From NCBI GenBank assembly GCA_009787355.1, contig WRGD01000142.1, positions 1 through 36,912 on the forward strand: a DNA stretch of 36,912 bases. Direction: 5' to 3'. Shown one piece after another: positions 1-36,912 of this stretch (positions are counted from its first letter, which is position 1; the number at the start of each line of letters is the position of its first letter). The notes beneath the pieces are model-generated. The model did no database searches, was not told where the DNA came from, and saw nothing but the letters and a program-made list of their open reading frames with translations. Source of the DNA: Defluviitaleaceae bacterium (GTDB lineage Bacteria > Bacillota > Clostridia > Lachnospirales > UBA5962). The translations under genes and the position numbers were made by a program.

Positions 1-96
1 ATGGCAATGGCAATGGCAATGGCAATGGCAATGGCAATGGCAATGGCAATGGCAATGGCAATGGCAATGGCAATGGCAATGGCAATGGCAATGGCA
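1..96. repeat. Hexanucleotide tandem array (ATGGCA)16
   Basis: Sixteen perfect copies of ATGGCA run from the first base of the window with no interruptions. All six frames stay open through the array: Met-Ala, Trp-Gln and Gly-Asn forward, and Cys-His, Ala-Ile and Pro-Leu in reverse. The Met-Ala frame continues seven more codons (NKKYVTL) to a TGA at 118-120. The array may extend left of the window. It could be the 3' end of a low-complexity ORF, a hypermutable microsatellite, or a repeat at which assembly stopped; the sequence alone does not decide. Confidence 0.9.
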
Positions 97-303
97 AATA
101 AGAAATATGTAACATTATGAAATTGTATCATATTTACGTATTAAAATATATAGATATTTACATAAAACATATAGACAAATTTGTCTATTTTGAAAATGAA
201 AATTTTTAGATACGATTATTTTGTGCAACAAAAAGTATATAATGAATTGTAAAATTGACTATATGTCAATTTTCATTTCAAGAGATTTTTTAGGAGAATA
301 TAC
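97..303 (+). promoter_or_regulatory. Leader region of the MFS gene
   Basis: About 200 bp without a gene. It holds the palindromic operator at 171-188, a possible -10 TACGAT at 211-216, a better -10 TATAAT at 238-243 without a good -35, and a second inverted repeat (AAAATTGAC, five-base loop, GTCAATTTT) at 251-273. A ribosome binding site TAGGAG at 291-296 precedes the ATG at 304. No regulator gene is visible here. Confidence 0.5.
171..188. promoter_or_regulatory. Palindromic operator upstream of MFS gene
   Basis: A perfect 18-bp palindrome (ATAGACAAATTTGTCTAT) lies 115 bp before the MFS start. The identical core recurs at 1504-1521 before the ABC genes. In both places exactly 22 nt separate the core from a -10-like hexamer (TACGAT at 211 here, TATAAT at 1544 there). 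Size and symmetry suit a dimeric repressor of the TetR or MarR type; no such gene is in the window. Confidence 0.6.
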
Positions 304-1494
304 ATGGAGAAAAAATATACAATTTTTACTGGTAAAATGTTAGGTAGTTATAATTTGATAGATATGATATTTGGGGCATCGTATATCATATTAATGACGT
401 ATCATAACCTCAGCAGTCTTAACATTAGTTTTGTAATGGCACTTAGCTCATTAAGCTTAGCATTATTTGATTATCCCAGTGGTAATTTTGCTGATATATA
501 TGGGAGAAAAAAATCTACCGCAATAGGTTTTTTAATATGGGGTATAGGATTAATTATGTTTTCATTGTCAAAAACTTTATTGTTTTTTTCAGTAGCTACT
601 ATAATATCATCGTTGGGCATAGCACTTATAAGCGGCTCTCCTGTATCTTGGTATATTGATAAATTAAAGAGTATTGGCAAAATGGAATATAAAAATAAAG
701 CAATTCCAATATTAAACGGAGTATTGTCCCTTTTCTCAGCCATAGGTGCAACAATAGCAGCCTTATCGAATATGTTTAGCACCTTTAACCCATTATTTAT
801 TGCAGGTATTTTTTCCATAATAATTTCAGTAACAACTTATATATTTTTTGAAGATAATTATGGTGAGAGATTGTCTACTAATTTTGTTGGAGAAATTGTC
901 CAATCAACAAAAAAGTTTTTTAAAGATAAAGCAATGAATAAAATTCTTATTTATTATATGATTCAAAGGTTGCCACTAACAGCTTTTATAGTAGTTTGGC
1001 AATTATATTTTTTGTTAGATTTAGATGGTAATCCAGAGTTTATAGGATTTGCACTTATAATGTTTATGATTGCAGGCTCTATCTCAGGATTTCTATCAGC
1101 TAAGTTGGTAACAAAATATTCAAACTACAATTTAACAATATTAGCTAAAATAATAAATATTGTTGCATTGTTTTCGATATTTTTAATAGGAAATAATATA
1201 ATTAATTTTGCTGTTTTAGTTTTCATTTATGAATTTGGTCTGGGACTTGAAAATGCTAATAGAGGTGCATGGATGCAAGATTTAATCCCTAGTGAAAAAA
1301 GAAGTACCTACTATTCAGCAATGGGTGCAATAAATTCAGCTTTCATCTTTGTATGTATTTTGTTATTGGGTAAAGTAATGGTAACTTTAGGTAGAGAATT
1401 TATATGGATTATAGCAGGTTTAGCACAAATATTGTCTTTGTTATATTTAGTGATTTATATTGGGAAATATATAAAAAATAGAAAGGGGGTATGA
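304..1494 (+). CDS. MFS efflux transporter
   Basis: 396 residues with about twelve hydrophobic segments and no signal peptide, the usual size of a major facilitator superfamily drug-efflux protein. The loop after transmembrane segment 2 carries GNFADIYGRKK (about residues 60-70), the MFS motif-A position (GxLaDrxGrkr). The second half repeats the six-helix pattern. The start is the ATG at 304 behind TAGGAG. The gene is flanked on both sides by the same palindromic operator, which suggests joint control with the ABC genes that follow; MFS exporters next to ABC exporters are common in bacteriocin or antibiotic resistance cassettes. Substrate unknown. Family assignment is fairly sure, substrate class is inference. 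Confidence 0.8.
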   Translation: MEKKYTIFTGKMLGSYNLIDMIFGASYIILMTYHNLSSLNISFVMALSSLSLALFDYPSGNFADIYGRKKSTAIGFLIWGIGLIMFSLSKTLLFFSVATIISSLGIALISGSPVSWYIDKLKSIGKMEYKNKAIPILNGVLSLFSAIGATIAALSNMFSTFNPLFIAGIFSIIISVTTYIFFEDNYGERLSTNFVGEIVQSTKKFFKDKAMNKILIYYMIQRLPLTAFIVVWQLYFLLDLDGNPEFIGFALIMFMIAGSISGFLSAKLVTKYSNYNLTILAKIINIVALFSIFLIGNNIINFAVLVFIYEFGLGLENANRGAWMQDLIPSEKRSTYYSAMGAINSAFIFVCILLLGKVMVTLGREFIWIIAGLAQILSLLYLVIYIGKYIKNRKGV

Positions 1495-1499
1495 TTATA

Positions 1500-1525
1500 T
1501 AATATAGACAAATTTGTCTATATTA
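1500..1525. promoter_or_regulatory. 26-bp palindromic operator before ABC gene cluster
   Basis: A perfect 26-bp palindrome starts six bases after the MFS stop codon. Its inner 18 bp (1504-1521) equal the palindrome at 171-188. A TATAAT at 1544-1549 lies 22 nt beyond the core, so the expected -35 position (about 1521-1526) overlaps the palindrome edge. A bound repressor would block this promoter. It could also act as a hairpin after the MFS gene, but no U-tract follows directly. Confidence 0.65.
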
Positions 1526-1585
1526 ATGATTTAATTATTATTGTATAATTTTTTTATAACAAATTATTAAAAGGAGAAAGTCAAA

Positions 1586-1645
1586 ATGAATAGATTTTTT
1601 GAAAAGGAAGAAAAATATGTTCGATTTAATAAAATATATCTCTAA
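1586..1645 (+). CDS. Possible 19-residue leader peptide
   Basis: The best ribosome binding site in this region (AAAAGGAG, 1569-1576) serves an ATG at 1586, not the ABC start at 1617. The ATG opens a 19-codon ORF (MNRFFEKEEKYVRFNKIYL) that ends at 1645, 28 nt inside the ABC gene in another frame. It may be a leader peptide coupling translation, or a relic of the original N-terminus shifted by an indel. No family recognised. Confidence 0.35.
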   Translation: MNRFFEKEEKYVRFNKIYL

Positions 1646-3092
1646 AAAAAATATTATATCTTATGTACTAGTTATAATATCTTCCAGAACACTTTTTATT
1701 TTATCTCCTTTATTTCTTTCTTTTTTTATAAATTCTGTAGTAGATAGAAATTTAGAATCTTCTATATTTTGGGCTGTAGTTATGTTTGCTAAATTTTTTT
1801 GGGAACAAATTAATAATTATTGCTATGGATATACAATAGAAAAATCGTTTGCTACTTCTTATTACAATATTTTCAATAAAATAAATAATAACCTAAAATC
1901 TTACGACATAAAAAATAAAAACATAACTGAAATAGAAATTCAGCAACAATTAGGTCAAAATTATGAAAATATAGAATATTTTATTTTTTACAATCCTATA
2001 GAATCTATAGCTTTTACACTTCAAACAATCGTTACATTAATAGTGGTATTTTCTATCTCTCCATTTGTAGCACTAACCATGTTTTTAATAGTACCTATAT
2101 CAATAATAACATCAAACTTTTTTGGAAAAAAATTATCGAAAGCATCTTTGAGCAATTTGGAAGACATGGAACAAATGAAAGATTTTATAAACGATAGTTA
2201 CAAACTTTCCAAAGAAGATAGATTTCTAAAACATAAGCAAATGATAGGAATGGAGAGTTTATTAAAACGATTTATGAAAAATGCTATTAAAAAAATAAAA
2301 ATCGAACAGTTTTACAATAATATCTTAATATATTCTATGATGAATTTTGCAATTTTAGTTATAAGTTTAATATCGGGTTATTTAGTATTTACAGAAGTTA
2401 TATACATAGGTTCATTTTTTGCCTTTACTTTATATACTTCTCATTTGTGGAGACCTATAGAGTTTTTAATGCAATATAGAAAAGATTATTTTTCTATAAA
2501 ACCAGCCTTAGATTCATTTAAAGAATTTTTGAATTTGGAACAAGCAAATTTTGAAAAAGAAAAAATAGAAAATTTAAGTTTAGATAATTTTATATCACTT
2601 GGAGAAAATAATTCAAAACTACATAAACCTTTAAATATAGAATTTGAAAAGAATAAATTTAATATAATAGCTGGTGAAAATGGTACAGGAAAAACAACCA
2701 TTGTAGAGGCTATTTTAAATTTTAATAGTAGGTTTGAGGGTAGTATAAATATAAACAATAAAAATAAATTTTTTGATGACATGGTGTATATTTCTGCAAA
2801 ACCGTATATAAGTAAATTTGGAAATTTGAAAAATATTTTTAATGGTTCTTATGGTCAACAAAAAATAGCACAAATAGAATTTGCTATAAAAACTGAAAAA
2901 AGTGTATATATCTTTGATGAACCAACAAATTATTTGGATAAAAACAATAAAGAAATTGTTATTAAAATTTTAGAAAATCTTGTGAAAAAAGATAAAATAC
3001 TAATAATAGTTAGTCATGATGAAGAATTGATAAATCATGAATTTTCAAATGTTTATAGATTGGAAAAAATAATGAAACCTCTGGAGATATAA
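1617..3092 (+). CDS. ABC exporter, fused membrane and ATPase domains
   Basis: 491 residues. The N-terminal 300 hold five or six transmembrane segments of an ABC exporter; the C-terminal 150 are a compact nucleotide-binding domain. Walker A is GENGTGKT (about 353-360), Walker B is VYIFDEP (about 430-436), and the H-loop is VSHDEE. The signature motif is degenerate (NGSYGQQ for LSGGQ), the Q-loop region is unusual (YISAKPYI), and the helical subdomain is short. The start is the ATG at 1617 with AAAAGGAAG at 1602-1610; an in-frame TTG at 1599 is less likely. Such one-piece exporters often move peptides or lipids as homodimers. The C-terminus abuts a deletion junction with the next gene. Substrate unknown. 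Confidence 0.75.
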   Translation: MFDLIKYISKKNIISYVLVIISSRTLFILSPLFLSFFINSVVDRNLESSIFWAVVMFAKFFWEQINNYCYGYTIEKSFATSYYNIFNKINNNLKSYDIKNKNITEIEIQQQLGQNYENIEYFIFYNPIESIAFTLQTIVTLIVVFSISPFVALTMFLIVPISIITSNFFGKKLSKASLSNLEDMEQMKDFINDSYKLSKEDRFLKHKQMIGMESLLKRFMKNAIKKIKIEQFYNNILIYSMMNFAILVISLISGYLVFTEVIYIGSFFAFTLYTSHLWRPIEFLMQYRKDYFSIKPALDSFKEFLNLEQANFEKEKIENLSLDNFISLGENNSKLHKPLNIEFEKNKFNIIAGENGTGKTTIVEAILNFNSRFEGSININNKNKFFDDMVYISAKPYISKFGNLKNIFNGSYGQQKIAQIEFAIKTEKSVYIFDEPTNYLDKNNKEIVIKILENLVKKDKILIIVSHDEELINHEFSNVYRLEKIMKPLEI

Positions 3093-3841
3093 AAGTTTTA
3101 GGGAAAAATCCTTTTAAAAATAGACTTGAAAATAATAAGAAAATTGGTGTAGTGTTTGGACAAAGAACACAATTAAACTGGGATTTATCTACTATAGACA
3201 CCTTAAATTTATTAAAAATAATGTACAAAATTGATGATACTACATTTAATAATAATATAGAAATTTTCACTAATATGTTCAATATGAAAGATTTTATAAA
3301 TAGACCAGTCCGAACATTAAGTTTGGGTCAGAGGATGCAATGTGAATTATTAGCTTCAATTCTTCATAACCCAGACATATTATTTTTAGATGAGCCAACT
3401 ATAGGATTAGATGTTTTTAGTAAAGATAATATTATAAATTTTTTGAAATATATCAAAGAAAATTTTAGAACAACCTTAATATTAACAACTCATGATTTAG
3501 AAGATATATCAAAAATTTGTAATAGAGTTATTGTACTAAATGAAGGTAAGATACTACTTGAGGATGATATATCAAAATTAATTTCACTTAGTAATGAAAT
3601 GAAAAAGATAATTTTTACAACAGAAAACGAAATAGTAGAAGATTTAAATAATTTAAGTAAATATAAAAGTGAATATAATTCTCGAAAAATAACTATAGAT
3701 GATGTAAAAAAAGAAGAAATTCACGAAATAATAGCAGATATTACAAATAAATATTCTGTTAAAGACATTAAAATTGAAGAAAAAAATTTCACTTTAATAG
3801 TAAAAGAATACCTTTCATCTAAAAAGGAGGGTATGGAATGA
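3059..3841 (+). pseudogene. ABC-2 ATPase (COG4586 type), N-terminus deleted
   Basis: From 3059 the frame is open and reads IGKNNETSGDIKVLGK, then VVFGQRTQLNWDL, LSLGQRMQCELLASIL, ILFLDEPTIGLD and LTTHDLEDI. This matches the COG4586 ATPase family from just after Walker A to the end. The first roughly 80 residues, including the Walker A P-loop (GPNGAGKST in relatives), are absent and the in-frame TAG at 3056-3058 shows nothing upstream is joined. The first ATG is at 3152 and would give 229 residues. Signature, Walker B and switch His are intact, so the loss looks like one deletion that fused the end of the previous ABC gene to this one. Without a P-loop it should not bind ATP normally. Confidence 0.75.
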
Positions 3842-4635
3842 TAAATTTATTAAAATTTATATTGTTTAATTCCAAACTTATTTTTAAATCTTTATTGGTG
3901 TATCGAAGTGCTACAATTTTGAAATTAGTAACATCTATATTTTTGATTTTTATTTATATTTTTTTATGGAGAGGAATTTATGGAGAGAGAACAGTTTTAA
4001 ATGGTAGAACTTTAGAAGATATTATTTTGTTTATTATTATATTAAGAATAATTCGTCAAATTTATCCTTTACATATTGCTGGGACGTATGGGAATTTTAT
4101 AAAAAATGGTACAATTAGTACATATCTTTTAAAGCCTATTTCGATAGAAATACGCTTATTTTCTCAGTCCTTGGGTCTTGCAATGCACAATATGATTTTT
4201 ATTGGTTTACCATCTCTTATTACACTCTTATTTTTGAATTATTTACCTAATATTTCTGTTTATATTTTTCTCGTATCCTTAATTTGGTTTTCTAGTGCAT
4301 TTATTTTTTTGTTTTTATTTGAATTAAATATAGGTGTTATAGGATATTATACAACTAGTCTTTGGGGTATTAATAGTTTTAAAATAGCTATCATTTCTTT
4401 TTTAGCAGGTGAATTAATTCCTTTAAGTTTTTATCCAACATCTGTGTTAAATTTAATATATTATTTGCCTTTTAGAGCAGTTTATTATATTCCAATTTCG
4501 TTGTTAGTAGGTAATGATATAAGTGATATAAATATTTCGTTTATATTACTGTGGATTTTCAATATATTTCTTTTTGCTATTTATTATTACAACTCAAAAA
4601 GAATGATAAAAAAAATAATGATACAGGGAGGATAA
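3838..4635 (+). CDS. ABC-2 type permease (COG4587 type)
   Basis: 265 residues with six hydrophobic segments, typical of the ABC-2 permease family COG4587 that accompanies COG4586 ATPases. Recognisable features are an early GERTVLNGRTLEDI loop, an FIKNGTISTYLLKPI segment and an ELIPLSFYP segment in the second half. The ATG at 3838 overlaps the stop of the ATPase by four bases and has AAGGAGG upstream, so the two were translationally coupled. It would form the membrane channel with the next gene product. With the ATPase lacking its P-loop, export activity is doubtful unless another ATPase substitutes. Confidence 0.8.
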   Translation: MINLLKFILFNSKLIFKSLLVYRSATILKLVTSIFLIFIYIFLWRGIYGERTVLNGRTLEDIILFIIILRIIRQIYPLHIAGTYGNFIKNGTISTYLLKPISIEIRLFSQSLGLAMHNMIFIGLPSLITLLFLNYLPNISVYIFLVSLIWFSSAFIFLFLFELNIGVIGYYTTSLWGINSFKIAIISFLAGELIPLSFYPTSVLNLIYYLPFRAVYYIPISLLVGNDISDINISFILLWIFNIFLFAIYYYNSKRMIKKIMIQGG

Positions 4636-5415
4636 ATGAAACAGAAAATTTTACTTTTCAAATATTTTTTTAAAATGAATTTCAAGGCTTTAGAAATTTA
4701 TGATAAAGATTTTATTATTGGTGTAATAACTATGGTTATCAAATACGTTGTAAGTATAACTGCTTTAATATTTATTTTTGATTTTATACAAGATATAAAT
4801 GGATGGGATTTGGATGGGTTATTACTTATATATGGTTTAAACTTAATTGGGTTTTCACTTTGGTCAAGCCTTTTTATAAATACTATATCATTACCTTATT
4901 ATATTAGAGATGGAGAATTTGATAGGTTTTTACTTCGTCCAATTCATCCATTATTTCAAATAATGATGGATGGTTTTGATGAAGATTCTTGGGGTGAGTT
5001 GATTGTTGGTATTATTATTTTAATAATTGCGTGGACTAGACTAGATATTACATGGTCCTATTTAATTTTTGTACCCTTTATTGCAGTAGCTGGTTGTTTA
5101 ATTTATGCAGGTATTTCAATCCTTCTCTCTACAGTTTCTTTTTTTACTATAACTCAATCAGATGTAGCAAATCTTACATTTGAAATTAAAGAACTGGCAA
5201 GGTATCCTTTTACTATTTATCCTAAAACTATTAGTATTTTTTTTACATTTATTGTTCCTATTGCGTTGGTATCTTTTACTCCAGCATCTATTATTTTAGG
5301 TATGTACTCGCCTTTGGTTTTTCTTTTGTTTCCCATAATAGGATATTTATTTTATAGATTTTCTAAATTTGTTTGGGGTTTTGGAGTTAGATATTATGGA
5401 AGTACGGGAACCTAA
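4636..5415 (+). CDS. ABC-2 type permease (COG3694 type)
   Basis: 259 residues, six transmembrane segments, matching the COG3694 permease family that is the third member of COG4586/4587/3694 operons. It has the RDGEFDRFLLRP segment corresponding to the KNGTISTYLLKP segment of the preceding permease, followed by an acidic insert (MDGFDEDSWGE). Its ATG directly follows the TAA of the previous gene, with GGGAGG overlapping that end. Substrates of this family are not firmly established; drug or antimicrobial export is an inference from context. No clear hairpin terminator follows. Confidence 0.8.
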   Translation: MKQKILLFKYFFKMNFKALEIYDKDFIIGVITMVIKYVVSITALIFIFDFIQDINGWDLDGLLLIYGLNLIGFSLWSSLFINTISLPYYIRDGEFDRFLLRPIHPLFQIMMDGFDEDSWGELIVGIIILIIAWTRLDITWSYLIFVPFIAVAGCLIYAGISILLSTVSFFTITQSDVANLTFEIKELARYPFTIYPKTISIFFTFIVPIALVSFTPASIILGMYSPLVFLLFPIIGYLFYRFSKFVWGFGVRYYGSTGT

Positions 5416-5477
5416 AATTTTAACAAACATATTTTAAAAAAGTTTTTGATTGTATCCTATAAATAATTAAATTTTTC

Positions 5478-5506
5478 TTGATTTTATAAATGATATGTAA
5501 TATTAT
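5478..5506 (+). promoter_or_regulatory. Sigma-A type promoter of the transaldolase gene
   Basis: TTGATT (5478-5483), a 17-bp spacer and TATTAT (5501-5506) precede the ATG at 5544 by about 40 bp. Confidence 0.6.
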
Positions 5507-5543
5507 GTACTTGTTGTCCCCAAAAATAAAAAGGAGAGAAAAG

Positions 5544-6257
5544 ATGATACATAATTTAAAAATCAAAATCTATACAGATAGTGCAGATATAGACGAAATG
5601 TTAAAATCAGAAAAAAATGGGTATGTAGATGGTTTTACAACAAATCCAAGCCTATTAAAATCGGCTGGAGTTACTGACTATAGTAAATTTGCAAAAGATG
5701 CTTTGTCGAAACTAAAATATCCAATTAGTTTTGAAGTTTTTTCAGATGATATAGAAACTATGGAAAAAGAAGCAGAAATAATAAATAATTTTGGTGAAAA
5801 TGTTTATATAAAAATACCAATATTGACAACAAAAGGAGAAAGCACAGTTTCTCTTATAAAAAAACTTAGTGATAAAGGGTTAAAACTAAATATAACAGCT
5901 ATTTGTACAATAGAGCAAGTAAAAGAAGCTGTAGAAGCTATCAATCCAAAATCCGATGCTCTTATAAGTGTATTTGCAGGACGTATTGCAGATTCAGGTA
6001 TAAATCCTATACCAATTATGAAAAAAGCAAAAGAAATATGCGATACAAATTCAGCAACAAAACTACTTTGGGCAAGTACAAGAGAAGTATATAATATAAT
6101 ACAAGCTGATGAAATAGGCTGTGATATAATAACAGTTCCACCATCTATAGTTTCCAAACTGTCTGGTCTTGGAAAAGAAGCGTTTGAAATAAGTCTAGAT
6201 ACAGTTAAAACTTTTGCTAAAGATATAAAAGATAGTGGGTTAACTATAAACAATTAG
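5544..6257 (+). CDS. Transaldolase / fructose-6-phosphate aldolase family
   Basis: 237 residues, the size of the short single-domain transaldolase/FSA class. Conserved motifs appear in order: FTTNPSLL (about 30-37), NVYIKIPI with the Schiff-base lysine (about 87-93), LNITAIC, FAGRIADSG and LLWASTRE. The family transfers dihydroxyacetone units in the non-oxidative pentose phosphate pathway or cleaves fructose 6-phosphate; sequence alone does not separate the two. The start is the ATG at 5544 behind AAAAGGAGAG; an in-frame upstream ATG at 5490 lies within the promoter region and lacks a ribosome site. It is monocistronic, between its own promoter and a strong hairpin. Confidence 0.88.
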   Translation: MIHNLKIKIYTDSADIDEMLKSEKNGYVDGFTTNPSLLKSAGVTDYSKFAKDALSKLKYPISFEVFSDDIETMEKEAEIINNFGENVYIKIPILTTKGESTVSLIKKLSDKGLKLNITAICTIEQVKEAVEAINPKSDALISVFAGRIADSGINPIPIMKKAKEICDTNSATKLLWASTREVYNIIQADEIGCDIITVPPSIVSKLSGLGKEAFEISLDTVKTFAKDIKDSGLTINN

Positions 6258-6278
6258 CTTTATTAAATCATATCTGAG

Positions 6279-6347
6279 TAAAAACAAATCAAAATGGTTC
6301 ACTTTGATTTGTTTTTATGTTTTTTCGAATGATTTTCTCGAAAAAAA
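6279..6347. terminator. Tandem hairpins between convergent genes
   Basis: A 15-bp perfect stem (6279-6293 with 6303-6317) closes a nine-base loop; the arms end in A and T runs, so it can end transcription from either side. A second, AT-rich stem (TTTTTTCGA with TCGAAAAAA, 6320-6346) follows. The pair sits between the convergent transaldolase and AI-2E permease genes. Confidence 0.8.
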
Positions 6348-6361
6348 CTATTCAAAAAAAA

Positions 6362-7609
6362 TCAATCCTTTCTTTTTTTATTAATTTTGTTAAGTCTATA
6401 CCTTTCTATAAACCTTATTGCAAATATTTTTATAATAGCCATTGTAGGTACTATTAAAACCATCCCCCAAATACCAAACAAACTACCAGCAATACTAAGA
6501 GATAATATAACAACAGGTGCACTTAGCTTTACATTTTGACCAACTACCCTAGGAACAATAAATATGCTATCTATTTGTTGAATAACTATGATAGCAATAG
6601 CAGCGTACAAAGCGGTTGTAGGAGTACCTAAAATAAGTTCTGATATAACACTTAAAATAAATGCCATTATACCTCCAAAATAAGGTATCATATTAAATAT
6701 TGCTGTAAGTATTGCAATAGGAATTGCAAGCTCTGCGTTTATAAAAGGCAAAGAAAGTGCTATACCAATTAGAGAACCCAATATTATTCCATCTAGTACA
6801 AGACCACGTATATAGCCAGAAAAAACAAAATGTAAATCGTCTAAAAAAACAGACAATATTCTATTAATTTTTTTTGGTACAAGTATATTTGATAAACTTT
6901 TTATTTGATACAAAATTCTTTCTTTATGAACCATAAAATAAAAAGCAACCACTATAGAAATAAGAAAATCTAAGATACCAGCCCCAGTTGCAATAACACC
7001 TGCAAAAATTGTAGGAATAGCATCTGTTATCCAACTAACCGCAAATCCTAAAAAGGAACTTATATAATCTATAATAGGGTCTAAAAATCCCAATTCAGAT
7101 TCTTCTATAAAAATAACTAGATTTTCTGTAAATATAGTTAGAGTATTTACCGTGTTAGTTGTTATAGTTGCAATATCTCCAATAGAAAAACTGGTTGCAA
7201 CAAGCCTTACAATTAAAAATACTCCTAAAAATATGCTTAAATAAGTAAGTAACGTTCCTACAAATCTTTTTTCAAATTGTGATTTTTTTATTTGTTTTTT
7301 ATTTTTAAAATAATTTATATTAACTTTAAGCCAGGGCATAATGATATTATTCTTTAATTTATTATATTGTTTTTGAAAAAAAACAACAATTGGGTCGAAT
7401 AAGTATGCAATTAAAAATGATATTATTAAAGGAGAAAACAAACTAAGAATATTTCTTATTCCTATAAAAATTGATGCCAAAACAGCTCGGAGTTCTACAA
7501 CAATAAAAGCAGCCCCATCTACAATACTAATTAAAATATAACTGGCTACAAGAGCAAATATAACATGCAAAGCTATTTTTAAATAGTTTCTATCCCATGG
7601 TAATTTCAA
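6362..7609 (-). CDS. AI-2E family transporter (PerM/YdiK-like permease)
   Basis: 415 residues with about eight transmembrane segments in the usual pattern of the AI-2E transporter family (formerly UPF0118): two N-terminal helices, a long variable hydrophilic and amphipathic middle, then a conserved C-terminal block with the region FNMIPYFGGIMAFILS and the helix PRVVGQNVKLSAPVVILSLS. Members have been linked to autoinducer-2 release and, in others, to Na+/H+ exchange; the role here cannot be told. The start is TTG at 7609, chosen because GGAGG lies six bases upstream and no better codon is near. A TATAAT-like box (7648-7653) lies upstream on this strand with a poor -35. Confidence 0.82.
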   Translation of the reverse strand: MKLPWDRNYLKIALHVIFALVASYILISIVDGAAFIVVELRAVLASIFIGIRNILSLFSPLIISFLIAYLFDPIVVFFQKQYNKLKNNIIMPWLKVNINYFKNKKQIKKSQFEKRFVGTLLTYLSIFLGVFLIVRLVATSFSIGDIATITTNTVNTLTIFTENLVIFIEESELGFLDPIIDYISSFLGFAVSWITDAIPTIFAGVIATGAGILDFLISIVVAFYFMVHKERILYQIKSLSNILVPKKINRILSVFLDDLHFVFSGYIRGLVLDGIILGSLIGIALSLPFINAELAIPIAILTAIFNMIPYFGGIMAFILSVISELILGTPTTALYAAIAIIVIQQIDSIFIVPRVVGQNVKLSAPVVILSLSIAGSLFGIWGMVLIVPTMAIIKIFAIRFIERYRLNKINKKRKD

Positions 7610-7687
7610 GTTACACCTCCTATAAATTTATACAAAATTCAAAACGATTATATCACAATACCTAAAAAAAATATATATTTAAAAATA

Positions 7688-7716
7688 TTGTAAAGTATGC
7701 TTTTTTACTGTAAAAT
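7688..7716 (+). promoter_or_regulatory. Promoter of the sua5-ywlE-upp operon
   Basis: TTGTAA (7688-7693), a 17-bp spacer and TAAAAT (7711-7716) precede the first gene of the long plus-strand operon by 27 bp. Confidence 0.6.
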
Positions 7717-7743
7717 ATATATAAAAAATAATTGAGGGAGTAT

Positions 7744-8769
7744 ATGAAAACCAAAATTATAAAAATAAATTCAGTATCACCAGAAAAAGAAAAAATATAT
7801 AATTGTGTAGAAACTTTAAAATCTGGTGGTACAGTTGTTTTTCCAACAGAAACTGTATACGGTATTGGTGCATATGCTTTTAACCCTAATTCTATAAAAA
7901 AAATTTTTTTGGCAAAGGGAAGACCAAGTGATAATCCTTTAATAGTTCATTGCAATTTTGATAATATAAATTATGTTTGTAGTAATATTACAGATAAAGA
8001 AAAATTATATATGGATAAATTTTGGCCAGGACCACTTACTATAATATTACCTAAAAATGAAAATTTACCTAATATAGCTTTAGCGAATTTGCCTACAGTT
8101 GCTGTACGTATACCAAATAATAAAATTGCTTTAGAAATAGTAAATCTTGCAGGTCCCATTGCAGCACCAAGTGCAAATTTATCTGGAAAGCCAAGTCCAA
8201 CATCTACTCAACACGTAATAGATGATTTGTTTGGAAAAGTAGATATTATAATAGATTCTGAAAGCTCTACTATAGGTCTTGAATCTACGGTAATAGACGT
8301 AAATAAAAAAATAATATTAAGACCAGGGCATATAACAAAAGAAGATTTGTCTATTTTCGGAGATAATTTTTATTTTGATTTTTCTAGTAAAGAAAATAAA
8401 GCTCCATCTTCTCCTGGTCAAAAATATAAACATTATGCACCAAATGCAAAAACAATTATAATTACAGGTTTTAAAGATAATGTAATACAAAAAATAAAAG
8501 AGTTTATCTATACACATATTAGAGAGAATATTGGTATTTTATGTACAGATGAAACAATAAATGAATACGAAAATATATTTAAAATTTCTCTTGGTAGTAT
8601 AACCAAACCAAAAGACTTATGTAGAAATTTGTACAATGCACTACGAGTTTTCGACAAAATGGGAATAAAAGAAATTTATATAGAAAATTTTTATCCAAAA
8701 ACAGGGATTTTTTTATCTCTTTTGGACAGGCTTGTAAAAGCCTCATCTTACAATATTTTAAATGTATAA
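7744..8769 (+). CDS. L-threonylcarbamoyladenylate synthase (TsaC/Sua5)
   Basis: 341 residues. The N-terminal YrdC-like domain (about 1-200) has GGTVVFPTETVYGIG, the KGRPSDNPLIVH motif and GPIAAPSANLSGKPSPT. A C-terminal Sua5 domain (about 225-341) follows the SPGQKYKHYAP linker that covers the active site in full-length Sua5. The enzyme makes threonylcarbamoyl-AMP from threonine, bicarbonate and ATP for t6A37 in ANN-decoding tRNAs, in the cytoplasm. The start is ATG 7744 behind GAGGGAG; the in-frame TTG at 7732 overlaps the ribosome site. First gene of an operon that continues to 15017. In Bacillus the orthologue (ywlC) also lies upstream of ywlE and upp. Confidence 0.95.
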   Translation: MKTKIIKINSVSPEKEKIYNCVETLKSGGTVVFPTETVYGIGAYAFNPNSIKKIFLAKGRPSDNPLIVHCNFDNINYVCSNITDKEKLYMDKFWPGPLTIILPKNENLPNIALANLPTVAVRIPNNKIALEIVNLAGPIAAPSANLSGKPSPTSTQHVIDDLFGKVDIIIDSESSTIGLESTVIDVNKKIILRPGHITKEDLSIFGDNFYFDFSSKENKAPSSPGQKYKHYAPNAKTIIITGFKDNVIQKIKEFIYTHIRENIGILCTDETINEYENIFKISLGSITKPKDLCRNLYNALRVFDKMGIKEIYIENFYPKTGIFLSLLDRLVKASSYNILNV

Positions 8770-8794
8770 ATATAAATTTAAAGGTGGTGATAGT

Positions 8795-9247
8795 ATGATA
8801 CTTTTTGTATGTACAGGTAATACTTGTAGAAGTCCTATGGCAAGGGCGTTACTTCAAAGTAAAATTTCAAAACTTGGTGTAGATGTAGAAATAGAAAGTT
8901 GTGGTATTTATGTAAACGAGCAACATCCAACTTTTGGTGCAATAAATGCAATGAAAGAGTACGGATTAAATATAAATAATCACAAACCGAAACAAATATC
9001 AGAAAATATTGTTCAAAAAGCAAGTATTATACTAACTATGACAAATTTCCATAAAAAAACATTACTTGATTTATTGCCATTCGCTACTTCAAAGGTATAT
9101 ACTATATATGAATATGTAGAAAATAAAAATAAAGACGTAATAGATCCATACGGTGGAGAAGATGCAGTTTATTTACAAACAGCAAAAGAGCTTGAATATT
9201 TGATTAATAAAATACAGATTTCTCAAAAAAAATATCCACAAAAATAA
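8795..9247 (+). CDS. ywlE: Low-Mr phosphatase, YwlE-type (protein arginine phosphatase)
   Basis: 150 residues. The P-loop is VCTGNTCRSPMA (Cys6 nucleophile, Thr10, Arg12) and the general-acid loop is DPYGG near residue 118. The threonine inside the P-loop is the residue that distinguishes YwlE-type phosphoarginine phosphatases from tyrosine phosphatases, which carry a bulkier residue there. Position after sua5 and before upp matches the Bacillus ywlC-ywlE-upp order. YwlE reverses McsB-mediated arginine phosphorylation that marks proteins for ClpCP; no McsB is in the window. The start ATG 8795 was chosen for the AAGGTGGTGA site; the longer frame from 8762 overlaps the end of sua5. Specificity is inferred from sequence. 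Confidence 0.85.
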   Translation: MILFVCTGNTCRSPMARALLQSKISKLGVDVEIESCGIYVNEQHPTFGAINAMKEYGLNINNHKPKQISENIVQKASIILTMTNFHKKTLLDLLPFATSKVYTIYEYVENKNKDVIDPYGGEDAVYLQTAKELEYLINKIQISQKKYPQK

Positions 9248-9259
9248 GGAAAATTAAAA

Positions 9260-9886
9260 ATGGAAAATTTGAAAATAATAAAACATCCTTTAATTAGTCA
9301 TAAAATAACTATGATAAGGAATAGAGAAACAGGTAATAAAGAATTTAGAGAACTTGTAGAAGAACTCGCAACAATTATCTGTTATGAAGCCACAAGGGAT
9401 TCGGAAGTTTCGGGTATAAATATATCTACACCAGTTGCAGAAACTGTAGGCGACTTCATTACTAGTAAATATGCAGTTGTTCCAATACTTAGAGCTGGTC
9501 AGGGAATGTTAAATGGAATTTTAAATTTTTTACCAACAGCAAAAGTGGGTCATATAGGTTTATATAGAGACCCAAAAACTCTTGAAGCTGTAGAATATTA
9601 TACAAAGTTACCCAAGGATATAAAGGAGCGAGAAGTTTTTATAACAGACCCTATGGTTGCAACGGGTGGTTCTGCAACCCTTGCAATATCTGCTTTAAAA
9701 TCGCATGGTGTTTCAAAAATAAAATTACTTTGTTTACTTTCTTGTCCAGAGGGTGTTAAAAATATATTAGACAATCATCCAGATACTATTATTTACACAA
9801 CTGCACATGATATTGGTCTAAACGACAAAAGCTATATTGTTCCGGGTTTGGGAGACGCTGGAGACAGATTATATGGTACACAATAG
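9260..9886 (+). CDS. upp: Uracil phosphoribosyltransferase
   Basis: 208 residues, the standard UPRT length. It has the N-terminal KIIKHPLISHKITMIRN segment, VPILRAGQGM, the PRPP loop (ITDPMVATGGSA, about 128-139) and the C-terminal uracil-binding GLGDAGDRLYGTQ. It converts uracil and PRPP to UMP in pyrimidine salvage. It starts 13 bases after ywlE with a modest ribosome site (AAGGAAA) and is nine bases from the next gene. In many Firmicutes upp precedes the atp operon; here the atp operon lies 14 kb further on. Confidence 0.97.
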   Translation: MENLKIIKHPLISHKITMIRNRETGNKEFRELVEELATIICYEATRDSEVSGINISTPVAETVGDFITSKYAVVPILRAGQGMLNGILNFLPTAKVGHIGLYRDPKTLEAVEYYTKLPKDIKEREVFITDPMVATGGSATLAISALKSHGVSKIKLLCLLSCPEGVKNILDNHPDTIIYTTAHDIGLNDKSYIVPGLGDAGDRLYGTQ

Positions 9887-9895
9887 GAGGCACAA

Positions 9896-10966
9896 GTGAC
9901 ATCTTATCATTGGCTAATATATTTGGTAGCTTTTTTAGCTGCATTTTCAGTTTCAATAATCACAACTCCTCTTGCAAAAAAAATATCTATAAAATTAAAT
10001 GCTATAGATTATCCTAAAAAAAGAGGGTTGCACAAAGAACCAATGCCAAGAATGGGCGGTCTTGCTATTATTTTTGGATTTATGGCTGCTATGCTTGTAC
10101 TTATTCCTTTTATAGAAGAATTTAGAACTTTACAATTTTTAGGGTTTATTGTTGGTGCAATTATTATAGTTATACTAGGTATGATAGACGATATAAAAAA
10201 CTTAAATTCGCTTGTAAAATTTTCTGTACAAATAATTGCAGCTGTAATAGTTGTAATTACTGGAACAACAATAGAAATGATAATGTGGCCAACATATATA
10301 AATCCAGAAGTTTTAGAACCATTTAGTGTCCCATTTACAATACTTTGGATACTTGGTGTAACAAATGCTGTAAACCTTATAGATGGCGTAGATGGACTTG
10401 CTGCAGGAGTAAGTAGTATTTGTGGATTTTTTCTTATGATACTTTGTATACTTACAGGCTCTCCTATGGCTGTTGTATTTACAGCCTCTCTTACAGGTAG
10501 TAGTATGGGTTTTTTACCAAGAAATTTTAATCCTGCTGAAATATATATGGGAGATACAGGAGCTACATTTTTGGGATATACACTTGCTGTAAGTTCTGTG
10601 ATGGGATTATTTAAAACTTATACTTTACTTGCTGTAATCATTGCCATATTATCTATATCTTTTCCTATTTTGGACACTGCATTTGCCATGATTAGAAGAT
10701 TAAAAAATAAAGTTCCTTTAATGAGTGCCGACCGTGGGCATTTACACCATAGGCTTATAGATATGGGTTATAGTCAAAAACAGGCAGTTACAATATTATA
10801 TATACTAAGTGCTATTACTGGACTTATAGCAATTTTAATAACTATTGGAGATAGTACATCAGCTACTTTGGGTGGTATTTTTCTATTTACATCAGCTATT
10901 GTAGTATATGTATACAAAAAAAGGCTTAATAAAGAAAAAGACGTAAAAAATGAAAATATTAAATAA
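9896..10966 (+). CDS. Undecaprenyl-phosphate GlcNAc-1-phosphate transferase (WecA/TagO-like)
   Basis: 356 residues with about eleven transmembrane helices, of the MraY/WecA polyprenyl-phosphate sugar-1-phosphate transferase family. Family motifs are present: HKEPMPRMGGLAI, GMIDDIKNL (metal-binding Asp pair), NLIDGVDGLAAG, EIYMGDTGA and the cytoplasmic SADRGHLHHRLIDMG, whose histidines mark the WecA/TagO/WbcO subgroup. It transfers a sugar phosphate, most likely GlcNAc-1-P, to undecaprenyl phosphate and starts teichoic acid or another glycan. The start is GTG 9896, six bases after AGGAGG. WecB, encoded at 22984, makes UDP-ManNAc, a common next sugar. Confidence 0.9.
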   Translation: MTSYHWLIYLVAFLAAFSVSIITTPLAKKISIKLNAIDYPKKRGLHKEPMPRMGGLAIIFGFMAAMLVLIPFIEEFRTLQFLGFIVGAIIIVILGMIDDIKNLNSLVKFSVQIIAAVIVVITGTTIEMIMWPTYINPEVLEPFSVPFTILWILGVTNAVNLIDGVDGLAAGVSSICGFFLMILCILTGSPMAVVFTASLTGSSMGFLPRNFNPAEIYMGDTGATFLGYTLAVSSVMGLFKTYTLLAVIIAILSISFPILDTAFAMIRRLKNKVPLMSADRGHLHHRLIDMGYSQKQAVTILYILSAITGLIAILITIGDSTSATLGGIFLFTSAIVVYVYKKRLNKEKDVKNENIK

Positions 10967-11019
10967 ATATAGGGTAGAGGGCTTGAATTTACTCTCTACC
11001 TAAAAGAAAGGTTATAATT

Positions 11020-11442
11020 GTGGCTATCTCTGGTTTTGGTTTTATTATATTTATAGTATTAATTAATTTTACTTGGATATCTGAACTTGGTCTAAATTTT
11101 GTATTTAAACGGATGCAAAATAATCGTTTCAAGTTTCTACATATGAGTAGGAAAAAATTACATTCTATTATTATATTATATGCTATAACAATTTTAACAT
11201 TTATACTATCTATAATTGGAATAAGCCTTGGGCGTATAGACCCAAATATTGGATGGCTTATATTGTCGACGATATTTTATACTTGGCCTGCTTTTTTAGT
11301 TATTACTATTAGATTACTTTTATATAAATGGATAAAAATATATTTTTATCCTGTTTTTTCTGTAATTACAATGATTTTATTAATTGTTGTATACTTCTAT
11401 ATATTTCTTGCAGGATTGATTGGTTCTTCATCTTTTCTATAA
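11020..11442 (+). CDS. Small four-helix membrane protein, family not recognised
   Basis: 140 residues with four hydrophobic segments (about 1-25, 50-68, 77-99 and 112-136) and a basic stretch (FKRMQNNRFKFLHMSRKKLH, about 29-48) after helix 1. No known motif seen. The start is GTG 11020 with AAAGAAAGG upstream; this is the least certain start in the operon. A small hairpin (GGTAGAG/CTCTACC, 10973-10999) lies in the 53-bp gap before it but has no U-tract. Coding bias matches its neighbours, and it is 12 bases from the next gene, so it is probably co-transcribed. Confidence 0.6.
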   Translation: MAISGFGFIIFIVLINFTWISELGLNFVFKRMQNNRFKFLHMSRKKLHSIIILYAITILTFILSIIGISLGRIDPNIGWLILSTIFYTWPAFLVITIRLLLYKWIKIYFYPVFSVITMILLIVVYFYIFLAGLIGSSSFL

Positions 11443-11454
11443 AAGGAGTAAATT

Positions 11455-12543
11455 ATGATAATAAAAAGTATCGAAATAAAAAAAGTTAATATACCATTGA
11501 TAAAACCATTTAAAACGGCTAAAAGAATAGCGACACATACAAAATCAATAATAGTAATAATAAAGACAGATACAGAACATATAGGATATGGTGAGGCTGC
11601 TTCTACTCCTGTTATAACTGGTGAAACATTAGACTCATGCTTTTATGCTATAAAAAATTATATAATGCCTGCTATATTAAACTTAAATATAGCAAATATT
11701 GAAGAAATAATAGGAAATATACAAAACTCTATACTGCACAATACATCTGCAAAAGCAGCTGTAGATATGGCAATCTACGATTTATACGCAAAATTTTATA
11801 ATGTTCCATTATATCAAATTTTAGGTGGTTCTAAAAAAGTTTTAAAAACAGACATAACAATAAGTATAGATAGTATAGAAAACATGATAGATGAGAGCTT
11901 AAAATATGCGAATCTTGGTTATGATACATTGAAAATAAAAGTAGGTACAGATTGTGTAGATGATTTTGAAAAAATAAAAAAAATAAGTGAAGCTATAGGA
12001 AAACATATATCTTTACGTATAGATGCAAATCAAGGCTGGACTGCAAAAGATGCTGTAAGGATAATTAAAAAAATAGAAGATTTGGAATTAAATATAAATT
12101 TTATAGAGCAACCTGTTCATTATAAAGATTATAAAGGTATGGCATATGTAACAAAAAATACATATTTACCAATATGTGCAGATGAATCTGTTTTTTCTGC
12201 TAGAGACACAATTGATATTTTAGAAATGCGTGCTGCAGATATTATAAATATAAAACTTATGAAATCTGCTGGGATATATAACGCATTACAAATTTGTAAA
12301 ACTGCAAAAATTTATGGTATAGAATGTATGGTCGGTTGTATGTTAGAAACAAACGTAGGAGCAACATTTGCAGCGAATTTTGCAGCTTCACAGTCAAATG
12401 TTAAATTTATAGATATAGATACACCAATGTTTTACAAAAAACAATGTGCTATTGGTGGTATTTCTACAGACAAAAATGAAATAATGTTACAAAACGAAAT
12501 AGGGAGTGGTATAATCGATATAAATCAAAATTTTATTTTCTAA
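11455..12543 (+). CDS. Dipeptide epimerase (L-Ala-D/L-Glu epimerase, enolase superfamily)
   Basis: 362 residues. The N-terminal capping domain has IPLIKPFKTAKRIATHTKSI and GYGEAASTPVITGET. The barrel carries the superfamily residues: TLKIKVG (KxK catalytic base), RIDANQGW (metal Asp), EQPV (metal Glu), ADES (metal Asp) and NIKLMKSAGI (second catalytic Lys). That set and the spacing match the muconate-lactonizing subgroup that includes YkfB and YcjG, which epimerise L-Ala-D-Glu from murein turnover. Exact dipeptide specificity cannot be read. The ATG at 11455 has AAAGGAG six bases upstream. Its operon place with cell-envelope genes suits peptidoglycan recycling. Confidence 0.87.
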   Translation: MIIKSIEIKKVNIPLIKPFKTAKRIATHTKSIIVIIKTDTEHIGYGEAASTPVITGETLDSCFYAIKNYIMPAILNLNIANIEEIIGNIQNSILHNTSAKAAVDMAIYDLYAKFYNVPLYQILGGSKKVLKTDITISIDSIENMIDESLKYANLGYDTLKIKVGTDCVDDFEKIKKISEAIGKHISLRIDANQGWTAKDAVRIIKKIEDLELNINFIEQPVHYKDYKGMAYVTKNTYLPICADESVFSARDTIDILEMRAADIINIKLMKSAGIYNALQICKTAKIYGIECMVGCMLETNVGATFAANFAASQSNVKFIDIDTPMFYKKQCAIGGISTDKNEIMLQNEIGSGIIDINQNFIF

Positions 12544-12605
12544 ATTTTATCGATATTTTACAAAAAATTTATATTATTCACGTATAATTTCGAAAAGGAG
12601 GGTAT

Positions 12606-13721
12606 ATGGCACTTTTAGTTGTTAGCTTCGATGCACTTGGAGATAAAGTATTTGAAGAAATGGCTATGAATGAAAAGAAATATCCCAATATTGCTAAATT
12701 TAAGAAAAATATTTTCTATAGAAACAGTGTAAAAACTATTTTTGTTTCTAACACATACCCAATACACACAACAGTAAGCACAGGTAAATTGCCAAAAGAC
12801 CATGGAATTACTTCTAATTTTTTGAAAAATTCAAGAAATGTAAAAGAAAAAGAGTGGGCTCAATATTCAAAACTAATAAAAACAAAAACTATTTGGAAAG
12901 CGGCAAGAGAAAAAGGATTAAAAACAGCATCCTTTTTATGGCCTGTTACTTGTGGTGCAAAAATAGACTATCATATACCAGAAGTACATCTTTTGAAAGG
13001 TCAAAATAGACTTGTAGAAAATTTGAAATATGGTAGTAAATTTTTTCAAATAAATTCTTTGCTAAAATATAAAAAATATCTGAAAAATAGTGAAGGTATA
13101 GAAGGTCAACCTTCTTTAGATAATTTTACAGTTGCTTCTGCTAGTAATCTTTTCAAAAAAAAGAAAATAGATTTAGTTTTAGTACATCTTATTGCATATG
13201 ACCATTTTTGCCATAAAGTGGGTCCGGATGGAGATTTGGAAATAGCTAAAAAATCTTTAGATAGAAATTTAGGGAAATTGATAAAATTTTGGCATGGTGA
13301 TATTCTTGTTTTTTCTGACCATAGCCAATTGCAAGTACATGAAAATATAGATTTAGACTTACTTTACCCGAATAACTTTTTGCAAATGGGTGGTTGTGCT
13401 TTTGGTAAAAAAATAAGCTTAGATATGCCAGAACAATATTGGTTTGGTAGATATCTTACGAAGAAAGAAATAGAAGATAGTGGTTATTATGGTGAATTTA
13501 CTTTTGGAATAGCTGCAAAACACGGATTTAATTTTTCGGATAAACAAATGAAAGGTGACCATGGGTACCCAATAGATTATGATAATTATAATGTTTTTTA
13601 TGGAATAAATAAAAAACTAGATTATTCACACAAGCTAAAAAAAGATATAAGAGATGTTACAGCTATTATATCGAAAGAATTAAATTTAAAAATGGATATT
13701 TTGAAAGACTATCAAATTTAA
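12606..13721 (+). CDS. Alkaline-phosphatase-superfamily phosphodiesterase/nucleotide pyrophosphatase
   Basis: 371 residues. It opens with VVSFDALGD (first metal Asp) and has FVSNTYPIHTTVSTGKLPKDHGI, where the Thr after SN is the likely nucleophile of type I phosphodiesterase/NPP proteins. Further metal ligands appear as AYDHFCHKVG, VFSDHSQ and KGDHGYP. No signal peptide or membrane anchor is seen, so the enzyme is probably cytoplasmic. The substrate is unknown; a phosphodiester or pyrophosphate is likely. AAAGGAGGG lies just before the ATG at 12606. The 62-bp upstream gap contains TATAAT without a well-placed -35, so a weak internal promoter is possible. Confidence 0.82.
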   Translation: MALLVVSFDALGDKVFEEMAMNEKKYPNIAKFKKNIFYRNSVKTIFVSNTYPIHTTVSTGKLPKDHGITSNFLKNSRNVKEKEWAQYSKLIKTKTIWKAAREKGLKTASFLWPVTCGAKIDYHIPEVHLLKGQNRLVENLKYGSKFFQINSLLKYKKYLKNSEGIEGQPSLDNFTVASASNLFKKKKIDLVLVHLIAYDHFCHKVGPDGDLEIAKKSLDRNLGKLIKFWHGDILVFSDHSQLQVHENIDLDLLYPNNFLQMGGCAFGKKISLDMPEQYWFGRYLTKKEIEDSGYYGEFTFGIAAKHGFNFSDKQMKGDHGYPIDYDNYNVFYGINKKLDYSHKLKKDIRDVTAIISKELNLKMDILKDYQI

Positions 13722-13745
13722 TCAACAAAATTTATAGAGGTGTAT

Positions 13746-15017
13746 ATGAAATTTTCTAAAGAAGAGCGTAGTTGGATAATGTACGACTGGGCTGATTCTG
13801 TGTTTTCTACTATAATGCTTGCCTCTGTTTTTCCAGCATTTTTTGTAGAAATGGCTGGTGGAACAGGGGGTAGTATGTGGTGGGCATTTGGCAACTCTAC
13901 TGCAAGATTTATTGTAGGTGTCTTTGCTCCTTTTGTGGGTTCTTTAATAGAATTTAAAAGTTATAAAAAAAGACTTTTAGTAATGTTTATTATGCTAGGT
14001 GTCCTTTTTACATTTGCTACTTCATTCATATATACATGGCAACTTTTGCTAGTCGGATATGTATTTTCTAGAATTTTTCATGCTGCTGCATTTCAAGTTT
14101 ATGATAGTTTTTTGCCAGATGTTACAACAAAAGAAAGAATGGATAGAGTGTCTGCAACAGCATATGCTTTTGGGTATATAGGTGGTAGTACAATACCTTT
14201 TGCTATAAGTATAGTCCTTATTACTTTTGGAGGAGATTTTGGAATAGGTACAGATTTAGCAGTACGAATATCTATAGTAATAACAGCTGTTTGGTGGGGT
14301 CTTTTTTCGATACCTGTTATAAAAAATGTAACTCACAAGCATGAAAAAGAAATTGTAAAAGGCAAAGTTTTTAAATCTACTGTTTCAAAAGCTTTTGAAA
14401 CAGCGAAAAAAATCTGGAGAAACAAAGGATTACGCATATTTATTTTGGGCTATTTTTTGTACATAGATGGAGTCGGATCTGTTATACAAATGGCAACAGC
14501 TTATGGAGCAGAAATAGGACTAAGTACACAAAATATGATATTTGCTCTTTTTGTTACACAAATTGTTGCATTTCCTTTTAGTATACTTTTTGGTAAATTT
14601 GCGAAAAGTATAGGCTCTATAAATTTAATTATAACGTCCATAATAATATATTTTTTCATATGTATAGTAGGTTTTACAATGGGCTTTGGGCTTGAAGAAG
14701 AGTTTTTTGGAATAGATACTGCAACTATACTATTTTTTGTTTTAGCTATATTGGTAGGTACTGTGCAAGGTGGTATACAATCTATAAGTCGTTCTACATT
14801 TGGAAAACTTATTCCTAAAGAAGAAAGTGGCTCTTACTTTGGATTTTTTGAAATATTCAGTAGATTTGCAGCAATATTAGGACCTGGTATTTATGGTTTA
14901 ATATTTAGTTTAACAGGTAGACCTAGTTTTTCTATATTGTCTATCATAACATTATTTTTTGCAGGACTTGTAGTAATGGTATATGGTAGAAAACATATAA
15001 TTTCACAGATTGTGTAA
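13746..15017 (+). CDS. MFS transporter, UMF1 / Atg22-like family
   Basis: 423 residues, about twelve transmembrane helices. The opening SKEERSWIMYDWADSVFSTI is the hallmark of the UMF1 family (related to yeast vacuolar amino-acid effluxer Atg22), and the C-terminal half has GTVQGGIQSISRSTFGKLIP and ESGSYFGFFEIFSRFAAILGP. The start is ATG 13746 behind AGAGG; an in-frame GTG at 13740 overlaps the ribosome site. Substrate not known; amino-acid export is inferred from Atg22. Last gene of the operon, followed by a strong terminator. Confidence 0.87.
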   Translation: MKFSKEERSWIMYDWADSVFSTIMLASVFPAFFVEMAGGTGGSMWWAFGNSTARFIVGVFAPFVGSLIEFKSYKKRLLVMFIMLGVLFTFATSFIYTWQLLLVGYVFSRIFHAAAFQVYDSFLPDVTTKERMDRVSATAYAFGYIGGSTIPFAISIVLITFGGDFGIGTDLAVRISIVITAVWWGLFSIPVIKNVTHKHEKEIVKGKVFKSTVSKAFETAKKIWRNKGLRIFILGYFLYIDGVGSVIQMATAYGAEIGLSTQNMIFALFVTQIVAFPFSILFGKFAKSIGSINLIITSIIIYFFICIVGFTMGFGLEEEFFGIDTATILFFVLAILVGTVQGGIQSISRSTFGKLIPKEESGSYFGFFEIFSRFAAILGPGIYGLIFSLTGRPSFSILSIITLFFAGLVVMVYGRKHIISQIV

Positions 15018-15032
15018 ATTTAGAAATTGTAT

Positions 15033-15073
15033 AAAACCCTAACTAAGAATTTATTATTCTTAGTTAGGGTTTT
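15033..15073. terminator. Strong bidirectional terminator
   Basis: Two perfect 18-base arms (15033-15050 and 15056-15073) around a five-base loop, with AAAA and TTTT ends, lie between the convergent UMF1 and RNase J genes. The left end of the RNase J stop codon is only two bases away. Confidence 0.92.
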
Positions 15074-15074
15074 T

Positions 15075-16799
15075 CTAAATTTCCATTATAATAGGTAGAA
15101 TCATTGGGCTTCTCTTTGTTCTTTGCCATAAATATTCTTTTAGAACATCTCTTATTGTACTTTTTATAATTCCCCAATCGGAAACTTGATTTTCCATACA
15201 GGATTCTAGTGAAATACTTACTTTTTCTCTTGCTTCATCTATTAAATTTTCGGACTCTCTTACGTATACAAAACCACGAGATATAATATCAGGACCTGCA
15301 ACAACATGACCAGAACCACGCTCCATTATAAGAACTACTATAACCAAACCATCTTGAGAAAGATGTTTTCTATCACGTAGTACAATATTTCCAACATCTC
15401 CAATACCAAGTCCATCTATTAAAATTTGCCCAGCTGGAACGGTACCAGCTCTTACAGCTGTTCCATTTGATATTTCTAGTACGTCTCCAATATTCATTAC
15501 AAATATATCTTCTTTTTTCATACCCATTTCTATTGCAAGCTCTCTGTGTGCTATTAGATGGCGAAATTCACCATGTATAGGCATTAAAAATTTGGGTCTA
15601 ACAAGAGAATGTAATATTTTTATTTCTTCTTGTTTTGCATGACCAGAAACATGGACATCCATAAGTCCTTCATATATTACATCTGCTCCACGTTTCATTA
15701 ACTCGTTTATAACTCTACCTATTGTTTTTTCATTACCCGGTATAGGAGAAGAAGATATTATTATTTTATCGTTTGGTTTTATTTCTACTTGCCTGTGGTC
15801 TGCTTGTGCCATACGAGAAAGTGCTGCCATTGGCTCACCTTGACTACCAGTAGTTATTATAACTAGCTTATCATCTGTATAATTTCTTATTGCTGAGGGT
15901 TCTATTATTATATCTTTTGGGATATTTAAATATCCTAGGTCATTTGCTGTTCTTACTGCATTTTCCATGCTTCTACCAATAATAACAACTTTTCTTGAAT
16001 GTTTTTGAGCACAGTTTATAATCTGTTGTATACGATGTATGTTAGAAGAAAAAGTTGCAACCATAATACGTTGTGATTCACTTTCTTCAAATATTCGCTC
16101 AAAAACAGAACTAAGAGAACGCTCGCTCATAGTAAAACCAGGCTGTTCTATATTTGTACTTTCACATAAAAATAAATCTACACCTTCTATCCCTAACTGT
16201 GCAAATCTGTTTAAATCCATAGTTCCACCTTCTATAGGTGTATGGTCTATTTTAAAATCTCCAGAGTGTACAACAGTACCTGCTGGAGTTTTTATTGACA
16301 TTGCCACACAATCGGCAATAGAATGTGTAACTCTTATATATTCAACACTAAAATTTCCAGATATAGTTGTTTCTCCTGCTTCTACACAGATTAAGTTAAC
16401 TTTACCTATTAAATGATGTTCTCTTAATTTGTTTTCTAATAAACCAAGTGTAAGTCTTGTTCCGTATACAGGAACATTAAATTCTTTTAAAAGATAAGGA
16501 ATTGAACCGATGTGGTCTTCATGACCATGAGTTACAAACAATGCTTTAAATTTTTCACGATTTTTTTCTAAATAAGTAAAATCAGGAATAACTAAATCTA
16601 TACCAAGCATTTGGTCACTAGGAAAAGCAACACCACAATCTATTACTATTATTTCATTGTCATATTCAAAACCTGTCATATTTTTTCCTATTTCTTGGAG
16701 TCCACCCAGAGAAAAAACTTTTAATTTATGCTTACTTTGAATAATCCCTACCCCATCTTTTTCTTGTACGTTCTTATCTTGTGAATTTCTAGATTGCAA
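15075..16799 (-). CDS. rnj: Ribonuclease J
   Basis: 574 residues from TTG 16799, the normal RNase J size. A metallo-beta-lactamase core (THGHEDHIG near residues 90-97, VHSGDFKID, TTGSQGEP) surrounds a beta-CASP domain (FSSNIHRIQQI, GRSMENAV, DVHVSGHAKQEE, MPIHGEFRH), followed by the C-terminal RNase J domain. It has 5'-3' exo- and endonuclease activity in mRNA decay and rRNA maturation. The TTG start was chosen because TAAGGAGAG lies six bases before it; the frame is open for 29 codons upstream but there overlaps the preceding gene. Last gene of the ireB-ruvX-DUF1292-rnj operon. Whether J1 or J2 is not decidable. Confidence 0.93.
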   Translation of the reverse strand: MQSRNSQDKNVQEKDGVGIIQSKHKLKVFSLGGLQEIGKNMTGFEYDNEIIVIDCGVAFPSDQMLGIDLVIPDFTYLEKNREKFKALFVTHGHEDHIGSIPYLLKEFNVPVYGTRLTLGLLENKLREHHLIGKVNLICVEAGETTISGNFSVEYIRVTHSIADCVAMSIKTPAGTVVHSGDFKIDHTPIEGGTMDLNRFAQLGIEGVDLFLCESTNIEQPGFTMSERSLSSVFERIFEESESQRIMVATFSSNIHRIQQIINCAQKHSRKVVIIGRSMENAVRTANDLGYLNIPKDIIIEPSAIRNYTDDKLVIITTGSQGEPMAALSRMAQADHRQVEIKPNDKIIISSSPIPGNEKTIGRVINELMKRGADVIYEGLMDVHVSGHAKQEEIKILHSLVRPKFLMPIHGEFRHLIAHRELAIEMGMKKEDIFVMNIGDVLEISNGTAVRAGTVPAGQILIDGLGIGDVGNIVLRDRKHLSQDGLVIVVLIMERGSGHVVAGPDIISRGFVYVRESENLIDEAREKVSISLESCMENQVSDWGIIKSTIRDVLKEYLWQRTKRSPMILPIIMEI

Positions 16800-16809
16800 A
16801 TTTCTCTCC

Positions 16810-17073
16810 TTATAAAATAAAATCAAACTCGTCGTTATCCATAAAAATTTCCATAACTTTTTCAAACTCCTCGTCTTCTTCAACAAAAGAATAAGTTATG
16901 TAATTTTCCTCAGATTTTATTTGTTTTAATATTGTAGCTTCACCATTTTCAATATTATTTTCTGTTACAATCATATACATATTGTCTTTGTATATAGCTG
17001 TATCTATAACTTCAAAAATAACTTCTTTGTTGTCTTCTGTAATTGCTGTTATTTGGTTTTCATTACTATTCAT
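16810..17073 (-). CDS. DUF1292 family protein (YrzB-like)
   Basis: 87 residues, highly acidic, with the DUF1292 pattern: an ITAITEDNKEVIFEVID segment, an AIYKDNMYMIV strand, and a YITYSFVEEDEEFEKVMEIF tail. The family commonly follows yrrK/ruvX in Firmicutes (yrzB in Bacillus). Function unknown. It overlaps the end of ruvX by eight bases, so it is translationally coupled, and is 10 bases from the RNase J start. Confidence 0.9.
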   Translation of the reverse strand: MNSNENQITAITEDNKEVIFEVIDTAIYKDNMYMIVTENNIENGEATILKQIKSEENYITYSFVEEDEEFEKVMEIFMDNDEFDFIL

Positions 17074-17506
17074 TAGAATCCCTTTTTAAAAAATCGATAT
17101 AATTTTGAAGTATAAAACAAGCTGATATTTGGTCTATAACAGGCTTTTGATTTTTTTTAGATATATTTGTTTCATTTAAAAAATTTTGTGCCATAACAGT
17201 TGTAAGTCTTTCATCCCAAAGAACAACTGGTATTCTTTTGAAATTTCTTATTAAACGTTCTTTAAATTCCATAGTTATTTCTGCACGCACACCAATAGAG
17301 TTATCCATATTTTTTGGAAAACCTAAAATAATCGTACCTATCTCATATTCTTTTAAAATTTCACCGATTTTTTTAATATACGGTTTTATTGTTAGCTCAT
17401 TCTTCCTTATTATGGTACTATATGGCATTGCTATATTTACAAAAGGGTCAGATATAGCAATGCCAATATTTTTATCTCCATAATCTATTCCTATTAAACG
17501 TTTCAT
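17066..17506 (-). CDS. yqgF: Putative Holliday junction resolvase / pre-16S rRNA nuclease (RuvX/YqgF)
   Basis: 146 residues with an RNase H-like fold: LIGIDYGDKNIGIAISDP at the N-terminus (catalytic Asp), IILGFPKNMDNSIG in the middle with the second site, and LWDERLTTVMAQ plus DQISACFILQNYID at the C-terminus. The family (YqgF, YrrK) is linked to 16S rRNA 5'-end processing and was earlier proposed as a Holliday junction resolvase. The start ATG 17506 overlaps the last base of ireB. The ireB-yqgF-DUF1292 order is classic for Firmicutes. Confidence 0.93.
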   Translation of the reverse strand: MKRLIGIDYGDKNIGIAISDPFVNIAMPYSTIIRKNELTIKPYIKKIGEILKEYEIGTIILGFPKNMDNSIGVRAEITMEFKERLIRNFKRIPVVLWDERLTTVMAQNFLNETNISKKNQKPVIDQISACFILQNYIDFLKRDSNE

Positions 17507-17769
17507 TAATTTTGTTCTATTTGTTGCCTTATATAACTTTGAACAATAACTTCCAAAATTTCGTCTCTTTCTATTTTTGATATAAGAGAACGGGCGTTGT
17601 TATGGCTTGTTATATATGTTGGGTCTCCAGAAAGAATATAACCAACTATTTGATTTATAGGATTATAACCCTTTTCAATAAGTGCATGATAAACTTCTAC
17701 TAGTATATCATCGTTTTTATTTTGCTCATTTTCCAGTGAGTTCATTTTTTGCGTTTGATTAATATCCAT
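17506..17769 (-). CDS. IreB family regulatory phosphoprotein
   Basis: 87 residues with the conserved DUF965/IreB core: [36 protein letters not shown]. In Enterococcus IreB is a small dimeric substrate of the Ser/Thr kinase IreK and modulates cephalosporin resistance; the phosphorylated threonines near the N-terminus are not clearly matched here. The start is ATG 17769 behind AGGAGG; an open stretch of 11 codons upstream (from 17802) is less likely because it covers that site. First gene of the operon with yqgF, DUF1292 and RNase J. Confidence 0.9.
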
Positions 17770-17802
17770 ATTTCCTCCTAAATAACGATTATAGCTAAAC
17801 AT

Positions 17803-17831
17803 ATTATAACATTTTAGTAATCTTTATGCAA
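17803..17831 (-). promoter_or_regulatory. Promoter of the ireB-yqgF-DUF1292-rnj operon
   Basis: On the minus strand TTGCAT (17831-17826), exactly 17 bp, then TATAAT (17808-17803), about 33 bp before the ireB start. A good sigma-A match. Confidence 0.8.
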
Positions 17832-17898
17832 GATACTATTAAAATAATCAGCTTTTTAAATTTTTCGTTTTAATATGGCAGTTAAAAACTTTCTTATA

Positions 17899-19203
17899 TT
17901 ATACAATTAATCCTATACCTTTTTGCGTATTATTTTGGGTTAATATAACATTTTTTATTTTGTTTTTTATAAGCTCATCGGTTTTAGATTCTATTTTTAT
18001 ATAATTTGTAGAATATCCTTCGTATATTCCATTTTCTGTTTCATTTTCAAATAGTACATTTAATTCTTTATTTATAAATTTTTGTAAAAAAGTATGCCTT
18101 AGTTCTCTTTCAATTTGTTTTAAAAGTTTTGCACGGTTTGCTTTTGATTGCGGGCTTATTTGTTCTTTGAAATTATAAGCTCTTGTGCCTTTTTTTGAAG
18201 AAAAAGGAAAAATATGCATAGATGCAAAACCTATTTCTTCTATGAAAGCTACTGTATTTGCAAAATCCATTTCGGTTTCTCCGGGGAAACCTACTATAAC
18301 ATCTGTTGTTAAACCTACATTTGGCATTACTTCTCTTAACATTTTAACAGAACGTTTAAATTCTGTTGTTGTATATTTTCTATTCATACTTTTTAAAATT
18401 TTATCACAACCACTTTGCAGAGAAAGATGAAAATGGTCGCATACTTTTGGCAATGTAGAAATTGTATTTAAGAATTTATCTGTTATAACCATTGGTTCTA
18501 TAGAACTTAATCTTATTCTTTCAATATTATCTATATTGTGTATTTCTTTTATTAGTTCTGCCAAAGTAGTATTTTTTAAATCTTTTCCGTAAGATGCGAT
18601 GTGTATACCAGTTAAAACTACTTCTTTATAGCCAGTAGCTGCAAGTTCTATAGCTTCATTTATAATATTTGTGAAATTTCTGCTTCTGTTATTACCACGA
18701 GAATATGGAATAATACAATAAGAGCAAAATTCGTTACATCCCTCTTGTATTTTTAAAAAAGCTCTAGTTTTTTCACCCATACTTTTAATTTTTAGTTCTT
18801 CAAATATTTTTTCGTATCTTATATTTTCTACATTTACATATGTTTCATTTTTTTCTATATCGTAATTTTCTACTATTTCTACTATATTGTTTCTATCTTT
18901 ATTACCTATTACAATATTTACTTCTTCCAAATCTGCTACATCTTCTGGGGCTGTTTGTGAATAACAACCAGCTGCTATAACTATTGCATTTGGATTTTTT
19001 GTTTTTGCACGTCTTATCATCTGTCTTGATTTTCTATCACCAAGACTTGTTACAGTACAAGTATTTATTAAATATATATCTGCAAAAGAAGAAAAGTCGT
19101 CTTCTATTTCGTAACCATTAGCACCAAACCTAGCAAGCATTGCTTTTGTATCGTAGTCATTAACTTTACAGCCCAGTGTTATACTTGCTACTTTCTTTCT
19201 CAT
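17899..19203 (-). CDS. mtaB: tRNA (t6A37) C2-methylthiotransferase MtaB
   Basis: 434 residues. The N-terminal UPF0004 domain has three cysteines for one Fe-S cluster (Cys12, Cys49 and Cys80), the radical SAM domain has CNEFCSYC (Cys156, 160 and 163), and a C-terminal TRAM-like domain ends the protein. The motifs SRGNNRSR and TGIHIASYGKDL identify the MtaB rather than the MiaB or RimO branch. It adds the 2-methylthio group to t6A37 to make ms2t6A, acting after the t6A pathway whose first enzyme is encoded at 7744. It starts 24 bases after glnS with AGGATG-type spacing and is likely co-transcribed with it. Confidence 0.92.
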   Translation of the reverse strand: MRKKVASITLGCKVNDYDTKAMLARFGANGYEIEDDFSSFADIYLINTCTVTSLGDRKSRQMIRRAKTKNPNAIVIAAGCYSQTAPEDVADLEEVNIVIGNKDRNNIVEIVENYDIEKNETYVNVENIRYEKIFEELKIKSMGEKTRAFLKIQEGCNEFCSYCIIPYSRGNNRSRNFTNIINEAIELAATGYKEVVLTGIHIASYGKDLKNTTLAELIKEIHNIDNIERIRLSSIEPMVITDKFLNTISTLPKVCDHFHLSLQSGCDKILKSMNRKYTTTEFKRSVKMLREVMPNVGLTTDVIVGFPGETEMDFANTVAFIEEIGFASMHIFPFSSKKGTRAYNFKEQISPQSKANRAKLLKQIERELRHTFLQKFINKELNVLFENETENGIYEGYSTNYIKIESKTDELIKNKIKNVILTQNNTQKGIGLIV

Positions 19204-19226
19204 TACATCCTCACACCTTTATTATT

Positions 19227-20837
19227 TTAATATGAACTTTTAAGGTTTACGATGCAGTTATACACAGGATTATCTTTTGTATAATTAACATTATCTTTTA
19301 CAAAATAACCATGTCTTATAAACTGGAATCTATTACATTCAAAATTTTCTATACTAGTTTCTACAAGTGCTTTCACCGTTCTTATAGATTCTTTATTAAA
19401 ATTACCATTTTCATCTGTCAAATTTTCATAAAAATTAAGAGTAGATTCTATAGCACCTGCCGCTACCCAATGTATAGTTCCTTTTACTTTTCTTGCGTTA
19501 AACCCAGAGCCACTAAGTGTTAGAGCATCATATGTGCAGTTTAACTGAATTACTTTTCCATTCTCATCTTTTATTACTTCATTACATTTAATAAAATAAG
19601 CACCTTTTAGTCTAACTTCTGTACCCAGTGATAATCTACGAAATTTTTTAGGAGGATTTTCCATGAAATCTTGAGATTCTATATATAATTCTTTTCCGAA
19701 ACTAACTGTTCTAATGCCCATATCTACTTCCGAATTGTTTTCTATCCTAAGACTTTGAATTTCATTTTCTGGATAATTTGTTATAACAACTTTTATAGGG
19801 TCTATAACTGCCATAATAGAGGGAACTTGTTTTTTTAATGTATTTCTTGCAAAATGAAAAAGTAGAGAAATATCTATAACAGAATCAGATTTTGAAATAC
19901 CAGTATTATTACAAAATTCTTTTATTATTTCTGCTGTATAACCACGTCTACGAAGACCTTTTATAGTTGGTAATCTTGGGTCATCCCAACCACTTACAAG
20001 ACCATCATCTACCATTTTTTTCAAATATCTTTTTCCCATTATTGTATTACTTATTTGCATTTTTGCAAATTCTATTTGTCTTGGTTTGTTTTCAAAACCT
20101 ACATTTTCTACAAACCAATTATAGAGTGGTCTATTGTTTTCAAATTCTATAGAACAAAGAGAATGTGTTATTCCCTCTATTGCATCTTCTAGTGGATGAG
20201 CATAGTCGTACATTGGATAAATACACCATTTATTTTCTGTTCTATAATGATTAGTATGGGAAATCCTATATATAACAGGGTCTCTCATAGATATGTTTGG
20301 ACTTGTCATATCTATCTTTGCTCTTAGAGTTTTTTCGCCATCTTTGTATTTTCCGTCTTTCATTTCTAAAAAAAGTTTTAAATTTTCTTCTATACTTCTA
20401 TTTCTATAGGGGCTTTCTACTCCAGACTCTGTAAAAGTACCACGATAATTTTGCATTTCTTCTGGGCTTAAATCACACACGAAAGCAAGCTCTTTTTTAA
20501 TTAAAACAATTGCATATTCGAATAATTTGTCGAAATAATCACTTGCAAAAAAAAGTCTGTCGTCGTAATCTGCACCAAGCCATTTTACATCTTCTATTAT
20601 AGATTCTACATATTCCATACTCTCTTTTGCTGGATTTGTATCATCAAAACGTAAATTAAAAGTACCACCGTATTGTTTTGCCAAACTGTAGTTAAGATTT
20701 ATACTTTTTGCATGACCAATATGAAGATGTCCATTTGGTTCTGGTGGAAATCGTGTAGCTAATTTTGAAGTATCTTGTAAATCTTCTTCTATAAACTCTT
20801 GTATAAAATTTTTGAATTGTTCTTTAGGTTCTTCCAT
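19227..20837 (-). CDS. glnS: Glutaminyl-tRNA synthetase
   Basis: 536 residues. Class I features are RFPPEPNGHLHIGHAKS (HIGH at 39-42), RFDDTNPAKE, the GWDDPRLPTIKGLRRRGYT segment and a C-terminal two-barrel anticodon domain. The KMSKS position reads IMGKR (near residue 268), with Gly for the usual Ser. It charges tRNA-Gln directly, unlike the Glu-tRNA/GatCAB route used by most Firmicutes; GlnRS occurs in parts of the Clostridia. The start is ATG 20837 with AAAGGAG upstream. No T-box leader is seen. Its promoter is at 20917-20944. Confidence 0.95.
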   Translation of the reverse strand: MEEPKEQFKNFIQEFIEEDLQDTSKLATRFPPEPNGHLHIGHAKSINLNYSLAKQYGGTFNLRFDDTNPAKESMEYVESIIEDVKWLGADYDDRLFFASDYFDKLFEYAIVLIKKELAFVCDLSPEEMQNYRGTFTESGVESPYRNRSIEENLKLFLEMKDGKYKDGEKTLRAKIDMTSPNISMRDPVIYRISHTNHYRTENKWCIYPMYDYAHPLEDAIEGITHSLCSIEFENNRPLYNWFVENVGFENKPRQIEFAKMQISNTIMGKRYLKKMVDDGLVSGWDDPRLPTIKGLRRRGYTAEIIKEFCNNTGISKSDSVIDISLLFHFARNTLKKQVPSIMAVIDPIKVVITNYPENEIQSLRIENNSEVDMGIRTVSFGKELYIESQDFMENPPKKFRRLSLGTEVRLKGAYFIKCNEVIKDENGKVIQLNCTYDALTLSGSGFNARKVKGTIHWVAAGAIESTLNFYENLTDENGNFNKESIRTVKALVETSIENFECNRFQFIRHGYFVKDNVNYTKDNPVYNCIVNLKSSY

Positions 20838-20916
20838 AAATATACGAACTCCTTTGTTTAAATTAATTCACGAATCAAGAAATATTTATGATTTTTTTTA
20901 GTTACATATTTATCTT

Positions 20917-20944
20917 AGTATATCATAAAAAATTTTTTTATCAA
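20917..20944 (-). promoter_or_regulatory. Promoter of glnS-mtaB
   Basis: On the minus strand TTGATA (20944-20939), 16 bp, then TATACT (20922-20917). The start point would be near 20910, giving a 5' leader of about 70 nt. Confidence 0.6.
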
Positions 20945-20961
20945 ATCTAATATGCATTATA

Positions 20962-21006
20962 TTTGTTCTAGATATCTAAAAAATTTTGTTCTAGATATCT
21001 AAAAAA
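20962..21006. repeat. Two 22-bp direct repeats with palindromic core
   Basis: TTTGTTCTAGATATCTAAAA plus two further A bases occurs at 20962-20983 and again at 20985-21006, a period of 23 bp. Each copy contains the palindrome TAGATATCTA. The repeats end 18 bp upstream of the glnS -35 box, so they could be a regulator site or a local duplication. Confidence 0.75.
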
Positions 21007-21041
21007 TAAAACACAGAAAAAATCTCCATAAAAAAATAATA

Positions 21042-21073
21042 AAAAAAGATATGGACTTTTCCATATCTTTTTT
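21042..21073 (-). terminator. Terminator of the peptide-binding lipoprotein gene
   Basis: Perfect 14-bp arms (AAAAAAGATATGGA at 21042-21055, TCCATATCTTTTTT at 21060-21073) with a four-base loop lie just past the lipoprotein stop on the minus strand, with a T run in the transcript. Confidence 0.85.
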
Positions 21074-21079
21074 CTTTTT

Positions 21080-22666
21080 CTAATTCAAAATACGTGCTTC
21101 GTGAAATTGAGGCACAATATTTGGATGTTGTAGTATTCCTTGTATTCCGTTGTAAGCAAGTGTTGCTATTGGGTGATATAAATATATCATTGGTGCTTCT
21201 GTAACTAATATTTGTTGTACCTGTGCATATAATTCATTTCTGTAGTTTTGGTCCGAAGATGCCCTAGCTCTCTCAAGCAAACTATCTACAGTAGGGTTGC
21301 TATAAAAAGTTCGATTTCCAGCAGCTCCATGCATACTTGTATGAAAAAGAGGATATAAGCCATAATCAGCATCCCCAGTGAAAGCTGTCCATCCTAAAAC
21401 AAACAACTCATGATTACCATTATTTGTGAAATCCTGAAAAGCTCCAAATTCCATTTGTACTATTTGTAAATCGATTCCTATCTCTGCAAGCTGATATTGT
21501 GCAAGTTCTGCTATTCTACTATGTTCACTATTAGACGTATGAATCGTAGCCCCAAACCCGTTTGGGAAACCAGCTTGTTCAAGTAAAGTCTTAGCTTCTT
21601 CCAAATTTTGATCAAGCTGTATTAAATCTATAGTTGAACCTGCAACAAGTGGAGATAAAGGACTCCTTGCTACTATTCCTTGACCCTCTATAATTGCATA
21701 TACAAAATCATCTTTATTTATTGCCATACTCATTGCTTGCCTTACTCTTATATCATTAAATGGTTCTATATTCGTATTAAAACCGATATATGTTAAATTG
21801 CTACCTTGAGTTTGAAATGGATTTAAAGTAGGACTTAAATTTATGTTTGTAACATCGGATGCAGATGCAACAGATGCATGTGCTTCTCCAGATTCTACCA
21901 TTAATAAACGTACTGTTGTATCTGGAACTACACGAAATAAAAGACTATCTATATAAGGTCTTGCTCTCCAATGGTTGTCGAATGCTACAAATCTTGTGTA
22001 TTCTCCAGCTACCATTTCATAAAAAGAAAATGGTCCTGTTCCCACAGGATTATCACGAACAAGAACACCACCATTTCTCTCTATTTCTATAGCTGTTGGT
22101 GAAATAATAAGTGCTACCATAGCAGCTAAATGTGCTGGCAAAGGACTAAATGGAAAATTTAAATGTAAATGAATTGTATAATCGTCTATTATTTCTGTTT
22201 CATTTATCATTTCTATAATAAATGCTCCAGCGTGTCCAGCCAATGGGTCTAAAAGTCTATCAAAAGAAGTTTTTACAGCATATGCATTAAAAGGAGTACC
22301 ATCATGAAAAACAACGCCACGTCTCAAATTGAATTGCCAAACTGTATCACTTATCATTTCCCAAGACTCTGCTAAAAGTGGAGTTAAATTTCCATCTGCA
22401 TCGAAAGCTGTTAAACCTTCGTATATAGAGCGATTTGCTTGTGCAGAAGCTCCATCATTTTGCAAATGTGGGTCAAAACTATTTGGAGAATTTGCTTGTA
22501 GAAAAATAAGTTCGCCACCAAAATTTGTAGATTCAGATAAGGTATTTGATTGTGCGTTTTGATTATCATTAGGACTTGCATTGTAATTATTTGTATCGTT
22601 ATTTGATACGTTACCACAGGCTACTAAAAATAATGTAAATATAGTTGTTAAGAATGTTTTTTTCAC
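21080..22666 (-). CDS. Oligopeptide/dipeptide ABC transporter substrate-binding lipoprotein
   Basis: 528 residues. A lipoprotein signal peptide (MKKTFLTTIFTLFLVACGN, lipobox Cys near residue 17) is followed by an Asn-rich linker and a family 5 solute-binding domain: SFDPHLQNDGASAQANRSIYEG, ESWEMISDTVWQFNLRRGVVFHDG and DNPVGTGPFSF. It would be anchored on the outer face of the membrane and bind peptides, glutathione or a similar ligand. No permease or ATPase lies nearby, so it is an orphan that must use a transporter encoded elsewhere. The start is GTG 22666, seven bases from AAAGGAG. Its codon use is slightly richer than the neighbours and matches a highly expressed surface protein. Confidence 0.9.
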   Translation of the reverse strand: MKKTFLTTIFTLFLVACGNVSNNDTNNYNASPNDNQNAQSNTLSESTNFGGELIFLQANSPNSFDPHLQNDGASAQANRSIYEGLTAFDADGNLTPLLAESWEMISDTVWQFNLRRGVVFHDGTPFNAYAVKTSFDRLLDPLAGHAGAFIIEMINETEIIDDYTIHLHLNFPFSPLPAHLAAMVALIISPTAIEIERNGGVLVRDNPVGTGPFSFYEMVAGEYTRFVAFDNHWRARPYIDSLLFRVVPDTTVRLLMVESGEAHASVASASDVTNINLSPTLNPFQTQGSNLTYIGFNTNIEPFNDIRVRQAMSMAINKDDFVYAIIEGQGIVARSPLSPLVAGSTIDLIQLDQNLEEAKTLLEQAGFPNGFGATIHTSNSEHSRIAELAQYQLAEIGIDLQIVQMEFGAFQDFTNNGNHELFVLGWTAFTGDADYGLYPLFHTSMHGAAGNRTFYSNPTVDSLLERARASSDQNYRNELYAQVQQILVTEAPMIYLYHPIATLAYNGIQGILQHPNIVPQFHEARILN

Positions 22667-22723
22667 TTATTTTCTCCTTTTACAAAAAATATATGTGTAC
22701 TATGTAATGACATATAATTAATA

Positions 22724-22751
22724 ATTATAGCATGGTTTACATATATGTCAA
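22724..22751 (-). promoter_or_regulatory. Promoter of the lipoprotein gene
   Basis: On the minus strand TTGACA (22751-22746), 16 bp, TATAAT (22729-22724): both hexamers match consensus. The start point falls near 22717, giving a leader of about 50 nt before GTG 22666. Confidence 0.82.
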
Positions 22752-22766
22752 CACAGTAAACATATT

Positions 22767-22779
22767 TGGTCATGTATCA
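22767..22779 (-). promoter_or_regulatory. Shared upstream motif, copy 1 (lipoprotein gene)
   Basis: TGATACATGACCA read on the minus strand, 37 nt upstream of the -10 box and 100 nt before the start codon of the lipoprotein gene. Same orientation relative to its gene as copies 2 and 3. Confidence 0.55.
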
Positions 22780-22865
22780 AAATAGTTGTTTCTAAAATTT
22801 ACAACGATATATATACTTTGTTTTACTAATTTATAAATACATTAAGTTTTATCAATATACTATTC

Positions 22866-22878
22866 TGATACATGACCA
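22866..22878 (+). promoter_or_regulatory. Shared upstream motif, copy 2 (wecB)
   Basis: TGATACATGACCA on the plus strand, 37 nt upstream of TATAAT (22916-22921) and 105 nt before wecB. The wecB promoter has no recognisable -35 hexamer, which would suit an activator-dependent promoter. Confidence 0.55.
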
Positions 22879-22983
22879 ATATTTGAATTATAAATATTAC
22901 TGTACTTTTATATGTTATAATATAATAGCTTAAAATTAACAAAAATCTAATAGCATATTCTTTGTTTAAAGAAAGAGAGAGAC

Positions 22984-24135
22984 ATGAATAAAAAACTAAA
23001 AATTGCAATAGTTTTTGGTACTAGACCAGAGGCTATAAAAATGGCACCTTTAATAAAAGCATTAGAAAATGAAAAAAATTTAGAGCCATTAGTTATTGTA
23101 ACAGGGCAACACAGAAAACAGTTAGACCAAGTTCTTTTATCTTTTAACATATTACCAAAATACGATTTAAACATAATGAAAGAAAATCAAACGCTTATAG
23201 ATATTAGTACAAGAACGTTAAGCTCTTTAGACACTATTTTAAAAAAAGAAATCCCAGACCTAGTATTAGTACATGGAGATACAACAACATCTTTTGTAGC
23301 TGCACTATGTGCATTTTACAACAATTTACCTATTGGACATGTAGAAGCTGGTCTTAGAAGTTTTAATAAAAAAGAACCATACCCAGAAGAAGCAAACAGA
23401 AAATTAATTTCTACTATTGCCGATTTACATTTTGCCCCTACATCTTTATCCAAACAAAATTTGATAAAAGAAAATATAACAGAAAATATTTTCGTAACAG
23501 GAAATACAGCTATAGATGCTATTTCATATACAGAAAATTATATTTTTGAAAACAAAGATATAAACAAATTAAATTTTGAAAAAAAGATAATTCTAATAAC
23601 AGCACATAGGAGAGAAAATTTAGGAGAACCATTAGAAGATATTTGTAAAGCGATTTTAGAATTAGCTAAAAAATATAAAAATATATATTTTGTATACCCA
23701 ATGCACCAAAATCCAAAAATAAGGGATAAAATTTTTAGCATTTTTACAGAAATTGTTTTAAATGAGTGTAAAAATATTATTTTAACAGATTCGATATCTA
23801 CAAAAGATATGCATAATTTACTAAATAGAACATATATAGTTTTAACAGATTCAGGAGGATTACAAGAAGAAGCTCCTTTTTTTAATGTTCCTGTATTAGT
23901 ATTAAGAAATGTTACAGAAAGACCCGAAGGAATAGATTCTGGAGTTTTGAAAATAGTTGGAACAAATAAAGAAAATATAATCAAAAATACTTGCAATTTG
24001 CTTGAAAATAAAGAAGAATATGAAAATATGAAAAGTAGCAAAAATCCATATGGAGATGGTAATGCTGCTACAAGAATAGCAGAATTTATAAAATATTATT
24101 TTGGATTAATCCATAATAAGCCATGTGAGTTTTAA
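22984..24135 (+). CDS. wecB: UDP-N-acetylglucosamine 2-epimerase (non-hydrolysing)
   Basis: 383 residues of the GT-B fold. Motifs in order are FGTRPEAIKMAPLIKAL, VHGDTTTSF, GHVEAGLRSF, PYPEEANRKLIS, ITAHRREN, LTDSGGLQEEAP and ERPEGIDSG. The enzyme interconverts UDP-GlcNAc and UDP-ManNAc; ManNAc feeds teichoic-acid linkage units or capsule. It starts at ATG 22984 after AAAGAAAGAGAGAG, a purine-rich but non-canonical ribosome site. Base composition is more AT-rich than the neighbouring lipoprotein gene. It pairs functionally with the WecA/TagO-like enzyme at 9896. A separate promoter for the atp operon follows. Confidence 0.95.
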   Translation: MNKKLKIAIVFGTRPEAIKMAPLIKALENEKNLEPLVIVTGQHRKQLDQVLLSFNILPKYDLNIMKENQTLIDISTRTLSSLDTILKKEIPDLVLVHGDTTTSFVAALCAFYNNLPIGHVEAGLRSFNKKEPYPEEANRKLISTIADLHFAPTSLSKQNLIKENITENIFVTGNTAIDAISYTENYIFENKDINKLNFEKKIILITAHRRENLGEPLEDICKAILELAKKYKNIYFVYPMHQNPKIRDKIFSIFTEIVLNECKNIILTDSISTKDMHNLLNRTYIVLTDSGGLQEEAPFFNVPVLVLRNVTERPEGIDSGVLKIVGTNKENIIKNTCNLLENKEEYENMKSSKNPYGDGNAATRIAEFIKYYFGLIHNKPCEF

Positions 24136-24166
24136 TAATTTTTTATAAAAACATTACAGAAACTAC

Positions 24167-24195
24167 TTGAAAAAAAATAAAAACTAATGTAAAAT
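24167..24195 (+). promoter_or_regulatory. Promoter of the atp operon
   Basis: TTGAAA (24167-24172), 17 bp, TAAAAT (24190-24195), about 90 bp before atpI. A well-spaced sigma-A promoter. Confidence 0.65.
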
Positions 24196-24285
24196 GTCAT
24201 TTAATATTGCTTTTCTTATTTTCAAAAGTTTGTTAAAGAAAGATAGTCGAAATGCAAAAAAATTTGGACAGATTGTAGGTGGATT

Positions 24286-24657
24286 GTGATAAAACTTTCG
24301 CAGTTGTCAAAAAAAATGATAATCATAATGCTTATCATAGCTCTTATAGGAGCTATTTTTTCGGTTTTTTTATTTTTTGATTATTGGATAAACGTTCTAT
24401 ATGGTATATTTGCAGGTACTTTAATAAGTATTTTAAGATTTTTATCTATAGAAAAATCGGTAGAAAAATCTATAACACTAAATAGTGAAAAAGCAAGATT
24501 TCACTCTAGTTTAACTGCAACTGGTAGGCTTTTTGCAACACTTATATTAATTACTGTTTTGGCATTTTTTCATCCTTACATAAATTTGTTTGGTGTTGGT
24601 TTTGGAGTTTTAAATATGCAAATTTCTGTGTATATTTCTAAGCTGTTTAAAAAATAA
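24286..24657 (+). CDS. atpI: ATP synthase subunit I (AtpI-like)
   Basis: 123 residues with four hydrophobic segments in two hairpins, the size and topology of AtpI, which helps assemble the c-ring and has been linked to Mg2+ handling. The sequence is diverged, so the call rests mainly on position directly before atpB and topology. The start is GTG 24286 behind AGGTGG. The 119-bp gap to atpB is AT-rich with a short palindromic stretch (TTTAATTATATTTAATTAAA) and no promoter I can defend. Confidence 0.8.
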   Translation: MIKLSQLSKKMIIIMLIIALIGAIFSVFLFFDYWINVLYGIFAGTLISILRFLSIEKSVEKSITLNSEKARFHSSLTATGRLFATLILITVLAFFHPYINLFGVGFGVLNMQISVYISKLFKK

Positions 24658-24776
24658 TAAATCAAGATGTCTTTGTTTAATTATATTTAATTAAATACTA
24701 AAAATATTTTAAAATATGAGATGCTTCTTTTGAAAATAGAAAATTTGCTTATAGAGTAAGAAAGGAGGGGAATGAA

Positions 24777-25457
24777 ATGGATTTTGAAAATAGAGTAGTT
24801 ACTTCATTTCAACTTTTTGGACAAGAAGTTTGGATAACACAAACTCAAACAAGTACATGGTTAGTTATGATTGTACTTATCCTCATAGCATTATATGTTA
24901 GGGCTACTCTAAAAAAATTTGCCGAAGTACCAGAAAACAGGAAACAAAATATTATAGAAGCTATAATAGAAGTATTTGATAACTTTGTAAAAAGCGTTAT
25001 GGGCGAAGAAAATAGAAAATATGCTGGTTGGTTTTTTGGAGTTTTTGTATATATAATATCAGCCAACTTTAGTGGTCTTTTTGGTGTAAGACCACCTACA
25101 GCAGATATAGCTGCAACTTTAGCACTTAGTATTACAACATTTTTAGTTGTTACAGGCTCTGCTATAGTAAAAGCACCAAAGGAATATTTTAAGGGTTTAT
25201 TACAACCTTTTCCCGTTTTTTTACCTATGAACCTTTTTAGTGAATTTTCAATAGTAATATCACTAGCTTTTCGTCTTTTTGGTAACATACTATCCGGTCT
25301 CGTTATAACATCTATATTGTACTATTTAGTAGCTTGGCCCGTAGTTGTACTTGGCTTATTTGCTCCAATACATGCATATTTTGATATATTCGCAGGAGCT
25401 ATGCAAGCATTAATTTTTACAATGCTTAGTATGATATTTGTAAAAAATAAAATATAA
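24777..25457 (+). CDS. atpB: ATP synthase Fo subunit a
   Basis: 226 residues, five to six membrane helices. The essential arginine is Arg166 in SLAFRLFGN, in the helix facing the c-ring; the following HAYFDIFAGAMQALIFTMLSMIF helix is also conserved. It forms the two ion half-channels. The start is ATG 24777, ten bases after AAAGGAGGGG; an ATG five bases earlier is out of frame and short-lived. Its partner c subunit carries Na+ ligands, so the half-channels are predicted to carry Na+. Confidence 0.95.
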   Translation: MDFENRVVTSFQLFGQEVWITQTQTSTWLVMIVLILIALYVRATLKKFAEVPENRKQNIIEAIIEVFDNFVKSVMGEENRKYAGWFFGVFVYIISANFSGLFGVRPPTADIAATLALSITTFLVVTGSAIVKAPKEYFKGLLQPFPVFLPMNLFSEFSIVISLAFRLFGNILSGLVITSILYYLVAWPVVVLGLFAPIHAYFDIFAGAMQALIFTMLSMIFVKNKI

Positions 25458-25503
25458 ATATCAAAAAATATAAATAACTTAATCTTTGGAGGATTTTTAT
25501 AAA

Positions 25504-25824
25504 ATGAACGAACTTGAATTTTTAAACTTAATATCTAACCCACAAAACCAAGCTATACAATCTGCTGCTATACTTTTATCTATAACTGCTATATCTGCTG
25601 TTCTGGCACTTATACCTGCTATTTTCGTAGCTATAGCTCAAGGAAATATAGGTGCTAAAGCAACTGAAGCAGTTGGAAGAAACCCAGAAGCAAGCAAAGA
25701 AATTACTTCTACAATGATAGTTTCTTGTGCTATTGCTGAAACTTCTGGTATATATGGTCTTTTAATCGCTCTTATATTGATATTTGTTAACCCATTATTT
25801 AACTTATTTATTTCTTTACTGTAA
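25504..25824 (+). CDS. atpE: ATP synthase Fo subunit c, Na+-type
   Basis: 106 residues, longer than the usual 70-90 by an N-terminal extension of about 15. Two helices flank the polar loop GRNPEASKE. Aligned to the Ilyobacter tartaricus c subunit with a constant offset of 14, the Na+ ligand positions Gln32, Val63, Glu65, Ser66 and Tyr70 correspond to Gln46, Ile77, Glu79, Thr80 and Tyr84 here; Ile and Thr are conservative changes. The helix-1 glycine ladder is altered (Ala39, Phe41, Ala43, Ala45, Gly47). The start is ATG 25504 with TTGGAGGA upstream; an in-frame TTG at 25486 overlaps that site. Na+ coupling is inferred from these residues. Confidence 0.95.
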   Translation: MNELEFLNLISNPQNQAIQSAAILLSITAISAVLALIPAIFVAIAQGNIGAKATEAVGRNPEASKEITSTMIVSCAIAETSGIYGLLIALILIFVNPLFNLFISLL

Positions 25825-25881
25825 AAAATATAAAAGCAAATATAAAAACAAAAACCTAAATACTTAAAAAGGAGGTTTTTT

Positions 25882-26424
25882 ATGGCATTACTTGTATCAG
25901 GTCAAAGTGCGGGACTAATAGACTTTGATATTCAGCTTATTTTTAGCGTTGGATTACAACTTGTAAGTACAGTTTTTCTTATCTTCCTTTTATTTATATT
26001 GCTTTACAAACCTGTTTTAGCATTTTTAGATGCAAGAACTAAAAGAATTAAAGATGCTATCGATAATGCGAATGCTTTCAAAAAAGAAGCCGAAGATATG
26101 AAAGCTAACTATCAAAACATTCTAAGTGAAGCAAATGAAGAAAGAATAAGAATAACTAATGAAGCTACAAAAAAAGCAAAAGAAATAGAAGAAACAATTC
26201 TTCTTGCTGCACAAGAAGAAGCACTACGTATAAAAGAAAATGCACTTAGAGAAATAGAAGTGCAAAAAGAAAAAGCAAGAGTAGAAATGCAATCTCAAAT
26301 AATAGATATATCGGCAATTATTGCAGGAAAATATGTTGAAAGTAAAATAGACGCTAGTTTGCAAGCAAGACTTCTTGAACAAACAATAGAAGATTTAGGA
26401 GATGCAACATGGTTTCAAAATTAA
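25882..26424 (+). CDS. atpF: ATP synthase Fo subunit b
   Basis: 180 residues: a short N-terminus, one membrane helix (about 18-47, ending ILLYKPVLAFLDAR) and a long charged coiled coil forming the peripheral stalk that holds F1. AAAGGAGG precedes the ATG at 25882. The 3' end overlaps atpH by 16 bases, indicating translational coupling. Confidence 0.93.
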   Translation: MALLVSGQSAGLIDFDIQLIFSVGLQLVSTVFLIFLLFILLYKPVLAFLDARTKRIKDAIDNANAFKKEAEDMKANYQNILSEANEERIRITNEATKKAKEIEETILLAAQEEALRIKENALREIEVQKEKARVEMQSQIIDISAIIAGKYVESKIDASLQARLLEQTIEDLGDATWFQN

Positions 26425-26957
26425 AAGTTTATAGTCGTGCTTTTTTGGAAGTTGCAATAGAGAAAAATCTTGTAAACGAATATGGAGAAGACGCAAGGAT
26501 TATAATTTCTGTTTTGAAAAATGATGAAAATTTGAAGAAAATTTTGTATCATCCAGATGTTTCTGCTGATAAAAAATTTATAATTCTTAAAAATATTTTT
26601 TCTGAAAAAATAAATGACGATTTTTTTGGTCTTATTGACATAATTATCTTAAAAAAGAGAGAAAATAGTTTGGTTTATATACTAGAAGAATTTGTAAACC
26701 TGACTCTTGAACATAATAATACTATTGTTGCGAAACTATATACACCATCTGAAATTTCTATTTTACAGCAAGATAAAATAAAAGAAAAAATATCTAAAAT
26801 TATAAACAAGAATGTACTAATAGACGTTATAATAACACCAGAGCTTATTGCTGGTTTTAAGATAATAGCAGATGGTATTGTTATTGATTCTAGTTTTAAA
26901 AAACAAATAGAACAAATAAGAAATTCGATGTATGCTCATCTGGCAAAGGAGGCTTAA
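26409..26957 (+). CDS. atpH: ATP synthase F1 subunit delta
   Basis: 182 residues. The N-terminal helical domain contains VYSRAFLEVAIEKN, and the C-terminal part has the family segment ITPELIAGFKIIADGIVIDSS. It joins the b stalk to the top of F1. It starts inside atpF and ends at the base before atpA. Confidence 0.93.
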   Translation: MVSKLKVYSRAFLEVAIEKNLVNEYGEDARIIISVLKNDENLKKILYHPDVSADKKFIILKNIFSEKINDDFFGLIDIIILKKRENSLVYILEEFVNLTLEHNNTIVAKLYTPSEISILQQDKIKEKISKIINKNVLIDVIITPELIAGFKIIADGIVIDSSFKKQIEQIRNSMYAHLAKEA

Positions 26958-28979
26958 ATGGAGCTTAGACCCGAAGAAATAAGCCAGGTTATTAAATCTC
27001 ACATAATGGAATACACAAATAAAGTAGAGCTCGAAGCTGTTGGAACTGTTATTCAGGTTGGAGACGGTATTGCAAGAGTTTATGGACTAAACAATGCAAT
27101 GAGTGGAGAGTTACTTAGTTTTGAAAACGGTGTTGTTGGTATGGCATTAAATCTTGAAGAAGACAACATTGGTGTTGTTCTTTTGGGTAGCGATGCTGGC
27201 ATAAAAGAAGGCGATACTGTAAAACTAACTGGAAAAGTTGCAGAAATAGGAGTAGGTGATGCCTTACTAGGTAGAGTTGTAAATGCCTTGGGTGAACCTA
27301 TAGACGAAAAAGGACCTATTGAAACTACTGCAACAAGACCTATAGAACGAGAAGCACCCGGTGTTATTACAAGGCAAGAAGTAAATATACCTCTTCAAAC
27401 AGGTATAAAATCTATAGATGCTATGGTTCCTATAGGACGTGGTCAACGTGAGCTAATAATAGGTGATAGACAAACAGGAAAAACAGCTATTTGTATAGAT
27501 ACTATTATCAACCAAAAAGGGCAAGGTATAAACTGTATATATGTTGCAATTGGACAAAAAGCTAGTACAGTTGCACGTATTGTGAAATCGCTAGAAGAAG
27601 CTGGAGCTATGGAATATACTACAATAGTTGTAGCTAGTGCAAGTGAAGTTGCACCACTACAATATCTTGCTCCATATTCCGGTGTTGCAATTGCGGAACA
27701 TTGGTTGTACGAAGGAAGTAAATTTGGTAAAGACTGTTTAATAGTTTACGACGATTTAAGTAAACATGCAGTTGCATACCGTGCATTGTCTCTATTACTT
27801 CGTAGACCTCCAGGACGTGAGGCATATCCTGGAGATGTTTTTTACCTTCACTCTAGATTGTTGGAACGTGCCGTAAAACTAAACCCAGAATTTGGAGGAG
27901 GTTCTATTACAGCATTACCAGTAATAGAAACACAAGCTGGAGATGTTTCTGCATATATACCAACAAATGTTATATCTATAACAGACGGGCAAATATTTTT
28001 AGAAGCAAGTTTATTCAACTCTGGTGTTAGACCAGCTATAAACCCAGGTTTGTCTGTTTCTCGTGTTGGTGGTAGTGCACAAATAAAGGCAATGAAAAAG
28101 ATATCTGGCCCTATTCGTATAGAGCTTGCTCAATATAGAGAGCTTGCTGCTTTTGCACAATTCGGTTCAGATTTGGATAAAGCAACGCTTGAAAGATTAG
28201 AGCATGGTAAACGTATAGTTGAAATGTTGAAACAAGGACAATTCAAACCTTTAAGTGTGGCACAAGAAGTTATAACACTTTTTGCTACAACTAAAGGATA
28301 TTTAAAGGATGTTGAAGTAAGCCGAGTTGTAGAATTTGAAACAGCTTTACTTGACTACTTAGAAAATAATAGTTTTGTAATAACAGGTCTTGAAAGTGTT
28401 GCAACAAACGAACAATTTGTAAAAGTATTTAAAAATGGAAGTATACCAAAATTAGAAAAAATTGATGTAGATATTTCTAATTTACCAAAAGATTTTACAT
28501 CCGAAGTGCAGGACAAAATTTCAAAAATTTTAGAAGAAGCTATAAAAGAAGAAATTTCTAAAGATGCTCTTTCAAAACTTGTAATAGATTTAATGAAAAT
28601 TTTTGAAGAAGAGTCCAAAAAAAGTGCAGATATATCTAAAAGAGAACTATTTATGTCTTACGCTGCTTTAATAATAAATATTGTAAACACAGCCGAGTTT
28701 GATAATTCATCAAAAAATGTTATTTTAGAAAATCTTAAATCTTTAAAGATAAATAGTGTAATATCTTCTGAAAGTAAAGATTTCTTACTGGCAACTATTG
28801 CAACGTTACAATGTATTATTACTCTTCTTGTAGCAAATGTTTTAGTATCTGACAAAGAAAAAGATATTAAAAAATTAGCTTTAAAGGCTATAGATATATT
28901 GCAAAATGAATCAGAAGAAATTTTAGAAATTTCTATTCATTCGGATATTTTAGATTTCAAGCAAACAGCTTGGAAATAG
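26958..28979 (+). CDS. atpA: ATP synthase F1 subunit alpha with ~170-residue C-terminal extension
   Basis: 673 residues, against about 500-515 in typical bacterial alpha subunits. Residues 1-470 are a normal alpha: beta-barrel domain, P-loop GDRQTGKT (169-176), [14 protein letters not shown], and the C-terminal helical region up to LLDYLEN. From about residue 471 the sequence departs from the usual ending and runs on for 203 residues without a stop. This tail is mostly helical and charged, with two hydrophobic stretches (about 564-578 and 609-630, the latter [20 protein letters not shown]). Codon use does not change at the join. AAAGGAGG at the end of atpH serves the ATG, and atpG follows 13 bases later with AGGAGG. 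I recognise no domain in the tail. Confidence 0.95.
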
Positions 28980-28992
28980 GAGGTAAAATATT

Positions 28993-29883
28993 ATGCCGTC
29001 CATGATAGATATTAAAAGCCGTATGAAAAGTATAAAAGGTACGCAGCAAATGACAAAAGCGATGAATTTGGTTGCAAGTTCAAAACTTGGTCGTGCAAAG
29101 CAAAAGCTTTTTAGCAGTCGTCCTTTTACTAAAGAGAGTCAGCGAATCATTTCTAATATACTAGATATACTAGAAATTTCAGAAGAAAAAACAGAACATC
29201 CTTTTTTTGTTAATAAAAAAGGGAAATCACTATTTATTATAATCACAAGTGATAGAGGTTTATGTGGCGGTTATAATACAAATGCAATAAAAGAAGTAGA
29301 AGAAGCAATATATGAAAATACTGAAAATAATCAAAATGCTATACTCTATACAATTGGGAAAAGATGTAGTGATTATTTTATAAAAAGAGGTAGAAATATA
29401 CTTGTCTCTACTGTAGGTATTTCCGAACAACCAACATATTATGATGCAAAAATAATATCCGATAAAATAACAAAAGAATTTTTGTCTGGAAATATTTCTT
29501 CTGTTTTTATAACGTATACTTATTTTGAATCTATTATTTCTCATAAGCCTATTGTAGAACGTATTTTACCAATAGACCCGAAAGATTTAATACTCGAAGA
29601 TAATGATAGTAAAGGTAAAGATTTAACAATATATGAACCTGGAATAAAAGAATTGCTTGAATTTTTATTACCAAAGTATATTACAACTAAAATATATGAT
29701 TCTCTCGTAGAAAGTGCAACTTGTGAACAAGGTGCAAGAATGACAAGTATGGATAGTGCAACAAAAAATGCAAAAGAAGCACTTGCAAATATGAACCTAA
29801 TATATAATAGAGCAAGACAGTCTGCAATTACACAAGAAATATCAGAAATTGTTGGTGGTGCAAACGCAATACAACAAGGCTAA
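28993..29883 (+). CDS. atpG: ATP synthase F1 subunit gamma
   Basis: 296 residues, standard gamma length. The N-terminal helix has DIKSRMKSIKGTQQMTKAM and the C-terminal helix ends SAITQEISEIVGGANAI, the two antiparallel helices of the rotor shaft. ITSDRGLCGGYN is the conserved middle strand. The start is ATG 28993, with AGGAGG eight bases upstream; an internal ATG at 29002 is possible but less well placed. Confidence 0.95.
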   Translation: MPSMIDIKSRMKSIKGTQQMTKAMNLVASSKLGRAKQKLFSSRPFTKESQRIISNILDILEISEEKTEHPFFVNKKGKSLFIIITSDRGLCGGYNTNAIKEVEEAIYENTENNQNAILYTIGKRCSDYFIKRGRNILVSTVGISEQPTYYDAKIISDKITKEFLSGNISSVFITYTYFESIISHKPIVERILPIDPKDLILEDNDSKGKDLTIYEPGIKELLEFLLPKYITTKIYDSLVESATCEQGARMTSMDSATKNAKEALANMNLIYNRARQSAITQEISEIVGGANAIQQG

Positions 29884-29895
29884 TACTATGTTTAA

Positions 29896-31401
<1,506 letters not shown>

Positions 31402-31411
31402 GAGGTATATT

Positions 31412-31819
31412 ATGATACTTTCTATTCTTACACCTGTAAGAAATTTTTATACTGGTGAAATTAAATCTGTTTCTTTAGAAACAAAAGATGGAAAATTAGT
31501 AATACAGCCTAGATATGCTCCTTTTGTTTGTTCTCTTGTAGATGGTATTGCAACTATAACTACGGCATCTGATGAAAAAATAGTTGCATCTATAATGAGT
31601 GGTTTTGCTGAAGTAATAAATGATAAAGTAACAATACTTACAGATAGTGCGGAATTGCCAGATGATGTAGATGACAATAGAGCCGTTTTAGCTAAAGAAA
31701 GAGCAAAACAACGCTTATTAGCTGTAAAAAATGAAGAAGAAATAGACAGAGAAAGAGCACTTAAAGCACTTACTAGAGCAGAAATTAGAATTAAGTTAAA
31801 ACTCTTAAACAAGAAATAA
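31412..31819 (+). CDS. atpC: ATP synthase F1 subunit epsilon
   Basis: 135 residues: an N-terminal beta-sandwich (LSILTPVRNFYTGEIKSVSLETKDG) and a two-helix C-terminal domain (DNRAVLAKERAKQRL and ALTRAEIRIKLKLLN) that can act as an ATPase brake. Last gene of the operon, followed directly by a terminator. Confidence 0.93.
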   Translation: MILSILTPVRNFYTGEIKSVSLETKDGKLVIQPRYAPFVCSLVDGIATITTASDEKIVASIMSGFAEVINDKVTILTDSAELPDDVDDNRAVLAKERAKQRLLAVKNEEEIDRERALKALTRAEIRIKLKLLNKK

Positions 31820-31860
31820 AAAAATAACTACAACCAGCATAGCTGATTGTAGTTATTTTT
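31820..31860 (+). terminator. Terminator of the atp operon
   Basis: AAAAATAACTACAA-C-CAGC pairs with GCTG-A-TTGTAGTTATTTTT around a three-base loop, with a single C/A mismatch and a T run. It begins at the base after the atpC stop codon and, being symmetric, may also serve the convergent DUF1538 gene. Confidence 0.92.
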
Positions 31861-31871
31861 ATGTAATTGTT

Positions 31872-33383
31872 TTATTTCAATTCACTTAATAAACTAGCTT
31901 TTTTCTTATTTCTCTCATATATTATGCCTAAAATCTGTATGGATATCAGTGGTGCAACAGATATAAAAGCAACTATACCAAAACCATTTATAAGTATAGA
32001 TTGTCCATATGGATAATTATTCATTGCAACTCCCTGTGCAACACCAAGAGTAAGAGGAGTAAAAAATGCAGAAGATAAAGCACCGCCAGCCACTCCACCC
32101 GAATCAAAAGCGAGACTAACGAACATTGTTTTTGTGTATTTCATTAATATTAATGCTACAATATACAATGGTATTAGATAAATTAAAATGTTTGTTTGCG
32201 TCAAAACTTTTATTATAAAAATAACGGATATAAGTCCTATTCCAAAAGAAAGGGAAAGTCTTGTTTTAATACTTTTTATATTTGTCATTTGTTCTAGTTC
32301 ATTTCCAAGAACTGCAACAGCAGGTTCTGTAAGAGTTATGGAGAAACCGAGTATAAAACATACTAAAACAAGTATCCATCTAAACCATTGCGGACTATTT
32401 GGGTCTAAAAAAACTTCTCCCATATGCTGTGCTGTAAAAGCAAATCCAAAGTCTATACTAGATAGAAAAATCAAAAGACCTAAAAATGTTGGTATTATAC
32501 CTAACATTATACTTTTTAAATTTTTACGGTTAAGTTTTATTATTAATATCTGGAATGGTAAAAAAGCAATTACTAATGGCAAAACAGATAAGGCAACATC
32601 AACGATATTATTAAAAAGTATATATAAAAAATCAGAAGAAACATCGCCTGGAGCATATATATTTGGTTCTGGAATGAAACCATTTATTTGATAAATTATC
32701 GCACCATATAAAAATACAGATAATATTGGTCCAACAGAAGAAATTCCTATTAATCCAAAGCTTTCATCTTCCCCACTATTTGTTTTTCTCATAATATTTG
32801 CTACACCTAGCCCTATTGCTAAAACAAAAGGTACAGACATATCTCCCGTACTAGAGCCAGAGGCATCGAAAGCAAGTGGAACAAATTCCATAGGTACAAA
32901 AAAAGCAAGTACAAATATTAAAATATAGCTTATTGCAAATATTATTTTAATGTTCATTTTCTTTACAATACGATATAGAGCAAAGGCAACAAGTATACCA
33001 TTACCAAAACCAACAACCCATATAAAAACCATTGGGTGTACAATATCTAATATTAAATTAGTTTGTCTTGAAAGTACAGCTATAGCAGGTTCTGCAACTG
33101 TTGCAATTGTTCCAAATAAAAGTCCAAATAGTACAATAAAATATACTTTTTCAAACTTCATTAAAGCAACTCCCATTTCTTTACCTATGGGAAGTATACT
33201 TTTTTCAAGTCCTAGCATAAAAATAGACTGTCCTAAAATAACACCTGCATAGCCTATGATGAGCCTTATATAATCAAGATAAGTTGGCATAGGTGCAATA
33301 AAAATAGTTATTAGTATAATTAAAGCAGTAAGTGGAAGGGCAGTTAAAAAAGTTTCTTTTGTTATTTCTAGTAATCTTTTCAA
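31872..33383 (-). CDS. DUF1538 family permease, internally duplicated
   Basis: 503 residues, about twelve hydrophobic segments. The protein is a tandem duplication: FGTIATVAEPAIAVLSRQTN in the first half matches FSITLTEPAVAVLGNELEQM in the second, and FVPLAFDASGSSTGDMSVPF matches MFVSLAFDSGGVAGGALSSAF. This is the pattern of DUF1538, a family of multipass proteins with unproven transport function. The start is TTG 33383, chosen for AAGGAGCG nine bases upstream. It converges on the atp operon. A role in cation or solute transport is only an inference from the duplicated, conserved acidic and small-residue motifs. Confidence 0.85.
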   Translation of the reverse strand: MKRLLEITKETFLTALPLTALIILITIFIAPMPTYLDYIRLIIGYAGVILGQSIFMLGLEKSILPIGKEMGVALMKFEKVYFIVLFGLLFGTIATVAEPAIAVLSRQTNLILDIVHPMVFIWVVGFGNGILVAFALYRIVKKMNIKIIFAISYILIFVLAFFVPMEFVPLAFDASGSSTGDMSVPFVLAIGLGVANIMRKTNSGEDESFGLIGISSVGPILSVFLYGAIIYQINGFIPEPNIYAPGDVSSDFLYILFNNIVDVALSVLPLVIAFLPFQILIIKLNRKNLKSIMLGIIPTFLGLLIFLSSIDFGFAFTAQHMGEVFLDPNSPQWFRWILVLVCFILGFSITLTEPAVAVLGNELEQMTNIKSIKTRLSLSFGIGLISVIFIIKVLTQTNILIYLIPLYIVALILMKYTKTMFVSLAFDSGGVAGGALSSAFFTPLTLGVAQGVAMNNYPYGQSILINGFGIVAFISVAPLISIQILGIIYERNKKKASLLSELK

Positions 33384-33614
33384 GATTATCGCTCCTTAAT
33401 AAATATAGTAGATATACAGCAAAATTTACAATATAACTAAAAATCAGAAATATAGATAAATACGGACATAAATTTAATCCACAGTATCCTTACATATTAT
33501 CACAAAATATACTGAAAAACAATAAATCAAAGAAATTATATATAAAGTCTCTTTAAAACTTTTACCATTTATGAAACAAATTATAACTTGAACACGAATA
33601 ATTTGGATGCTACA

Positions 33615-33653
33615 ATATTTGTAATTGTAAACCATATTTACAATTACAAATAT
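33615..33653. promoter_or_regulatory. Perfect 17-bp inverted repeat, possible operator or hairpin
   Basis: Arms at 33615-33631 (ATATTTGTAATTGTAAA) and 33637-33653 pair perfectly around CCATA. It lies 28 bp before an AAGGAG site and the 13-codon ORF at 33691. Position and symmetry suit an operator in front of a small regulator gene that is now lost, or an RNA hairpin. Confidence 0.5.
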
Positions 33654-33903
33654 GTTAATACATAATCTGTACAAATGAAAGAAGGAGAATATGATTGGCT
33701 TAAAATTAAAAATAATTGAAAAAGAAATGTAGATGATAATTTTCAAAAAGATATTATATGCGGAACTAGCTTTCCTATAATTACAACAGTTTATGTATCA
33801 CTTTACGTGAGTCGAGAAAATTTGTTATTCTAAATATTTGGAGATGAACATTACTATGGTTTCTTTGCTTATTAATTTTCTTGAATTCGACCTTCACTTG
33901 TTT

Positions 33904-33916
33904 TGATACATGACCA
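33904..33916 (+). promoter_or_regulatory. Shared upstream motif, copy 3 (thiN)
   Basis: TGATACATGACCA in the same orientation as thiN and 90 nt before its start. A TATAAT lies at 33969-33974, 52 nt after the motif, so the spacing differs by 15 nt from the 37 nt seen at copies 1 and 2. Confidence 0.5.
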
Positions 33917-34006
33917 ATAGATTCAATCCATTTATAACAAGAGTCAATGTTAATTAAGAATAACAATTTATAATATTTTAAATATTTGAAAGAGATAAAA
34001 GATAAA

Positions 34007-34615
34007 ATGAGAGCAGTTATAATAGCAGCTGGTAAAATTGATAATTATAATTATATAAAATCTTTTATAAACAAAACTGATTTTGTAATCTGTGCAGATG
34101 GTGGTTATAATCATGCTGAAAAAATGGGTATTAATCCTCATATATTAATTGGAGATTTTGATTCTATAAAAAATAAAAATAGCATACAACCAAATACAAA
34201 AATATTAGAATATCCATCAAATAAAGATTTTACAGATACAGAATTATCGATAAATTATGCTATAGAAAATAATTATAAAGAAATATTACTACTTGCAGGA
34301 ATAGGAAATAGAATAGATCATACTTTAGCTAATATACTACTTCTATCTAAATTTAAAAATGTAACAATAATAAATGAAAATAATAAAATATATACAGGTA
34401 ATGACATAACATTAAAAGAACAGAAAGGGACTATAGTGTCCTTAATCCCTATTAGCTATTGTAGCGGTATTTTTTCAGTAAATTTGCATTATGAACTAAA
34501 CAATTTTAGTATGGAAGTAGGAAATACAATAGGAATATCTAATGTAATGACAAACGACATAGCAAATATAAAAATAAAAAATGGTATTTTGTTTGTAATT
34601 GTATCTAAAGATTAA
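34007..34615 (+). CDS. thiN: Thiamine pyrophosphokinase
   Basis: 202 residues. Motifs of bacterial TPK are present: VICADGGYNHAEK, HILIGDFDSI, YPSNKDFTDTELSINYAI and LAGIGNRIDHTLANI (nucleotide, Mg2+ and thiamine sites), followed by the C-terminal thiamine-binding beta domain. It phosphorylates thiamine to thiamine diphosphate with ATP. The start is ATG 34007; an in-frame TTG at 33986 has no ribosome site, and the site for ATG 34007 is itself weak (GAAAGAGA). In many Firmicutes thiN ends the rpe-rsgA cluster; here it stands alone. Confidence 0.93.
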   Translation: MRAVIIAAGKIDNYNYIKSFINKTDFVICADGGYNHAEKMGINPHILIGDFDSIKNKNSIQPNTKILEYPSNKDFTDTELSINYAIENNYKEILLLAGIGNRIDHTLANILLLSKFKNVTIINENNKIYTGNDITLKEQKGTIVSLIPISYCSGIFSVNLHYELNNFSMEVGNTIGISNVMTNDIANIKIKNGILFVIVSKD

Positions 34616-34638
34616 CAAAATAATACGAAAAATTTCTC

Positions 34639-34658
34639 TCCCACCTTTTTAGGTGGGA
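34639..34658. terminator. Hairpin between convergent thiN and spoIIM
   Basis: TCCCACCT and AGGTGGGA around a TTTT loop, the most GC-rich stem in this part of the window. No long T run follows on the plus strand; on the minus strand the sequence runs into AAATTTTTC. Confidence 0.7.
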
Positions 34659-34664
34659 CTTATA

Positions 34665-35252
34665 TTATATAAAAAATAAAGCTATAAGTTCTGTAAGTAA
34701 AAATGCTTCGTATATAGTTATAAGAAATGATAAACATAAACATATTAAAAGTGATAATACATATTCTAGCTTTTGTTTTTTTTGCAAGAATTTTAACATA
34801 CTTATATTTATAAAAAAATACATAAATATTCGTAAAATATTTTGCGAAAAAAATAATATAAAACTATAAAATATTCCAATAAATCCAAAATACAAAAAAA
34901 ATCCGAAAATTGCAAAACCAAAACTAGAACCACGAAATATTATAAAAATAATATTTAGATAAAAAAATTTTGTAAAACCCAATACCCACATGATTATTAT
35001 AGAGCTTATACCTATTAAAAAACTTCTAAAAATAAAAGATTGTCTGTCAATTATAGTAAAAATAGATAAATCATTTATGTAATCGTAAAAAATATAAGAT
35101 GTATTTATATTTGCAAAAATACTACCGAAAATTATACCAATAATTAAAAAAAACGATATGAAAATAATAGAACCTTTTATTGTAAATATAAAATTTGATA
35201 ATTTTTTTATTTTTTTATTTAAAAAAAATGAAGAAAAAAATTTATTTTTCAT
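34665..35252 (-). CDS. spoIIM: Stage II sporulation protein M
   Basis: 195 residues with about five membrane helices. The order of a first helix after a basic N-terminus (about 28-50), a loop, and a compact helical core (FRGSSFGFAIFGFFLYFG) matches SpoIIM. SpoIIM forms the DMP complex with SpoIID and SpoIIP for peptidoglycan remodelling during engulfment of the forespore. A basic cytoplasmic N-terminus and very Phe/Ile-rich helices reflect the low GC content. Start ATG 35252 with a modest AGGT site (GCGAGGTTTAC). Neither spoIID nor spoIIP is in the window. Confidence 0.85.
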   Translation of the reverse strand: MKNKFFSSFFLNKKIKKLSNFIFTIKGSIIFISFFLIIGIIFGSIFANINTSYIFYDYINDLSIFTIIDRQSFIFRSFLIGISSIIIMWVLGFTKFFYLNIIFIIFRGSSFGFAIFGFFLYFGFIGIFYSFILFFSQNILRIFMYFFINISMLKFLQKKQKLEYVLSLLICLCLSFLITIYEAFLLTELIALFFI

Positions 35253-35279
35253 ATTTTTTGTAAACCTCGCTTATCGTAT

Positions 35280-35317
35280 AAAAATCCCCAATTAGCAAAT
35301 GCTAAAGGGGGATTTTT
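35280..35317 (-). terminator. Terminator of veg
   Basis: AAAAATCCCC (35280-35289) pairs with GGGGATTTTT (35308-35317); an inner TTAGC/GCTAA stem adds stability. On the minus strand a T run follows the veg gene stem. Confidence 0.88.
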
Positions 35318-35326
35318 ATTTTTAAT

Positions 35327-35578
35327 TTATTGTACTTGATCATGAAGTGTAAGCTCCACTGCGTTTGTAAGTATATCGGTGTAACTATAAGAAACCGTTC
35401 GGTTGTTTATATTCTTCCCTTCATTAAGCTGTATCGTGAAAATACTAGGATAGACATTTGCTATTACACCTTCATTTATAACAGATTTATTATGTCTTTT
35501 TTTCGACTCTAATCTTACACGATTACCAACTTGGTTAGATATATATTGTTTAATTTGTAACAACTCTTTTTTTTCCAT
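35327..35578 (-). CDS. veg: Veg family protein
   Basis: 83 residues, the normal Veg size, with VGNRVRLESKKRHNKSVINEGVI and YPSIFTIQLNEG followed by TVSYSYTDILTNAVEL. Veg is a small SH3-like protein widely conserved in Firmicutes and linked in Bacillus to biofilm matrix gene control. The start is ATG 35578 behind GAGGTGG; an in-frame GTG at 35587 overlaps this site. It has its own strong promoter and terminator. Confidence 0.93.
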   Translation of the reverse strand: MEKKELLQIKQYISNQVGNRVRLESKKRHNKSVINEGVIANVYPSIFTIQLNEGKNINNRTVSYSYTDILTNAVELTLHDQVQ

Positions 35579-35651
35579 TTTTACCACCTCGCAGATAGAT
35601 TTATTGGATACATAGTTTCTTTTATGAAAAATCTAAAAATTACCCAACATC

Positions 35652-35680
35652 ATTATACCATAAATTTTATACATCGTCAA
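35652..35680 (-). promoter_or_regulatory. Promoter of veg
   Basis: On the minus strand TTGACG (35680-35675), 17 bp, TATAAT (35657-35652), about 70 bp before the veg start. Near-consensus, as expected of the strong Bacillus veg promoter. Confidence 0.82.
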
Positions 35681-35858
35681 ATTTTAGATGAGAAAAATTT
35701 TTAATATTGAAATTTTGTGTTTTTATATTATTTACAAATTTATATTTAATATGCCCTAAGTATTATATTTTGTTATTATTAAAAAAAAAAATGCATATTA
35801 ATGAGTAATAAAATTTGTAATTTAATTTATAATAAACACAAGGAGACAATTTGTTTTT

Positions 35859-36815
35859 ATGGTATTAGAAATAGTAAAGTCATTTAATCTAGAACCTGTA
35901 TCTTTCAAAAAACATAAGTCTTATTTTTTATGTAACACAAAAAATAAGACTTATGTTTTAAAAAAAGTAGATTATGGATATAAAGATATAATTTTAGCAA
36001 ACAATATAAAAAGTTTTTTAGTAAAAAATAATTTTGAAAATATAGATGTTTTTTATAAAAATTATAAAAATATGCCATATCAAACTTATAATGAAAATAA
36101 TTATATACTAACAGATTTGATAGAAGATGAATGCATTAATTATAACAATGAAAAAATATTTTTAGAATTTATACAAACTTTGTCAAAAATGAATAATAAA
36201 TTGAAAAAAACATATCTTACAAGCAAAAGTTCGGAATGCTTAATTTTAAATTATTCAAATTCTTTAAAAAGAATTGTACAAATAAAAAAATATATACATA
36301 AACAGTCAAAAATTTCTGAATTTGATGTACTATTTTTAAAAAAAAATAATGAATACATTGAAGAAATACAAAATACAATAGAGTTTTTACAAAATACCAC
36401 TTATGAAAAACATAAAAAAATAGCTATAGAAAATAAATCTATAAGCCATAATAATTTAAAAAAAGAGTTTATTATACATAGTCAAAACAAAATATACATT
36501 ACATCTTTTTTTGAAACTACAAATAATTATCATTTTACAGACCTTGTATCTGCTATACTTAGCTATGTAGATAATTGTAAAAATCCAATATCTATAAGTA
36601 AGATATTAGATATTTATATAAAACACAACAATTTGGAAAATGAAGAGATAAAAATTATATACGCTATGCTTAATTACCCATATAAATTTATAAAAATTTG
36701 CAATAAATTTTATTCAAAAAAGATGAATTATGTACCTAATTATATTTTGAATAAATTTCAAAAAACAATAGAGAGAAAAGAATTTTTAAAAAATTATATA
36801 AAAAAAATTGAATAG
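35859..36815 (+). CDS. CotS/YsxE-like spore coat kinase homologue, degenerate
   Basis: 318 residues with the overall layout of the CotS/YsxE/YutH aminoglycoside-phosphotransferase-like coat proteins: an N-terminal lobe with TYVLKKVD (Lys of the ATP lobe), NYILTDLIE hinge, then a helical C-lobe. The catalytic loop reads ISHNNLKKEFII (about 195-206), where HxDxxxxN is expected, so the Asp is Asn and the second Asn is missing; the metal-binding DFD position is SFF. It is likely a pseudokinase. AAGGAG lies an unusually long 13 bases before ATG 35859. Veg, spoIIM and this gene together suggest a sporulating organism. Family call is moderate. Confidence 0.55.
   Translation: MVLEIVKSFNLEPVSFKKHKSYFLCNTKNKTYVLKKVDYGYKDIILANNIKSFLVKNNFENIDVFYKNYKNMPYQTYNENNYILTDLIEDECINYNNEKIFLEFIQTLSKMNNKLKKTYLTSKSSECLILNYSNSLKRIVQIKKYIHKQSKISEFDVLFLKKNNEYIEEIQNTIEFLQNTTYEKHKKIAIENKSISHNNLKKEFIIHSQNKIYITSFFETTNNYHFTDLVSAILSYVDNCKNPISISKILDIYIKHNNLENEEIKIIYAMLNYPYKFIKICNKFYSKKMNYVPNYILNKFQKTIERKEFLKNYIKKIE
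35909..35959 (+). repeat. Perfect 21-bp inverted repeat inside the CotS-like gene
   Basis: Arms at 35909-35929 and 35939-35959 are perfect reverse complements around a nine-base loop. They cover codons 17 to 34 of the CotS-like gene, starting 50 nt after its ATG. Confidence 0.9.
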
Positions 36816-36912
36816 ATATTAGACATGTCCAATAACTAACAAAATAAATAAAAATATTCGATAGAAAGAGAAAAAGGATATTAAAATAAATGATATTAAT
36901 AAATAACGAGGA
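36816..36912 (+). other. Intergenic region leading out of the window
   Basis: It contains ACATGTCCAAT (36823-36833), a variant of the shared upstream motif, and ends with AACGAGGA, which looks like a ribosome binding site for a gene starting just past the window. Confidence 0.4.

Follow-up and report, generated by a model that had tools for sequence, protein, structure and literature searches.

Three known systems come closest to the locus described here. One is the ABC-2 type transporter that we take, in line with an earlier sequence-only reading of this DNA, to be of the COG4586/COG4587/COG3694 type, an ATPase (PF00005) with two permeases (PF06182). The gene order ATPase, permease, permease is common to that transporter and our locus, but here the ATPase lacks its start and Walker A. 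The second is the pairing of a radical-SAM gene with an ABC exporter in the loci L037, L066 and L067, whose exporters belong to the same family as ours (47%, 45% and 45% identity) and share a 29-nt overlap between the two genes; our locus, in contrast, has neither maturase nor precursor. A more distant pair, without overlap, lies on the Sarcina plasmid NZ_CP051759 (L042), where the exporter is 33% identical over 53% of the query. The third comprises ABC-transporter immunity genes common to several bacteriocin clusters, such as the MR10A/B transporter (PMC10598978), likewise a peptide transporter not tied to one peptide gene; it differs in transporter type from our exporter, for which an immunity role is putative. 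In the literature searched, no paper combined two of COG4586, COG4587 and COG3694, and none combined radical SAM, RiPP, gene loss, exporter and immunity.

The window, that is, the whole stretch of 36,912 nucleotides analysed, is a complete contig from the draft genome of a Defluviitaleaceae bacterium, assembled in 152 contigs. The reading we favour, and regard as reasonably probable, is that part of it is a decayed radical-SAM peptide cluster in which the precursor, the maturase and the start of a neighboring COG4586-type ATPase have been lost while the exporter is complete. The features concerned are as follows:

170 to 189, no strand: first copy of the palindrome, TATAGACAAATTTGTCTATT, 5' of the MFS gene, with one mismatch on the second strand (pattern search)
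304 to 1494, plus strand: MFS transporter, open reading frame of 396 aa (PF07690)
1503 to 1522, no strand: second copy of the palindrome, TATAGACAAATTTGTCTATA; near-identical sites stand before putative peptide-precursor operons on contigs C56 and C145
1523 to 1585, plus strand: promoter region and ribosome-binding site, resembling sites on C56, C145 and C137 (58-base comparison)
1586 to 1645, plus strand: 19-codon ORF, probably left over from a lost precursor start and the 3' end of a radical-SAM gene, with a 29-nt overlap with the exporter start
1617 to 3092, plus strand: ABC exporter of 491 aa, membrane domain and complete ATPase domain (Pfam, alignment to relatives)
3060 to 3080, plus strand: junction at which the exporter end meets the ATPase downstream of the P-loop position; resemblance to the family from about 3077
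3059 to 3841, plus strand: COG4586-like ATPase without its 5' part, open frame; first listed start GTG at 3152
3838 to 4635, plus strand: ABC-2 type permease of 265 aa, open (PF06182)
4636 to 5415, plus strand: ABC-2 type permease of 259 aa, open (PF06182)

Elsewhere in the window, an ATGGCA hexamer repeat occupies positions 1–97, the very start of the contig, and an ORF of 673 aa at 26958–28979 encodes an ATP synthase alpha subunit whose Pfam matches stop at residue 472, with about 200 unassigned C-terminal residues beyond.

The COG4586-type ATPase is truncated. The exporter reading frame runs from an ATG at 1617 to its stop at 3092, and the ATPase frame, one base off, is open from 3059 to 3841. 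When the remnant is aligned with 23 COG4586-type ATPases, to which it is 34–48% identical, the residues read from 3062 (GKNNE) fit the family only at the first G, and the match begins with TSGDIK at about base 3077. Walker A lies 5' of this junction column in all 23 homologues and is absent from the remnant; 18 of them carry 69–86 residues before the column and the other five 25, 65, 91, 114 and 118, as counted in stop-to-stop frames that may extend upstream of the true start. The sequence-only reading had described an ATPase without its N-terminus and Walker A, and these counts bear it out. What that reading saw as retained is indeed there: the remnant's translation contains what we take to be the signature (LSLGQR), Walker B (LFLDEPT) and the His switch (TTHD), and both permease partners are intact, being open and matching PF06182. 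The Q-loop region and the VFGQ region are present too. Its description of two fused ABC genes needs one correction: they are not joined in one frame, and the exporter stop falls inside the ATPase remnant.

An ABC ATPase without a P-loop is not expected to work as an ATPase. Because the P-loop went with the first 70–85 or so codons, the remnant is predicted to be unable to bind ATP, which would leave both permeases without a partner at the locus; the COG4586-type transporter is most likely dead. Elsewhere in the genome, contig C84 carries an intact COG4586-type ATPase, 39% identical to the remnant and adjoining its own two permeases. The sequence-only reading had weighed a dead transporter against a rescue in which the permeases use the exporter's ATPase domain, to which one may add a frameshift at the A-run 3064–3069 that would yield an exporter–ATPase fusion. 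Permeases and remnant are open, and a run of six A stands where the frames meet; yet the exporter chain itself already contains a whole ATPase domain, and the remnant lies in the other frame with, by eye, no convincing start. A ribosomal frameshift signal was considered and rejected, the downstream RNA being no better folded than shuffled versions (z 0.90; equalled or exceeded in stability by 164 of 200 shuffles). We therefore hold a dead transporter to be the likelier of the two, and rescue to be very improbable. Among the terminator-like sites listed, none falls between the exporter and the remnant.

The exporter, by comparison, is intact. Its own chain holds segments that we take to be Walker A, a family-type signature, Walker B and the His switch. 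In addition to the relatives named above, it is 45% identical to the exporter of L065, 37% to that of L034 and 36% to that of L068, with L037 and L034 aligning over the full length. At the C-terminus, L037 ends in VVYRLA, and the window's protein reaches VYRL, after which L037 has one residue more, and continues VYRLEKIMKPLEI. Given the full-length alignment, the motifs and the VYRL end, the exporter has probably lost at most a few of its last codons. It most likely continues to export a peptide or something similar.

Upstream of the exporter, the relatives are organized differently. An intact radical-SAM gene adjoins the exporter in L037, L066 and L067 and overlaps its start by the 29 nt mentioned above; the genes of L037 and L067 match PF04055, and the relatives' radical-SAM genes score below the cut-off of every listed NCBIfam model. 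This comparison covered the radical-SAM gene and the exporter. In the window, the 19-codon ORF at 1586–1645 occupies the place of the radical-SAM gene, also with a 29-nt overlap, and it is all that we found in the window of a maturase gene, or of a precursor peptide gene between promoter and exporter. Part of this overlap follows from the conservation of the exporter start; it measures 32 nt in L034, L068 and L069, and the more distant Sarcina exporter has none. Outside the overlap, the window's tail resembles that of L037 weakly, 7% of shuffles scoring at least as high, which is not significant alone, and scores against L067, L068 and L069 are negative.

The promoter is stronger evidence for a second scar than the ORF overlap. 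The palindrome at 1503–1522 occurs at five places in the genome with at most two mismatches on either strand and at seven more with three; as a control, the reversed pattern matched once on the forward and once on the reverse strand at up to three mismatches. Perfect or near-perfect copies of this 20-bp element (in the window, L083, L084 and L085) stand before the MFS gene, the exporter, the radical-SAM operons of C56 and C145 and a split MFS gene on C137, and from this arrangement the five sites likely form a regulon. On C56 and C145, the palindromes precede genes for short peptides that contain Cys and Ser (29 and 36 codons) and then radical-SAM genes, with two ABC-transporter genes (one checked with Pfam) behind the radical-SAM gene or genes of C145; their size, place and neighbors suggest that the short genes are precursors.

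Agreement with the window's exporter site extends past the palindrome. Over the 58 bases behind its core, 37 are equal on C56, 36 on C145 and 46 on C137, values reached, with the site itself included, by 4, 7 and 2 of 180574 background positions drawn from seven stretches of the same genome. The MFS promoter at 170, by contrast, shares the palindrome only, agreeing at 29 of 58 bases, which 1751 of 180574 positions reach. Moreover, ATG 1586 stands at the position of a precursor start, at +79 as against +94 and +87 in the C56 and C145 operons. Because the promoter resembles those of precursor operons and ATG 1586 lies where a precursor would begin, the precursor and radical-SAM maturase have probably been lost at this locus.

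The other palindrome-bearing loci have features of their own. The C137 MFS gene (L085, 379–1590) is split into two ORFs, both PF07690-like and one of them below the cut-off, and upstream of it a frame that lacks a start, NCKGGCPYRNYRQYGNYYGGET, may be a peptide remnant. In the C56 operon (L083, 257–6497), Pfam identifies two radical-SAM genes and, below the cut-off, a peptidase S24-like protein; inspection by eye adds a third radical-SAM gene, an ABC transporter and a nitroreductase-like gene.

We infer that the locus once included a precursor and a maturase, and that deletions caused both scars. Loss of these two genes would have brought a precursor-type promoter directly before the exporter and left the 19-codon ORF; a second loss, on the other side, would have removed the first 70–85 or so codons of the COG4586-type ATPase together with its P-loop, leaving that transporter dead and an orphan exporter that was kept. 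The single deletion proposed by the sequence-only reading would account for the missing ATPase start, but is too narrow an explanation: given the probable second scar 5' of the exporter (1586–1645), either two deletions or one insertion of an exporter cassette would be needed.

Two scars within 1.5 kb of a 152-contig draft also raise the question of an assembly or binning error, in which a wrong join in the contig hides an ATPase start that is intact in the true genome. The state of the remnant is compatible with this, as its frame is without any stop and its departures from the family stay inside the family's range. At the 90% level, counting columns common to 90% of the other sequences, it departs at 5 of 39 family columns (1 at the junction), or 4 of 38 without the junction, where members depart at 0–9; at the 80% level, the figures are 9 of 48 (2 at the junction), 7 of 46 and 0–15. 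These departures lie on the high side, with at least 4 in 5 of 23 members at the 90% level and at least 7 in 8 of 23 at the 80% level, a pattern that fits a recent loss or an artefact and would be compatible with mild decay too. Searching the same genome with the homologue segment that corresponds to the missing ATPase part gave 70 matches, a number expected for ABC ATPases, of which the intact C84 gene was by far the best (E 4.3e-19) and the next (6.1e-13) covered part of the query; the others were not inspected one by one, so that an orphan piece may be among them. The radical-SAM genes matched in a search of the same genome number three, located on other contigs in open frames of 349–481 aa. 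Both results, and the presence of maturase-less exporters in other genomes, count against a misjoin, which we consider unlikely.

Those other genomes supply seven further loci that cover the exporter wholly or for the most part (L034, L037, L065, L066, L067, L068 and L069). A radical-SAM gene is present in three of the seven, which amount to two cases because the exporter proteins of L066 and L067 are identical and were counted once. L065 keeps only some 21–26 codons of the radical-SAM gene (a number judged by eye), L068 has a tail of some 40–50 codons that looks L067-like by eye, and almost nothing of the tail is recognisable in L034. The exporter of L069 is itself broken too; those of the window, L065, L068 and L034 are open. 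An exporter without its maturase thus recurs clearly in L065, likely in L068 and weakly in L034. The count leaves out L035 and L036 (21% and 24%), L027–L032 (19–25%), the distant L042 and L043, and L070, which has only a 3' exporter piece. Behind the L067 exporter lies an ABC fragment that looks, by eye, like a separate decayed gene with its own P-loop. The idea that exporter and COG4586-type system form a unit was weakened, since, of the exporter loci examined, just the window and L068 have the two as neighbors, with the order differing between them; among the 23 homologues, the ATPase of L068 is the least identical to the remnant, at 34%.

The same relatives bear on an insertion, in which a cassette of the exporter and the last radical-SAM codons was put into a COG4586-type operon in place of the ATPase start. 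Over 1543 bp, comprising the exporter with 53 bp upstream and 23 bp downstream, L065 agrees with L066 and L067 at 99.35% identity; between L065 and L067, the exporter genes show 3 synonymous and 2 non-synonymous codon differences. Within the stretches fetched, no DNA is shared beyond this segment, both flanks being different, as if the exporter were a mobile unit; L065 may have lost its radical-SAM gene where it stood or acquired the exporter as one segment. L066 and L067 also look transposase-rich by eye. In the window, however, the exporter has a promoter of the peptide-precursor kind and shares its palindrome with the upstream MFS gene, so it seems to sit in its own cluster, and inspection, made without a repeat search around the junctions, identified no insertion end. 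On this evidence, we rate a cassette insertion as rather improbable and favor deletion on both sides of the exporter.

No close relative of the whole locus was found in the genomes searched, so no breakpoint is visible. With the ATPase (57 genomes, limit 1e-40), the best foreign match was 41% over the full length. Neither the permeases, in 7 family and 392 order genomes (limit 1e-35, own genome included), nor the exporter, in 7, 392, 391 and 398 genomes of the family, order, class and phylum (overlapping samples, with three or four candidates per genome scored in the latter three), gave a close relative of the locus. An exporter search of genome contigs returned 45 stretches from 3 loci, with L034 the only full-length relative, and one of plasmids returned 31 records, all below 60% identity. 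In the collection searched, the genus of L065 comprised three genomes, all already known.

Overall, the locus has the look of ordinary decay that one exporter gene survived, and the truncated ATPase by itself is an ordinary pseudogene. Survival of the exporter without its maturase suggests that the orphan was kept, perhaps because it confers immunity to a peptide. More tentatively, we can envision that these losses placed the exporter under a regulated precursor promoter and turned a production cluster into an immunity-only one, that such losses were repeated in the family, and that the exporter is the selected unit with the scarred ATPase as by-product, a possibility to which we give less than even weight. 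If this is true, the exporter family would be a mark of immunity that persists after production of the peptide has ceased, and the palindrome common to these sites would provide a handle on the possible joint control of several peptide clusters in this bacterium.

What the first reader, a model, noticed from the sequence alone, without database searches (positions are those of the whole stretch)
25504..25824. Sodium-type c subunit with a broken glycine ladder
Gln46, Ile77, Glu79, Thr80 and Tyr84 fall on the Na+ ligand positions of the Ilyobacter tartaricus c-ring at a constant offset, so the ring should carry Na+. Yet the helix-1 GxGxGxGxG pattern that sets helix packing is AxFxAxAxG (Ala39, Phe41, Ala43, Ala45, Gly47). 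Alanines in this motif are tied to altered ring size in alkaliphilic bacilli; a bulky Phe is more extreme. The ring stoichiometry and thus the ion/ATP ratio may be unusual.
Basis: partly seen in the sequence, partly recalled or inferred. Interest (0 to 1): 0.62.

Follow-up and report, generated by a model that had tools for sequence, protein, structure and literature searches.

The report
Sodium ATP-synthase rotor lacking glycine ladder
This is an ordinary sodium-type rotor protein of ATP synthase whose usually glycine-rich packing helix has lost nearly all its glycines and carries a bulky phenylalanine; the same position has gone bulky in other gut and digester bacteria, so the rotor may hold an unusual number of subunits, but sequence alone cannot say how many.

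Summary
The gene at 25504-25824 is the single F-type c subunit of a complete atpI-a-c-b-delta-alpha-gamma-beta-epsilon operon. The Na+ ligands (Gln46, Ile77, Glu79, Thr80, Tyr84) align with the I. tartaricus ring at offset +14, and the ladder reads AxFxAxAxG. The erosion is larger than reported: the upstream Gly17/Gly19 positions are Ser31/Val33, and Pro28 is Val42. Phe at position 27 is not unique. Nine other species genomes among 84,980 have it in a Na+-type c subunit, and all 13 listed members of another family of the same order have Leu or Phe there. In our lineage it is recent: the sister genus (alpha tree, support 100/100) still has AxGPGIGQG. Na+ coupling is well supported by sequence. 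The step from ladder to ring size is only partly supported: the same AxGxGxGxG motif occurs in solved c9, c10 and c14 rings, so the motif cannot be read as a subunit count. Still, the closest motif of known size (AxGxAxAxG, Burkholderia N-type, c17) and the OF4 alanine ring (c13) both point to more than 11. I call it a new variant of a known kind, with ring size open and testable.

The parts
25504..25824 (+). atpE, F-type ATP synthase c subunit, 106 aa; helix 1 about residues 13-59, helix 2 residues 61-94
   Evidence: AlphaFold2 model pLDDT 92.8; best structural matches are the Na+ rings 3zk1, 4bem and 1yce, Z 10.1-10.4
25489..25493 (+). Shine-Dalgarno GGAGG of the c gene
   Evidence: direct reading
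25594..25602 (+). Ser31-Ala32-Val33, at canonical Gly17-Ala18-Gly19
   Evidence: alignment A1, table
25618..25644 (+). eroded glycine ladder A39-I-F41-V-A43-I-A45-Q-G47 (canonical G25xG27PG29xG31QG33)
25639..25641 (+). Gln46, Na+ ligand (Gln32)
   Evidence: ligand roles in PMC3692424
25732..25755 (+). Ile77 to Tyr84: second half of the Na+ site (V63 carbonyl, E65, S66, T67, Y70 positions)
   Evidence: PMC3692424
24286..24657 (+). atpI
   Evidence: PF03899 28.7 bits
24777..25457 (+). atpB, a subunit (stator arginine in SLAFRLFGN)
   Evidence: PF00119
25882..26424 (+). atpF, b subunit
   Evidence: PF00430
26409..26957 (+). atpH, delta subunit
   Evidence: PF00213
26958..28979 (+). atpA, alpha subunit with an extra stretch of about 165 aa in its C-terminal part
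   Evidence: TIGR00962 796 bits over residues 3-475; extra stretch shared only with sister genus G006 among the family's full-length alphas
28993..29883 (+). atpG, gamma subunit
   Evidence: PF00231
29998..31401 (+). atpD, beta subunit (the listed ORF starts at a TTG at 29908; the likely ATG is near 29998)
   Evidence: alpha/beta-type match at 30007-31224
31412..31819 (+). atpC, epsilon subunit
   Evidence: PF02823

Best explanation
This is the only rotor (c) subunit of a working Na+-coupled F1Fo ATP synthase in an anaerobic, probably uncultured Clostridia bacterium (order inferred to be Lachnospirales). Identical hairpins form a homomeric ring. [quoted passage not shown] The glycine ladder that usually lets inner helices pack closely has been lost in this genus after it split from its sister. 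The inner helices must therefore pack differently. On an ideal helix Phe41 is the ladder residue pointing farthest from the ion site (about -140 degrees), towards the pore side or the far neighbour, where a large side chain is easiest to house. A ring larger than 11 is more likely than not, but its number is undetermined. Shown: gene, operon, ligands, eroded ladder, recurrence, recent origin. Inferred: Na+ coupling, packing direction, ring size.
For: Gap-free match to the Na+ rings with all ligands kept. Complete operon with one F-type c gene in the genome. Confident hairpin model whose closest structures are Na+ rings. Two rnfC-rnfD clusters, ion-pumping partners common in Na+ economies. Recurrent bulky position 27 elsewhere with Na+ ligands kept. 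Sister genus G006 keeps AxGPGIGQG while alpha groups it with ours at 100/100 support. Closest motifs of known size are AxGxAxAxG = c17 and all-Ala = c13. Single ladder mutations in I. tartaricus increase ring size without necessarily losing Na+ coupling (PMC3692424).
Against: No biochemical data. Na+ sites of this type also bind H+. Motif and ring size correlate weakly across solved rings (Spearman 0.56, p 0.09, n 10, not independent). The species is seen in one draft genome only, so sequence error cannot be excluded by a second copy.
Confidence: 0.75

Rival explanations
1. The eroded ladder gives a markedly larger ring (13 or more subunits, Na+/ATP of 4.3 or more), letting the cell make ATP at low sodium-motive force or pump more Na+ per ATP.
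For: Motif equals the c17 Burkholderia motif except for Phe at position 27. OF4 all-Ala ring is c13 and its two-Gly mutant is c12 (chain counts). Ladder bulk is higher than in any solved ring tabulated.
Against: AxGxGxGxG occurs in c9, c10 and c14 rings, and SxGxGxGxG in c14 and c15, so other positions also set the size. No ring with Phe or Leu at 27 has been counted in the papers I found.
Confidence: 0.4
2. The ring stays at about 11 subunits. Phe41 tilts to the pore side and compensating changes elsewhere (Val33, Ser31, Val42, helix 2) restore close packing.
For: Ideal-helix azimuth puts residue 27 farthest from the ion site. Most lineages with Phe or Leu at 27 keep Gly at 31 and 33. All Na+ F-type rings listed in PMC3692424 were reported as c11.
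Against: Here position 31 is Ala too, and the neighbouring glycines 17, 19, 25 and 29 are also lost, so little of the close-packing surface remains.
Confidence: 0.35
3. The enzyme is coupled to H+ in the cell although it has a Na+-type site.
For: Na+-type sites also bind protons (PMC3692424 discusses H+ selectivity).
Against: The full hydrogen-bonded Na+ ligand set is kept, as in the aligned relatives.
Confidence: 0.12
4. The ladder residues are a sequencing or assembly error, or the gene is decaying.
For: Only one draft genome (152 contigs) of the species.
Against: Intact frame, good ribosome-binding site, intact operon, all ligands kept, and substitutions are in frame and hydrophobic. Related genera of the same family show partial erosion at the same positions.
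Confidence: 0.04

Closest known systems
Ilyobacter tartaricus c11 ring (1yce) and Fusobacterium nucleatum c11 ring (3zk1)
   Same: Na+ ligand set, hairpin fold, loop; 39-40% identity in the structural alignment, Z 10.1-10.4
   Different: They have GxGPGxGQ/EG; here AxFVAxAQG. Ours has about 14 more residues at the N-terminus
Acetobacterium woodii c2 subunit of the 9:1 heteromeric ring (4bem)
   Same: Clostridial Na+ c subunit, 45% identity in the structural alignment
   Different: It keeps GxGxGxGxG and is accompanied by a double-hairpin c1; this genome has a single F-type c gene
Burkholderia pseudomallei N-type ATPase c17 ring
   Same: Ladder AxGxAxAxG, one residue different from ours in the five positions (PMC5376962)
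   Different: A different operon type; our subunits score below the NCBIfam alternate-F1Fo cut-offs
Bacillus pseudofirmus OF4 c13 ring (2x2v)
   Same: Glycine ladder replaced by alanines, giving looser inner-helix packing (PMC2914638)
   Different: H+ site; five alanines and no aromatic residue
c subunits with Leu or Phe at position 27 in family f5 of the same order and in termite-gut and digester MAGs (L033-L035, L037-L042)
   Same: Bulky residue at position 27 with loss of Pro28 and usually Gly29, Na+ ligands kept
   Different: They keep Gly31, and most keep Gly25; nearest is AxFxAxGxG in L039

Membership tests
F-type ATP synthase c subunit (Pfam PF00137) | Profile match over the curated cut-off | tested here: met
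   59.4 bits against 24; TIGR01260 46.4 against 43.95
F-type ATP synthase c subunit (Pfam PF00137) | Two-helix hairpin with a polar loop and one carboxylate in helix 2 | tested here: met
   Model pLDDT 92.8, matches c-ring chains at Z 9-10; Glu79 invariant
F-type ATP synthase c subunit (Pfam PF00137) | Encoded within an atp operon with a, b, delta, alpha, gamma, beta, epsilon | tested here: met
Na+-dependent F-type c subunits | Q/E32, E65, S/T66, Y70 ligand set | tested here: met
Na+-dependent F-type c subunits | Na+ binding and Na+-coupled transport | not testable with these tools
   needs DCCD competition or transport assay
Na+-dependent F-type c subunits | GxGxGxGxG ladder (typical, not defining: accepted c subunits such as OF4 lack it) | tested here: not met
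   one of five glycines kept
Na+-dependent F-type c subunits | c11 stoichiometry reported for all Na+ F-type rings listed in PMC3692424 (observed so far, not defining) | not testable with these tools
   ring must be counted
N-type (alternate) F1Fo ATPase | Match to alternate-F1Fo models over the cut-off | tested here: not met
   c 43.7 of 130.85, alpha 598.7 of 750.5, a 104.2 of 302.1 bits
A. woodii-type heteromeric Na+ ring | Additional double-hairpin c gene | tested here: not met
   one F-type c match in the genome; the second PF00137 match is an A/V-type K subunit on C131

The most novel reading that the evidence does not exclude
Several unrelated anaerobe lineages independently replaced the glycine ladder by bulky residues at position 27 while keeping the Na+ site, producing Na+-driven rings that are not c11 and adapting ATP synthesis to a low sodium-motive force. 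The window's protein would be the most extreme case, with an aromatic residue at a helix-helix position.
Probability: 0.35. Interest if true: 0.65.

Novelty: new variant of a known kind. Interest (0 to 1): 0.4.

Why it matters
PMC3692424 leaves open whether c11 is universal for Na+-driven F-type rings, and links the question to their shared glycine motif. Natural Na+ c subunits with almost no ladder, some with Phe or Leu in it, are direct test cases. Ring size sets the ion/ATP ratio, so the answer bears on how little energy these gut and digester anaerobes need to make ATP.

Tried and rejected
One search is void: my pattern was one base short, so its 0 hits mean nothing; it was corrected and rerun. 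The Trueperaceae hit L036 is a chance match (no c-subunit sequence around it). Reading ring size off ladder volume was tested on ten solved or published rings and rejected as a predictor. Membership in the N-type ATPases was rejected on NCBIfam scores. A heteromeric A. woodii-like ring was rejected because there is one F-type c gene. Oxaloacetate decarboxylase beta as Na+ pump: not found. A literature search with all terms for an aromatic residue in the ladder found nothing, which is weak evidence because that library is partial. The alpha extension gave no Pfam family and only a low-confidence model, so I did not search with it. Multi-chain ring modelling is not available here.

Full report
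WHAT IS THERE. The window (contig C142 of a 2.25 Mb, 152-contig genome, 96% complete) holds a complete F-type operon: atpI, a, c, b, delta, alpha, gamma, beta, epsilon. The c gene at 25504-25824 encodes 106 residues from an ATG with GGAGG upstream. It passes Pfam PF00137 and TIGR01260. It is the only F-type c gene; the other PF00137 match (C131, L001) is the K subunit of an A/V-type ATPase.

Gln46, Ile77, Glu79, Thr80 and Tyr84 stand at Gln32, Val63, Glu65, Ser66 and Tyr70, and Ser81 at the water-binding Thr67. The ligand roles are those given in PMC3692424. The ladder is A39-F41-A43-A45-G47. The erosion goes further than stated: Gly17 and Gly19 are Ser31 and Val33, and Pro28 is Val42.

IS IT UNIQUE? 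No, though it is the most eroded case I found. A pattern requiring Phe at position 27 plus a Na+-type site (Q/E32, G33, R45, P47, E65, G68, Y70) found ten stretches in 84,980 species genomes. Nine are real c subunits; one (L036) is chance. They come from MAGs titled Oscillospiraceae, Defluviitaleaceae, Fretibacterium, Tissierellia, Clostridiales and Acholeplasmataceae; several carry isolate codes that I read as insect-gut or digester samples (habitat inferred from names, not checked). L039 is AxFxAxGxG, one residue from ours. In the same order, all 13 listed genomes of family f5 have Leu (12) or Phe (1) at position 27, with Pro28 lost and Gly29 mostly Thr or Ser (the list was cut off, and the other listed families read Gly at 27 by eye, apart from ours). 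G041 of a third family has Phe. In our own family the position is F (ours), A, S, L, G, G, G in seven genera. In a sample of 398 genomes across the phylum, in which f5 was not sampled, only ours had Phe, Leu, Ile, Met or Val there together with the Na+-type site. Records very near the window may have been left out of the genome-contig scan.

RECENT ORIGIN. An alpha-subunit tree puts our genus with G006 at 100/100 support. G006 has AxGPGIGQG. So Phe27, Ala29 and Ala31 most simply arose in our lineage after that split, independently of f5. The tree has long branches elsewhere (L040, L048, L050), but not in this pair.

HOW IT LIKELY WORKS. The AlphaFold2 model is a confident hairpin (pLDDT 92.8) whose best structural matches are the Na+ rings 3zk1, 4bem and 1yce (Z 10.4, 10.2, 10.1, tied). 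With the ligand set intact it should bind Na+ between neighbours and carry it past subunit a. The genome also holds two rnfC-rnfD clusters, likely ion-pumping partners; whether they pump Na+ is not shown. On an ideal helix, residues 25, 29 and 33 lie at +20 to +100 degrees from the ion-site residue and residue 27 at -140. Phe41 should therefore point to the pore side or the far neighbour. This is geometry, not a model of the ring.

RING SIZE. Within one scaffold, ladder changes alter size: OF4 all-alanine is c13, its mutant with two glycines is c12 (chain counts; PMC2914638), and I. tartaricus single mutations raise it (PMC3692424). Burkholderia AxGxAxAxG is c17 (PMC5376962). Across scaffolds the motif fails as a readout: AxGxGxGxG is c9 in mycobacteria, c10 in Bacillus PS3 and c14 in a chloroplast ring, and SxGxGxGxG is c14 or c15 (sequences; sizes from chain counts and established knowledge). 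Ladder volume against size gives Spearman 0.56, p 0.09, over ten non-independent rings. I put the chance of a ring of 12 or more at somewhat above one half, and do not name a number.

VERDICT. A functional Na+-type F-ATP synthase rotor with an eroded ladder: a new variant of a known kind. It is useful because PMC3692424 leaves open whether c11 is universal for Na+ F-type rings. These naturally ladder-less Na+ rings would test it.

Noticed in passing
window 26958-28979 (+): The alpha subunit has 673 residues. About 165 extra, predicted helical residues sit in the C-terminal region before a conserved end ([15 protein letters not shown]). The stretch is shared only with sister genus G006 (33% identity), not with three other genera of the family that have full-length alpha genes (G001, G003, G005). 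No Pfam match; AlphaFold2 model of low confidence (pLDDT 53).
   Followed up: partly
L065 and L066 (family f5 genomes G116, G032): The alpha subunit there is also enlarged (open frames of 682-684 aa) by a different C-terminal stretch, so alpha C-terminal growth seems to have happened at least twice.
   Followed up: partly
L055 (contig C73) and L056 (contig C147) of the same genome: Two separate rnfC-rnfD clusters, one continuing into rnfG and rnfE: apparently two Rnf complexes in one small genome.
   Followed up: partly
L004 1504-1800 (genome G001, same family): The c subunit has Glu instead of Gln at the position-32 ligand and Ser at position 31 (AxAxGxSEG), a two-carboxylate-type site with an eroded ladder.
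   Followed up: no
L001 (contig C131): The genome also encodes an A/V-type ATPase with a K subunit that looks like a single hairpin, so two rotary ATPases coexist.
   Followed up: partly
genome G002 (same family), C1:570885-572375, 751265-752737, 1060378-1061840: Carries two complete-looking atpA genes plus a third copy interrupted by stop codons, so several F-type operons in one genome.
   Followed up: no
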